NCBI GenBank assembly: GCA_028532985.1
Contig: JANCIK010000001.1
Span: 186,001 to 250,000, forward strand
Direction: 5' to 3'
DNA length: 64,000 bases
Source of the DNA: Stropharia rugosoannulata
Lineage: Eukaryota > Basidiomycota > Agaricomycetes > Agaricales > Strophariaceae
Part shown: piece by piece, positions 1-64,000 of the stretch
How the letters are laid out: each line of letters starts with the position of its first letter
How positions within the stretch are numbered: position 1 is the stretch's first letter
Translations under genes and position numbers: made by a program
Notes under the pieces: model-generated
What the model saw: the letters and a program-made list of their open reading frames with translations, nothing else
Told to the model about the DNA's origin: nothing
Databases searched by the model: none

Positions 1-117
1 TATTAATTGTAGTACTTCGTGGATAGTTCTAGTAGTTTAGATTTTATGTATAAATACAAGTCCAACGAGGGCTATATAATATAATTCATTATTATCTACA
101 ACACACTGCGCACAACA
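1..117 (+). repeat. 5' LTR of copia element (partial)
   Basis: Identical to 4519-4635. It contains a TATATAATATAA stretch at about 73-84 that could serve as the TATA box, and it ends in CACAACA. Confidence 0.95.
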
Positions 118-129
118 GGTTATGAGCCC
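118..129 (+). promoter_or_regulatory. Primer binding site, initiator-tRNA anticodon type
   Basis: GGTTATGAGCCC directly follows the LTR. It is the complement of GGGCTCATAACC, the conserved anticodon stem-loop of eukaryotic initiator tRNA-Met (anticodon CAU). Priming from a cleaved half-tRNA of this kind is known for Drosophila copia and yeast Ty5. The match is read from the sequence; its use as primer is inferred. Confidence 0.8.
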
Positions 130-219
130 TGGCCATAACTAAACTACAGCTCGACATACTACTAGTATCTACCCATATCCTCACCGCTTACTTGATATAG
201 AATAGATCAAGCCGAAACG

Positions 220-3200
220 ATGCCGGAAGAATACTCCACTGGATACCGGATCGAACTTCTGAAGGCCACAAATTGGATGCCATGGAAGCGACGAATGCTC
301 GCAATACTTCGTGACCTCGGACTGGACAAGTACATCACGGATGACGCAACCTTGCCAGGATCAGCAGACCCGCAGAAGCCAACTGCAGAAGAATTAAAGG
401 CACGGGAGGAATGGAGAGCCGGTGACGCAAAGGCGCGCACACGGATTGAGCTATCTATAGGTGATAGCGAAATGATACACATCAGTGGCGCCGAGACGGC
501 AAGCCAGATGTGGAAGCAACTTACCACGGTTAAAGAATCCAAGGGAAGACTTGGAATTCTGGCCACACGACGTGCACTATACCGGGCAATGGCTGAAGAA
601 GGATTTGATATGGCAGAACACATATCTCAACTACGGCAACTTCAGGAGGAATTACATATCATGGGCAATGTAGTACCAGATGAAGATTTTATTATGGTAC
701 TAATTACATCTCTACCGGAATCATGGGACAATTATACCTCATCATACCTCGGTGCAAGCGGAAACAAGCCCAATTTATCCTCACATGAACTCGTGGCTAT
801 TTTATTAGAAGAAGATCGACGCCGTAAAGGCCGTACAGGCGAAACAACAAGCACATCCTTACAATCAAAGCATGCCACATTCCGTGGGAACAAAACATCG
901 GACAGCACAATTGAATGCTACAACTGCCACAAGCGTGGACACACTAAGCAAGAGTGTTGGGCCAAAGGAGGAGGCCGAGAAGGACAAGGCCCTAAAGGAC
1001 AGCGAGGACCTAACAGGAAGAACCGGAGTAACCAAGTACAAGAATCTATAAATAATAACCTCAATGAAACGTCATATATGGCAACTGGATTACACACAGA
1101 CATCTCAAAGTATGACTGGATTCTCGACTCTGGAACCACCTCGCACATCTGCACAGCTCGTGATGCATTTACAGAGTATCACACACTCAAGAACTCGACT
1201 ATCCAAGGCATAGGACCTAACCCAGCTGCTGCACACGGTCGAGGAACAGTTATTGTCAATTTCTCTGTCAACGGAAGGATATTACGTCATAATTTACGTG
1301 ACGTACTACATGTCCCTGATGCACCCAATTGTCTATTATCTATTAGCCGCCTTGACGAAGCTGATGGATATGTAGAATTTAAAAAGGGACAATGTATACT
1401 CAAAGACAGAAATGACAAAGTTATTGGAGTTGGAAAGAAATTCAACAGGCTTTACAAGCTCAATGCACGAGCACAATTGCTGGGACAAGAAAGAACAAAT
1501 TACGCAGCATCGAAAAATGTCACTTGGGATGAGTGGCACCGACGTTATGGACATCTGTCAATGTCAGCACTTCAACGACTAAATCGGGAACACATGGTTG
1601 ATGGCATGGGAATTGATGAATCCTCTATACCGTCACAATTATGTGAAGCATGCATACAGGCAAAACAAGCTCACCGTCCATTCCCACAAGAAGCACAGCA
1701 TCGCTCACTTACTCCTGGTGAACAAATTATGTCAGATGTCTGGGGACCAGCAAAAGTCATATCAATCGGAGGATGGAAATATTATATTTCATTCACAGAT
1801 GATTGTACACGACAAGTACATGTATTATTCCTACGGCAAAAGTCTGAGGCATTCACACGTATCAAGGCACATGTGGCTATAGTTAAACGGCAATTTGGAA
1901 GGCCCCCACGGTGGATGCGCTTTGACAACGGGACAGAATTAATTAATCAACAGCTAAAGGATTTTGCTGCAGAAGAAGGAATCATTATTGAATCATCCGC
2001 ACCTTATTCCCCATCACAAAACGGCGTGGCAGAACGATTCAATAGGACTTTAATAGAGATGGCAAGAGCAATGTTAATCGGAAGGAACTTGCCTGCTTTT
2101 CTCTGGGATGAAGCAGTTGCACATGCAGCGTATTTACGCAACAGAGCGCCAACACGAGCACTGGAAGGAAGGACACCACACGAAGCATGGCACAATGCAA
2201 AGCCAAATGTGTCACACCTACGAGAATTTGGGTGCGACGTCTGGATACTTGATGAATCCAAAAATAGGTCCAAGCTGGACCCGAAGTCAAAGAAGATGAT
2301 TTTTGTTGGATTCATAGATGGCTCTAAGTCTGTGCGTTATTATGACGCAGCCCGGAGATCAATTAAAGTATCCAGAAACTATGTATTCAACCCAAATAAC
2401 GAACCTCAACAGCTGGAAATTACAGAACTTCCGAATTTGCGGTCTGAGGGGGAGTACACAAATGATTCAGACACACAAACTCCGAAAAACTCGTACACAC
2501 CACTTCCAGTCGATATAATTACTCCAGAATTACATGTTACAGCCCCCAAACCGCCCCAAGTACTGGCAAAACATACAGACATGCCAGAAGAACGACAACT
2601 TCGCCCCAGAACAGAACCTGTGGATTACAAGCTGATAAATAATCCTCAAGCAAGAAAACCAAGTTTGCGCTATACACCATCACCTTCTGCATCCCCTGGA
2701 CAACCAGACGTTACAAGACCAACTGAATCGTCAAAGGCAAAGTCCCAAACACCTGATCGCGCACATATGGCCATGGAAAATATTTGGGAACATTTCTTCA
2801 ATGACACCACCTTTATATCTTCCCAAAACGAGAGTGATGTACCTCATAATTATGACGAAGCAATTTCTGGGCCAGAATGCGACCAATGGAAGTGTGCAAT
2901 GGATGAAGAGATGAATACCCTTCGCAAAATGGGCACATGGGAAATGGGGGAGCTACCAAGCGATAGAAAAACTGTTGGATGTCGTTGGGTCTATGCAAAG
3001 AAGAGAAATGAGCACGGAGACATTATTAAATTTAAAGCTCGACTTGTAGCTCAAGGTTTCTCACAAAAACCCGGCACAGACTACTCCAACGATGGAACAT
3101 TCGCTCCAGTAATGCGCTTTGAGACATTACGCACTGTTCTTGCATTTGCAGCAATAAACAACTGGAAACTACGCCAGTTTGATGTCAAAGGAGCATACTT

Positions 3201-4428
3201 ACACGGAAAATTGAAGGAAACAATTTATATGCTTCAACCCCCTGGATATAACGACGGAACAAGTTATGTGTGCGTACTTAAACGCTCACTGTATGGTCTC
3301 AAACAAGCTGGGAACGTTTGGAACCATGAATTAAACCGTGCACTTCAAGAACTTAATTTTAAACAACTCAGATCGGATTACTGCTGTTATCTTCGGCAGA
3401 ACGGACAAGACTTTACTATTTTATTAGTCTGGTTCGACGACTTCATTTCAGTATCAACAGCCAACTCATTGAACGATCAAATAGAGAAAGAACTTGGTAA
3501 TTATTTTGACACCAAGTCCCTAGGGCAACCTTCGATAATTCTAGGCATTAAACTACACCAAGAAAACGGCAAAATTACTCTGTCACAAAGTCACTATATT
3601 GACAGCCTTCTGAAACGATTTAAACTGGAAGATGCGAACCCCGTAGCAACTCCAATCGATCCAAATATAAAACTGGACCAGTTTATCAAAGGGGACGATA
3701 CTCCAGAAGAGGAGGAGTCAGATACTCGCCTATCTGCCGGATATGCAACAATGATTGGATGTCTTATGTATCTGGCCATAGGAACTCGTCCTGATATTTC
3801 CTATGCGGTCAATAAACTTGCACAATACACCTCACGGCCACACAGCATTCATTGGACCGCCGTCAAACGAATATTTCGATATTTGAAAGGCACGAAAACT
3901 CACACACTCACATATGGTGGACATAACAATGTCAACAATACCAGGCTGAATATATATTGTGATGCCGACTGGGTAAATGATATTGACAGGAAATCTGTTA
4001 GTGGATATGTTCTCACACTTGCCGGAGGCACCGTTGCATGGAGCTCAAAGAAACAGGCCTCAGTCTCACTCTCAACAGCCGAAGCCGAATACATTGCTGC
4101 CACACATGCAGCAAAACAAGTCATGTGGCACAGATCCTTGCTCACGGAATTAAACTTCAAGTTTTCGCTAACTTCAACCATATTCTGTGATAACCAAGCT
4201 GCTGTGTCAATTGCACATCACCCAGAATTTAATGCCCGCACAAAACACATTGATTTAGCATACCATTTCCTACGGGACCTCGTCGAGAACAACACACTTA
4301 ATCTTGTCTATATACGGACTGATGAGAACTTGGCCGACTTATTCACTAAAGGCTTACCTCGAGGATCTCACCAAAACTTCACACATGAAATTGGAGTAAT
4401 GTCCGAGCAAGGGGGAGTGTTGGAATAA
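220..4428 (+). CDS. Copia Gag-Pol polyprotein, intact
   Basis: A single 1402-residue frame encodes all proteins needed for copia retrotransposition. Gag carries a CCHC zinc knuckle (C233, C236, H241, C246). The aspartic protease motif DSG is at 303-305. Integrase has an HHCC finger near 450-490 and catalytic D506, D569 and E605, with the DD35E spacing. Reverse transcriptase shows FDVKGAYLHG with D988 and the catalytic pair at 1073-1074, read WFDD where YVDD or WVDD is usual. RNase H begins at CDADW (about 1247) and has the SLSTAEAEY motif. The start is the first ATG, 91 bases after the primer site. The stop lies 11 bases inside the 3' LTR. I see no frameshift or premature stop, so it may be active. 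Confidence 0.97.
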   Translation: MPEEYSTGYRIELLKATNWMPWKRRMLAILRDLGLDKYITDDATLPGSADPQKPTAEELKAREEWRAGDAKARTRIELSIGDSEMIHISGAETASQMWKQLTTVKESKGRLGILATRRALYRAMAEEGFDMAEHISQLRQLQEELHIMGNVVPDEDFIMVLITSLPESWDNYTSSYLGASGNKPNLSSHELVAILLEEDRRRKGRTGETTSTSLQSKHATFRGNKTSDSTIECYNCHKRGHTKQECWAKGGGREGQGPKGQRGPNRKNRSNQVQESINNNLNETSYMATGLHTDISKYDWILDSGTTSHICTARDAFTEYHTLKNSTIQGIGPNPAAAHGRGTVIVNFSVNGRILRHNLRDVLHVPDAPNCLLSISRLDEADGYVEFKKGQCILKDRNDKVIGVGKKFNRLYKLNARAQLLGQERTNYAASKNVTWDEWHRRYGHLSMSALQRLNREHMVDGMGIDESSIPSQLCEACIQAKQAHRPFPQEAQHRSLTPGEQIMSDVWGPAKVISIGGWKYYISFTDDCTRQVHVLFLRQKSEAFTRIKAHVAIVKRQFGRPPRWMRFDNGTELINQQLKDFAAEEGIIIESSAPYSPSQNGVAERFNRTLIEMARAMLIGRNLPAFLWDEAVAHAAYLRNRAPTRALEGRTPHEAWHNAKPNVSHLREFGCDVWILDESKNRSKLDPKSKKMIFVGFIDGSKSVRYYDAARRSIKVSRNYVFNPNNEPQQLEITELPNLRSEGEYTNDSDTQTPKNSYTPLPVDIITPELHVTAPKPPQVLAKHTDMPEERQLRPRTEPVDYKLINNPQARKPSLRYTPSPSASPGQPDVTRPTESSKAKSQTPDRAHMAMENIWEHFFNDTTFISSQNESDVPHNYDEAISGPECDQWKCAMDEEMNTLRKMGTWEMGELPSDRKTVGCRWVYAKKRNEHGDIIKFKARLVAQGFSQKPGTDYSNDGTFAPVMRFETLRTVLAFAAINNWKLRQFDVKGAYLHGKLKETIYMLQPPGYNDGTSYVCVLKRSLYGLKQAGNVWNHELNRALQELNFKQLRSDYCCYLRQNGQDFTILLVWFDDFISVSTANSLNDQIEKELGNYFDTKSLGQPSIILGIKLHQENGKITLSQSHYIDSLLKRFKLEDANPVATPIDPNIKLDQFIKGDDTPEEEESDTRLSAGYATMIGCLMYLAIGTRPDISYAVNKLAQYTSRPHSIHWTAVKRIFRYLKGTKTHTLTYGGHNNVNNTRLNIYCDADWVNDIDRKSVSGYVLTLAGGTVAWSSKKQASVSLSTAEAEYIAATHAAKQVMWHRSLLTELNFKFSLTSTIFCDNQAAVSIAHHPEFNARTKHIDLAYHFLRDLVENNTLNLVYIRTDENLADLFTKGLPRGSHQNFTHEIGVMSEQGGVLE

Positions 4429-4635
4429 TGCTCGCACATTCGAGCACTAATATTCCCGCCACATCTCGAATGTACTAGATGGGCGCTTAATCTATGACCC
4501 GTGGGAATGACTCACATATATTAATTGTAGTACTTCGTGGATAGTTCTAGTAGTTTAGATTTTATGTATAAATACAAGTCCAACGAGGGCTATATAATAT
4601 AATTCATTATTATCTACAACACACTGCGCACAACA
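4418..4635 (+). repeat. 3' LTR of copia element, 218 bp
   Basis: Starts TGTTGGAATAATG and ends CACAACA (TG...CA). It is preceded by a purine tract, GGGGGAG, at 4411-4417, the expected polypurine tract for plus-strand priming. Confidence 0.95.
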
Positions 4636-5850
4636 GAGGAGGGTAGTGGCAGCTCCGGAATACGTAGCCGGTATTGCTTACGCTCGGGCAGCTCCGAGGG
4701 ATCGTACGATGGCACGGAAGTCAGAAGAACGCGAGGACGGGCAGCGTGGGCATGACGAGAATGAAGTTTAGTTCACGGCGTCCCGGACGCAAATATAACG
4801 ACGCGGTACAGGGCGGGGACTCGGCGAGCGGTGAGTTGTGTGAGAACTTAGCGCGGATGAGGGTGGGGTGGTCAGAAGAGGCAGGGATACAGGGCCGGGA
4901 CCGAGCGGTACAATGCGAGAGGACGGAGGGAGGCAGCCAACTCTATGCCGCGGCGCGGGCCTGAGGCCTCATCCCTTTCCGGCAGTTTGCGGCACCAGCA
5001 CCAATGATTCACGAAACCTCAAAGTTCGGGCTTCCTCCGGAACGGGCGGAGTGTGTTCGTGGACTATCCAAAAAAGCCCAGAAAGTGCAACAATATAAAT
5101 GGCATGGGTTACTTGGTCGGTCACATAATACCAGAACTGCACGGCACTGGCACTGCCGGTAGCAGTGGGCAGTGATACGGGCAGCACCGTGACGTTGGGA
5201 AATTTTACTTCCCTCTCATTTTATGTTTCTCCGCCCACCCCACACACGGGCTGCGCTGGCACTGCCCAACATCCTTTTCACAAAGTCACCGGATGCAAAC
5301 TTGCTGTCTGCACCAGAGAGACGAGACCTGGATAGTCAAAGGCTCAGACTGTACGCTGACAGTTGCTGATCTATTATGAATCCGTGGAGAAATCAATCAA
5401 TCCACTTTGAACTTGCGTTGACCGACCTTTTGCATCAAATAAACAGTGATGCATGATGTGGAGATAACAATAAACTCTCTTATCTAGATTATAGACTTAC
5501 AATGTTCAAATGCTAAACAAAGTTTATATTCCGTAAATTGAGATGAACCATATCGATATGTATTCGGTATTTCTGTGTATAACGGGGTTGAAAAGACTAC
5601 TTAAGCATATGATTCGAGGATTTTGCGGCATGGACTTCTAAACTACCGTGGGGGTCCAGATGATGTACACTTGACATCAGATCGGACACTGATCAGTGTA
5701 GATCATGCCGTATGTTTAGCTGTAATATTAACAGATATCAACAGCGTAGCTCGGTCATCGATTGATGAGATGGGTCTCAAATCTATAAAGGAAGGGTTTA
5801 ATACACACTCATTTGACTTCTTTCTCTTCCCCCGTATACATCCCTTTCTT
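4636..5850. other. No supported gene
   Basis: 4636-5300 is GC-richer with short open frames that show no recognisable domain and no paired splice sites. 5300-5850 is AT-rich and has no convincing frame. I see nothing I can name. Confidence 0.5.
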
Positions 5851-5853
5851 TAA

Positions 5854-6648
5854 ATGACCATCACCGTTATTGTAGATGACGCGGACCCGCAGATACAGTA
5901 CTCAGGAGTCTGGAGTCTCGCTGATCCATCCGCACTTGGGTCAGAGTATATTGGCATCAACAAAAGCATAGGAGATACATTACACAATGCTTCAATCTCT
6001 CCCACATCCGAGAACTTGTTATCGCCTATCCTGTCATTCACGTATAGTTTCAATGGTAACTTGTTGTAGCTGTTTTTATGTTATGAAGTTTTTTAACTGT
6101 TATTTAAAGGAACAGAGATAAATATGTATGCGGTGATGTCTACAGTTATGGCGGAAACAGTCACCGAGCTTATGAATTGGTTATGCATTATTGATGGGAT
6201 TGGAGCTACACCAATTGCTTTACAGAAGGTTGGCGAAGCAAATACCTACCAGATATGCGCAGCGAGTGGTTTAACTGAAACCGCTGAGCATATGTTACAG
6301 TTCACAATGTCGGTCGACTTTCAAGCCTCAGGCTCTAACATCAACCAAACAACTACTACAATGCTATTTGATTACTTGGAATACACACCGCTAAGCTCTT
6401 CCATGAACCGGATGTTCGACTACGTCTCGGTCAGCTATGATGACCCTGGAATAACTTACAACGGTGAATGGGCATTAGTTGGAGGGTTTAACCAAGCAAC
6501 TGGCTTTTTTTCAACGTCCCCCGGATGTTCGGCTGAGTACAATTTTACTGGTGCGTCACGTTCGCTAACCAGCTTGCTTTCTCTTGATTATCACTATGCG
6601 TCTCTGCACCTAATGCGACCACTTCTGTGCACATACTTAGCTAACTAG
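5854..6648 (+). CDS. Tandem-repeat-domain protein, C-terminus uncertain
   Basis: Two exons: 5854-6055 and 6110 onward, joined by a 54-nt GT-AG intron (6056-6109), reading through as SFNG-TEIN. The protein carries two copies of one unit. The first has VDDADPQIQYSGVWSL then SFTYSFNGTEINMYA; the second has SYDDPGITYNGEWAL then AEYNFTG. This layout resembles a widespread agaricomycete family of beta-sandwich-like extracellular proteins, usually followed by a membrane segment. There is no signal peptide at this start, which is common for the family's first exon. The second unit loses its pattern after NFTG (about 6555), where a GTGCGT donor may begin an intron I could not close. The gene may be truncated there. 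Function unknown. Confidence 0.6.
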
Positions 6649-7798
6649 CACAGAACATGTGTGCAAGAAGTCTTCTTATTAGCACGTTCTAATGTGCACA
6701 AGCCCTGCTAACAGAGTCCACCACCCCCTGGTGCAACAGTGCTTCTCGGAAGGACCGGCTTGTTGCCAGCTGCTGCCACACCCTGCGGCACGTCACAGCA
6801 TGGATGGAACATTTTTCGCGATTGGTTTGCCGCACTTGAGCGGCACTGCAATCACTGCTTAGTTGCTCGCAAGTATTGGGACAGGCTCTCGGATAACACA
6901 AAATTTGAAAGTAATGATATTACATTCAAATATTGTCTCAGTCGAGGCGTGATGATGCCTTGCGCTCAGGCTTCAGTGGCTCAAGCGTAGTTAGGCGTGC
7001 ATGTACATATGTCAAATGTATGTATGTAGAGTATTTGAGATGCATATAAAATCATTTCAAGTTTCCCTGTACTTGTGTGCCGTGTATATGTGCGCCAACC
7101 ACCCAAGATATCTAATATAAGTATTTTTGTATAGGACCAATACAATTTCAACAAAAAATCTTCATTATTTTTGACGCCTGCTGTAGAGTTTGACATAACT
7201 TTCACACGAGCGATTTTCCGCTAGAACTTAGGGGTCGGGTGAATGTGCCAACCTACGCTCTGTTGAAGTGTAAAATATGGCTACTTAAAAACCAACTAGA
7301 TATTCTCTTATTATAAGATATGCAATAATCAATAATGGTCGATGATCGCGCCCTATTAAATGAGGGCATCGAGGTAATAAGTCTGCATTCTCACGCCTCG
7401 GACCTAGCCGACACCGCGGAGTTGTCCACATACAACCCAATGAGGTCGCACACGGGTCGCACACATTTACATCGCATACGAGGTTGCATTATACGGGTAG
7501 TGTTTCCACTAAATATACCTGATCTGGGCCGCATATGAATTGGAAACACGTAGGTTGCATAAGGTTTTCATACATTGCTGGCACCATATACCTCTGGACT
7601 AGATACAAGTCGCCTATACACGTACAGTGACTTACATTGACAACTAGAAATGGAAGAAAAGGTCTGTTACTACTAGATCACAACAATATATACGTGCAGC
7701 ATAAATAAGATCCCGTGCATGAACACACAATGAACACATCAACAATATTTTGTGAGACATCTGCAAAACCATTCACAGGAGAACTCGATAGAATCCAG
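6649..7798. other. No supported gene
   Basis: Only short frames without domains. It could hold lost 3' exons of the preceding gene, but I found no junction that works. Confidence 0.45.
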
Positions 7799-7800
7799 TA

Positions 7801-8714
7801 TGGCGGTCCGTTTGCACTGTTATTCCGACATCGATTCATTGAGTTTTTTTGTGGTTTTGTATTGTATGAAACCTATTTTGAAATGTCCGCAACTTAAAAA
7901 AGTGCGCGCAGTCTTTAACTTAACATGCGCGCAACTGAAAAAAGTGTGCGCACATATACATTTACCATGTGCGCACAAAGAAATATGCAGCGCACCTATG
8001 AGTTTCATGTGCGCACGTTTAAAAATTCGTCCGCAACTTATTAGTGCTGCGCGAACAATTAAATCCGGCTGTAGAATGTATGACTAGGGCAAAATCTAAG
8101 CGCACATCAATTATCGGCCCGGATTTTGGCAGCTCGGCTGCTACGCTCGCCGAGTCCGGCATGGCCATAACAGCCTGCTGTCTAGCATCAAACTTCCAGC
8201 TTTGCTTGCCCATGGCTACTCCCCGGTAGTAGCATAGTTTGGTGTAAGCAAATTCTAATTTCACTGATCCATGATCTCAGGTGAGGAGACTTGAGATATG
8301 TCCTGACTCCTGCACCGTCAATACCCTTCTTGCAACTGCTCGGAGTTAGCTCGGAGAGCCTGTGAACAGTATCACAGACCAATCACAACCCGGAAATATC
8401 AAATCTTAGGTAAGTCGGCATGCCCTACAGCCGAGATGCCATTATCCTGGCCGAAAATATAGGTGCGCTATTTGTAACTTTTGAAGCATTTTTTCACATG
8501 TGCCCACATTGAAATCATAGTTGCGCTGCTCTTTTATATGTGCGCGCATGATAAATTCAAATGTGCGCACACTTTTTAAGTTGCGCACATGATAAGTTTA
8601 AGTGTGCATGCACTTTTTTAAGTTGCGGACATCTCAAAATAGTTTTCAAACAATGAAAAACCACAAAAAAACTCAATGAATCGATGTCGGAATAAAAGTG
8701 CAAACGGACCGCCA
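7801..8714. mobile_element. TA-flanked inverted-repeat element, non-autonomous, 914 bp
   Basis: The ends are inverted copies of about 100 bp: TGGCGGTCCGTTTGCAC at the left and its complement at the right (to 8714). Homology continues inward through the AACTTAAAAAAGTGC region. TA dinucleotides flank both sides (7799-7800, 8715-8716), as expected for a TA target duplication. Beneath the ends are many copies of a short GTGCGCA-type word in both orientations (7905-8060, 8460-8630). It encodes no transposase. It belongs with the element at 25537-26868 by shared end sequence and interior. Confidence 0.85.
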
Positions 8715-8716
8715 TA

Positions 8717-9339
8717 CATCATTGGTAATACTAGATAACGAGTTATGTATTGCAATACTACATTGGATACGGGGCAATGTGATACACCGTGATTATGTAA
8801 CAGTCCGCATCAAACCGGGGGTAAAATGGCTAGCATGCTCGGGTGTCAATTGTAGGTAACACCCGGTACTTTATCCGGGCATTACTGCCTGTTTATAACC
8901 CCGACATTTCGGCAAGTAAGTACTCAATGTATTTGGCAATCAAATACAGTGCTCAAAAATGTGACATATTTATTGATACCTTTTTGTCGGCCAAAAACAG
9001 GTGGGCACCAGCAGTGATAGTCACGGCTATGGGCTGCGACTATGGACCATGGCACGCGAGCTTGGATCGGTAGTCTAGCGCTTCGCTAAACCAGTCAGTG
9101 GAACCTAAGAAAAAAAAAAAGCTACGCAAATCTGACACCCCAATCTGACATGCGCCACCGCCTCCTTCGGTCCCATGCTGTCTCTTGGCAAGATCAAAGT
9201 GCACACGAATCTATATTTAGTTCAGCCACACACCGCCCTAGATCTATCTGTACATGCCAGGACATACCAAGAAAATATCACGAGACTCGTTTAGTAGCTG
9301 ATCACAATCGGCCAACTGTTGCTTGATGGAATCCGCCTT
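8717..9339. other. No supported gene; A-tract
   Basis: Nothing coding recognised. A run of A at about 9110-9121 follows a GC-richer stretch; this is too little to call a SINE. Confidence 0.45.
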
Positions 9340-9970
9340 GAAAATTCGACGAAGGCTGCCCATAGTGGATAGTTGTTTCACTATCGCCAGAATTGAATGT
9401 AAATTCCTGATAATTTGTCAGATCAAATATAAATGTGAAGTTAACAGTGGAAATACCGTCGTAAATCAGCGACATTCGAGTCCTGATAAATGTGCCCATC
9501 CCGAGTGTTCTCGTGAATAACAATTAAAATCTGTGTTGTTCTCAATGCAAGTTTCTTGCACGTCTCCTTGTTCGTACGTGCCGCCTGCGTAGTATCTTAG
9601 CCTCTGATCGGTTCAGCATAAGTGTACCACTCACATCCAAAGTATTGACAATCTCCAGAGCAATGCCAGCTGCGCCCTTGACCCACGGCACACCGATCAC
9701 CCCGTCCCCAACTGCCACCATCATCCGTAGCGAGGCCTTTGCATTGTTAATATCAAGCGTGCTACTTATCGCTTCACGGGATGGAGTAGCGATTGGCATT
9801 GATGTTGCGCGCAGAGGGGCCCCTAATACAAGACCCGACAGTACGAGAGAGCTGGATATGCGAGGTTTGTATAGGCCTTGGGCCGAGGCTTCGTTCAGGG
9901 TGACTTTCGTCTTGAGCGTCCCGTACGCACGGGTTGTGACTGAAGAAATCTTGTTGCGTAGGCTTGGCAT
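9340..9970 (-). pseudogene. MLKL-N-terminal-like helical domain gene (copy 1)
   Basis: Exon 1 is 9970-9635, starting at the ATG of MPSLRNK. A 50-nt GT-AG intron (9634-9585) follows, then exon 2 from 9584 reading AARTNKETCKKLALRTTQIL and ending near 9457. A further segment encodes IKQQLADCDQLLN at about 9330-9300 but is out of frame with the apparent splice. Core motifs are KPRISxSLVxSGLVLxAPLR, DINNAKASLRMMVAVGD and VPWVKGAAGIALEIVNTLD. In agaricomycetes the phrase VPWVKGAA...ALEI...ARTNKE...RI.LVI marks an MLKL-like N-terminal four-helix bundle, usually at the start of signalling or NLR-like proteins. No effector or repeat domain follows here, so this is a fragment or a truncated gene. Confidence 0.6.
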
Positions 9971-9999
9971 GGCTTGCACTTGGGGGAGATGGTGAGGGG

Positions 10000-11194
10000 G
10001 AAGACAGTCAACAAACAGGGCCTGCGGTGCAGAGCTCGGGTATCACTTGTGTGCTATAATTAGTCTGACCAGGTATATATATTAATGCACGGTATTTTAT
10101 ATCAACTTTGAAGACAAGCTGCAATTCTGTAACTCAAGTCGAACACGATTGCATGACTGAAATATGAATTATTAAACCGTGTAGCTCCATCCCGCTGTGT
10201 TTGCCAGACGGGGCAGCCGGGAAGCGAGGGAATGCATTACATATTGCATGATATTGCCCTTCCGAGGCCCTGCGTTTCTTGCCAACACCGTCTATGAAAC
10301 CGTCTATGAATCTTACAACCCTTCTCTGATCAGATACTTTTCTGTCCATCGCTCTTCTTTCCACTGGTTCTTTGATGCCGTCCCTCTTCTCTTCCCTCGC
10401 CGAGTTTTACCAAAGTTGCCTTGACTGCGCCTCGTCAATGTGTGCTGCCCGGGCCCCAGTCTGCCTTCTCACATGACATTTAAGGTCCCGCCGCCGCTAT
10501 CCCCTGCTCACCTCGCGCCCCTGTCGCCTTCCGTTCACTGCATGGTATGCCTTGTTCCAATTTATTCGTCACATACCCCTGTTGACCCGCCCAAAAGCTG
10601 TGTCGCTGTTCGCCCTCGTTTTGGCGTCTGTCTAACGCTTCGTAGGCACTTTTTCCACGTATCCCGGACACCTTCAGTCGTAGATGGGCTTGGTGTATCC
10701 GGCCTTCCGCACGCAGGCTCGTTGGGCAATGGGCAATTGGCCCTAGGCCCCGTCATTCTGGACCGGCACATATTTCTGTTATGCTCTGCAATTGGTACAC
10801 TATCTCTGAAATATCACACGCCCCTCTCACTCAGCCCGCTCCCAACTAATGTGTGCTTGCTCCCGCACACCCTCACTCGCTCCTGAATGCATGGCCTATT
10901 CCCCATCACTTCCCCCAGCCCTAGCAGTGTCCTATTCCGCCCTTTCGCGCCATATACATAGGTTTCCAATCACCTCACTTCTCTAGCTACCCCTCGGGTC
11001 CCTGGATTTGCTGTTGCTCTGCACCTCATCTGACCTCAGGCCTGGAACGGCACACGCTCGCCATCTCCCATCCAACTCCCCTCTCGTGTTGCGTTCAGCC
11101 ATAGAATACCCTGGCTCTATCTGAAAGCGCCCAATAGACTTTAGATCAATGATCGAGCACCCCGAACCGTCCCACCCTTCTCTCTCCTTGTCGG
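10000..11194. other. Pyrimidine-rich non-coding stretch (left part)
   Basis: From about 10260 the plus strand is strongly C+T-biased, with long open frames of serine, proline, leucine and cysteine but no domain or consistent splicing. It continues at 15598 on the other side of the gypsy insertion, so the original stretch was about 2 kb. Confidence 0.5.
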
Positions 11195-11199
11195 GTCAT

Positions 11200-11403
11200 T
11201 GTCAGGATGAAGATCCCGAATGAAGAGGCAAGGCGGGAATGGGAAAACGAGGTGTATTGGCGGGGACCGACAAGGTCAAAGGTGAGGAGTACATATGAGT
11301 GGCTACGCTATATGTACGATCTACGGTAGGGTAAACAAGTGTATACAGGCCTGAAAGGGCAGTCGATCAGCCGAACGGGGGTGAGGTCTGAGAGGTCATG
11401 ACA
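11200..11403 (-). repeat. 3' LTR of gypsy element
   Basis: On the minus strand it starts TGTCATGACC and ends CCTGACA. Immediately upstream on the minus strand is the purine tract GAGGAGGGGGTGA, the likely polypurine tract. Confidence 0.95.
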
Positions 11404-11414
11404 TCACCCCCTCC

Positions 11415-12512
11415 TCAAGGAGCGGGCCCGGCATGAGGACGGCCGATGGCGGCTGACGGAACGAAGGCAGCGGTTGATAGGTACGAGTTGAGGATGTTAT
11501 CAGGGTCATTGTAGGAGGCGGCAGCGGAGGCAGGTGTCCATGTAGCGTCTGATGCATCCTGACCCAGTAGAGTAATAAGATACATTGTTTGATTACGCAG
11601 TTGCTTGTGATCGGATACTTTTGCAATAGTAGGGGTGTCCGTATCGACATGGGGTATTGACGGTTGGGAGTTTTGGGAGTTGAATTGCGGGGGTCGGAAG
11701 GGGGTTAGTTTTGAGATGTGGAAAACGTTGTGGATGCGCCAGGAGGAGGGAAGTTCGAGTTTGAAGGAGGAGGAACCGACCTGTGAGATAACCTTGAAAG
11801 GGCCATGACGTTTGTCGTCCAATTTGCGGGAAGGGCGGAGTGGGAGGAGGCCTGAGGCGTCGAGAAGGACCAATGAACCTGGCGGAAGGTCGGGTGAGGC
11901 ACGATGATTGCGGTCGTAGAAGCGTTTCATAGCAGCGGAGGCAAGGTCAAGGGCGGCAGTTGTTTCTGCAGTGAGGGCAGACATCTGCTTTGCAAAAGAT
12001 TCGGCTTGAGATACGTCTGAGTGGCATTCGCGTAAGGGCATGAGGGGTCTGGCAGGGTTGCGGCCATAGTTTAAGAAGAAGGGGGAGTGGCCTGTCGAAG
12101 AGTGTGTGCGGTTGTTGTATGCAAATTCGGCGCAGGCGAGCCACTCAGCCCAGTCAGATTGTTTATTGTTACAGAAAATGCGCAGGTATTGTTCGAGTTC
12201 TTGGTTGACGCGTTCGGTTTGGCCGTCCGTTTGCGGGTGGCGAGCAGTAGACAGGTTTTGCGTGATACCAAGGAGCCGCATAAGTTCGCGCATGAAGCGT
12301 GCTATGAATTGTGGGCCTCGATCTGAAATGACAGTGGTGGGTAGACCGAAATCCTTCCAGACAAAGTCACGGTACTTCTTTGCAGCCTGTTCTGCGGAGA
12401 TAGTTTTGGAGCAGGGGATAAACCTGGACATTTTTGAGAGGCGGTCGACACAGACCATAATTGAGTCGTGACCACGGGAGCGCGGGAGGTCGGTGATGAA
12501 GTCAAAGGAAGG
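11415..12512 (-). CDS. Gypsy integrase with chromodomain-like tail (pol remnant)
   Basis: The open frame begins at the deletion junction (about 12512) and ends at 11415. It starts at FDFITDLPRSRGHDS, the first catalytic segment of gypsy integrase. VISDRGPQF carries the second aspartate, and HPQTDGQTERVN carries the glutamate. The GPY/F-type region (LDDKRHGPFKVISQVG) and HNVFHISKLTPF follow. The last 80 residues contain YLITLLGQDASDATWTPASA, which resembles the LVRWKG...ATWEP core of a chromodomain, used by chromoviruses to target chromatin. The zinc-finger part upstream of the first aspartate is lost with the reverse transcriptase. It is out of frame with the protease frame, so it has no start of its own. 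Confidence 0.85.
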   Translation of the reverse strand, partial: PSFDFITDLPRSRGHDSIMVCVDRLSKMSRFIPCSKTISAEQAAKKYRDFVWKDFGLPTTVISDRGPQFIARFMRELMRLLGITQNLSTARHPQTDGQTERVNQELEQYLRIFCNNKQSDWAEWLACAEFAYNNRTHSSTGHSPFFLNYGRNPARPLMPLRECHSDVSQAESFAKQMSALTAETTAALDLASAAMKRFYDRNHRASPDLPPGSLVLLDASGLLPLRPSRKLDDKRHGPFKVISQVGSSSFKLELPSSWRIHNVFHISKLTPFRPPQFNSQNSQPSIPHVDTDTPTIAKVSDHKQLRNQTMYLITLLGQDASDATWTPASAAASYNDPDNILNSYLSTAAFVPSAAIGRPHAGPAP

Positions 12513-12515
12513 TTA
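12500..12515. other. Deletion junction removing RT and RNase H
   Basis: On the minus strand protease sequence (KHNLPL, CCTTTGACT) passes into the integrase segment FDFITDLP within a few bases. In a full element about 2 kb of reverse transcriptase, RNase H and the integrase zinc finger would lie here. The frame changes at the junction. Confidence 0.8.
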
Positions 12516-13153
12516 TGTTTACGGGCAAATTCTGTGTGCATGTAGCCACGCCGAGAGGCTCCGCAGTCGAGAAGCGCGGAGGGCACGTCAACGGAAGTGA
12601 GGTTGTCGTGGGTGGACAGAGTTGCCTGTAGCACCAGGGAGTTACCAGCCGTCCTACCTACAGGTGAGTGGAGGCAGTTAATTTGATCACGCTTTTGACG
12701 CAGTTGTAGGAGGACCTGCAAGGCATCATCAGTGTCAAGGGAAATGAGGGAGCGTATCAAGAAAGGGGTAACTTCAGCTGCACGTCCCTTGTGTACCCAA
12801 GCCGAAAGCAAGGAGGATAATTTCGCTTCATCGGGGTAGAGGTGTTTGAGTTTATCAAGAAATTCTACCGCGAAGCGGGGGGCATGAAACAGAGGAGGTT
12901 TAGGCAAGTCGGGTGGGTCATCAGCGATGGGGAGGGAGATGGAGTTATTTGATGAGCGTATAGGCAGGAGGAGTTCATTATTAGGTGATTTGTTAATGGG
13001 GCGGTTCAGGTGTGCTTCGCAGTCGGGTTCGTCACTGCAGGAAGATTTTGAGAGAGTTTTGGGAGTCACAGCGGATTTGGTACACAAAGACGACATTTCA
13101 TTAGTTGTAGTGTGAACATGTGTAGTAATACGCGACGAGGACGCTGGTCTCAC
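12500..13153 (-). CDS. Gypsy protease region (pol remnant)
   Basis: This frame lies -1 relative to gag and overlaps the gag stop, which suits programmed frameshifting in gag-pol expression. The retropepsin core reads ALLDCGASRRGYM with the catalytic aspartate at 12568-12566. DCGA instead of DSGA or DTGA is frequent in fungal gypsy elements. It then reads FARKHNLPL and runs directly into integrase sequence. The frame continues to 12302 out of register with integrase, so those last residues are not meaningful. Confidence 0.75.
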
Positions 13154-14517
13154 TCGTCGGGCTGTACAAAAAACGGACTCAACAAATCTTGCAAGCGTTC
13201 TAACACCTCCGCGTCGTCGTCAGCCTCTGCCGCGGTCTCATCATTATCCTCGTCGATAACCTTGCGTACGACCTCAACAGAGTCGGCTAGAGTGTCAACG
13301 TGGTCGAGCAATTTCTTCATGCGCTCGCTGAATTTGCGAGGTTTGGTGCAATTGCGTGCGATGTGACCAGACTCGCCACAAGCGTAACAGTTAAAGGGCT
13401 TGATCTCCTTTGATGTGGAGAGTTTGATGGGGGCGGGCTTGGGGACGAGTGACGGTGCTGGTGTCAGGTTGAGTGACGGAGGTGATGGTGATGTGGTGTC
13501 AGGGCGTCTGAACGGCTGCCAGCGACGGAAAGGCTGTAGCGGGTGTTTTTGTGCGTAAGGGAGGCTATTAGGCGGAGCTGTGGAGGCATTTCGAGTGCGT
13601 AGCAAATTGTCGCATTCAAGTATAAGGTTCTTATAACCGTCAACCGTTGTGGGTTGTGGAGTGACACGGTAGCATGCGTCATGCAGGTCTTGGCGTAGTG
13701 CATCAATGAGGAAGAATAGCGCTGTGTCCTCACCGAAACGGGACTTGCGGCGTAGGTGTTCAAATTCGACGAGGAATAGTCCAGCGTTTCGGTCGCCTTG
13801 TGACAAGTTGCGTAGCCGGCGCTGAGCATCCTGCCGTTCATGAGGGTTCGCAAACGATGCGCGAAGGCGTTCTTCGAAGGAAGACCACGAGGAAAAGTGG
13901 TAGGAGCCCTCCGCAATTTGGTCGTAAAGGTCAGTGAGCCAGTCAGACGCATCGCCCTTGATAAGTGTAAGAGCATAGCGAATCTGCTTCTCAGGCGAGT
14001 TGAAGTCTTCGGGTTGTGCGTGGAATATATTCATGCAAGCGTTCAGGAAGGGTTGCAGCTTTGCTGAGTCGCCCGTGAATTCATCAGGTTTGGGCAAGCG
14101 AATTTTGTTAGCTGATTGGCGTGGCAGGCTAGGCGTCATAGTCGAGTGAGCGTGCACAAGGGACATTGCAGTCTCAAAGGCGGCAACGAGGCGAGAGATA
14201 GTGGCGGACTCTGAAGGCGAATGGGAACTGCGTCGACGACGATGGCGTGCACGGGAGCGGGAGCGGGAATGCGCGGAGCGAGACCGACGGCCTGTTCTGC
14301 GGCGGCTAGTGTCAGTGCGGTCACGAGGACTCGAGTGGGGGGGGCTTTCGCGAGGTGATCTCGGAGAAGGAGGAACTACAGCAGGAACATGAGGGGGGGG
14401 ATCGCGAGTGCGTTGTACAGCAAAAGGAGTGGCCACAATTGGCTGCGAAGTAAGAACAGGAGCGGCAACGGAAGAACTTGGAGCCGCGGGGGCAGAAGCG
14501 TCGCGATGAGGAGGCAT
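13150..14517 (-). CDS. Gypsy Gag with CCHC knuckle
   Basis: The 455-residue frame begins at the ATG of MPPHRDASAP (14517), the first ATG with Gag-like sequence after it. The open frame extends 100 codons further upstream, but that part is the repetitive leader. An N-terminal proline- and arginine/serine-rich segment is followed by the capsid-like core (KPDEFTGDSAKLQPFLNACMNIF) and then a CCHC knuckle, CYACGESGHIARNC. This is the usual Gag plan of fungal gypsy elements. It looks intact, so the element could still make particles or be packaged by a relative. Confidence 0.9.
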   Translation of the reverse strand: MPPHRDASAPAAPSSSVAAPVLTSQPIVATPFAVQRTRDPPPHVPAVVPPSPRSPRESPPHSSPRDRTDTSRRRTGRRSRSAHSRSRSRARHRRRRSSHSPSESATISRLVAAFETAMSLVHAHSTMTPSLPRQSANKIRLPKPDEFTGDSAKLQPFLNACMNIFHAQPEDFNSPEKQIRYALTLIKGDASDWLTDLYDQIAEGSYHFSSWSSFEERLRASFANPHERQDAQRRLRNLSQGDRNAGLFLVEFEHLRRKSRFGEDTALFFLIDALRQDLHDACYRVTPQPTTVDGYKNLILECDNLLRTRNASTAPPNSLPYAQKHPLQPFRRWQPFRRPDTTSPSPPSLNLTPAPSLVPKPAPIKLSTSKEIKPFNCYACGESGHIARNCTKPRKFSERMKKLLDHVDTLADSVEVVRKVIDEDNDETAAEADDDAEVLERLQDLLSPFFVQPDE

Positions 14518-14564
14518 GGTGAAGGAGAGGAGGCAGATATGTGCAGTTAAAGAAAAAAAAAAAC

Positions 14565-14760
14565 GAAGACGTATGCAAGGAGACTGAGTATATGCTAAGA
14601 AAGGTGGCTGTATGCGTACGAGGGGTTGTTCAAAGCCGAGAATGGAATAAGTTATATGCAACGAGAAAACACGAAGACTTATGCGAGGAGACTGAATGTA
14701 TGCGAAGAAAAGGTAACTGTATGCGTACGAGAGGGGATGTTCAAAGCTGAGAAATATGCG
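14565..14760. repeat. Tandem duplication in gypsy leader, 108-bp period
   Basis: Two imperfect copies begin at 14565 (GAAGACGTATGC) and 14673 (GAAGACTTATGC). Each contains GAGACTGA, AAGAAA, CTGTATGCGTACGAG and TTCAAAGC at matching places. They lie between the primer site and gag. Confidence 0.8.
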
Positions 14761-15375
14761 AGTGATCAAGAATGTCAGAAATAAGGGCGGACCAGTTGGC
14801 GGACGTGAGGGGTTCAATGATGAGCCAGCTGCGGAGTCCTAAGATAATGGTACAGTCGTTCAGAAGAGATTCAGTGAGGTGACGAAGCCGAGAGAGGTTG
14901 TTGAGTGGGTCAAGGCGTTCCGGGAGGGGGGGATCGTTATCCGCCGAAAGTGTGATGTGGTGACGTTCCTCGCTGACAAGAGCAGCAAGACGAGATTGGA
15001 GGGAAGGGCGAGAGTTCCGTAAATAGTCAAAAGTTGGTTGAAAGTCCTCGAGGATGGCAAGGACGTCCGGGACGCCACCCAGGGCGTCCAGCCGCGTGCG
15101 AAGATGCGCGATGCGAGCTAGAAGTGAAAACTTTTGGTATTCAACTAGTTTCGCGGTATGTTCGTTGACTACAAGCGGAAAATCGTGCTCTACGGCGAGG
15201 AAGAGGGCGGGGTCGTCGGAGGAGAGAAGATCAGGGAGTGAGTCTGGGGTGTCAGAGCGTGGGGAAACCGGTGATGTAGGCGAGAAGTCCGGCGAGGACG
15301 TGGGCTCGGGAGAAACAGGGGTGTGAGAATCCAGGGTAAGAGGGGGGGGGGAAAAAAAAGGTGTTGTTTTGATGT

Positions 15376-15386
15376 ACCTTTGACCT
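15376..15386 (-). promoter_or_regulatory. Candidate self-priming primer site
   Basis: Two bases inside the 5' LTR (minus sense) is AGGTCAAAGGT. It is complementary over 11 of 11 bases to ACCTTTGACCT inside the same LTR (minus strand, 15472-15462). A TATA-like CATATAG (15503-15497) lies 30 bases upstream of that motif, so the motif sits where the transcript should begin. This is the arrangement of Tf1/sushi elements, whose RNA 5' end primes its own reverse transcription. Confidence 0.7.
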
Positions 15387-15388
15387 AA

Positions 15389-15592
15389 TGTCAGGATGAA
15401 GATCCCGAACGAAGAGGCAAGGCGGGAATGGGAAAACGAGGTGTATTGGCGGGGACCGACAAGGTCAAAGGTGAGGAGTACATATGAGTGGCTACGCTAT
15501 ATGTACGATCTACGGTAGGGTAAACAAGTGTATACAGGCCTGAAAGGGCAGTCGATCAGCCGAACGGGGGTGAGGTCTGAGAGGTCATGACA
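15389..15592 (-). repeat. 5' LTR of gypsy element
   Basis: Same 204 bp as 11200-11403 with one substitution. It holds the TATA-like CATATAG and the self-complementary 11-mer; U3 would be about 120 bp. Confidence 0.95.
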
Positions 15593-15597
15593 GTCAT

Positions 15598-16976
15598 TCG
15601 CGCGCTGCACTGCAGCTATCCGTCCGTCTCGTGATATTTTCTATGCCCCGCGGCGTGCCTACCGCAGTACGACTGCTTTCCCTGATCACTCGCTCACCCC
15701 CCACCTGCTCTGCTGTCCGTCCGTTCACCGGAGCGCGTCAATCCACTGTATTAGTCAATATGTGTCCCGACCTGTACCTCCCCCGCCTCCTTCTGTATGC
15801 CGGTAGCCCCTGAACCACGGGTCTGCACGTACGCCCCAATGTCCTCTCCATGCGTCCCTGGCTGACCCGTTCTGCAGTTGGTTGCACCTCCACTCTTCGT
15901 CTTTGCATGTCTCGTCTCCATCCCGCTGTAGGCTAAATCCCGCCCGTCACCGTGCCTACCTGATCGATCCCTACACAGGTCTATGTCAGTGCCTGGATGT
16001 TGGTGTACGTGTACCCCTTATTTTCTCTGGCGTTTATTCCCTCTCAGTTTCGCATGTGTGTGCATCGTCCTCGGGGCAGTAAGTTGCATGCATGCAAGTA
16101 TGGGTTCACGCGCACGACCCTAAGCGTGAATAACGAGAGCAGGTACGGGACGGGAAGGGACAGGACGCTCAATCTATATAGGTTTGGCGCTCTGCTAGCG
16201 ACATTTGCGGCTTTTCGGGGATCACGAGAGATGGTTTGTTTTAGCGCGGGGCCTCAATCTGCATCACACCCTACCTCCTAGAGTTCCTTTATATAGTCGC
16301 CAAAGCGACGCAGTATCTCTCTATCTGCTCCCCGCACCTCGCCCGAGTCCCTCAATGTTATCGCTTGCTCTTTCCTGCAGGCCTTCTGAGCTTAAACCCG
16401 ACGTCTCTCATGTTGGACTGAGACACCCCCTCAGCTCATGGCCTTGGCGCGTTCACTCTCCTCATATACTGTTATCTTCAGCGTGTAAATACATTAATGA
16501 TGCATGTTGCGCTGCCGGGCTAATGTATTATTACTTCACCCAAGTATTTTCTACTGGATAATACTCCTTGGCTGTACTTGTAACTCGCCCATTCCGTCCG
16601 CTATCTTCGTACATGAAATTCCTCCCCATTCTCACCCGTCCAGAGCCCCTACCTACACTGTTCGCTTATTAGCACGCTATGTCTCTAGGCTTGTCTGCTT
16701 GATAGTCCAGCGCCCATGACAGTGGCATGGATGCTCGCCGTCCTGCGCGGACCTTTGGAAGGACACAAACATCCTCTAGCCATTAGGGTACATTTTCGCG
16801 GATGGACTGTTGGTACGCTGTCTTTTAAGAGTTATGACATGACGTACCTCATATTAAATCTCAATACACGTAGTTATGGAGGTGCAAGCACATGGTATCG
16901 GGTTCGTGGAAATGGATGTCTATCCCACTATTTCTGTACATATGTGAGATTTGTAAGTAACACTTTATCACTTTAC
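15598..16976. other. Pyrimidine-rich non-coding stretch (right part)
   Basis: Continuation of the C+T-biased stretch left of the gypsy element, up to about 16700. No supported gene. 16700-16976 may hold upstream exons of the following 7-TM-like copy, but I could not place them. Confidence 0.45.
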
Positions 16977-16999
16977 AACTACAACTGATGTACTTTATA

Positions 17000-17717
17000 A
17001 GTGCTACTCGGCTCCTTCATAGCCCTCTCCTTCCTCGACGAGCTCAAATCTAGGTGGTTCAAGACCGCAACAAAGGAAACAGACTCCAACATCATCCTCG
17101 CCCTCTCTCTCTCTCCGGCACCGCTGTGACCAACGTCTCCGCCACCTTCATCATATGCCGCCAAATCCTAGTGTTCACCACTTAGGACACCCCCGGGAAA
17201 GGCCGCTTCAATCGTATCGTAGTAATGTTAATCCAATCAGCCGTGCTGTACACCATATCAAGTATACTCTACCTCGTATCAGTTGCGACATCAGCACGGC
17301 CCACGAGTCTCGGCGTTACTGTTTTTGAGATATTGAATTATACTGCGCTCCGGGTGAATATGCTTATGACTGTGAGTAGGGTCGCTTCTTTCTGATATTT
17401 ATTTGCGTTGTAAGCCTAGAGATTCTTATAATGAGGTTTAGGGAATCGCTCCTACGCTTATAGTAGGGCAGATAACACTCTCAGAGATCCCGTCGCACAA
17501 CGCACCCGCTGGAAGTCGACGTATGACGACGCTGAATTTCCAGCATGAGAACGAAACCTCCTCCAACGACGATGCCTCCGGAGACCGGCGTGCTGTATCT
17601 GCGGAGGTGCAGACTCATAAAGACCGTGTGGGTTGTGATTCACATCATGTTTATGATATCGATAATCGCTCAACGCTCGGTACCATGCTCCCTCATAGCC
17701 AGGCCATCATGGGATGA
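17000..17717 (+). pseudogene. 7-TM-like membrane protein, 3' half (copy A)
   Basis: The frame at 17128 onward reads VTNVSATFIICRQILVF, then a TAG stop at 17183-17185. It continues DTPGKGRFNRIVVMLIQSAV, LYTISSILYLVSVATSARP and so on to a GTGAGT donor near 17372. After an intron ending GTTTAG, the last exon reads GIAPTLIVGQITLSEIPSHN and ends at 17717. This matches the final helices and tail of copies B (19.5-20.6 kb) and C (24.2-24.6 kb). The family resembles the agaricomycete 7-TM proteins with RxFxxIVxxLVQSAxLYSL. The in-frame TAG makes this copy a pseudogene; upstream helices are unclear. Biochemical role unknown. Confidence 0.6.
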
Positions 17718-18129
17718 CGACAGTTGGCCCAGTCACCTGTGGAATTAATAGACCACCATGCATGATAATAGTAAAGGTGGTGCGCGACTGTGATGTTTTC
17801 TCTAATGTACAGGTGCAGGCATACATGAACGACATCTTGGCTTAGTTTTCGCCATTCTGTGGACTCTGATAGTCAATTACTCAGTGTCATATTACTTTTA
17901 GATCGTCTGGAATTTTCCAATCAGTTCTTTCCGTGATTGTTCTTGTAAAGACGCTGCATTGCAAACAAATTCCAACAGAGTACATAACAATTGAAAGGAT
18001 ATTCCATGTACATAGTTGTGACTCACATAGAGATATGAATTGAGAGTGGATGGTCGGGAGTTCAATACTCATATTAACACAATAGAATAGTTACTTCGGA
18101 TGCCACTCTTGCGCTACACTCTCAATGCT

Positions 18130-18770
18130 CTGTTTGCTTCACTGTGGTAAAGATAAAGTTGCGGACCTTGAAGTGGTGGGCATTTTCCGCATTAGCACGC
18201 CGTGAAGTCCTTGTCAGTATTACTTGGATGAGGCGGCTCTGCCTTACCTCAACGCAACCTCTACGCCACCTTATACATAACCCAGCGTCTGGCAGGCCTG
18301 CTACTCCTGATTCCCCTCTTCCTGCCCCCAATGCCGCGCTGAGCGTCATTGTACCCTCGAAGGTCTCCGCTGTCGATATCATCTGATCCGCTCTTGCTGT
18401 TCCGTTCCCCACGCTTATCTGGCTTAGTTTGTCACCTCCTGAATACTGAACCAGACATGAAGAGGGCTGAGCGCCTCGCGTCACTCGATATGGCCCGCGG
18501 TCACATGTGCGCCATTGGCCTGCATCACGCCGCATGCGCAAGTCCTTCCCCCTCGCAATCACACTGCTCGACTGCGACAGCGGTGGTCAGGTCCTGCACA
18601 TCCCCCAAGGCCTCGTCGACCAGCGAGGCTGTATCCGTTACTTCGCATTATCTGTGCTACCGACCCCATACGATGGGTTCTGCTGCAATAATACCCCTTT
18701 TTTTCTCCTGTTCCGGCACTCGAGCTGTGCTATCCGCTGCTTCTCACATCTACGGCAAGACTGTGTAAGA
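18130..18770. other. Pyrimidine-rich stretch with unrecognised frame
   Basis: A frame at 18144 contains TLKWWAFSALARREVLVS and shares a weak 60-bp similarity with 22070-22130 (AAGTGGTGGG...CCGTGAAGTC). No domain is recognised, and the rest is C+T-biased. It may be remnants of one ancient repeat. Confidence 0.3.
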
Positions 18771-19480
18771 TCGTGTTTGTGTGTGTGTGCGCGCGAGCGA
18801 CGACTTGTGTGGTCGTCTTGGGGGTGATGCTCAAGAAAAGGTAAGAGATTAAAAGAATGGCTTTGCTTTGACTGTGCTGGACGGACTAGCGTCTTCTGGG
18901 GTGGCTGTAACGAGTTCCTGGACGGTAAACGAAGGTGGGTGGTAAATTCACTGGCTATCTACGTGTACACTATGTCCTTACATACTAAATTATATGTAGA
19001 AATATCTCCTGACTCCGAAGCACGCTGAACCACGCAGATTATTTCCAAAGAAATCGTACCACTAGAAAATTGTATCACAAATCGGCCGGATCCAAGCGCA
19101 TGCAAATAGCGCTACTTACGACTGTATGGTGGTGTGCATAGGTTATTTTACGCAAAGGACATTATTTACTGGCATTGAGTAGAGTACATAAAGTCAAATC
19201 TAGAATCAGAACTTATTTTCGTGTGAGCAATTTTCCCAGAGACAATGTATATATTTAATCAAGTATTTAGACATAAGTAAAGTCATACAAACAAGCTGCA
19301 CACATTTGCTCGGGATTATTTCCCAATGTTAGTCAATTCAACGCTATGCAAGAGGCCTCGAACAACACTTGAAACTCGCGTCGCGTGAGGTTTCAAGCTT
19401 GAAGCTTCAACCCGATAAGGCTTTGCGATTTGCTTCATAGTACGTACGTGGATGTGAATCCGGTTAAGCGTGGGTTTTAG
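18771..19480. other. No supported gene
   Basis: AT-rich, without convincing frames or repeats. Confidence 0.45.
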
Positions 19481-19489
19481 TATAATCGT

Positions 19490-20640
19490 CTAAAGGGGCA
19501 ACCCCTCCATGGGAAGCAGGATGTATCGAGCCTTCTGTAGTTGTGTGATGGTGAAATTGAAGGGTCAATACAGGTTGTTTATTGCGCACAACAGTGGTGC
19601 CATGATTAGGAGATAGGGTGATCTAGGCAATCATCAGCGTAGGTGCCATTGTCTGGTGGGTAGTGCGTTATTATACTATGACACGAGTGCCACAAATGAA
19701 AGCTTACAGTCATAAAAAATGTACAGGGTGAGACATATGCATCAAGGCCAAATGTTGTCGATAAATCAGTGCCCGTCATGCTGACTATATTGTTTATGAG
19801 ATTGAGAATGGAACCAATGGAGTACATGACTGAGGAGTTAATTGCATAGTGAATAATCTTCTGGTACCGCTGGGTCTGCTGGCAAGTCTTGGTTATTGAG
19901 TGCTCTATCCGCCGACATATATAGACAGTAGACGACACTGTGGTTAATGCGTCATTGCAAAAAACAAAACATCCATAGTGTTTGTTACATTTGACATTTT
20001 GGGTGTAGGATCTTGCAAAATAAATATTCCTGTTGTTGCTATGGATGTAATACCCGTAGCTGTGTGATTTATTATGCTCAGCTTTATACAGTATGGCAAG
20101 TCGTACATACCGATTTCAAAGGCGAAGAATAAGGCAGGGGTCGTTATAGCAAATATTGAGCAGCCAGACAAATGGTAGCATCTCCACACCTTGCACCGTG
20201 CCGGCCATTTCAGCCATTGAATTGTATCAAGAATGGGAGAAAATACCAGTAGTCCGTCTGCCAATACAAACTGGAAATTGTTTAATACTGTTAATGCCAG
20301 AGCTGAAGTTGTTGCTTGGGAGCTTATTATGCACAGAAACACAGACGACATCGACTGGCCATTAGAAATGGAGCAGATATTTGTCACCGTCCACTGAAGT
20401 ACGAGTACCGCCATGCTCGTAACAAACAACGCCAAAAGTACGCATGTGACCACAGTTTTCCTGCCTGTCTTTTTGTGTACTTTTTCATAGTTATTGAGAA
20501 TGCTGTATAAATAGTGGCCGATTATACACACCATACAAGTAGATAGTGAAGATGGATACAGTTGTGTATACTCCTGGAACGGTTTCAAACATTAGTAACA
20601 ATGTACGATTTATTATTTGAGCTGTTGACCTATTAGAAAC
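19490..20640 (-). pseudogene. 7-TM-like membrane protein (copy B)
   Basis: The minus strand encodes several hydrophobic helices: KTVVTCVLLALFVTSMAVLV, ALTVLNNFQFVLADGLL, then after a 57-nt intron VWRCYHLSGCSIFAITTPAL. A 51-nt intron follows, then TGITSIATTGIFIL. Further down come RYQKIIHYAINSSVMYSIGS and, after another intron, TMAPTLMIA. ADGLLVWRCYH is the family hallmark in agaricomycetes. Copy C has MIAQISLSP where this copy has MIA, TAG, ITLSP (stop at 19623-19625), a CAG or CAA to TAG change. The first helix junction near 20510 and the junction near 19930 also fail to splice in frame, so I call it decayed. It may act as a membrane sensor; the function of the family is not established. Confidence 0.65.
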
Positions 20641-20644
20641 ATGC

Positions 20645-22060
20645 CAAGCATCGAAGCATTCAATGCATCGGTGACTACGGACTTTTGAACGGATACAGAA
20701 ATTGAAAGGGTATCTTGAGAGGACATATAACCGGAATTTGAGAGTGTTTATAGTTCTGAAGTTGCTCTGACATGGATTATATAGGCGAGAAGAACACAGC
20801 AAATATCTCGACAGAGGTTGCTGGGCATTTCTATGGTTGAGCTACGGGTACATGTTCTCCGGTTTCCCTGGCATCCTGTATGTCTTGTCACCCATTCTGC
20901 ACCATGCTATGTTATGTTTCATTTTGTCTTGGACAGATCAATCGCCATGTATTACAAGCGAGCTCTCCTGTCCTTTTGGTCTGACTGTGGGTTTCTGTAG
21001 GCTATTATTACTTTATGGACTAATCCCCATCGGTGGATCGTGATAGAGACACCGCCACACTAGTAGATTCTTGAGCTGATATCTCTGTCTAACGCTTCTA
21101 GTGAGCAAGGAGGATCAGATAATCTTCTTTGTGCAAGTTTTACTGGTAGTGGAGGGATAGACTGTCATCCGCCAGTGCTGCAACGCGGTGCGTGAGAATG
21201 GGCCCGGCAGGCCCAGATCTGGTTATCTCTCACAGGTGTGGAATTTAATTTTGGAGTCATGCATGATTATCAGCGCGAAGTGCACAGAGAACTACGCAGA
21301 CCTATGTAAACCAGGGTTCATTTTATCCAGGCCCATTGTATGTGTCTATGGGGGTGCAGTTGACGCTCTTACAACTCGTTTTACTGCTGTGTAAATGCGG
21401 CTTGGGCTTTGGCCGCTGTGGTCTGCTATGCCTTTGATGTTCTCATGTGCATACCTTTTGGTGTGTAAAGCAACAAGGAACATGATATAGTACAGCATTG
21501 GTTACACCTTATCATTGGCCATGATGGTTGATGATGGAACTTGTCAAAAATCAATATCAAGACGAAATTAGTAATATATACATATGCCCACAATAAGTGA
21601 CTAGACACTTAGTAATACCGGTAGTCGCCCCTTGTACTCCTTGGTGCAAGTTAAGTGCACTCGATCTCAATGGGTAAAGGCGACAGGTTGAACTGTTTAT
21701 ATTATAATATACTGTTGTATGTATGAATTGGCTGCAGGAGTAGCGGCATGCAGAGCTGAGCATGAAGAGACATGAAGACAACACTGAGTCGAAATGGTGA
21801 TTTTTTTGGATTGGCAGCCGGAGTATGAGTCTACGAGCACTGTGCGTGCCAGTATGCTGCATCAACCGCGCTTTGATGTTGTACTTACAATCACTTTACA
21901 ACATGAATTACCACCTTATTTTCTGAGCGTAACAAGAAGATCGATTTTGATGTCCACACCTGAACTGCAGTGTAGCAAAGCAAAACATGTTTTATTGATA
22001 GATATGTAACCTGAGTGGCCTGTTTAAAAGGTAAATAAATTCATTTTTTTGTCCTCAAAT
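20645..22060. other. No supported gene
   Basis: Short frames only; no domain, repeat or splice pattern that I can support. Confidence 0.4.
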
Positions 22061-24155
22061 TAGAAACTGTGTGGACATTTACATTACAGACTCTCAAGTG
22101 GTGGGTGTTTCCCGGACCCCTATCCGTGAAGTCGACGTTTTTGATCGGTTTTGATTCGGCGGCCACAAAGTACTTACTCCATTGTTGTCTCCACCATGCG
22201 ACTTTTCGACCTCCTTGCCATTTTGTATTACGTCCTTCTCAAACTGTCCACACCCCTTCTCACATCTACTTGTCCCCTCCTGCATGCACGTGATACTCGA
22301 TTGGCCCGGATGTAGTACATGGGTGCTCTTGAGTCTTGCGCCCGCAGATCACCTCTCCACCCATCAACCCAAAACTTTCCCGTGCTTACACACAGACTTT
22401 CCATTTGAACGCCACATGCCCCTCTCGGTTGCTCCCCACTCGGCCGTTGTTTGCATACATGCCTGTACCGTCCTATTCCACATCCCTTCCCAGGTTAATC
22501 AGTATGGCAGCAGGACATACCAACATCCCTGTGGTCCTTCCTCGAGCGTTTGCGAGTCTATTGCATGCCCTGTCCTATTACTCAGATTGTTCAATGCCAC
22601 CTGTTTCCCTACCATTGCCCATGACCTGAATCCCCACTTTGCTCCGTCCGGACTAATGAATTGATCCATGTCATGGGGAGGATTGACAACCGTAACCCGG
22701 TGCACTCTCTCATATGTTCTTTCATTGTCAAGCCAATTTTCTCACTTTATATAGTGTGAATCATGAAACTTCACTGCCTGGAACTACTGTCGACTAATCC
22801 TGGCTTTCCCCACAGCTCCATCCCTTGTTCCCAGGCCAGCACGCTTCTTAAGCGTGCCGGAAACAATGCCAAATGTGTTTTACATCACTTCTTGATAATA
22901 TCATGATTGTAACCAGTTCTTATTGATTCAGCACAGCCAAGAACCCAGATGCAAGATTATTCACGAGTCATATAAAGTCGATCATACACAAAGTTATCGA
23001 AATACTGCAAATAACACCCATGGCTTCTTTGCTCCCAGTGCCCAAAAATATACAAACCATTGTGCTCGGCTATGATCTCAATTCGACACTTCTTTCTGTA
23101 TTTTTTATGAGTATGTCGCACAAGAGACTTGGCTGCTGAACATTATTGACATCATGCAGACGTTTCGAAGCCTGGCATGCGTCCGGGTCCTCGCTTCTGG
23201 TTGTACGTGCTGCCCATAAACTTGTATGAAATGATAAAATTTCCGACTCGTGTGAGCTAGTTAGCCCAAAATACCCTCACACTGATACGCTGAAGCTCTC
23301 TATGAGCGCGTATGCGTGCGAGGCTGTTTCACACGGCTTCTAACCAACCCAAAACGACGCAGGACGAAGACGAAGATGAGACGCAAAATAAGACAAAAAG
23401 ACGAGGGAGTGTAAGCTGCAACGACAGCTTCGAACCACTCCTGGACGCGGGACGCAATGGGGATGCAAACTAGAACGCAAACGGATGCGCTAAGACGACG
23501 CAAAACGAGGGGGAAAACTATTCTATTCTTCTACTACCTACATCATAAGTATTTAAATATGTACATTAGTAATACAGCTAAATGGAACAAGAAAAGTCTA
23601 GAAAATGAAAGGAACTGTAAGAGAGTATTGTAAAAGGAAAGCCAAGATGATAAGAATGGAGGGGAGGTGGAGTGGCGTACAGTTACTCCGAATGTGCATA
23701 TGAGGCACGTTGTGGCACGTGGCTGTGCGTCGTGAGAATCGGACTTGATGCGTGCGGTTTCCGTGAGCGTAGATGGGCACGGCTCATCAACACATATATA
23801 AAGTGTACGATGCAAGCTATATGTAGGTAAGGGTACAATCATAGAATGCCAGGATGATGTGCCATAAAAGTAATCAGGCCCCGTCGTGCACACATGCACA
23901 AGTTGGGTCTGACAGAAGATTCACAAATGTATACGCGTAAGGAGACAGGGGAAATGTTCGTGCTGATGTGCATGTGATGATGTCAATGACGTAGGCGTGA
24001 GCTGTAGCCTAGTTGACAATACAAACTTGCTGTGAGCCTGCGGAGCCTTTCTAGACGCCGATTGAACTGCATAGAGTATATGTTTCCGTTTTCAAAGCAA
24101 TGGAGCCAATGTAGAGCCAAATAGCTTGCAATTATTGGTACATGATTGATTTATC
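22061..24155. other. Pyrimidine-rich stretch then no supported gene
   Basis: 22150-22690 is C+T-rich on the plus strand. 22700-24155 has no recognisable coding sequence on either strand. Confidence 0.4.
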
Positions 24156-24160
24156 TATTA

Positions 24161-24623
24161 CTATACTTGTTCCTTTCCGAAGTTACCTCCTGAGTCATCA
24201 TTACCACGTGTGGCAGAATGCACGGAGACGTCTGGGGTTGCTTGATGATGAAATTGCAGGGTCGACATAGGTAGTGTATTTTCCACAACAGTAGAGCCCG
24301 GACTAGGGGACAGACTGATTTGGGCAATCATGAGTGTTGGTGCCAGAGCCTGTTCCATAGCGTGTTATTTGCTACGTTTCTGACATAAATCAAGCAGAAC
24401 TTACAGACATAACAAAGGTACATGCAGTGACATACTCATCGACGGCTTCTGAGACTAATACATCAATGCCTTTGATGTTTAATATGTCGAATGTGACATT
24501 GAGCACGGATGCAAGTGAATATACGACTGATAATTTAACTGCAAAATAAATAATAAACAAGTGTAGGGTTCCAAAAATCACCTGCCAAGATCTGCTGCTC
24601 AATTTCAACACTAGATCGAACAC
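24161..24623 (-). pseudogene. 7-TM-like membrane protein fragment (copy C)
   Basis: Two minus-strand exons. The first reads KLSVVYSLASVLNVTFDI and on to DEYVTACTFVMS, ending at a GTAAGT donor after 24405. The second, from 24349, reads ALAPTLMIAQISLSPSPGST and ends at the stop at 24161. These correspond to the last helix and cytoplasmic tail of copies A and B. This copy has no premature stop in the tail, but I find no upstream helices, so it is a 3' remnant. Confidence 0.55.
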
Positions 24624-24994
24624 TGTCTTTGTCTAATAATTCAAGTAGAATTACTCAACAATAGTTCAATGAGGAGTAAAATGCGACATACCCTGATCAA
24701 TATCTGTATCCGAAAGCTCAAGGTTGATCTCTAGACTATCCAGTGATTGATTTGAACGAGGATGCCACCTTCAAATGACATCACCGGGTATCTCGTTACG
24801 CATTACTGTTATGCAAATTAAAAAATCACATTATTTTCGTCGAAAATTGAGATGATGGTTGGTGCTTACTGAGATACAAGGTGTGATCTTGTAACCTTGC
24901 TCCCACGCCATCAGAAACATTGTGACACTATGGTAAGTGCATATTAACCTGATATAAGTATTTATTATTTTCAACTCCGATTGTATCCAGCTAG

Positions 24995-25349
24995 TTAGCA
25001 GTAGTTGCCGGCCGTGACACAGCCGAACGCCATAGGCAACAATATTGCGCGCGCAAATTTGTGAAATTTCTGCGCGCATCATTGAAATTTCCGCGGGGCA
25101 AAAATAAGTCTGCGGAGGCAAATTTTGACACATTTTCTGTGCGGGAAGTGTTTTTATCTTCCGCGCGCAGAAATTTGACACCACATAAACTGCGCGGGCA
25201 TTTGAAACTTTCGCGCAAGAGTTAAAAGTTGGCGGGCAAGTACTTAAAAACTGCGCGCATGAATATTTCTGCGCGCACAGCTATAATTTCCGCGGGCTTG
25301 AAAATGGTACATAAAATCTGCGCGGAATAAAAGTACACATGGACTGCCA
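24995..25349. mobile_element. Truncated TA-type inverted-repeat element
   Basis: The right end reads TGGACTGCCA followed by TA (25350-25351). Its complement, TGGCAGTCCATGTGTACTTT, resembles the TGGCGGTCCGTTTGCACTTT end of 7801-8714. Inside are many CTGCGCGCA and GCGGGC words, the subterminal-repeat design of this family. No matching left end is seen, so the copy is truncated. Confidence 0.6.
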
Positions 25350-25351
25350 TA

Positions 25352-25534
25352 GTGCTTTTATGAGCCATATATTGCCCCGCAGAATATATAAATGCCCCGC
25401 GGAATTTCTAAATGCCCCGCAGAAATTTGAAGTGCCCCGCAGGAGTTGAAATTCCGCGCGCGCAGAAATGCGGTACCTGAAATCTGCGCGGGGTGAGTTT
25501 TTCGAGTCAAATACATGTTTTTTGTCCAAAAGCA
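25352..25534. repeat. GCCCCGCAGAA-rich repeat stretch
   Basis: Repeats TGCCCCGC(A/G)GAA four to five times. It ends with GAAATCTGCGCGG, matching AAAATCTGCGCGG in the preceding fragment in direct orientation. Probably another decayed arm of the same element family. Confidence 0.5.
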
Positions 25535-25536
25535 TA

Positions 25537-26868
25537 TGGGCGTCCGTTTGCACATTTAATATCACATAAGAAATCAGAGATTTTCTTTGCCCTATATTCG
25601 TTAGTCTGGTCCGCATTATTGAATAAATGGTGCGCATTTCAAAGTTTGTAATGCGCATCACTCAAAGACGGTCCGCATTTCAAAATGTGCAATGCACATA
25701 AAGCAAATATGGTCCGCATTTCAAAATGTGTAGTGCGCACAACTCATTGAATAGCCCGCAAATGTGGGAATGATGCGCATTACAATGTGCCAACGCCGCA
25801 TTTCAAAGAAAATCATTAAAGGCCGCAACATTGAGCACTATGCCGTTTTATGCCGAGAGCGGCATCTCGCCGAATTCGGATCAATGGCGAGCAAACGGCA
25901 CTGATGGCAGATCTACTCCGCTAGCATGCAATGTCCCACGGGTCTATTGAGACAGGGACTGTATGTAGGCTTTCAATAGTACATTAAGTACCCCTTCAGT
26001 TTAATTTTAAAGTAATGGTGATTTATGTTTTCTGGGGTAGAAGCCAAGTTAATCGAGGGTACTAGGCCTCCGGGTCCAGGTACAGACCCTAGTACAGACG
26101 GTGCTTGTATCTAATGACAGTATTAAGTACTCCTCTATCTATTCCTGTGTACTTGTAAAATATTGGTCTTATGCCACTCAGCTGGAGACAAATAATGCTC
26201 ACAGATGACTAGCATGTTAGAGCACCCCGGATAAGTGGATCTCTTGAAAGAGTCAATGCACCTGCACTTCATGCAAATCCGTGGGAACATGTGAACATCT
26301 GTGTAATTGTGTTCATATGTCCGCAGTGAGGAACCAATATTATATATAAATTGAATAGTAGGTACTTTAGACGTCTGGCTAACTAATAGTAGGGTCTGAT
26401 AGAGGACCCCTGCACTGTGGACATGTAGGAGAACACTTGACGCAGGTTCACTAAGTACAAATCCGTGGGTACATGCTAAGTAGGCGGAGTTGATGCAGTG
26501 GGCTAGCAATTGATCCGATGTCGGCCAGATGCCGTGACACGGCACCCTACGGCATCGACAATATGCGTTGCGGGCTTAATGCTTTCGTTTAAAATGCGGC
26601 ATGCGTACATTGACTTTTGATAATAATGTGCGCTTATTTCAATTGTGCGGACCATTTATTAAGTTATGCGCACCAAAATCTTAACAATGCGCACAGTTTT
26701 TAATTGTGCGCACTAAATCTTCAGTTGTGCGGACCGTTTTAATAAGTGTGCGCATTGTGTAATTTATTGCGGGTGTTGAAGTCAATGAAATGCGGCATAA
26801 TTTGATTTGTAATGCGCCTTAGGCACGTTTTTTTTAAATGTGATAATAAATGTGCAAACGGACGCCCA
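25537..26868. mobile_element. TA-flanked inverted-repeat element, non-autonomous, 1332 bp
   Basis: The left end TGGGCGTCCGTTTGCACATT is inverted at the right end (to 26868), with TA on both sides (25535-25536, 26869-26870). Imperfect inverted homology runs some 350 bp inward, including CGGCATCTCGCCGAATTCGG on the left against a similar complement on the right. The arms hold a dozen or more GTCCGCA and TGCGCA words spaced 20-40 bp apart, likely transposase-binding repeats. No transposase is encoded. It shares ends and interior with 7801-8714. Confidence 0.85.
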
Positions 26869-27104
26869 TAGAGGACTAGGATTTGGACGCGCCGTGCTCT
26901 AAAACAAAATTGACCTGGTACCTCTATACCCATTCCTTTGACAACTAGCCCTAACTAAGGCGAAGTACTAGTAAGAGCCTTAGGCTATTTATAATGCACG
27001 GGATCTTCCACTTAGATGCTCTGCACTGCAGTGCAGCGCAATGCTCAGCAAGGGTCATTCATTCTCCTTCTCTCCCCCACCACATCCTAGAACCAACAGG
27101 ACCT

Positions 27105-27602
27105 ATGCTGAACCTACGCAAGAAGATACTCGCTCCCACTCGGACATTGAGGAAGAACCTGAACAGTCTTTTCGGGCAGGGCAGGTATAAGCCGCACATA
27201 TCCGAGTCACTCGTGCGCTCTGGCCTAGTTCTTGCAGCTCCACTGCGAGCGATAGATATCCCCATACCAACTCGCGCTCCCAACACACTGTCGCTCGCCC
27301 CGGACATGAACAACGCCAAAGCGTCGCTGCGGGTCATGGCGGCTGCAGGGGACGGCGTCATGGGTGTGCCTTGGGTGAAAGGCGCAGCGGGGATTGCGCT
27401 CGAGATCGTCAATGCCTTGGATGTGAGTGCCAAGTCTCTGTACATCTGAATCACCTATGAATATATTAATACAGGCTGCACGAACGAATAAAGAAATGTG
27501 CGAAGACCTTGCCATACGAATAACCCGGATTCTGATCGTTATTCACGAGAATACGCGTGACGGGCATATTTACCAGTCATCCAAGGTCGATGACTTCACG
27601 AG
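27105..27602 (+). pseudogene. MLKL-N-terminal-like domain gene (copy 2), 5' part
   Basis: Exon 1 is 27105-27422 (MLNLRKK to IVNALD). A 52-nt GT-AG intron follows, then exon 2 is 27475-27602 (AARTNKEMCEDLAIRITRIL to KVDDFTR), ending at GTAAGT in the same phase as copy 1. The motifs SLVRSGLVLAAPLR and GVPWVKGAAGIALEIVNALD match the other copies. No third exon is recognisable before copy 3 begins, so the gene is truncated, probably by tandem duplication with copy 3. Confidence 0.6.
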
Positions 27603-27839
27603 GTAAGTTGGTTGTTTAAGCAATGATCTGTATCCGTACAGATCAGATTCTTTCCGGAGAGGGAGCAAACGTACCGACGACATCTGACTATATCTGACTT
27701 GCAGATTTTGTCGGTTTTCGTCGGATTTGCTCGGAAGCCGTTTTCACTGGGCTTGAAGCTTGATGCAGATGATTGGTGTATAATTAACCCAGGAATTAAA
27801 TATATATGGGTAGCCGGGCGCGGGAAACCCAAGACAAAG

Positions 27840-28440
27840 TTAATTGAAGCTCAGGAGAATGGCCAATACATGCCGCGCATATCCGAGGCTCTCGTACGGT
27901 CTGGGCTTATAATGGGCGCGTCTTTACGGGAGACGACGATGGCAATCGTCACTCCGGCTCCTGAAGCGATACCTACCACGCTTGATGTTAACAATGCAAA
28001 GACTTCGCTCCGCGTCATGGCCGCAATCGGAGACAGTGTGATGGGTGTGCCATGGGTGAAGGGTGCTGCTAGCATTGCGCTGGAGATTGTCAATACTTTG
28101 GATGTGATTAATACACTTATTCAGGACTGACAATGTTACTGATATACTACTATTCGGACAGCAAGGACGAACAAGGAGACATGCAAGAAGCTTACATTCA
28201 GGATAACACAGATTCTGATTATCGTTAATGAGAACACTCGGGATGGGCATGTCTACCAGGACTCCAGCGTCGTTGATTTACGACGGTATGTCGCCCGGAT
28301 TTTTACAATTCTTTCTCTCAAATTCTCTCAGAAATTTGCTATCAATTCTGGATATAGTAAAACCGCTGGGCGGAGGCCATCAAGCAGCAACTATCCGACT
28401 GTGACCAGCTGCTTAATGAGGCTCGTAATATGTTCCTGGT
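27840..28440 (+). pseudogene. MLKL-N-terminal-like domain gene (copy 3)
   Basis: An N-terminally truncated exon reads EAQENGQYMPRISEALVRSG to IVNTLD, ending at a GT donor at 28104. The next exon encodes ARTNKETCKKLTFRITQIL but its acceptor (GACAG, then CAAGGACG) is one base short of the frame kept in copies 1 and 2. The last segment encodes RWAEAIKQQLSDCDQLLNEA. Homology ends near 28440 and no effector domain follows. Broken tandem paralog of copy 2. Confidence 0.6.
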
Positions 28441-28739
28441 ATGCTCATCTCACTGCCTTGTACAGCCTGTAGAGCGGTGCACTTGGATCTTGCCAGGACC
28501 CGGCATGCGAACGATTTTGGCAGTGACCCATGTCATACTCGGGTATCGGATCCGCATAGCTTTTTTTGAGTGAGTGATAACACTATAAAGAGATTCTTGG
28601 GGTATGATAATAGTCCCCACTACGCGCATGTACAGATTGAATTCCAACAATTTATTTTCCAAATTATGGTTCCCGTCTACCAGCCATCGGTATGCATAAC
28701 CGCAATTATTTACGAAAATAGCCCGCTACCTTTGCCTAT

Positions 28740-30540
28740 TTGATGGTTTGAGTACTACTTTTCAGTATTCTGCGGCCTGCCCTTCTTCCGTTGTTTCCAC
28801 CAACGTGGTGCCCCCTCCTGCTCAGATCGTGGGAGGGATTTATGTAATAGTACATCCACCTGACACGTCGGAGCCGCTCCGCCCCTTGGGGAACCTCGAC
28901 TCCTGCTTTGTTCCATCGTCTCTCATTCTATGCAATACCCTCAACGGCTGCCCTCGTACCGGTCCATACTAAATCGAAGCAAGCTTGGAAGTTTGTCAAT
29001 TATTACCCACCGTACTACCAGCCTTCTTGCGCACTGCGCTTCCGCGTCATACCCTCGCGATACCGTCAACGTTGCCTTGGTCTGACAGGGCCTCCCTTCT
29101 CCAGCGCCTGTTACCTGTCTGAATGTACGCTGGTCAATGTACGCTGGCCCCGCATGTCCTCTAACATAAAATAACCAGGTCCTGCCCCTCCCCTGCTCAC
29201 CTTGTGGTACTACCATCGTCGTCCACCTACTGGTGAGGCTCGTTCCACTAGTCGCATCCTTCCCTTGGTTTCTTCGGTCTCTTTTTGTCCGCTGGCGGGG
29301 TGCCCTAGGCCTTATCCATGTATAACTTTTGCAGGTCTCGTGAGCCGCGGCTTTGCATAGATGTACCTATAATCACCTCAGGCGTTCCTTCTCGCGAATG
29401 TGCCACGTCTACTATCTTGTTCTTCTTTCTGCAATTCGTCCCTTCGTCGCTTACATGGCGTGCACTCCCATCTTCTGTGGTTTAGCTCATCGCTCGCCCC
29501 CCGTCTCTTCCTTGGCACTCCGGTGTCGTGCATCTGACTTGGGTCTTGATCTTGTCGCTCGCCCCCCTTCTTCGCCCCGTCCCGCCTTACGCATTTTTCA
29601 GCCCTTTCCTCGGCGGTCCAGCATCTATGATAACACAACGTCACCGTTCTACTATCTTGCCCATCCTGGAAGTTTTTATTGCGTGCTGTCGCCTCCTTTA
29701 TACAAGTTTTGGCCGTCCAGTCCGATCTCGCGTGCCTCTCCTCGGTTAATGTTAATGATGTCCCTGTGTCTCCCTGCTTTCCTCCCAAGGGCATACTGTG
29801 CACTCGAGCACCCCACGCCTGGTACAGACTTTCTTCAGGCCCGTTCGGCGTCTCCTGCCCGCCGTTCTGATGTGTTTGTTGTGCAACGCTGCTGCCCCGC
29901 AACCCTATTCTGCATTTGCTCCAGTCAGGTTCAATGCGGCTTACCCCCCGTCATAGTTGGTGGCCTTGATTTTGGTTTACTAAACACGCGTCGTCCCCCA
30001 GACGTCAATCCTTCAATCCTCCACCATTTGCCACGTTTCAGTCACGCGTGTACCATGCTCAGTCTCATGAGCTGCGTCACCCTTAGCTCCATTATTTCGC
30101 TTCTGCAATGCTCTCTTGTTCACCTGCGGTCTTTTTCTGACTCATTCTCGTTCCTTTGGTGAGTCCCTCCTCACTTTGCGATTGGTTTTATGATAACGAC
30201 TTCTTTTTGATCCCATTATCGCAGCTCTAGGTCTTGATAACACGGACGTGCTCTCCATCTCGTGTCTCCCAACAGCCGGGGTGCCGGCGGTAGATTAGTT
30301 GTATGCGTTTGTATTCGATCACCTCACTACCGGGGTTGCAAAATCTTGCTTTATGTGTATAGCCTTCAATGTAAGTGGCTCTGTTTCTTCCGGAGCACAA
30401 TGCCATTTCTTCACTCGGACTTCGTCGGACACGAAATAATATAAGCTGACCAGAAATAAAGTTCATTACACATTCACATGACTGCACATATCGGAGATGC
30501 AAGACAAGATACATCCATTCGCGGGGAGCTGCAGGGCATA
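28740..30540. other. Long pyrimidine-rich stretch
   Basis: C+T-biased plus strand to about 30190, open for up to 269 codons without any domain, consistent splicing or repeats. I do not call a gene. 30190-30540 shows nothing. Confidence 0.45.
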
Positions 30541-30562
30541 TATAGACAAGATATTAGGATAA

Positions 30563-32001
30563 TTATTCGACGGCCAGCACCGCTCCACCACCACCTATCT
30601 TACCGGACAAGCAGACCCCATTTAACCTATTCAGACGGGAAAAAAGAGTAGTAAGGTATATTTCGTGCTCCATCCGGGTACACGGGTCGGCATCAAGTCT
30701 GAACCTTCGCTGGTCCTCGATTGGAATGAATGCTACGTTCAGGTTTACGGTGAACGGAAGACAGGTGGCGGGATCTGGTACGCGCCGCGATAGGATACCG
30801 CTTGCTTCGAGATATGTGATAAGATGCGCCTCGTCAGTTCGTTCATGGAAAAGACGCAGTGCAGCCTCTGTGTTGCTAGCATGAGTTGCGTTGAAATGAA
30901 AATTTACCCAGAACTCGAGTGTGATATATAGTCCGTCTTGGGGATGGCGAGGCAGTAGTGGTGTCAAGTATGCGAAAAGTGGGGCCGTACCTGTGGGGTC
31001 GCTTATTCCGACGGTCTGGTCTAAACGTAGACTGAGATGTGTCATATGCCTTAGGTAGTTGTAATCTAAGGAATTTGGGCAATCACGTAGCCCTTCGATG
31101 ATCCATGATTGATTTTTTTAAAATTTTAATCAGCATATGCCAGTTGCAAACGGCGCAGCTCACCATTAGTGAATGCGATGGATAATGACGTCAGGTGCGG
31201 AGACTGTCCCAGGTACTTCAGGTCCCGTATCAGAGTACCGCCCACAGTGTCATGCTTGTGCATAATATTAAGCTCTTTCAGATAATGAGGAGGGTGTTCT
31301 TGGGATAATATGCGAACTATATCGGTGTCGCTGTCGTAAGTCAGTGATCGGAGGTTCCAAAGCGGGGTAAGAGACTCCGTATTCAGCCGTGCAGGTGGGG
31401 TACACACTATCGCGAGCGACGCTGTGTGGCAGAGTAGTGCCTGTTTGAACGACAGACTCGAAAGACTATGCGAATCGAACAGGTACAATGGGATGTCTGT
31501 TATGCGATAGACAATTAAGCATGATAGGCTTGGATGCATACAGGCCCCGTGTAACGCCTCCATGAGCTCTGGCGTGAGGGTGGCAAACGAAAATGGACGT
31601 CCCATAGTGGTTAGATGTAGCATGCGATCATGCCTAGACCGTGTATTGAATACAGCATTGAGTATGGAACTCAACAACGGTATAAGGCGCGTTGGTACCC
31701 CTTCTCCTCCAAAGACGACCTTCACCCCGCGTACGTGCCGCGCGACGCTGTCTTCAGCGGACCATACGGGCGCCGCAATAATATTCGCTAGTCTGACCAG
31801 CTTGTCCATGATGCGATTGCCCAAGTTTTTTCTATGCGCCCAGATAGTACAGTCGGCGAAGCGTTGATTGTTTACGGCGTTGCGCAAGGAGCGGGACAGA
31901 ATGGATATGTCGGACATATCCTTTGCCTTGAACACCCTTCCGTCACCTTTGACTGACTCCATGAGGATGTCTTCGACCAATTCAAGGGGGAGAATAGGCA
32001 T
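30563..32001 (-). CDS. F-box protein, two exons
   Basis: Exon 1 is 32001-31164 and exon 2 is 31092-30563, joined by a 71-nt GTGAGC...AAG intron, giving 455 residues. The N-terminus MPILPLELVEDILMESV is an F-box core (LPxELxxxIL), which would bind Skp1 in an SCF ubiquitin ligase. The rest is a long, LRR-like but irregular substrate region. The junction FTNG-LRDCPNSLDYNYL aligns exactly, with the same phase-1 intron, to the paralogs at 37.5, 40 and 60 kb. A stop inside the intron makes unspliced reading end at 31126. Start is the first ATG, followed at once by the F-box. Looks intact. Confidence 0.8.
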
Positions 32002-32049
32002 TTCAGGGCTAGAAAAGGATCACTAAAGATTCTGTTTGAAAAACAGGGA

Positions 32050-33320
32050 GATGCCACGCTGAAGCAGCATGGTTCAGCATGTATGCGGGGCTGCGGGCAT
32101 CACTTAAGCGTGGGTAGGTATTATTTGGGTATTATGTACCTAAGATCATGCACACCTGTGACAGTCTTTTTTCGACCATGACGCCAACATGACGCATGAT
32201 GTTGACATGCTGTTCCGTCTTACTTTGATTACAATTGTTCTTTGATTCGACCGCGTTAACCAAACGATTCTGACTGCTACATGGACTGACTTTGTGGCTT
32301 GGGTTGGGCACTTCAGTTTCAGGAGCGCTGCTGGGCCGGTGGGGAGGAATATCTTGGAGTCCCTGATGAGAAAACTGCATGGGTAAGTCGCTCACGGCTT
32401 TCTTACGTGCATAAACAGACATCTAAATCCTATGTCCGGCGGCGAGTTACTTCTAAGCTCCCAGTTCCCTTCCAAGTCCCGCCATGTCACGGCTCCCTTG
32501 CCATGTCCCGCCTTTCCATTGAACATTGCCCCTTCGCCCTTTCGCATATAGCATAAAAGATTCCCATTATAAACGGAACGTCATATATCTTCCCTATCCC
32601 CAGCACGCGACTCCACTGATTCCCATGCACATCGCGCCTTGCAACGCGTCAATCGCTACGTGTCGTCCCTCTCTAGCTGTCATCATTTGCTCCCAGGCCA
32701 ATCACCGATGTCAGAAAGCCCGCTCCTCATTTTTGGCTTCACGCCGCTCTCCGGCTCGCGCACCCTCTGCGCTCGCGTTGCTCACTACCTCAGCAATATA
32801 TTGGCTCATTATGCCGCATCCCGGCCCCTTACAAAATATTGGTTCACGGTACAAGGACGACGAAAGCCTCGATAGTGTGGGTGGCACAGCCGCTCACCGG
32901 TGAGATGCACCCTTGGAAGGCCGCGTGGCGCTAAATGGTGGAGACTCTACAGGCTAACTATAAATGAGTCCAGCTTAGCCAATTTGAGTCCAGCTGACTC
33001 CTAAAAGGAGACACATCACCACACTAAATTTTCAACGCTACAGTGATAATTTTTCTTGCGACGATGAAGTCTCTGGAGACATGGGTATGGAAATCAACTT
33101 AACAAAATGTAGACAATGGTACATAGTACATGTAGTACAGTCTGTTACAATGGTATTTTTATAATATGTCGTTCAGCAATCCAACATGTGCATAGTAATG
33201 GTTCGTATGTTATCCAATACGCCTTTCCGTCCGCTTTAACGTAGTTGTATAGTAATATGCTCGTGTACTCGTGAATGTATGCAAGTGCCACCGTACCTCG
33301 GAGTCTTCCCAGGGCATGTT
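32050..33320. other. No supported gene; pyrimidine-rich 32430-32900
   Basis: The C+T-biased part has frames without domains. The rest is AT-rich and without features I can support. Confidence 0.4.
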
Positions 33321-33332
33321 ATTTGATATCAA

Positions 33333-35657
33333 CTACATGGGCGGGTCCCCAAGCGCTTTTCTCCACTTGGCACCGAAGAACATTAGAAATACAACTGGTA
33401 CAAACGCAACAATCCTGGAATGAGTTGTCAAAAAAGTCAGAGGCAGTTTAAGAATTTGCTCATATCAACTCACGTTAAAGAAACGAAGAAAATGTAAGAC
33501 CACTGGAATCCGATCTAAGTATATTCCATCGATAATTCAGCGTCTCTAAGAACAACATGGAAGTTTAATGCACTGACTCTATCTCCTAAGGGAATACTGA
33601 ATATCTTTTGTAAGGAAACATGTTTCTATTCAGGTAGTCGTTACTCACACGTAAAAATTCAAAGGCATGCTGAACAACGCCCTACAGAAGCTGTAAATTT
33701 TAGGTCAGTCAGTGTATAGTATGAGCTTGTACACAGGTTGGACCTACTTGAAACAGATCGCAGTATCGTTACTCCTATGACGATAACAGTCACTACAGCT
33801 ATATGTGTAGCATACGGATAGCACAATTTGAACTGGGATAAATGAATAAGCGTATAGTTTGGGAAACACGAGGACGCACCTCCTAAGCAGGCAATAGCTG
33901 GGATACTAGTGAGTATGACTTACTAATCTTAAAGAGTACTTGCCGTACCAAGGCCAATGCATGGTGCAACAAAGGTGGTAACGTAATGGATCGTAAAGCC
34001 ATCTGCATGCTCATCAATCCACATTGATTGACCGAAAAAATGGGTTGCGCTTACATCTGAAAACAAATGAATGTGTCAATGCTATATTGGAGAGGCCTGC
34101 AGGCGTCGAGAGGATATAGGACTTACATGAGCATCCCAATGGGTACTGTAATAGCCCCTGTCCAGATACCTTGCAGCCGAAGTTCTGCCGGGACAGTGGT
34201 CTCTCCTCTCAGGAAAGCCCGTTTCTTTGCACGACGCATCATAGCATCAGTAACTGATCCTGAAAGCAGCTCTCCTATTGCACTGAAAATGTTCAGCTCT
34301 AGTTGAGCAACAATATTACATACCAAGCGAGAGCGCTTACGATCCAACGAGTAGGGACATGCCGGCTGCCAAGCTGCACACATATTTAATATAGACATGG
34401 AGTCAGCCCCCTAATGAACATACAATAGTTTTACTCACCCATTACGAGCTGGAGTAAAGTGATAAAGCCTTGTAAACAATACTGCAAAGGATAAGTTAGG
34501 TGCACCAGTCGAGTACCCGTGTGCCACCGTGCTTTATTTTCACATAACATAAGCATATAGTCTGATTATTATGCGCCAAAAATAGATGAATGGACTGGTA
34601 GGTAATACGCACTGATACAGAACTGGCAGAGCAACAGATGGGTACCTCAGCATGCCAAGGGACTTGATCCCAAATTGTCTGGCGTTTATTACGCGCCAGG
34701 CAGGGCGGTCAAGGTCCCAGAACCACAGTCTTCGCAAATAAGTCTTGAAATTCATCAGAGGCGGTTGGTATGGTTTGTCCTGTACCAGGACGTTGACTAC
34801 ATCAAGAAGCTCGGCCTTCGCTCGCTGTTTGTCTTCATTTGTGATTTCTGCACCGCCGCTTGCTCTGTCAAATATTGTCTCTGGTAGGAAGAATAAAGCA
34901 AAGAGGAAGAAAGCTCCGTTTAATATAGCTGCAACCCAATAGCACCATCTCCAGCCGCCCGCCCTAGCGATGTACCCTCCGATCTGCAACATAATTCGAT
35001 TGTGAACTTGAAGAGATATCATGAATTGTGATTGTATGTCCTACCACTGGCGATAAGTAACTGCCATTTGTCGAGAAAAACACAAAGAACCCCATTGCCC
35101 TGCCCCGATTATGTTCATAAAACAGGTCGACGACTGTACCTACCCCGAGGGCGATTGCGGCAAGGGGCCCAAATCCAATGAACAGAGAGAACAACACCAA
35201 ACGGGCGAACGACGGGGCTGTAGCCGAACCTACGGAAGATGCCAATCCAACCAATGCAGACAGCAGATACGCTGGCCTGCGCCCGTACACATTGGCGAGT
35301 GGAATGTAAAGAAAGGGACCGAACGCGCCGGCGCCTATCGCCCCCGTCGCTTGGTACGTGGCTACTAGTGGTGGGATGCCGAACTCATCGGCGACGGTGA
35401 CTATGGCTGGGTTCACCATCAATGTGGATAACCATGCTATGAATCCCAGGATGCAGACTTGTGCTAGGATGAGATACTTGAGCCACTGTTTTATGCCCAT
35501 CAGCTTATGCTGCATGTGTGAGAGAAGACAATGCCAGTGAGAGACATACATTGGGATAGTTCAACGGGTCCGATGGTGAGTCACTTGGCTGTGGGGAGAG
35601 TGGAAGCCCTGCGTCGTCTAGTTTTAGATAGTCACTTTCTCCATTCATTATGTGCAT
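33333..35657 (-). CDS. MFS transporter (DHA1-like), possibly mis-spliced
   Basis: Exon 1 is 35657-35550 (MHIMNGESDYLKLDD), exon 2 is 35509-35045 and exon 3 is 34983 to about 34613. Several shorter exons follow down to the stop at 33335-33333 (FLMFFGAKWRKALGDPPM). Helices include QVCILGFIAWLSTLMVNPAI and ALGVGTVVDLF. The loop-2/3 motif region reads PLANVYGRRPAYLLSALVG, and SYLSPVIGGYIARAGGWRW follows the exon 2/3 splice. A central loop (FDRASGGAEI) and a second half with IGELLSGSVTDAMMRRAKKR fit the 12-helix major facilitator plan of fungal export or uptake permeases. Substrate unknown. The exon 3 donor reads CAGTGCGTA, where CAGGTGCGTA would keep frame with the next exon; a missing G may impair this copy. 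Confidence 0.75.
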
Positions 35658-35699
35658 GGCAAGTGGAGCGAACGGACAGTGTTTACGTTGGAGTTGAAG

Positions 35700-37500
35700 T
35701 TGCACATTTACGTTCCTGTATTTATACCACTATTATTATAGTAGGGAGGTGTATCTTGAATGAGGCTGCTTGATCTTTGTTCCTACATGTTAATTGAATA
35801 CAACACAAATTCAGTTCCGTACGGGCAGCAAGGCAGCGACCATGAGCTAAAAAGGGATGAAGAGATAATAAACGTGCGGTTCTTTGCCCTATCACTTACA
35901 ACATGCTGTCCAGCAAATGTCACTCATGTATTGAGCATGTACTGGTATATTCTCTAAAAACAAACCCATTACTGCCAAAACTCATCGGTTATGCCAGGGA
36001 TAAGGGCACGTGTCTGGATATGCAATATTAAGACAGTTTTGACGTGACACGACAGTATAAATTGCAGTGGTGACAAAGCGCGACCGGCGTAATTACCTCC
36101 TTTATGCAACTCTCTACTACTTTCGCCTCGGTAACTTAGCTGTACTTCTTAAACTATTGAGGACCGATGCCTATCAGCGGCTGTAGAATAAAATTAACAC
36201 AACCGTCTAAATTGTGTGCAACGGATAGCTACCCGACACGTGTCATTATTGACTACCTAATAAGTTAGGGTACGAAGGAACATATCTAACCGACCTAGGG
36301 ACAGCCTAAGATCGACAGCTTCCTCCAGCTAGTGGTTTGTCCTTCACCGCTTTCATGGAATTTGTATTCCCCTTTATTTAATTCCTCACAGATCCCCATC
36401 AGGCTTTTGTATTGTCCGTTCTCGACCCTCGGTCTTCCCTCTACACTGCACTGTGCTTTTTTGTCCTTCACCGCACCAAACGGAAACCAAACACAAACGC
36501 TTCTACTACGTTTTTACATAGTATATGTGCGTTTATAAAAGGGTAATCACGGATGTCACCCGCGAGCCAGACTCCAGTCATGGGGCCCTCTCACAATGAT
36601 CCCCCACACAGCTTCCACGCGCCACGCGCGTCGACCTGTTGCCCGCCCATTCATGATCTCGCAGATCATCACTCCGTCAGTCTTGACACACATTTTTGAC
36701 ACCCACCCTTCAGCACCCCCGAACATTCACATGCACACTTTACTGGTAGATCTCCCTGTTCGCGTTTTCTCTTCGCAAGTCCCATGACACCTATTAGAGA
36801 TAGGTTCGTCTCGAGGCCTCTCGAGGAGCGCTCGTAGATTATGTAACATACACAATTTGTACATGGCTTTGTCTGTTATCATCATCCGAGTCGTCGGTCA
36901 TCGCTTTCAACACCCGGTCTTCCCTTCGTTGGTCAGCTTTTCTTCAAGCTTAAGTCTCTTACCCTTTGATAACACCTTTTTTCATTTTTTGCTCCACCAT
37001 TTGTAAGAAGCTCGTATTCGTCCCAAATAAAACTTTTCACGCAGGCTTCGCCGCAACTTCGCCGCTGACTGTAAGGGCGAGGCCGCCAAGAGGCCGCGCA
37101 CACCTGTATCACGCGTGAACACGCGACTCCCATCGTGATTTACCAACTCGGCACGGAAGCCGAACGTCATGCCGAAGCCATGAAATAGCAGGTACTGGAA
37201 ATACCCTCGAATATTGTAGATTCGTGGGTGTTGAGAGTCTAACATTATGATACTCAGGAATTTTGAACAACATATCTCATATTCTTAATATTTCATACCT
37301 CAGCGCTCAGTTTTTGCTCTGCTTCTCAAATAATGCACAAAGTACACTGCAACCTGAAAGCGGAGCTTGAATCCGTAATTGAAACAAAGTTATTTGATTT
37401 GATCACGCAGGAGATTATCTCAATCTACATCTTTCTAGCTTTCCAACAATGTCGACACTATGATTTCGTAGAAACACCTCAAGCCACTAACTTGCTAAGC
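35700..37500. other. No supported gene; pyrimidine-rich 36300-36980
   Basis: This stretch lies between the divergent MFS and F-box genes and so may hold both promoters. 36300-36980 is C+T-rich. No coding feature. Confidence 0.4.
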
Positions 37501-37528
37501 GTATCCGTCACATACCCCATTTACCGCA

Positions 37529-38910
37529 ATGTCTGACCTTCCTCCGGAGCTCGTCGAGTTCGTACTCTACGAGCTAGCGAACAACTTACGGCGGCACCCC
37601 GCCTCTCCCTATTTCTCTACCATTGCACGCGTATGTCACCACTGGAGGCGTCACGCAAACGTTCACCGCTTCAAAGTTCTCGATATTACCATATCCTCAA
37701 GCACTCGCGGGGGCGCGTCAACTGCGCAGCTCTGCCAGCTGGCAGAACTGCTTTCATCATCAGTGTGGCCTGCCGGAGAAGGCGTGTCCGACTATGTACA
37801 GGAACTTGGGCTCTCCTTTAGCATGTCAGCACAGAGGCTTGGCCTTGTTATGTCCAGCAGAAAAGATTCCCTGATCACGATCCTCGGCGCGCTGTTTCGC
37901 ACTCCTGCAGGCTCAGGTGTCCCTGAAAACTACTACCTCAATAGCACGCAAGGCTATACGCTACGTCTGGGTGGTACAGATTTTCAGTATTACCTCCACT
38001 TCGAAGATCTGGATAGCGACGTCTGTTCAGCCATACAAGGTATCAGCTCCAGTTCGTATCTGTCCACACTGGATATAACACATGTACGCGAGGCTCCGAC
38101 TGCCCTATGCTCTTCGCCGTCTCTGAGAGTCTTGAACATGAAAAATGTCATATTTAACGGAAAGCAGGGGAGCAATGGCAGAGTCGACTTAAGCGCCCTG
38201 CAGTCGCTGAGCATCGATACATTATGCATCACGTCTGGTCTATTCTCCAGAACTCCGCCGCCATTACTAAAAGAACTCAATGTCCATATGTCAAATTACG
38301 ATGTCCGCAAGCTCTTGAAGCAAATATACCACTTTGGAGGCGTCCTCGACTCTTTGTATATGCAGTTTGATATGGGTATGCTACCATTAACCTTTTCATG
38401 TGTTCCCTGCAACTGAATCGTATAGCTCTACCTATGCCGTACTATAGCCTGGACTACACCCGTCTCAGTCTACTCACGTACGTCTCACTGGAGCTCACAC
38501 ATTCCATTCCCGCATTCGACGGCGACGCTTACATGGCTGATCTATCCCGATCTGTTCAATTCCTTCCGCCTGATCCTGGGCCCGGGCTGGATATATCTTT
38601 CGTGTTGAACATATATGTTGTCTGCGATGCAGAGCCAAAAGGATCGACGCTGGATCTAGAAAGGGTTGGGAACTGGATTAACGAGGAGCCGCTTGCGGCC
38701 TACCTGAGGAACAGTCGCATTCCACACCTACACGTTCCGGGCTCTGAGGCGCGCGTAACCGTCGACATGACTGTACAGTTCAAGACTTCCAGCGGGGACT
38801 ACGCCAGTGTATCGAGCAAGAGAAAAGAGATATACGAGAGAAGGATGAGGCAGCGCTTCTTCCGCTTGGATAATATAAACGGAGTTGATTTCTCCGTTGA
38901 AATTGTTTAA
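37529..38910 (+). CDS. F-box protein, two exons
   Basis: Exon 1 is 37529-38375, a 50-nt intron covers 38376-38425, and exon 2 is 38426-38910; 443 residues. It starts MSDLPPELVEFVLYELA, an F-box core at the extreme N-terminus. The typical STIARVCHHWRRHANVHRF follows, matching STIALLSHRF and STIALLSRRF in the paralogs. The phase-1 intron falls at the family's conserved place, before ALPMPYYSLDYTRLSLL. The C-terminal exon ends with RRMRQRFFRLDNINGVDFSVEI, like the other copies (LRDVFGVLNSIRGVHLDI). Intact; probably an SCF substrate adaptor of unknown target. Confidence 0.8.
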
Positions 38911-39216
38911 TGTATTGTTGTACGCGCGTATAGGTAGTATATAAAAATGCTAATTTTATCTATATATATGTAAATCTATTTCTTTTGCTTTGCTTGACTG
39001 ACGCAGGTGCCATTTCGAACGTACCATTCCGCTTGCCCGTTACAATGGAGTTTGACCCAAGTCAATATGTATACAACATTACGAGAGCTACTCGGGCAAT
39101 GTGGACTCGACGAAAACAAGTGAAGATTCGTGTTTATCTTGAGCTGTTAATACAGCGCACCATTTTAGACATATCCCGCCCCAGACATAACCAAATTATA
39201 CACCGACCTTTTCGAC

Positions 39217-39507
39217 TCAGCATCCCCGCATCGTGTCAGTAGTGCAAGACAGTGAGATATACTCGTTGATATCGAACATATCATCCAGTATGACGGTCGC
39301 GGAGACTATGGGCATCGCAGCTGCACGAAGGGGAGCGACAAGGACAAGACCGGCTCGCACCAGTGACCTAGATATGCGCGGCTTGAAAGTGCTTGAGTCG
39401 AGCTGACAGATGCGCGGTATTCTCGGATGGTTACCCTGCAGACCAATTTTCATTGCCCCACGCACGCGCGTGGTCGCTTCGAGGAACTGCGTAAACAGTT
39501 TGGCCAT
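39217..39507 (-). pseudogene. MLKL-N-terminal-like fragment (copy 4)
   Basis: From the ATG at 39507 (MAKLFTQFLEATTRVRG) the frame reads FKPRISRSLVRAGLVLVAPL, the same segment as copies 1-3. It diverges after MPIV and stops at 39217. The VPWVKGAA helix and later exons are missing, so this is a 5' fragment. Confidence 0.5.
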
Positions 39508-39926
39508 GGACCCCGCACTGAGGGATGGGTAATGGCGGGAGGAGAGAATGGGGCAGTGGGTGCCAGTCCTGGTGGCTCGGGGACTCCTACTTCCAGTAAT
39601 GCAGAGCATCCATGGTCGTGTCGAGTCATGACTGCACTGGCACTCGTGCAGAGCATCCGAGTGACAGCGCTTAAGTACAGGTATTTGCTCTAGCTTATGA
39701 TACCTATCCGTGGGGGCATTGTAGGCTGTGAAAGAAGTTGAGATATTCAATTGCGCAGTATAGAGCTGTTCAGGTTATAATACAAATTTGAACGACCAAA
39801 GAAAGCGATCTAATATAAAATTCCCATGACTTCTATACGGGTTGAGCTCTATTCCGCCTGTAAAAATTCTGTGTCAGTCACTAATGAAATAGTAGTTAAT
39901 ATCAGTAGATGCTCACAGAAAAGACC

Positions 39927-42489
39927 TTAATCTGCACGAATATCCAGGTGAACACCGCGAATGCTATTCAAGACGCCAAACACATCCCTGAGACGTGCTT
40001 CGTACTTTTCTCTCTTTTCCAAGGATGGACGTTCATGGAAATCATCTGCAGGGGTTCTAAATTTAGCAGTCACCAGAATGTGAACATCTTTCTCTTTTAA
40101 ATTGACGGTGTGGCCGGAGTGTGGGGCATGGCTTAGTGAAAAGCAGTACTCGGCCAAATAGCGCAACAAAGCAGTCATGCCAACGTACTCGGGGTAACGG
40201 CACAGAGCCTCAAGGCGGGTTTCGTCGTCATTGTTGCTGCAAAGTAGTGTTCCACTGAAAGCAATACTGACGCTTATGCTGCGTCCACGAGGAGGAGAAA
40301 GAAGAGTTATCAGACGCGTGAATAAGGAAGGACCATTGAGGTCGCTCATCTCGAATATCTGATAAATGCGAATGGCCAAGGACTCGAGCTTCGGAAGTCT
40401 TGTATAGTCAATTGCTGTTATTGGACGATTTATTCCTAGAAATATGAGTAGGAGAAGCATATATTATCACAATGCGAAACCTACCCTTACGAATGCTAAG
40501 GCTCAATGAGTGGAGAGCAGTACCAAAGGAATATATGTCTTCGTACACCGTGGTAGGGATATCATCGTGCATGCAGGTGAGGCAGAGACGAGTCAGTTGA
40601 GGACGGAGAGATTGCAAAGGAAGAATATTTGCAATTTCAGTCGTAGTGTCTGACTCGAGTACTTTGACATTGCAGAGTGGAAAGGTATGGCCGTTGCCAT
40701 GATCGTTGTTGTGACTCTCGGATATGGCGGGTGGAGCCAAAGAACCTGTAAACTTGACAAAGCTTAGTACTATATGTGAAAGAAACACAGATGAGCACAG
40801 CGAAGGGGGGATTTCTAAATGATATATGTGCAAGGACTTCAGATTTGGATGCGCGCAGGCGGCGTATAAAGCAGGAAGGAGGTGAGGGAAGCGTCTAGCA
40901 ATCAAGCAGTCAGATGGAAGCAATGAACCGTACATATATAGGGAACTGCAACCGGCCCCTTTCTCATGGAAGACCGCATTGAGGATGGACAGAAAGCTGA
41001 ACATAATGCTGTGGTGAGGTTCACCTCTCCCAAAGTTGACCCACAAAAATTTTACATGCTGAGACACTGTTTGGTCGGCTGTCCATATAGGATTTGTGAG
41101 TATTTTTCCTAAACTGACAAGCCGTCTGCGGCGGTCAGAGTCGCTGCCTATACTGATATTGCACCAGCTAAATCTGCGTCTGTTTGCAAGGTTGCAGAAG
41201 CGGTGAGAGAGAAGTGCAATAGTCGAGTAATGCATCAGCAAAGTGTGATTTGGCTATGAAGCACTCCACAGCACTCTATAGCACCATAGTGCCATAGCAT
41301 AGGGTACCCTCTTTATAGCGCTCTGTGAGTTGACCTAATTCTTTATAGTAGCTACCAAATTTATAGAGCGCTATGGAGTTCTTCATAGTAGGGCATTAAC
41401 TCAATAGCATGCTGTGGACTGCTATGGATTGCTATGGAACAGCTCTCGGTTACTGATGGCAATTCAAAATTATCTCAGAGCTAATTTTGAATTTGAATTG
41501 CCATGCACGCAGCACAATTAACGAGAAACAAGCAAATAGTTGTATTGTTTGTAAGATACATATTATTTTACACATTTATATAGGAAGTACATATACAGTA
41601 AAGTACATTGTAGAAAAAAATACACATATGATGCATGCTCACCAAGTCTCCGTAAAAAGCTGGTGCAATTGTCATCAGTATCAATATGACATGGGGCCAA
41701 CAAGGGGGATGTACTTACCTTTCCAAACCCCAGGGATTGTCGAGATGAAAGTATTGGGGAGAGCCGGTGCTGAATATAGTGAGAAAGAGGACAACGGATG
41801 GTGGTGGTGGAAGGGTGCTAAATGTCACAATGATCAATGATGCCGATGTGGATGTATTGCCATTGGCAAGCGCCGCATCTGGCACCAGGACCCCGGAGCG
41901 GAGAGACCGAACAGTGTCATACCAACTTATGCTTACCTGTCTGTTATGCACAAGTTACGCACATGAGAGGTACCGTCAGCAAAGCAGTTTGTTGGCCATG
42001 AGAGCTGAATATATAGTGTTGAGTATTTGAGGGCAGGTTCAGTGTACTTAGACTTGAAACAAGTTTACATGCTGTTAAATATGCCTCATCAAGTTCGACT
42101 CAGTATACAATAAGTACATAGCAATATGGAAATATTTGGGAAGTATGGACTGCTTCAAAGAAATCATAGCACTTTGTAGTGCTGTATAGTGCTGCAGAGT
42201 TGATGCTATTTTTACCATTATGTCATTTCCCGGGCATGTCAATTGTATGTCCCCTTCGAATGATATGCGGCCTCTATAACTACTATGACTTGCTACAGAA
42301 TTGCGAGCATTCTATGATTTGCTATAGCAAAAATCACAGTTTGCTGATGTGGGGGGATTTCTTGTCCGCCCCAATGTCGTCTGCGGAGGCGATGACAATC
42401 GGCTCCAGTATCTCGAAAGGAAGAAATATCGTCTTCTTTTTTGTTGGTTGATCAGGGGTGATTTTTGCCTTCCGAAGCCGGCGAAACAT
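39927..42489 (-). pseudogene. F-box gene split by a 1.1-kb element
   Basis: The N-terminal part is 42489-42352 (MFRRLRKAKI; F-box IFLPFEILEPIVIASADDIG; KKSP). It is separated from YSTIALLSHRF at 41230 by the element at 41233-42349. The rest of exon 1 ends at 40485, a 49-nt intron covers 40484-40436, and exon 2 is 40435-39927 (GINRPITAIDYTRLPKLESL to VHLDIRAD). If one copy of the CA duplication is kept and the element is dropped, the parts join in frame to 464 residues with no stop. The 60-kb paralog shows the uninterrupted order SPHYSTIALLSRRF. As it stands the gene cannot make the full protein, unless the element is spliced out or excised. Confidence 0.85.
41233..42349. mobile_element. CATCAG-ended inverted-repeat element, 1117 bp, non-autonomous
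   Basis: Left end CATCAGCAAAGTGTGATTT; right end, complemented, CATCAGCAAACTGTGATTT. Both sides carry TG (41231-41232, 42350-42351). The arms are packed with words like TGCTATAG, CTATAGCAC and CTATGGA in both orientations (41250-41450, 42160-42330). No transposase is recognised. The ends and the TG/CA duplication match those of the 12.9-kb Plavaka-type element, which may supply the transposase. Confidence 0.85.
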
Positions 42490-42837
42490 GGTGGTTCAGA
42501 ATGTACTTTTAAATTGCTTTTAAATTTGCATTGGCTTATCGATCAAAAAACGACACAAGTCACCTGATAAGAGCTCAAGCGAAAAAGTATTTATACTGCA
42601 GGATCCGCTGTCCTTGTGTTACGACTGATCCTGAAAGACGTATATCATGAGATAAAAAGAGAGATATCTTATAGTTTTCGCAGTCCAGTGCGAATGAAAC
42701 TAATCACTAGTAGCCGCTTTTGAGCCGCTTCCGTCGTAGTGACATGCCTTCGTGAGCGGTTGATATATTTATCACGCGTTGTAAAAAATCATAAGAAGCT
42801 CAAGTTTACTGTTCAATTTCTATTGTATACTACAGCA

Positions 42838-44397
42838 CTAGAGCCTATTAACTACTAGCTGAAACTGATCAGGAAAAGCCACATCTTTTAGGAGTTCTTT
42901 TGTTGCCATAACATCAACGAAAGAACAAAAAACGATCAAAGACAGACTTCTAAATCTTGTTGAACAACTGCCTGCAATCATTAACCTTTGTGCCATGAAG
43001 GCATGCAGAGAAGCTATATCAAGAAGCCGACAAAGATCTGTGGTAAAGTTTTGCAACTTAGGACACAACATGTTTCTTCGTTCATCCGCTTCCGCGAGGC
43101 TGTATAAAAGACCATCATAGAACGTGAAATCTTCTTCATTATAGTAGGAGCGATCTTCGCTGAGATAGAGGGTAGTGAGCTCGAGACAATGATGTAGGCA
43201 TTTGACAAGCTCGTCGGCGCGAATGAACACAGAGAGGTGCAGATGTGTTAAGTGGGTAGTACGTGCTATCAATGGTAGCGCAGATGTCGTTACAGCATAG
43301 CCCCTACTTTTGGCATACTCAAGATGCTCCAATTGTGGTGTATTGAATGCTTCAGTTATGACTATCCGTCCATCAGTATCTCTTTCTTCAATGTAGAGCT
43401 CTTCCGTTGCGTTCAAGTACCGTAAGCAAGGCAGTTTTATCTCCCCAATTTCAATTAATTCGCATATGGGGCAGAAATACACAGTAAGTGCGACGAGAGA
43501 AAGACATTGACGGAGAATATTGGCGAAATCTTCGACCTCCACTGTTGCTATATCTTCCAAATCGAGATGGGTAAGAGAAGAGAGTTGAGCAATGGACTGA
43601 TAAACTTGATGCCAGGTTAAGCCGGATATCTTCGTCAAAGCTTCACAATTGAGCATCGGTACGGGGTCATTGCTGATGAGCGAAGCATCAAGCTCCAGCG
43701 CCTGAAGCAGTGGTATGTCCTTTGGTGTGAGCATTCGCACGCGCCTCCATAATGTATCAGTAGGCATTTCAATGCTAATCTTGATATGCTGCCAGCGAGA
43801 TGAACATGCAAATGCTTCGTTGATAATGGCTTCGTGAGTAAGAACGACCGCAGCTGTCCATCTGGGGTCGCAGTTTGGAAGATCTATAAATATGCGAAGT
43901 GGTTGGTTAGCTGCGCGCTTTGTCAGCCATTCTTTGACCAATTGGGATGATCTAACACCGGATTTTGGGTCGAGGTCAAGGTGAATTGATTTCCAGAGAA
44001 CTGGCATGGATAGGGCAATCTTCCTCAGGTCTGACGAGATGTGTGTGAGAAGTTGTGGCGCGGCGGAGATAGATGTAGTAGTAAAAGTCTCGTAGAAGCC
44101 GCTTGGATGTGGTGTATCTAGAAGACAGGCCTTGAAAATCTCGCCAACTATTTCATCCGGTACGCGCCGAATCGGAGCCACAATCTTCTTGAGCAATGCG
44201 AGTCTCTTGAGAATGGGGTGTTTACCATTGCTGTAGTACAGTTCGAGTTGTTCCTTTACGGATACGGAGACTTGAGCCAGTTGACCGTCGCATTCCGCGA
44301 TCATTGCCCTCGCCAACGCGAGCTCGCCAGGTGTTGGTGCTCTATTCGAATTAAGTAGACTTGTTGAAAAATGGCTTGAGACATCCTTGTCAGCCAT
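42838..44397 (-). CDS. F-box protein of a second subfamily, intronless
   Basis: A single frame of 519 residues starts at the ATG of MADKDVSSHF. After a helical region (ELALARAMIAECDGQLAQVS...LLKKIVAPI) comes the F-box core IRRVPDEIVGEIFKACLL, followed by the HISSDLRKIALSMPVLWKSI segment. This is the standard plan of the large agaricomycete F-box/LRR-like family: coiled region, VPxEIxxEIF, then xxCxxWRxxAxxxPxLW. The remainder has about ten irregular leucine-rich repeats (LTHLDLEDIA, LVALTVYFCP, LEHLEYAKSR, LTHLHLSVFI), a likely substrate-binding solenoid. It is unrelated in detail to the two-exon F-box family around it. Looks intact. Confidence 0.85.
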   Translation of the reverse strand: MADKDVSSHFSTSLLNSNRAPTPGELALARAMIAECDGQLAQVSVSVKEQLELYYSNGKHPILKRLALLKKIVAPIRRVPDEIVGEIFKACLLDTPHPSGFYETFTTTSISAAPQLLTHISSDLRKIALSMPVLWKSIHLDLDPKSGVRSSQLVKEWLTKRAANQPLRIFIDLPNCDPRWTAAVVLTHEAIINEAFACSSRWQHIKISIEMPTDTLWRRVRMLTPKDIPLLQALELDASLISNDPVPMLNCEALTKISGLTWHQVYQSIAQLSSLTHLDLEDIATVEVEDFANILRQCLSLVALTVYFCPICELIEIGEIKLPCLRYLNATEELYIEERDTDGRIVITEAFNTPQLEHLEYAKSRGYAVTTSALPLIARTTHLTHLHLSVFIRADELVKCLHHCLELTTLYLSEDRSYYNEEDFTFYDGLLYSLAEADERRNMLCPKLQNFTTDLCRLLDIASLHAFMAQRLMIAGSCSTRFRSLSLIVFCSFVDVMATKELLKDVAFPDQFQLVVNRL

Positions 44398-44503
44398 CAG
44401 AGCACCTATCGAGTACACAAGATATCGAGAACCAAGATTGAACGCAGGATCAATGCGGAGCTGAAGCTGAAGCGCTGCAGTTCAACATGCCAGACAAACA
44501 TAA

Positions 44504-45238
44504 GGGCCTGTTTGGCTGAAGTTCGACGCCGTCATATTATCACCAGGTTCCCTTGTTTGGTAACACCTTGCACGTGCCTCACGAGGGTGACAGTGAGTGA
44601 CTATGCAATCAGTATGTGTAATCATTAGGTAAACTCAAATGTCTTGTTGGCATCGGCTGCGCCGCTGCGTCAAGGCTGCGTCGGCTGTTTATGTGTAACG
44701 GATACATGTATTATGAGTACAAGAGCACTAATTCTGCATTACTTGGTAGGAAGGTATATTGAGACACAAAGGAATATACTCTATATAATAGCATGTGTAA
44801 AAGAAAACCAAAAGAAAAACAAGGTTTGTTTTGGACTCCGAAGGAAGCCAAATGTCAGCTACCGGGGCAGGGGCAGCCGGGGTCATATTTGCCTGAGTCG
44901 AACTTTGCAAGTAAACATAATTAAGCAACGGCCTCAAGCTCACGGCCTGTGCCAAGGAGTCAGGATTTATTTGCAATGAAATATGTAAGTCACATGTGTT
45001 CAAAAATCTCCCTTGTAGTCTACAATACGCCAAAAGAAATCATTGAGATTTTGAACAAGGGATGGCTTCAAGACGGCTTGGTTACCGTGAAAAGCCGAGA
45101 TACGGCAATGATGGCGGAATGGGTTGTATATTCGTCACACATCATAACAATATCCGAAAAGGTGATTGATTACTAAGACTACCAAACAAGGGAACCTGGT
45201 GATAATATGACGGCGTCGAACTTCAGCCGAACAGGCCC
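44504..45238. mobile_element. PIF/Harbinger-type MITE, 735 bp
   Basis: The terminal inverted repeats start GGGCCTGTTTGGCTGAAG and extend 59 bp with one mismatch. TAA flanks both sides (44501-44503, 45239-45241). GGGCCTGTTTGG ends and a TAA/TTA duplication are the signature of PIF/Harbinger (Tourist-like) elements. No transposase inside. The near-perfect ends suggest recent movement. Confidence 0.9.
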
Positions 45239-45241
45239 TAA

Positions 45242-46800
45242 CATAACAATTGACATCACCTTGCATCGGCTACGCTTCTCCCTTCATACCATACTACCGA
45301 GCTATGATTCACCTCTCCAGGGGGCGTGCTCAACTGCTTCTCTGGTACGTGTCCGATCGCTAATAAAATGGTTTCCTTGGAGTTAACCGATCCCCAGGCG
45401 CAGGTACCACTAGTTCCTTTGCATACTGCTCTATATGCTTCCCAGTCCTACTGGCGTCCATGCTTAATTTTCGAACCCGTCGAGCCCTGCTAACGCCTTA
45501 TCCCCAACACTCTACTGCAACCAACCCCCATAACTGCGCATGTGCACACACACAGCTCACTGCGTCGTTGACTCGCTCCCCTGGACGATGTTCCTGTCTC
45601 CCTGTTCTGGCTAGTGGGAGATAGTGACGCCCCGGGACAGTCTTTCCCTGGAAACTGACCACCAGGCGTACCTAGAGTATCCGCCCCTACTAGTTTCTTC
45701 ATTCTTCGTCATGTCGAGTTCAGCCCGAGCCGCTAGCCGAACTGGCCTTTCACCTCACTTTGGCGGCGCATATGTTCCGGAAACACTACTTCACTTAACT
45801 CTCAGGTCCGTGCATACACCCAGTAATAAAAGGCATACGTCTGCCTATGTCGTTCCCTCTCGCCCATGCTCCCCATGTCGCTGAATCCCGTGCCTCGAAC
45901 ACTGCGACCGTGACGGACCGTCTACAATATGCAATCAGCAGCACACTTTAACCTCACTAGTAATTACATGTCCTTGCTAATGAGAGGTGCTCCAACGGAG
46001 TTGACAGCGCAGCTAACAACTACGGGACATAGTCCTGCCCAGGAAACCAACCTAAGACGCACATGTGGCGTATCTCGGCTGCTCCTCCTAGTCGTCGCTC
46101 GGATACAAATCCACTCCGTCTGTTTGCTGCACCCTGGGTCTCTTGGCCGTGCCTCCCCTCCACCCTCGCTCCCCAGTTATCTGTCCTCTACAGCACACCG
46201 CCACCTTATGATCTATCTGCATCGCATATGCACCGGGTCTTCGTTTCAGTTCCATATGTCCCTGATCATGCGCTTGGTATTCCCTTACGTTCAGTCCAGT
46301 CCTGGTCCATTGTGCATTGTGACGTGCTAACTCTCCATCCGCATCCGTCCAATATCCATACAAGTGTTTCTGAGCTTCCGCATACAGGGATGATACCAAC
46401 CTTGTTTCTCATGTACTATGGCTCGCCTATGTCCAGCACATTTTAAGAGCCTCGTCCCGAGTTACATTAATTTCAATACCTGTCTCGTCTGTCTTGTCAT
46501 TTCGGCTTTCGGTCCTGTCGCTCCTCAGGCCCACCTGTAACATGTCCCCTGCCAACCCGCTTTGTGTTAAACTCTGTCCCGCAATGCAGCTACTGCACAA
46601 GCCTTCCCCGAACTCATTTATTCTTGCTCTTGTACGCTCCGTTCTGGTCTCAGGTAACAGATGATGGACACGCCCCTGTCGCCCCTCTCTAATGGAACTG
46701 TCTTTAAGTCGCTGGACCTGTCTACACTCACCCTCCCTGTGCTTGCATTCGCAAGGAATACTATTCTTTACTGTATGTTTAGCACGTTTACGAACAATCA
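45242..46800. other. Pyrimidine-rich non-coding stretch
   Basis: C+T-biased plus strand with domain-free frames of up to about 130 codons. No gene called. Confidence 0.45.
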
Positions 46801-47211
46801 TATTCAGTTTACCCATACTCGTAGTTTTACACCATGTATGCCATGAAAAACGTCAAATAACTGATCAGTATACGCTTCATAACTCTGTTTCTGTTCAGGT
46901 AATAGACGTATGACGCATAGCTGTCCCGTGACTCGAAACCTGACAGACACCCGAATCCTAAATATGTGCTTCTGTGCCGCTTCGCCAAAGTGGAGACCTT
47001 GCATTGATAGGAAATGCCGTTCGGCTAGGTAGTGCAAAAGCGTGTACTTGCCAATGTACCTGGTATAAGAACGCAGACAATCAGCGATAGTTTGATCGTT
47101 GTCATCATGGCATTCTATTGTTCCCCTGGCGAAGACTTCGACTTCAATTTCTTGCCGACGGGGTGGTGGTAGAAGAGGGATAAGGCAAGTCGATAAAGAG
47201 GGACCGTCCTG

Positions 47212-47234
47212 CATCAGGAAAATCACTTTTTTGC
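47212..47234. repeat. Left terminal inverted repeat of Plavaka-type element
   Basis: Matches the complement of 60064-60086 with a T/A difference at position 12. It lies inside the host codon series for MNDQDGPSL. Confidence 0.9.
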
Positions 47235-47514
47235 CGAGAGCTATTTAAAGACATTTTAGTAACTTTTAGTCCATCGTTTCAAACTAGATTTAATTAAAGC
47301 CCCAATCATATCTTTAAATAGCTTGATAGGTCTTCGGCAGTCTTTTTAGCCTTGCCTTAAACTAAGTATAGCTTTGTAGGTCTCTGTAGGTCTCTTTAGG
47401 TCTCTACAAGTCTTTTTTATGTACATTTTCTTATAACCATATAAAACTTGTACATTCCACTGTAAAACCATAAATTCTATAGCTATGGGGTAAATTCTAA
47501 TCTAATTACAAAAA

Positions 47515-48587
47515 CTAACTAAAGAAAAGTCGCAACTGGTGGTCATTTCTATGCAGGTCTTGTCGGGCTCTACTATACAAGTTGATTGGTCGGCAAACCC
47601 ACCCATTCCAACTCTGGGTATTCTGATCTAATACTTGTCGTTCTGCTAGAAACTGTATGCCATCACTGTAACTTTGATCGTCCTTTTCATGCTTATCCTG
47701 GATTGTCAGAAAGTAGACTCGTTCCAGTTGAGGCATTGTCGGCGACCAAACAACAGACACAAGTGAGGAAACGAAGTCCCTCATATAACCCATACTAGGA
47801 TTGGTGTCGTACATATGGTAATGTAGCAACCGAGGAGTATAGATAATGACTGATTTCAGAAATGAAAGACGACCTAAAGCAGAGGCCCAGTCTCTAGAAC
47901 ACCATGGATATAGTCCAAGACGATTATCCTAATATAAAGAATATAAGTAAAGATAAGGCAACATAGAAGTATACAACTAACCTGTATCGGTAGTATTGGC
48001 ATACGACAGTCATATATAACCTGAAGGTTGACTAAATGGGGACCCAATGAATCGACCCATTTATCCAAAACCTCCGAAACCAACCAAGCAACATCACCAC
48101 AGTGAATTTGTAAGGCTTTTACTTGCATATTGGAGAACATAATCGCATAGAGTTTCACGATTGTATTCTGTTGGTTGTTGACTCTGGGAATTCGGAACTG
48201 CAATGCCCAAATGTTAGCAAATGCATTGGTGCAGCTGGAAAGGCGATGCTGTCGGTAGAAACTAGTAAAGTCTTCACAGAATTGGAGCTGGGTTGCATAT
48301 TGGTCCAGTGATGTCAGCGAAGGCATAGTGTTTCGGCTTGCTAACCAAGCCTTATATCCCAACTGCCGAAAGACACATCCTGACTTGTAGCTAGGCAGCT
48401 CCCAAAACAAAGCTTCTAAAATAATATCCCGAAGCTCAAAGGGAACTATTACATTTCACTACATAAGAAAGTATATCACAATCCAAAATAAATACAACAT
48501 ACTTTTCGTCCATCCAGGAGCAATAAGCTCCTGAATCTCTTGCAGTGTTGAGGATAATATGTATAGCCATGAAAGTATATAAGCCAT
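47515..48587 (-). CDS. F-box-like cargo protein
   Basis: Three exons: 48587-48503, 48445-47982 and 47928-47515, with GT-AG introns of 57 and 53 nt; 320 residues. After MAYILSWLYILSSTLQEIQE the segment IPFELRDIILEALFWELP is an F-box-like core. A long middle follows with leucine-rich character (VKALQIHCGDVAWLVSEVL, LVNLQVIYDC). The end reads LERVYFLTIQDKHEKDD. It is the leftmost gene of the transposon, transcribed toward the left end and in the same direction as the dioxygenase gene. It does not align with the host F-box gene the element has split. It may be a captured host gene; whether it serves the transposon is unknown. Confidence 0.65.
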
Positions 48588-48959
48588 AAGGTGAATGCTA
48601 TGTATTCCGACTAATAGCAGCAGATACGATTAGTAAAGCTTATATTGAGCTGGCATATAAACATACACTTAGAAAACAGTTCAAAATACACCTGGTGGGT
48701 TTGCCGACTAGCTACTATGGGCATTTTGATAGAAAGAAAAGAAGTTGTTGTAGACATTGTAAGAAATGTATGGGTCGATTGAAACAGCACAGAATATAGT
48801 AAGCCTACAGCGAAGAACATTTACTGTTTGCGTAACTATAATGATCACCTGATTATTTACCCAACTTCGCTATACCAGTACATAATGGGTACCGTTCGCA
48901 ACCATAGTACAATAGTAGAATGTACTTTGTAAATAATAATGGCTAGGAGCTTTAGTCTA

Positions 48960-50585
48960 CTAATTATCGCCTTCATGATTCAAAGGCCCCTCAGCTTCAA
49001 CTTCATCAACCATATTCTCAAACTCCTTTCGGTTTACCTTTCCCTCACAATACTTCCTCCAAGCTGCTGCTAAAGTGTTTGAAGTGACGATAGCAGCGAC
49101 AAGCTGCTGGAAATCAGGGTCTTCAGTGGTCGGATCAACATTGGGGACTCCTGTTCCATGAAGCCTTTTAGGCTGCCAGACAATACAAGTGTTCGTTGCT
49201 TGCTGGATACGAATCCCATATTCTGGAAGAAAGAAGTTTCCTCCATAAGACACACAGTTATGGGAACGATGCAGGGTAAGCATTGCTCCATATGTGTGGG
49301 GGTGACCTTCCTTATGCATATGCCTATAAGTTAAAGTGGATGATCAGAAATGGAGATATAGCGACAAGAGAAATATACCTTGAATAATTTCTTGTGATAA
49401 AAGCTCCTGGTGGGGCAAGACCAGTACCAAAGAAATCATATGACTCATGGGGCAGAGACACAGTATACTTTGTAACATCGGTAGTTGGAGCCTCCGAATC
49501 ACCTTCTTTCATTGTCCTCATCGATGATTCTTCATGGCACTCCTGGTAGTTGTTACCTTCTCCATCGTTTGAAGGAATTTTAAGCACCTTTGAAAAGTTC
49601 TTGATATCAGTCGTCACCTCCTCAGGAAGCTGTTTCTCCATAAGCTGCCATATAAAGGCAAACAAATTGGAACCCTCGATGTTGGCCTCAACCCTTTTAT
49701 CGTCCGAAAGTTTCTTCTTTGATGCGACGATGTTTCGGACCCAGCCAAACTCGCATCGGCTTCTGGCACCTGCAGACCAACCAAGCTGAACAAGCTTCCC
49801 AGGATCTTCTTTCTATAAGAAATATTAGTATAAGTTACAAAGACAGTAAACAAGAATACCCTAAGATTTCGGCGAATGTTAGTCTGAAACTCAGCAGTAT
49901 CCTTCGCCCATTTGAGAGCACCCTTATGCTTGCAAAAGCCACGAATAACAACCCCAACAATTTCGCCAGTTTCAGAGTCTTCGAGAATCACATTCTCATC
50001 GGGACCAATGTCCAAAGAAAGTCTAGAAGGATCGAGCAGATGTAATGGCTTTCGAGGAATCCTAGCATCGGCCTGTTTGCCTATTGTAAAATGGTCCCTC
50101 CATTTGTCCATGATTTCCTGATTCTCGGTGATGATATGCATAGGGGGGGGGTAGTAGTTGCTTTCAGCCAGTTTCTGAACCTTTACCCTCTTGATGCCTT
50201 TAAGAAACTCGTCCCGATCCTTGTTAGTCCAGTTAAGTCTAGTTGCTTTGGTAAAGTTGGATTTTCTCTTTTTATACGACTTTGCTGCAGTTTTTCCAGC
50301 TTTATAGGCAGCAAACAAAGTAGGGAAGCGTGTATGGCGAGGTGGAAGAGCAGATGTGATTGTTTCATATATGCTAGGAAAGGAGCTGCCAGAGAAATAG
50401 ACTGCACCGAGTTCGGAGGCTTTGGCAGAAGCTGCAAAGGCAGCTCTATTATTAGATTTGAGATAGCGAAGAGCAGTAGTGTCGGACTCTAGAAACTGAA
50501 GTAAGGATTCCAGGTCTTTCTTGGAAATGGTAGAAACAGTAGATTGGGCAATGCGAGCTTTGGCTGGCTTCGACAGGCGAGCCAT
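48960..50585 (-). CDS. TET/JBP-like 2-oxoglutarate/Fe(II) dioxygenase (cargo)
   Basis: Three exons: 50585-49860, 49812-49379 and 49323-48960, with 47-nt and 55-nt introns; 507 residues. The N-terminal half is basic (KAGKTAAKSYKKRKSNFTKA, DEFLKGIKRVKVQKL). The middle has FGWVRNIVASKKKLSDD. The last third is a double-stranded beta-helix. The candidate iron ligands are H390 and E392 (HKEGHPHTYG) and H442 (LHGTG), with YGGNFFLPEYGIRI and TCIVWQPKR between them. That order and spacing, and linkage to a transposon, match the basidiomycete TET/JBP family, which oxidises methylated pyrimidines in DNA. H-x-E replaces the common H-x-D. Alternative: another 2OG oxygenase family. Substrate not shown. Confidence 0.65.
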
Positions 50586-50589
50586 TCTG

Positions 50590-51000
50590 GCGATGTAGTG
50601 GTTACTGATGAAGATTAGATAAAGAATTAAATTTGGCGATCAAGCTTGAACATCGATCAGGTAAGCAGCACCAGCCAAATACCACCACTGCCGTTACTCT
50701 TTCTGTCCTGTTTCTGTCTTTTTACTGGCTTTGGGCCCACTCTACCCTTTCCTGCTAGTGGATCTAAAGACATTGGTTATACACTTCCTACAGGCTATAG
50801 TGGGGTTTTAATCTTGCTTAAGTCATAGTGAGATGTGGATTGCTAGTGTCTGGGAGATAACCATAGTGCGAAGGGTATAGGCTGGGGATAAAGTACAGGC
50901 CACTTGGAAGATACTTTGGCCACTAATAAACTAATGAACATTGCTGGTCTACATAGATTATACAGCAGATAAGTGAGGTAAGGACTGCCCAATGCATTAT
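50590..51000. other. Upstream region of the leftward cargo genes
   Basis: No frame of interest. It lies directly before the dioxygenase ATG and the tandem array, so it probably contains that gene's promoter. Confidence 0.4.
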
Positions 51001-53070
51001 TAGGTTAAAGACATTAATATGCCCTGCCCCAGCCCTTCTTGAACACCCACCCTCAACCTGCCATGAGCTGCCATTCTGCAGCCAACACAAGGGCCCATGT
51101 CACTTATCAAGCATCCTGGGCCGCATTCCATCACCGTGCAGTCATGTTGAATGATCACAGGGCATCTTGCCCAACTGATCAGCACCCTGCCCTCCTGCAC
51201 CCATTGACCAACACTCCGCCTCGATCTGCCCTTGCCACGGCAACAAGAAGCACCCAGGATGTTCGGGCAGCATCCTGGGCTGCTGTTCATTGCCCTACAG
51301 TTGTTTGACATGACCACAGGCCGCCGTAGCCAGGTTATTTGCCCCCCGCCGTCTCTAATCCATGACCGAATGCTTTGGCCCGTCCTTGCTTGACACAGCG
51401 GCAGGAGCATCCAGGGCGCTCGGGCAGCGTCCTGGATGCTTCTCATCGCCCTGCAGTCGTGCCGAATGACCGCAGGGCGTCGTGCCCGGTTGCTCCGCCC
51501 CCGCACTCTGCTGCCCCCATCACATCCGGCCACCGCCTCGACCCGCCTTGGCGCGGCCAGAAGACATACCCAGGACGCTTGGCCAGTGTCCTGGGGCTCC
51601 TTAAATCACACTGCGGTCGTGTTGAACGACCGCAGGGCGTCGTTTGCCCCGGCTCCGCCCCCACCGTCCTGCCCTCGACCCCGCCGCCTGCCGCCTGGAC
51701 CCGCGCCTGCCAGGCCCAGGAGAGCACCCAGGACGCTGGCAAAGCGTCCTGGGTGCTGCACGATGCCCTGCGGTCATTCAACACGACCGCAGGGCGTCGT
51801 TGGCCCCGGCTCCGCCCCCGCCCTTCTGCCCTCGACCCCTCCGTCCGCCGCCTCGACCCGCCCTTGGGCGGCCCGAAGACGCACCCAGGACGCTGGCAAA
51901 GCGTCCTGGGTGCTGCACGATGCCCTGCGGTCATTCAACACGACCGCAGGGCGTCGTTGGCCCCGGCTCCGCCCCCGCCCTTCTGCCCTCGACCCCTCCG
52001 TCCGCCGCCTCGACCCGCCCTTGGGCGGCCCGAAGACGCACCCAGGACGCTGGCAAAGCGTCCTGGGTGCTGCACGATGCCCTGCGGTCATTCAACACGA
52101 CCGCAGGGCGTCGTTGGCCCCGGCTCCGCCCCCGCCCTTCTGCCCTCGACCCCTCCGTCCGCCGCCTCGACCCGCCCTTGGGCGGCCCGAAGACGCACCC
52201 AGGACGCATGGCATGCGTCCTGGGTGCTGAACGATGCCCCGCGGTCGTTCAACACGACCGCAGGGCGTCGTTGGCCCCGTCTCCGCCCCCGCCCTTGTGC
52301 CCTTGACCCCGCCGCCTGCCGCCTGGACCCGCGCCTGCCAGGGCCAGGAGAGCACCCAGGACGCTGGCAAAGCGTCCTGGGTGCTGCACGATGCCCCGCG
52401 GTCGTTCAACACGACCGCAGGGCTTCGTCCGCCCCCGCCGTCCTGCCCTCGACCCCGCCCCCTGCCGCCTGGACCCGCGCCTGCCGGGCCCAGTAGAGCA
52501 CCCAGGACGCTGGCAAAGCGTCCTGGGTGCTGCACGATGCCCTGCGGTCATTCAACACGACCGCAGGGCGTCGTTGGCCCCGGCTCCGCCCCCGCCCTTC
52601 TGCCCTCGACCCCTCCGTCCGCCGCCTCGACCCGCCCTTGGGCGGCCCGAAGACGCACCCAGGACGCATGGCATGCGTCCTGGGTGCTGAACGATGCCCC
52701 GCGGTCGTTCAACACGACCGCAGGGCGTCGTTGGCCCCGTCTCCGCCCCCGCCCTTGTGCCCTTGACCCCGCCCCCTGCCGCCTGGACCCGCGCCTGCCG
52801 GGCCCAGTAGAGCACCCAGGACGCTGGCAAAGCGTCCTGGGTGCTGAACGATGCCCCGCGGTCGTTCATCACGACCGCAGGGCGTCGTTGGCCCCGGCTC
52901 CGCCCCCGCCCTTTTGCCCTCGACCCCTCCATCCGCCGCCTCAACCCGCCCTTGGGCGGCCCGAAGACGCACCCAGGACGCATGCCATGCATCCTGGGTG
53001 CTGCACGATGCCCTGCAGTCGTGTTGAACGACCGCAGGGCATCGTGCACCTGCCCCATTGTCCTTGCCCA
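51000..53070. repeat. GC-rich tandem array, 157-bp unit, about 13 copies
   Basis: The word GCACCCAGG recurs at 51724, 51881, 52038, 52195, 52352, 52498, 52655, 52812 and 52969: 157 bp apart apart from one 146-bp unit. Diverged units begin near 51093, 51250, 51407 and 51566. Each unit contains two inverted repeats. The first is GCACCCAGGACGC and GCGTCCTGGGTGC around a 7-base loop; the second is GCCCTGCGGTC and GACCGCAGGGC around a 9-base loop. Long overlapping open frames exist in all phases because 157 is not a multiple of three; I do not call them genes. The array separates the two divergent gene blocks of an otherwise AT-rich transposon. Confidence 0.95.
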
Positions 53071-53302
53071 ACTCACTACTCAACCACCCCTTCCACCAAT
53101 AACATTTACATATCCCCTCTTATTATTGTATTTTATCTTTACAATGCATTTCATGTATTTTGCATACTCAATCAATCAATATTATATTTGCAACTCTGAC
53201 CAACGTTTCCTGTTGTAGTCCCGAACCATTAACAATAATCACATGATTTATTTACCAGCTTGAAACCTTTTACTTGACTTCACTTTCGAAACCCCGATTT
53301 TC

Positions 53303-53974
53303 ATGCTTCCCAATAGTGATGAGGTTGAAAGCTCAGTTTACTATGAGCAAGAAAGAGTAATTACTATAACCTTGCCATTCCCGAAACAGCCTGCTAATTA
53401 CTAGTACTTATAGTATTTGCTTGCTCCTGCTACTTCCGATGATGCAGCTCCTGAGAACATTGACTCTTCCGACTCTTCCCAAGTATGTATTTCTCTATGT
53501 CTATTCCGAATCTACTAAGTCCTACCAGCATTGTCTGTCCTTGGATTATGCAATACTCCATCCTGAAGACTTCTCAGACCGTAGTGAATATTACAATGCT
53601 TATACTTTGAAATATAATAGATGGCCCCAATTTTCGGATGAACAGGTATGTACTATTTCAGATCCGCACTTATACAAACTGCCTCCAAACTGCTATTGCT
53701 AATATACTATTCATACTATTTAGCTTACATTGCCATATTGGCCCAGACCAGCTGCCAACAAAAGACTAAAGGCCAAATGTATTGGGCTGCAGCAAAGCTT
53801 CGGTACCATCGGCGATTGTATCGTAAGTCAAAAGCTTTGGAAGCCATTTATCGCCATAAGAGCAATAAAAGAGTAAAGCTTCTTGCATTGCTTCAACAAA
53901 AGCAGCTTCTATTAGCAAAAACGATCAGATATGCAAAGAAGACCTTAGCTTACTCGCGGAAATATACTATATAA
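53303..53974 (+). CDS. Small basic cargo protein of unknown function
   Basis: Four exons: 53303-53356, 53414-53482, 53520-53645 and 53747-53974, joined by GT-AG introns of 57, 37 and 101 nt; 158 residues with no internal stop. The N-terminus is acidic and serine-rich (MLPNSDEVESSVYYEQER, ENIDSSDSSQ). The C-terminal half is strongly basic and helical (KLRYHRRLYRKSKALEAIYR, QLLLAKTIRYAKKTLAYSRK), which could bind nucleic acid. It lies just upstream of and codirectional with the transposase, so it may be an accessory factor. I do not recognise the family. The 37-nt intron is unusually short; the model is tentative. Confidence 0.5.
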
Positions 53975-54130
53975 ATAGGTATGTTAAATTGATTTGGTGT
54001 ATATGGTTGGCAATCGTGAGCTTACAGTTTTTAATAGCACAATTGTAATTGGTACTTTAGATATATGTGTGAGAATGCAACCGAAAGTTGTACCAAAACC
54101 CCCACTATCTCTCTCAGAGTCTGATAAGCA

Positions 54131-57100
54131 ATGCCCAACTTTGAATGCCCTGCTGGATGCGAAAGATTTTTCAAAACCTGGGGTGGGGTAAATGCCCATT
54201 TAACCTCATCACGATCTTGCTCCTGGTATATGGAGGAAAAACTAGAGGATTTGAATGCTGAAAACACCTACGAGATACAAGAAAATGCCCCAATACGGTA
54301 CGACCTTGGATCCAACGACAACATTGCTAGCAGTGCCCTGAATACTGGACAGCAAGCTAGTAACCAAACACCCGAAGAATTAGATGGCGAAGATCTTGAG
54401 GACTTTTTTCATGAGGAATTCGACAATATTGTAGATGAGTTTGCTCTTATTCCAGGTCCTGACGACTACTTGGAGGGTGAGGCAGGCCCAGGTCCTCAAA
54501 CTGCTGCTTATCGCAGTAGAGTGCTGTCAATGAAGCGATTACTAGATGATGATGATGACGATGAAAGGATTGAAGAAGAGCATCCTACTGCTGGTAGAAT
54601 TCTTCGATATCAAGCAACCAGTAACCCACATATCCACACTTTGGATGGCGATGGTGATGTTCATATGCTTCAAGAGGCAGTGGATCCCAAGTTTCATCCC
54701 TTTCATTCAGAGCTAGATTGGAAAATAGCTCAATGGGCAGTTAACGATGGGCCAGGCCATAATGCATTTGACCGATTACTTAAAATTCCTGGGGTAAGTT
54801 CAATACTACTAATACAGTTGTATTTACTAACTCAAACTATCAAGGTTGTCGAAAAGCTTGGTCTCTCATACCATAATATTCGGGGTTTGCACAAGAAACT
54901 TGACTCTATGCCCGAGAAAGCAGGCGAATGGAAGACTCGCAAACTAAGATTTGCCGATAAACCTAATGAAGTATATACTATTCGGCATCGTAATCCGATA
55001 CAAGCCATCGAGTCTCTTTGGAAGGACCCCCATCTGTCGCCTATGATGAAATTTAAGCCTAAGAAGGTGTATACTAGTCCTCGTAAAGATGGGCGAATAT
55101 TCAATGAAATGTGGACAGGTCAATGGTGGAGTGTTCTTCAGGTATGTTATATTCAAATCACAATTCTTGATATAGCAAGTTGTATTTACTTCACTTTAGA
55201 GTCGACTTCCAGTTGGAGCTACTTTAGCTCCTGTCATAATTGCTACAGACAAAACCCAGTTAACCCAGTTTTCAGGGGGAAAATCAGCCTATCCTGTTTA
55301 TCTTACGATTGGAAACATCCCTAAAGCAACGAGAAGAAAGCCCTCTTCCCATGCTACCATCCTTATAGCCTACCTTTCAGTTGACAAAATCAACCGATCA
55401 CAAATGAGTGAAAATGAACACCGATCTAGAGTTCAAAGGCTTTTCCATGAATCGATGAAAATCGTTTTAGAACCTCTCATTAAAGCTGGAAATGAGGGCA
55501 TAGAAATGGCAAGCTCTGATGGTGCTACTCGTCTTGTTTTTCCTATCCTTACTTGCTATGTTGCCGACTATCCTGAACAATGTCTTGTTTCTTGTACGAA
55601 ATATGGGACTTGTGTCAAATGCAAAGCAAAGGCCAATAATCTTGGAGATGAAGCACTATCGGAGCTCAGAACTCAGCGATGGACAAAATCCACCATTGAA
55701 GAGGCCAAACTTTATTCGGGAGACAACCAGAACCAGTTTCATAAATATTGCATGTCCCATGATGTTGCAGGCAGTGTATTCAAGCCTTTTTGGGAAGACT
55801 TTCCTCTGACCGACATTCACCAGTCATTAACACCTGATGTATTACACCAGCTTTATCAAGGGGTCCTAAAGCATCTAATCTCATGGTGTGGAAAGCTTTT
55901 ACAGAAAGGAGAGCTAGATCGGAGAATTCAAAGTCTTCCACCTTCCTTTGGAGTTCGCCACTTCAAAAATGGATTTACATCTCTCTCTCAAGTAACTGGG
56001 CCTGAACGGAAAAACATGGCTAAAATTCTTCTAGGCTGCTTAGTCGGAAGTATTCCAACTCAAGCTGCCCAGGCAATTACAGCACTGCTAGACTTTATCT
56101 ATATTGCCCAATATCCCACCCATGATACAACTACTTTAGAGTATTTGACCGATGCTCTGAAGCGGTTTCACCAACACAAAGCATACTTTCTTAATGTTGG
56201 TGTACGAGACAACTTCAATATCCCCAAGTTTCACTCTTTGCTGCATTATGTTGATTCTATCAAGCTTTTTGGGACAACAGACAACTATAACACTGAGATG
56301 TTTGAACGACTACACATCGACTTTGCAAAGGATGGTTGGAGAGCAAGTAATCAACGGGATGAGTTTCCTCAAATGGTTACTTGGCTTTCACGACAGGAAA
56401 AAGTTACTGGCTTTGAAGCAAATCTACAAATGAATACACCATTAAATAAACCACCAAAATCAGTCAAATCCCTTGCAAAATATCCCAATTATCCTAAAAG
56501 AATGCTTTCTCTAATCCAGGAGAAGCATAATGCTTGTGGCTTTATTCACTCACTGAAGGTCTTTATTAATGGTCTCCGGTCCCAGCCTTTATCGCAACAA
56601 GCTTTAGCTGAGGCTACTTTACCCTTTACACGAGTTGATGTCTACAACATACTTCGCTTTAGTCCTACCAGTCTTGATGACGATAATACAGGGGAAAAAG
56701 ACTCAGTGAAAGCTATTCCAATATCACAACAGAACAGTTTAGGAAAATTTGATACTGTTATAGCTATGGTTAATGATAAAGCAGAGTCAACTGGGCTTAT
56801 AGGTATGTAGATTATATGTTGCTATAGCACTTCTAATTCTTTTAATCAAGGCACAAGAATAGGAAGAGTAAAGGTTATTTTTACTCTTCCGAAGGTTTTG
56901 GATACTCGCTTAGGGCAACAAGATGCCCCTCACAATTGGCCAACTTCGCCATTAGCATATATTGAGTGGTACTCACCAATACCATCCCAGCCATCTGTTT
57001 CTAATGGTAACATGTATCTAATCAAAAAGATGGAACCTTTAGCAGGTGCCAATCCGACAGGTACTCAAGCCTGGTGCTCAATTATTCCAGTCTCAAATAT

Positions 57101-57245
57101 TCGGCAAAGTTGCATGCTATTTCCAGTATTTCCCAAGCTTGCCCCAATGCCTAATGGCTGGACATCTGATAATATACTTGATAGATGCACATCCTTTTTA
57201 ATTAATAACTGGTCTAGTAAATATGCATACCAAACTATATGGTAG
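54131..57245 (+). CDS. Plavaka transposase
   Basis: Four exons: 54131-54793, 54845-55141, 55200-56802 and 56851-57245; 985 residues with all phases closing. An N-terminal C2HC finger (C6, C10, H23, C30) in FECPAGCERFFKTWGGVNAHL is typical of Plavaka proteins, as is the acidic region after it. The core carries the family signature ATDKTQLTQFSGGKSAYPVY followed by GNIPKATRRKPSSHA. Candidate catalytic acids are D337 in TDKTQLT, D533 in LTPDVLHQLYQGVLKHL, and E686 or E689 in NTEMFERLHIDFAKDGWRAS, matching the DDE layout of CACTA-related enzymes. It would bind the CATCAG ends and cut and join DNA in the nucleus. No damage is seen, so it may be active and could also mobilise the 1.1-kb element at 41.2 kb. 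Confidence 0.92.
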
Positions 57246-57429
57246 AGCTGTACCCGGTAGTCGCTATCTTTTTATATTATATAAGCCATTCCAGCTTAGT
57301 CAGACCGGAAATAGTTGCTTGTATCGTGTCTTTCCCTTCGTAAAATATACACCTGGCAATTACTTCCTGCTTATAAGCATTCATTTTTGCAAGCTTACTC
57401 ATACTGCTTTCTATTTGTTTTCTATCCCT

Positions 57430-59307
57430 ATGGCCAACACCAGAAGCAGTACCTCCCAAGCAAAGTCTGGTTCCAGCAAGTCGGCAGCATCGAAAAGGAA
57501 GCCAGGAGCTTCTAACAAGGGAAAGAATTTAACTATAAATGATATACCTCAGGACATGATACAACAGATACTCAAGCAGCATGCGAGTACTTCAAAGCAA
57601 GCTGAGGCTGAGAAAGAAGAAGGTATGTATTTGTCTCCTTGCTAAAACGATACTAATGGGTTTGGCTAGAGATTACTGCTCGCAACAAAAGACTTATGGG
57701 CGAGGAAAACGAGAATGAAAAAGACTCTGATGGTAATGAAGAAGACAGCAATAGAGCAGCTAAACGACCAAGAGTTGACAATCTCGACAGGGAAGAACTC
57801 GACATAGGCAATCAGGTTTTTGGCGAAGCGACAAATACTAACAGGCACGATGGGGATACTACTGACGATAGTTTGGAAGATGGGGAAAATGAAGGCAATG
57901 AAGAGGATCATGACGATGGGGTTAATGATATTCCTATGGCCGGAAATGAGGTATGTTCTCTACTAGTACTATTGGTATATGCTATACTTATTCTTCTTAT
58001 TGTATATAGATTATTATTTTATCGGATTCCGAGCATAAAGTAAGCACTTTGTAGCTATTCAATATAGAACTAATCTTGAATAATATTCTATAGTCATTGA
58101 AGAGGCTTGGGACTCGGCGATCCCAGGAGTCTGTGGCAACCTCTTTCAAGAGCTCTGCACCATCGTCAACAACCTCCTCTAAGACTTCTGCTTCGTTTTT
58201 GGAAAGTCAGAACAGTGGGTTTTCCTTGCACTCAAAGAAGGTGACGAAGCATAGTTTGCCACCATATGTTATGGATACAGCTATAGAGGCGAAGAAGTAT
58301 CTTCGCTTTAACATGGTGTATAGCCCAAGCTTCTGGACTGCTGGGGTAGGTCCAGACCGAATCGATGCTTGCTGGACAGCTTTCTGCGAAGCTGCTAAGC
58401 AAGGCGATAATACCCCCCTTGTTATCCAGGTTTCAAAGGAAAGAGCTACAAAGCCACTCGTCATTCGCTATGTGAGTACAAGTTATATTATTTCGTTTGG
58501 TTAAGTATTTTGACTAGTACTAGATCTCCTATGCTCGTTCACAATTCATGAGCTCGGTAATTACTGCTGCCCGTAGTGCGACCCAGAATGCATATGGGCT
58601 TGGTATTAATAAGAAGAAAGATCAAGAAATTATCACCTGGCTCCTGGAAAAGGCGAAGTTCATGTACGATCAAGTCGATACAACTGTAAGTAATATTTTT
58701 TCATAATTTAACATACTAATAGGAGTATTAGGCCAGGACGACTGGAGGACAGCCATTCAAGTCAGAGAAGATGCTTCATATAATTGAAGAGTTGTGGTTC
58801 AAGACTGCAACACGAGCAAATAGTTCGACGACTCTGGTTACTCGGCAATTAGCAATAGACAAGGCATTACCACCATCGATGTTTGCGATTACTTTAGCAG
58901 CTGTATGTTTCTATTAATGTTACTTTATCGCTAGTCTATCCTTACTCACAATTGGTTTAGATGGAGCATTCGTTACAAGAGCTCAAGGAAGGCCATGGTA
59001 CAAAGAGTCGGAAGAATTTTGACGAAACGACTATTAGAGTTTTGTACAGTGCTTCTGCTATTACTTATTACCTTGCACTACTAATCATATTGCTATAGAT
59101 ATAGTCGCCATATGGGTAACTGGATGGTTCTCGAGCAGAAGTCTAGTGGATGGGCTTTAAAGTGGAGGCAAGATGCTTTCCAACAGCTATGGTAGGTTTA
59201 ATTTGTTCGCTGGTTTTTTCCTTACTAATTATGTTTATAGCTCGTCAGATATGTTTATTGGGTATGACGAAACAGATGATTTAGCAGATTTTGATTTCGA
59301 ACTTTGA
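57430..59307 (+). CDS. DUF6532-like cargo protein
   Basis: Eight exons: 57430-57622, 57670-57950, 58094-58471, 58524-58685, 58732-58902, 58961-59043, 59099-59191 and 59241-59307; 475 residues, every junction in phase. The N-terminus is low-complexity (MANTRSSTSQAKSGSSKSAA), then an acidic tract with a basic nuclear-signal-like AAKRPRV. The C-terminal domain runs from LPPYVMDTAIEAKKYLRFNM through ITAARSATQNAYGLG, ELWFKTATRANSST, ALPPSMFAITLAAMEHSLQE and RYSRHMGNWMV. This sequence of motifs resembles the agaricomycete DUF6532 domain, whose function is unknown. The exon 6 donor GTACAG is non-optimal. It is codirectional with the transposase, 185 bases after its stop. Confidence 0.7.
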
Positions 59308-59309
59308 AT

Positions 59310-60063
59310 GCGACTATACCAGTACTACCAGAGGCAGAGCCAGCATTACCACTGGATTTGTAGTTCATACTATTATCTAGCCTTCTTTTATAATGCCTTC
59401 TTTTATAATCGTTCTTTTGATTCCCTGTATACTTATTTTAGATAAAAGGCGACATTTAATACACTATTTTGAGTGATTGCAGAGTCTCATAAGATCTCTA
59501 AATAGCTTTCTAAGGTTGCTAATGTGCTATAGAGAAGTATTTTAAAGATACTACGAGATATCACAAGAGTCTTCTTTGTACTCTTTTAGGTCTTTCTAAA
59601 GCTCTAAAAATTTTTATATTTTTAAAAAAAGACATTATGTTGTGCCTTTATATCTTTAAGTGGGTTTATTTGTTTCTCTTAGTGTCTACAAAAGCTATTA
59701 ATATGCTATATAAAGACCTTATTTGAATCTTTTAGGATCTTTAAATATGCCTGATAATGTATTAATGTGGTTTTTTTATATCTTTTAAATGTTTAGCCAG
59801 GTCTTTTATTATACTTTATTTGAAGCACTTGATGTCTTTTGATTGCTTCAAGAGCGCTTTTTTTTGCTTTTTTTTGCTTTTTTTAAGAACTGTGATGTCT
59901 TAAAGTACACTTTTTATTGTCTTTTATTGCTTCATAAAGTCTTTTTAATGTCTTTTTAACTTTTATACCTGGAGACTTTGCTTTTTAAGTCTCCTAGAGA
60001 CCCAGGTCTCCTGGGGTCTTTTTAAGTCTTTTTAAGTCTTTTTGAAAAATTAAAAGACTTTTT
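59310..60063. repeat. Right subterminal region of Plavaka-type element
   Basis: AT-rich and dense in TCTTTT, AAGTCTTTTT and GAGTCTT-like words. Similar words (TAGGTCTCTGTAGGTCTCT) occur in the left subterminal region 47330-47420. Likely transposase-binding repeats; no gene. Confidence 0.6.
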
Positions 60064-60086
60064 TCAAAAAAGTGTTTTTCCTGATG
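60064..60086. repeat. Right terminal inverted repeat of Plavaka-type element
   Basis: Ends CCTGATG at 60086 and is followed by the TG duplication. Inverted match to 47212-47234. Confidence 0.9.
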
Positions 60087-61159
60087 TGATCGTTCATGTT
60101 GTAAGTATGATGAATGAAAATTGTTATAGAAGTGAGTTTTGGAAGTCTTTGATAGTCTAATTCGACTGCTGGATCATGCAACCCTAGACATAACATAAGA
60201 AGGAGACCGAGCAGCTGTCAAGTTAGGCTTACCGTCGCGGATGTTGAGCTCCAATGTCTGAAGAGCGGTACCAAAGGAATATATGTCTTCGTATACAGCG
60301 TTCGGGATGACATTATTAAAACAGTGAATATTAAGGTGAGTCAGCTGGGGTCGAGGAGATTGCATTGGAAGGATATTTGCGAGATCTGTTCGATCATCTG
60401 AAATTAGAACTTTAAGATTACCGAGTGCAGAAGCGTGGCTATCATGGTCAATGGTATCGGGGCTCGATCGGACTGCAGGTGGAGTCCAAGAGCTTGTAAA
60501 CTTGACTTCATCCAGTTTCAATTCCGCGATGAAAGCGGATGAACACATTGCAAGTGGGATGTCCATCTCGGATATGTCCAAGGATCGCAGGTTTGGATGC
60601 GTGCAAGCGGCATACAAGGCAGGAAGAAGTACTGAAAAACGTGAAGTTACTGATCTGTTGAAGAACGAAAACCTGCAATGCCACATATGTAGGCTACTGC
60701 ACCGTGCCCCATTTTTATGGAAAAGTGCGTCAAGTATGGACAAAAATGCCCTCCTAGAGTTCCTCGAGTAACTACTGCTCCCAAAGTAAATGGACAAACA
60801 CTCTATATGCTGAGCCACCTTCTGATCGTCCGGCCACAAAGAGGTTGTGATTATGTTTCCTAGACTCAGAAGCCGTCGGCGGTCGGGGGAGTCACCGCCA
60901 ATATCTATATAGCAGCATCTGAAGCGACGGCTGTTTGCAAAGTTGCGAAATCGGCGCGAGAGAAGTGCTATGGTTGAGTAATGTGGGGATTTTGATTCGA
61001 ATAAAATGTCGTCTGCTGAGGCGACGACAATTGGCTCGAGTATATCAAGGGGAAGGTATGGCACTGTCTTGGGGGCGATTTCGTCCCTTCTGTCTGAGGA
61101 AGGCAGTCCAGATGGCGATTTGGGTTTGAGACGCCAGCGAAACATGGTAGCTACCATCT

Positions 61160-61900
61160 GAGAAGATATGTTACGCTTTTGCGTTGGCTTATCGACAAAA
61201 AATTGCTCACAGTCACATGATACAAGTTCAAGCGAAGGTACCAATAATATTTAGAGTCTGGCTCGAGCCTGGAAGGACTTTTATACTGAGTCCGGCGTCC
61301 TCGTGTGCTTGCTTCGATTATTCCATAAGAGTTGTTTCGCTGCGCACAGCAGGCTTTCAGTAGTGAGCGTTCCTGAAAGCAATACAAATGGCTCTTGCTC
61401 TGAATCATGTAAAATGGACTCCCATTGATGTTGGGTGTTAAATCCGCTATGTTTGGGTCTCAATCCGCGAAACCGGACGAGGGTATGCGGGAAACAACAA
61501 TCATTTCACAACGCACACGATTGGCATTTTCGTCAGCGACATCCGCTGCAGTCCGCAGCAGCCGGAGCAGTTGCAGAGCATGGTCGTCCTGCGGCCCGCT
61601 CGAATCCGCCAGTGCCGGAGAAGGCTTCAACCAAAAATGCAACAAAATTGGCTCACAAATTCTCCAAGACCCGGCAGTGGTTCGCGGGAGCTTCCCGGGT
61701 CCTCATGTAATCATACCAACTCATATTATTGCGCAATTCTCCAAGTGCGCTACCCATAATAAAACATATCTCAGTCCGTTTGCAATATTTGTATTACAAT
61801 TGTAACAGTATAAAAGAAGACATGGCATGATAAGGTGAACAGCAGACTCTCAACCTCAAAGCACTCTTCTAGTACCTCATACATTACCAGTGTTCTAACA
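61160..61900. other. No supported gene
   Basis: Intergenic between the divergent F-box and oxygenase genes. Short frames at 61435-61710 show no domain. Confidence 0.4.
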
Positions 61901-61903
61901 GCA

Positions 61904-63009
61904 ATGACAGTCAAGACACCAGCCCAAGGCTCTCCGATCGCTGTATTGGACACCATTGACTTTGGCCGCCTCGTTGTCCGCGATCCCGTCGAGCAGAAGA
62001 AATTGCTGGAACTGTGCATCAAGGATGGCTTCTTCTACCTCGATCTCCAAGGACCTGCAATATTCAAAATTCTGGAGAATAAAGCAGATGTAGTACACAT
62101 GATGGAGTCGTTCTTTTCTCTGCCACTCGACGATAAAATGAAAGACTCCAGAGGAACCCACACTCATGGGTATGCCATTTTTTGTGCTCAGCATGCCTAT
62201 CTTTTATTTACTTTTATACAGCTATAAGCCTCCTGGTACTTTCACGGGGTTCAAGGCCGGATCTCGTGATTGTTACGAAACACTTAAAGTGAGTAGTTAT
62301 AAAATTTCACCCTACATCATTTATTTAACCGTACCACAACAAGGTGGCATATGCAGAAATGATTGAGCACTCAGGACTTCTTCCAGAGTCTGTAAAGCAG
62401 CGCGAGGCGCTTTTTGAGAGCTTCATCAAGCTCAGTCACTTTGTCACCAAAACGATGCTTGCTAGTCTTTCTGATGCCCTGATGCTCAAAGGCGCAAAGC
62501 AGTTTGAGGAGCACCACCGCGATGACAAGCCATCCAACACGACGCTTGTCCTGTTGCACTACCCACAGCAACCCCTGGACGCGGGAATGGGCCATAATAA
62601 GCATACAGACATTGGGTCGCTCACCTTGCTTTTCACAGAGCAATGGGGTTTACAGCTCCAGCAGCCTGGTGCCGCTGAGTGGTCGTTTGTCGAACCGAGA
62701 GAAGGCCATGCAATAATCAATGTTGGGGACTCCCTCCGCTTCCTGAGCGGCAAGCGATTCAACAGCTGCCTTCACCGCGTGGTCCCTGTCGCAGAAGACG
62801 AGGATAGATATTCCATTGCCTACTTCATGAGGCCAGAAAACGCTGCCCATCTTGAAGACACGGAGGGTCGCCGTGTTCGTGCAGAAGAATGGCACGATCA
62901 GAAGTATGTCATGTTTGGCGAGACTCACGAGAAGCAAGCAATGAGTAACATGCTCACCAGCGGCATGGAAAAAATTGTCCCGGTTGCAGGGGTCGGAGTT
63001 ACTGCTTGA
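61904..63009 (+). CDS. 2-oxoglutarate/Fe(II) oxygenase, isopenicillin-N-synthase-like
   Basis: Three exons: 61904-62169, 62222-62288 and 62344-63009, with 52-nt and 55-nt introns; 332 residues. The N-terminal DIOX-N-type region reads VLDTIDFGRLVV and LCIKDGFFYLDLQG, then FFSLPLDDKM. The catalytic domain has HxD in GHNKHTDIGSLTLLF, the distal histidine in FNSCLHRVV, and the 2-oxoglutarate-binding RxS in DRYSIAYF. All ligands are present, so it is probably active on a small molecule, as in secondary metabolism or hormone-like chemistry; the substrate cannot be read from sequence. No other biosynthetic gene is adjacent. It is unrelated to the transposon's TET/JBP-like enzyme beyond the shared fold. 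Confidence 0.9.
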
Positions 63010-63014
63010 TACTA

Positions 63015-63424
63015 ATTTTCTCAATGATTTTCTATTGTTCTTTCTTATATCCTGATTATTACCATTTGGGCGGTACACAGCAGTATATATAGCATCTCAA
63101 TTGAGAAATACTGTAGTTTTTTAGATATCATGTTTAGTTCAGTTTTGAAGCAGAGCAGGTATTCATAGATGTTTTGTGGTGTCGGTAGAATGTGCTGGTT
63201 GGAGTCTACTTTTAATTGCTAGGCATAGGCTCTACCGTGTTCAAAATGGATTTGGACGTGTCAAATCGTGTCATGCGTTATGGGTGCAATCCTAAGCTTG
63301 CGTGCATGTGCGCCCGAACTTTCATGTCCATTCGACATCATCATCAATGTAATATTGCATAAAAAATGTCCGATCAGATATCAGTCCGTGTTCACGTGTA
63401 TATATAGACAAAAACTGTGAATGC
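63015..63424. other. No supported gene
   Basis: 3' flank of the oxygenase gene; AT-rich, nothing recognised. Confidence 0.4.
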
Positions 63425-63610
63425 TGTGAATAGTCAACAAGGTGAGCGTCGGAAGTCTGTTGTAATCAATGTCTACTAAGGGGTGCTGTAACACTTGTGA
63501 TACGGTTAGCAGGATTATGTGAAATCTACAAGAAAGCCAAACCTACCATGATACATATTGAGCGATAACAACTGAAGGGAATCTCCAAAGGTGCATATGT
63601 TTTTCAGGCC
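63425..63610 (-). pseudogene. F-box family remnant around the conserved intron
   Basis: The minus strand reads GLKNICTFGDSLQLLSLNMYHG and ends at a GTAGGT donor after 63547, in phase 1. It resumes at 63493 with LQHPLVDIDYNRLPTLTLLT. This aligns with YSFGTALQTLELNIRDG and LHDPAVELDYQRLPKLTSI of the 60-kb paralog, with the intron at the same codon. A TAA lies directly before GLK (63613-63611) and no F-box is found upstream, so only a fragment remains. Confidence 0.6.
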
Positions 63611-63614
63611 TTAA

Positions 63615-64000
63615 ACAACGAATCAAATACATATGGCGATGCCTTTGGGGCACCATAGACAGGAGGGTGCCAGCACAAAAAATTTGCTGGGAGAAGAGAG
63701 GGGTGGGGATAAACATGACTTTGCGATGGATGAAAATAATAAAATGACCTCCGAGTGCCCTCTGTTGTACAATGCAAATGCGATGACGCTATGTGATCAC
63801 CAATCAAAGTTCATGAATATGTGTATAAATGTGTCAATATGTGCTCGTTCTACACTGTATTTATGGATTCTTAAGTTGGTCTTGGGCTCTGAGAATAAGT
63901 CATCCACTGATATTGAACCTATTATTATAATAACATCAAACGCCTTGGTCCATTGGCCAACTTAGCATTTGGAGCACCTCCCAAATTAGAAACCATCGTG
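63615..64000. other. No supported gene
   Basis: May include further decayed upstream sequence of the F-box remnant; nothing else is recognised before the window ends. Confidence 0.35.

Follow-up and report, generated by a model that had tools for sequence, protein, structure and literature searches.

A TET/JBP-like oxygenase gene aboard a multicopy PlavakaB-type DNA transposon of Stropharia rugosoannulata

The window analysed here, a stretch of 64,000 nucleotides of Stropharia rugosoannulata DNA, contains a host gene interrupted by an insertion that carries a TET/JBP-like oxygenase gene next to a transposase gene, which raises the questions of what kind of element this is and what the oxygenase may do for it. 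The initial annotation had set the limits of the element to the base, and these limits held (Table 1). The ends are perfect CATCAGGAAAA inverted repeats flanked by a TG duplication, and excising the element together with one TG gave an uninterrupted host frame of 475 aa, compared with a stop at 352 aa in the filled allele. A paralogue of the host gene (C1:225939-226463, 37% identity) aligns with query residues 300-472 and spans the junction near residue 340, indicating that the empty-site frame is no accident. The description of this host frame as an F-box gene found no backing in Pfam, where no F-box family was listed for the protein up to E 5 in a search whose HMMER filters drop most matches above E ~0.1, so that the protein may have remote F-box similarity.

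Table 1. Features of the element and its insertion site (positions are those of the window).
Feature	Position	Strand	Details
Host gene interrupted by the element	46804..61157 (approximate limits)	-	475-aa frame without the element, 352 aa with it
Target-site duplication TG, left copy	47210..47211	.	host frame restored by removing the element and one TG
Complete PlavakaB-type DNA transposon copy with TET-like gene	47212..60086 (12,875 bp)	.	has both ends and the duplication; own genome holds 19 more copies read end to end
Left terminal inverted repeat CATCAGGAAAA	47212..47222	+	both ends found at 20/21 loci read
Cargo gene 1 (initially annotated as F-box-like)	47515..48757	-	4 exons 48757-48667, 48610-48503, 48445-47982, 47928-47515; 358 aa
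Putative TET/JBP-like 2OG-Fe(II) oxygenase gene, HxE (PE) type	48960..50585	-	3 exons 50585-49860, 49812-49379, 49323-48960; 507 aa
GC-rich tandem array (10.4 copies of a hairpin-containing 157-bp unit)	51426..53045	.	between the divergent gene blocks
Small basic gene	53303..53974	+	164 aa in 12/20 copies; frameshifted in the window copy
Plavaka transposase gene	54131..57245	+	4 exons 54131-54793, 54845-55141, 55200-56802, 56851-57245; 985 aa; PF18759
DUF6532 gene	57430..59363	+	9 exons; other copies encode about 504 aa; PF20149 2e-22
Right subterminal region rich in AAAGAC/GTCTTT	59364..60086	.	12 repeats seen vs 0.9 expected from shuffles
Right terminal inverted repeat	60076..60086	-	inverted match of the left end CATCAGGAAAA
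Target-site duplication TG, right copy	60087..60088	.	sequence

The class of the element was read from its transposase and its ends. The transposase matches the Plavaka profile PF18759 over its full length (E 8.5e-110, profile 1-325 of 325) and displays the motif residues D337, D443, C458(2)C461 (CVKC), H665(3)H669 (HSLLH) and E686, the catalytic D and E residues being assigned by our own reading. The motifs DYPE, CVKC, HSLLH and EMFE are kept in 20/20 copies and DKT in 18/20, with the other 2 gapped. The transposase domain, the C(2)C and H(3)H motifs between the second D and the E, the CATCA..TGATG termini and the 2-bp duplications are those of PlavakaB, confirming the earlier assignment to the Plavaka type. 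Fungal TET genes had earlier been linked mainly to KDZ (Kyakuja/Dileera/Zisupton) transposons (PMC12730594), and the older reports of TET would suggest such an element here; this reading is refuted by the PF18759 match, by a Pfam search that listed no KDZ match up to E 1, and by CATCA ends with 2-bp duplications where KDZ elements make duplications of 7 or 8 bp (PMC12730594). The element and its cargo probably belong to the PlavakaB lineage of cut-and-paste DNA transposons, within the CACTA/EnSpm-like CMCT clade, and the copy in the window would be a young one.

The genome contains many relatives of this copy. Matches to the TET gene, grouped by us, fall at about 28 loci, and at least 20 closely similar copies of the element are present; 21 loci, the window copy included, were read in detail. 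Further copies with the same ends and gene order, which the initial annotation had proposed to look for, proved numerous: both ends were found at 20 of these 21 loci, and only c12a showed neither end within the stretch read. Save for local deletions and insertions, these 20 copies align collinearly with that of the window. The terminal 11-mer itself occurs 174+197 times in the genome, compared with 6+10 for the reversed string. The 2-bp duplications match in 16/20 copies (TG, TT, TA, AG, AA, GA, CA and TC) and mismatch in four (c11a CA/TT, c10a AT/CT, c9c AA/GT and c3 TA/CA). Nor do the matches listed for the cargo genes point to fixed sites outside transposons: they fall inside copies, the exceptions being some fragments and relics. 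A locus at C11:1900507, considered as a second TET lineage, was rejected as merely a decayed relic. A derivative that keeps the TET region and has lost the transposase was also found.

The initial annotation of a TET/JBP-like gene aboard proved remote yet well founded at the level of sequence. The predicted protein carries the metal motif HKE at residues 390-392 and a distal H442, with HxE replacing HxD; HKE is coded in 20/20 copies and H442 was read in 17/20, while a one-base gap lies just upstream of it in the remaining 3. The whole protein matches PF20515 at 6e-4, below the cut-off and over the N-terminal half of the profile, and a 274-aa piece does so at 1.6e-4. When a 149-aa C-terminal piece was compared with 177,635 PDB sequences, CMD1 came out best at E 0.43, a value not significant alone, and the alignment places HKE under HLD and LHGT under VHGT, so that both iron-binding motifs are in register. 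CMD1 ranked third (E 1.5) for the 274-aa piece, and the whole protein gave no PDB match up to E 10. The PF20515 profile run over the genome returned no match, the controls being likewise silent, and for the double-stranded beta-helix fold of CMD1, CcTET and NgTET an AlphaFold single-sequence model, at a mean pLDDT of 35, was too poor to show it and was discarded.

As initially described, the window copy has two divergent gene blocks with five spliced genes between them; the claim that all are intact did not stand, since the small gene is frameshifted and the DUF6532 gene has lost its tail. Open frames remain for cargo gene 1, TET and the transposase. Across the copies these frames are open in 10/20, 7/20 and 4/20, respectively, TET being broken in 13/20, and all five frames, TET among them, are open in a single copy. 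For cargo gene 1 a start at MAYILS was rejected, its ATG reading ATA in most copies, and the four-exon model was adopted because this alternative first ATG is unconserved. Its F-box-like label gained no Pfam support: no family was above the cut-off and no F-box was listed up to E 5, under the filters described above, which still leave room for remote similarity. Compared with the 12 copies in which its frame is open, the small gene of the window copy has lost 4 nt, and a model of it as intact with a CAG acceptor was rejected, as the other copies use a TATTTAG acceptor; its basic product matched no Pfam family above the cut-off. The DUF6532-like gene was borne out by its PF20149 match, and in the window copy a 1-nt deletion leads to a stop at 59307, giving 485 aa with the last ~20 residues replaced. 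Pfam recognised no further base-modifying gene aboard, and NCBIfam and PHROGs scans gave no relevant match.

The central hairpin array, whose presence in the window copy was confirmed, is a variable minisatellite and no constant part of the family: other copies have between 0 and 31 units, and it is absent from 8 of the 19 copies measured (c11b left out). The 81 array matches listed all lie in copies read or beside a TET locus at C13:1234 kb. The CpG ratio of the whole central region is 0.87 to 0.96 in the window copy, c12b and c12d, 0.67 to 0.75 in c4b, c10a and c7, and 0.30 in c3. An essential, protected, CpG-island-like promoter was rejected as a general account of the array in view of this variation and of its absence from those copies. 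At the right end, the last 97-140 bases of the subterminal region are common to a 1,055-bp MITE family; these MITE relatives have the same ends as the element and are CpG-free.

Substitutions among the copies are concentrated at CpG. Decay affects 884 of 490x20 CpG positions (9.0%) compared with 460 of 3753x20 other C/G positions (0.61%), and coding-sequence singletons amount to 0.314 per CpG site compared with 0.028 per other site. The C5-methyltransferase domain PF00145 was matched at C3, C4 and C6, and CpG sites of the element are apparently methylated by the host. In the transposase region the observed/expected CpG ratio is 0.50 in the TET-carrying copy and 0.54 and 0.57 in two TET-less relatives; being no higher in the former, it gives no sign that TET spares the family long-term CpG loss. 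For shared variants, omega was 0.52 (p 0.0065) in the transposase and 0.76 (p 0.32) in TET, both from a low-power comparison of pooled counts with a singleton-based spectrum, and the TET polymorphism is compatible with neutrality.

As a mechanism we propose that the transposase would act on the CATCAGG..CCTGATG ends and make 2-bp duplications of varied sequence. The family carries four extra genes, for the PE-type TET/JBP-like oxygenase, the DUF6532 protein, the small basic protein and the product of cargo gene 1, of unknown family. Where the host methylates the element at CpG, the oxygenase would oxidise 5mC on element DNA and so render the transposase and accessory genes expressible, an effect that would extend in trans to the whole family and to its deletion derivatives. 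As a guess, the DUF6532 or the small protein might bind DNA and assist at the AAAGAC-rich ends, much as TnpA does in CACTA elements. We lean, with little better than even confidence, towards 5mC oxidation against silencing as the role of the oxygenase; we infer activity, substrate and anti-silencing effect alike. The coexistence in the same genome of Plavaka relatives without a TET match was counted in favour of the explanation as a whole, element identity and cargo included.

The same relatives can be turned the other way, since they have a transposase and no cargo in the stretches read (2 of 5 loci, in part): TET and the other extra genes might be passengers, carried along as the transposase spread and playing no part in transposition. 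The fit of TET polymorphism to neutrality and the many broken TET frames agree with this, whereas the catalytic residues and gene order kept across copies, the presence of TET in the sole copy with five open frames and the benefit argued by its occurrence in many transposon lineages (PMC12730594) speak against it, and we hold it to be unlikely. Improbable to a similar degree is an enzyme that erases no 5mC and makes a further modified base, for example CMD1-like 5gmC or an oxidised adenine, by which element DNA would be marked or shielded. CMD1, which makes 5gmC, is the sole named DNA-modifying relative among the solved structures, and the possibility was raised for PE-type enzymes (PMC12730594); HxE in place of HxD also points this way. 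Against it, the CMD1 match is not significant alone and may reflect a shared fold only, and the element carries no further base-modifying gene that was recognised. A long shot is that marking by a CMD1-like or otherwise non-canonical base and the CpG-free MITE form two routes round CpG methylation. The two halves of that idea are independent guesses, and old CpG decay in the master copy of the MITE would account for the second half as well.

The family offers a good test bed for whether a transposon-borne TET counters silencing, a function described in PMC12730594 as lacking experimental validation. One genome holds mapped similar copies with TET open or broken, TET-less relatives, a transposase-less derivative and CpG-free MITEs, which could be set directly side by side by mapping methylation and oxidised cytosine in one strain. 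CpG decay may serve as a per-copy record of methylation strength.

The suggestion in the initial annotation that a Plavaka carrier of TET may be undescribed has been overtaken: PlavakaB families with TET are reported from Agaricus bisporus and from Gymnopus confluens (Kojima, Biology 2025, 14:1741; PMC12730594), in a paper that also refers to an earlier one in which an association was already implied. Compared by description, these families have termini of 5'-CATCA..TGATG-3', duplications of 2 or 3 bp and an HxE 'PE-type' TET, and thus share with our element the Plavaka transposase, the ends, 2-bp duplications and the oxygenase type; they differ in that the main text of PMC12730594, supplements aside, mentions no DUF6532, F-box, ORF or hairpin, 'tandem' appearing in its reference list only. 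In the same genome, a TET-less Plavaka relative at C12:2102500-2109500 has a transposase ~59% identical (tblastn, residues 321-865) in collinear pieces and one visible CATCA-type end, whose partner was not found. Unlike the element, it lacks AAAGAC repeats in the 228 bp tested at that end, and the stretches read of such relatives (7.0 and 6.5 kb; 2 of 5 loci, in part) revealed none of the TET, F-box-like, small and DUF6532 genes. The TET-carrying KDZ elements (Kyakuja of Coprinopsis and Laccaria, relatives of CcTET) are likewise DNA transposons with a TET/JBP gene, and differ in their transposase, their AG-type HxD oxygenase and their 7-8 bp duplications (PMC12730594). Chlamydomonas CMD1 (5-methylcytosine-modifying enzyme 1, PDB 7cy4) is the best solved-structure match of the TET C-terminal piece with metal motifs in register, and differs in having HLD for HKE, at a match of E 0.43 only. 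CMD1 is not known to be transposon-borne. The element is thus a well-resolved new example of a TET-carrying PlavakaB and not a new kind, to which the present analysis adds, relative to PMC12730594, the copy-level anatomy, the extra genes, the strong CpG decay and the CpG-free MITE relatives.

The transposase matched the Plavaka family in Pfam over the whole profile (PF18759, E 8.5e-110), which bears out the Plavaka-type assignment made in the initial annotation. Its motifs follow the order D337, D443, CVKC 458, HSLLH 665 and E686, consistent with the CMCT-clade motif order reported by Kojima (PMC12730594); four of the five motif stretches are identical in all 20 copies compared, and the fifth, DKT, is present in 18 and gapped in the other two. 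The proposed ends also proved correct, with inverted CATCAGGAAAA and TG at both flanks. This 11-mer occurs 371 times in the same genome (47,968,167 bases in 20 contigs, the window being C1:186001-250000), versus 16 times for the string read backwards. Excision of the element and one TG in silico left a minus-strand host frame of 475 uninterrupted residues, as had been claimed, compared with a frame ending at 352 aa when the element is present. Since a host-protein paralogue on the same contig (37% identity) also spans the junction in alignment, the insertion broke a coding exon. The F-box identity proposed for the host frame was not upheld: Pfam returned no family at its cut-off for the host protein, so that this label stands unconfirmed. 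A protein search of the genome found no second uninterrupted, high-identity copy of the host gene. The interrupted gene is one of a divergent family found chiefly on contig C1, where 20 of the 26 matched stretches lie (itself counted), among them a relative at window positions 40480-41235.

Features of the element in the window copy
Feature	Location	Strand	Remarks
PlavakaB-type element	47212-60086		both ends inverted CATCAGGAAAA, TG either side
F-box-like protein, 358 aa	left block	minus	family unassigned
TET-like protein, 507 aa	left block	minus	
Small protein	right block	plus	164 aa in other copies
Transposase, 985 aa	right block	plus	
DUF6532 protein	right block	plus	about 504 aa in other copies

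Searching the genome with the TET-like protein gave 101 matched stretches, which we grouped into about 28 loci and one relic. The transposase search gave 64 matched stretches from 46 scored of 264 candidates, so an absent match does not prove that a locus lacks a transposase. By our reading 22 loci were matched in both searches, and 21 of these (the window counted, C7:351-359 kb left out) formed the copy set, a selection favouring complete copies. Further copies with the same ends were indeed present, both ends being found at 20 of the 21 loci read; neither was found within the stretch read of c12a (copies are named by contig), which contains a nested MITE. Among the 20 copies the flanking 2-bp duplications agree in 16, with eight sequences represented, and disagree in four. 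Over the longer BLAST segments, the central region excluded, identity to the window copy was mostly 95-98.8%, and the nearest copies are c12b (99.86%) and c12d (99.85%). At C9:217700-243000 two copies, 99.93% identical, lie head to head in opposite orientation with about 160 bp between them. Matches to the F-box-like gene without a TET match, at C13:1439303-1440378 and C7:3338211-3339071 (95-97%, and 65-82%), are probably fragments of further copies.

All five genes of the window copy had been taken as intact. The F-box-like, TET and transposase frames are open, but the small gene carries a 4-nt deletion and the DUF6532 gene a 1-nt deletion near its end. Among the 20 copies, the F-box-like frame is open in 10, the TET frame in seven (five of 507 aa, one each of 492 and 509), the transposase frame in four, the small-gene frame in 12 (counted by a stop at 164) and the DUF6532 frame in eight (503-505 aa in seven, one shortened to 454); all five are open in one copy, c10b.

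Substitutions relative to the majority base are concentrated at CpG. Transitions to TpG/CpA occupy 884 of 490x20 CpG cells (9.0%), versus 460 of 3753x20 cells (0.61%) at other C/G positions, where denominators include gapped cells, changes shared by descent are counted once per copy, and one replaced stretch in c11b inflates the non-CpG changes. Singletons per site in coding sequence were 0.314 at CpG versus 0.028. Read from the alignment, this pattern is the one expected of 5mC deamination, and DNA methyltransferase domains are encoded on contigs C3, C4 and C6. The CpG observed/expected ratio is 0.50-0.71 in the element genes and 0.91 over the window's first 40 kb. Five loci hold Plavaka relatives (~60% identity) without a TET match, two of which were read in part. 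The transposase ratios of two relatives lacking TET, 0.54 and 0.57 versus 0.50 for the TET-carrying transposase, are similar, and thus give no sign here that TET carriage lowers long-term CpG loss.

The whole TET-like protein matched PF20515 (Tet-like 2OG-Fe(II) oxygenase) at 6e-4, under the curated cut-off and over residues 229-324 only, and a 274-aa piece at 1.6e-4. Against the PDB the whole protein gave no match up to E 10, and AlphaFold prediction yielded no usable model. The top PDB match of a 149-aa C-terminal piece was CMD1 (5-methylcytosine-modifying enzyme 1, 7cy4; E 0.43), with HKE beneath HLD and LHGT beneath VHGT; with the 274-aa query CMD1 came third (E 1.5), after two ribosomal proteins matched elsewhere. 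By its E-value the CMD1 match is not significant, yet it is persuasive because both metal motifs are in register and the Pfam match falls in a different part of the protein. HxE is the stated hallmark of PE-type oxygenases (Kojima, PMC12730594).

An 8,094-bp internal-deletion derivative (C2:187130-195550) with CA duplications has lost the transposase save its last residues and kept the F-box-like, TET and DUF6532 regions; overlapping match pieces suggest that its TET is frameshifted. A 1,055-bp MITE, of which a copy is nested in c12a, has the same end motif as the element and matches its right end over 97-140 terminal bases at 88-93% identity; scoring 40 of 141 candidates gave at least 40 near full-length matches, namely the query itself and others at 94-97% identity. 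AAAGAC/GTCTTT occurs 12 times in the element's right end versus 0.9 expected, and 18 times in each of two MITEs versus about 1 expected. No CpG lies within the limits of the five MITEs read, where about 20 are expected from base composition, and a TG/CA mixture appears at none of the 981 dinucleotide positions free of gaps; the master copy was therefore probably CpG-free already. On C11, a decayed TET relic (1899300-1901800, ~33% identity, many stops) and, about 16 kb away, a DUF6532 relic (1882971-1884545, 70-77% identical) are possible remains of an older TET-carrying family.

The central hairpin array also described initially holds for the window copy, where a GC-rich, 157-bp hairpin-bearing unit is repeated 10.4 times between the gene blocks, but not for the family as a whole. 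Measurements of the centre cover 19 of the 20 copies (all but c11b), plus c12a. Nine of the 19 carry arrays of 157-159 bp units (the window copy, c12b with 31.1 units, c12d with 12.1 and six others with 2.4-4.5), c9b and c9c carry other repeats, and eight (c11a, c6, c9a, c2, c12c, c13, c1a and c1b) lack the array and have an AT-rich centre of ~1.15 kb in its place. Every match listed in a genome search with the array falls either inside one of the copies read or next to the TET locus at C13:1234 kb. The array is a family-specific minisatellite, dispensable for spread. The AT-rich centre, tested in c2, is 86% identical, in reverse, to part of a different, non-autonomous insert (2.4 kb, CATCAGG..CGTGATG) that is nested in c13.

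We propose that the transposase would recognise the ends, excise the element and reinsert it with a 2-bp duplication, the footprint being observed and the mechanism taken from the family. Host methylation would silence and erode copies, as the CpG decay suggests, and we lean slightly towards a role in which the TET-like protein would oxidise 5mC on family DNA and so ease expression. At a guess, the AAAGAC-rich ends may serve as binding sites for both accessory proteins.

KDZ and Plavaka elements are abundant in Marasmius oreades (PMC8290104), and Plavaka and DUF6532 are named together as domains in Ganoderma (PMC8955403). Our search of open-licence PMC found no description of the element's gene set (Plavaka, TET, DUF6532 and others). 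The suggestion that a TET-carrying Plavaka may be undescribed is overtaken: PlavakaB families that carry HxE PE-type oxygenases, end in CATCA..TGATG and have duplications of 2 or 3 bp are already published from A. bisporus and G. confluens, and Kojima argues that TET-carrying elements escape methylation-based silencing (Kojima 2025, PMC12730594). The element is thus a further member of this published kind, for which we add more copy-level detail than the main text of that paper.
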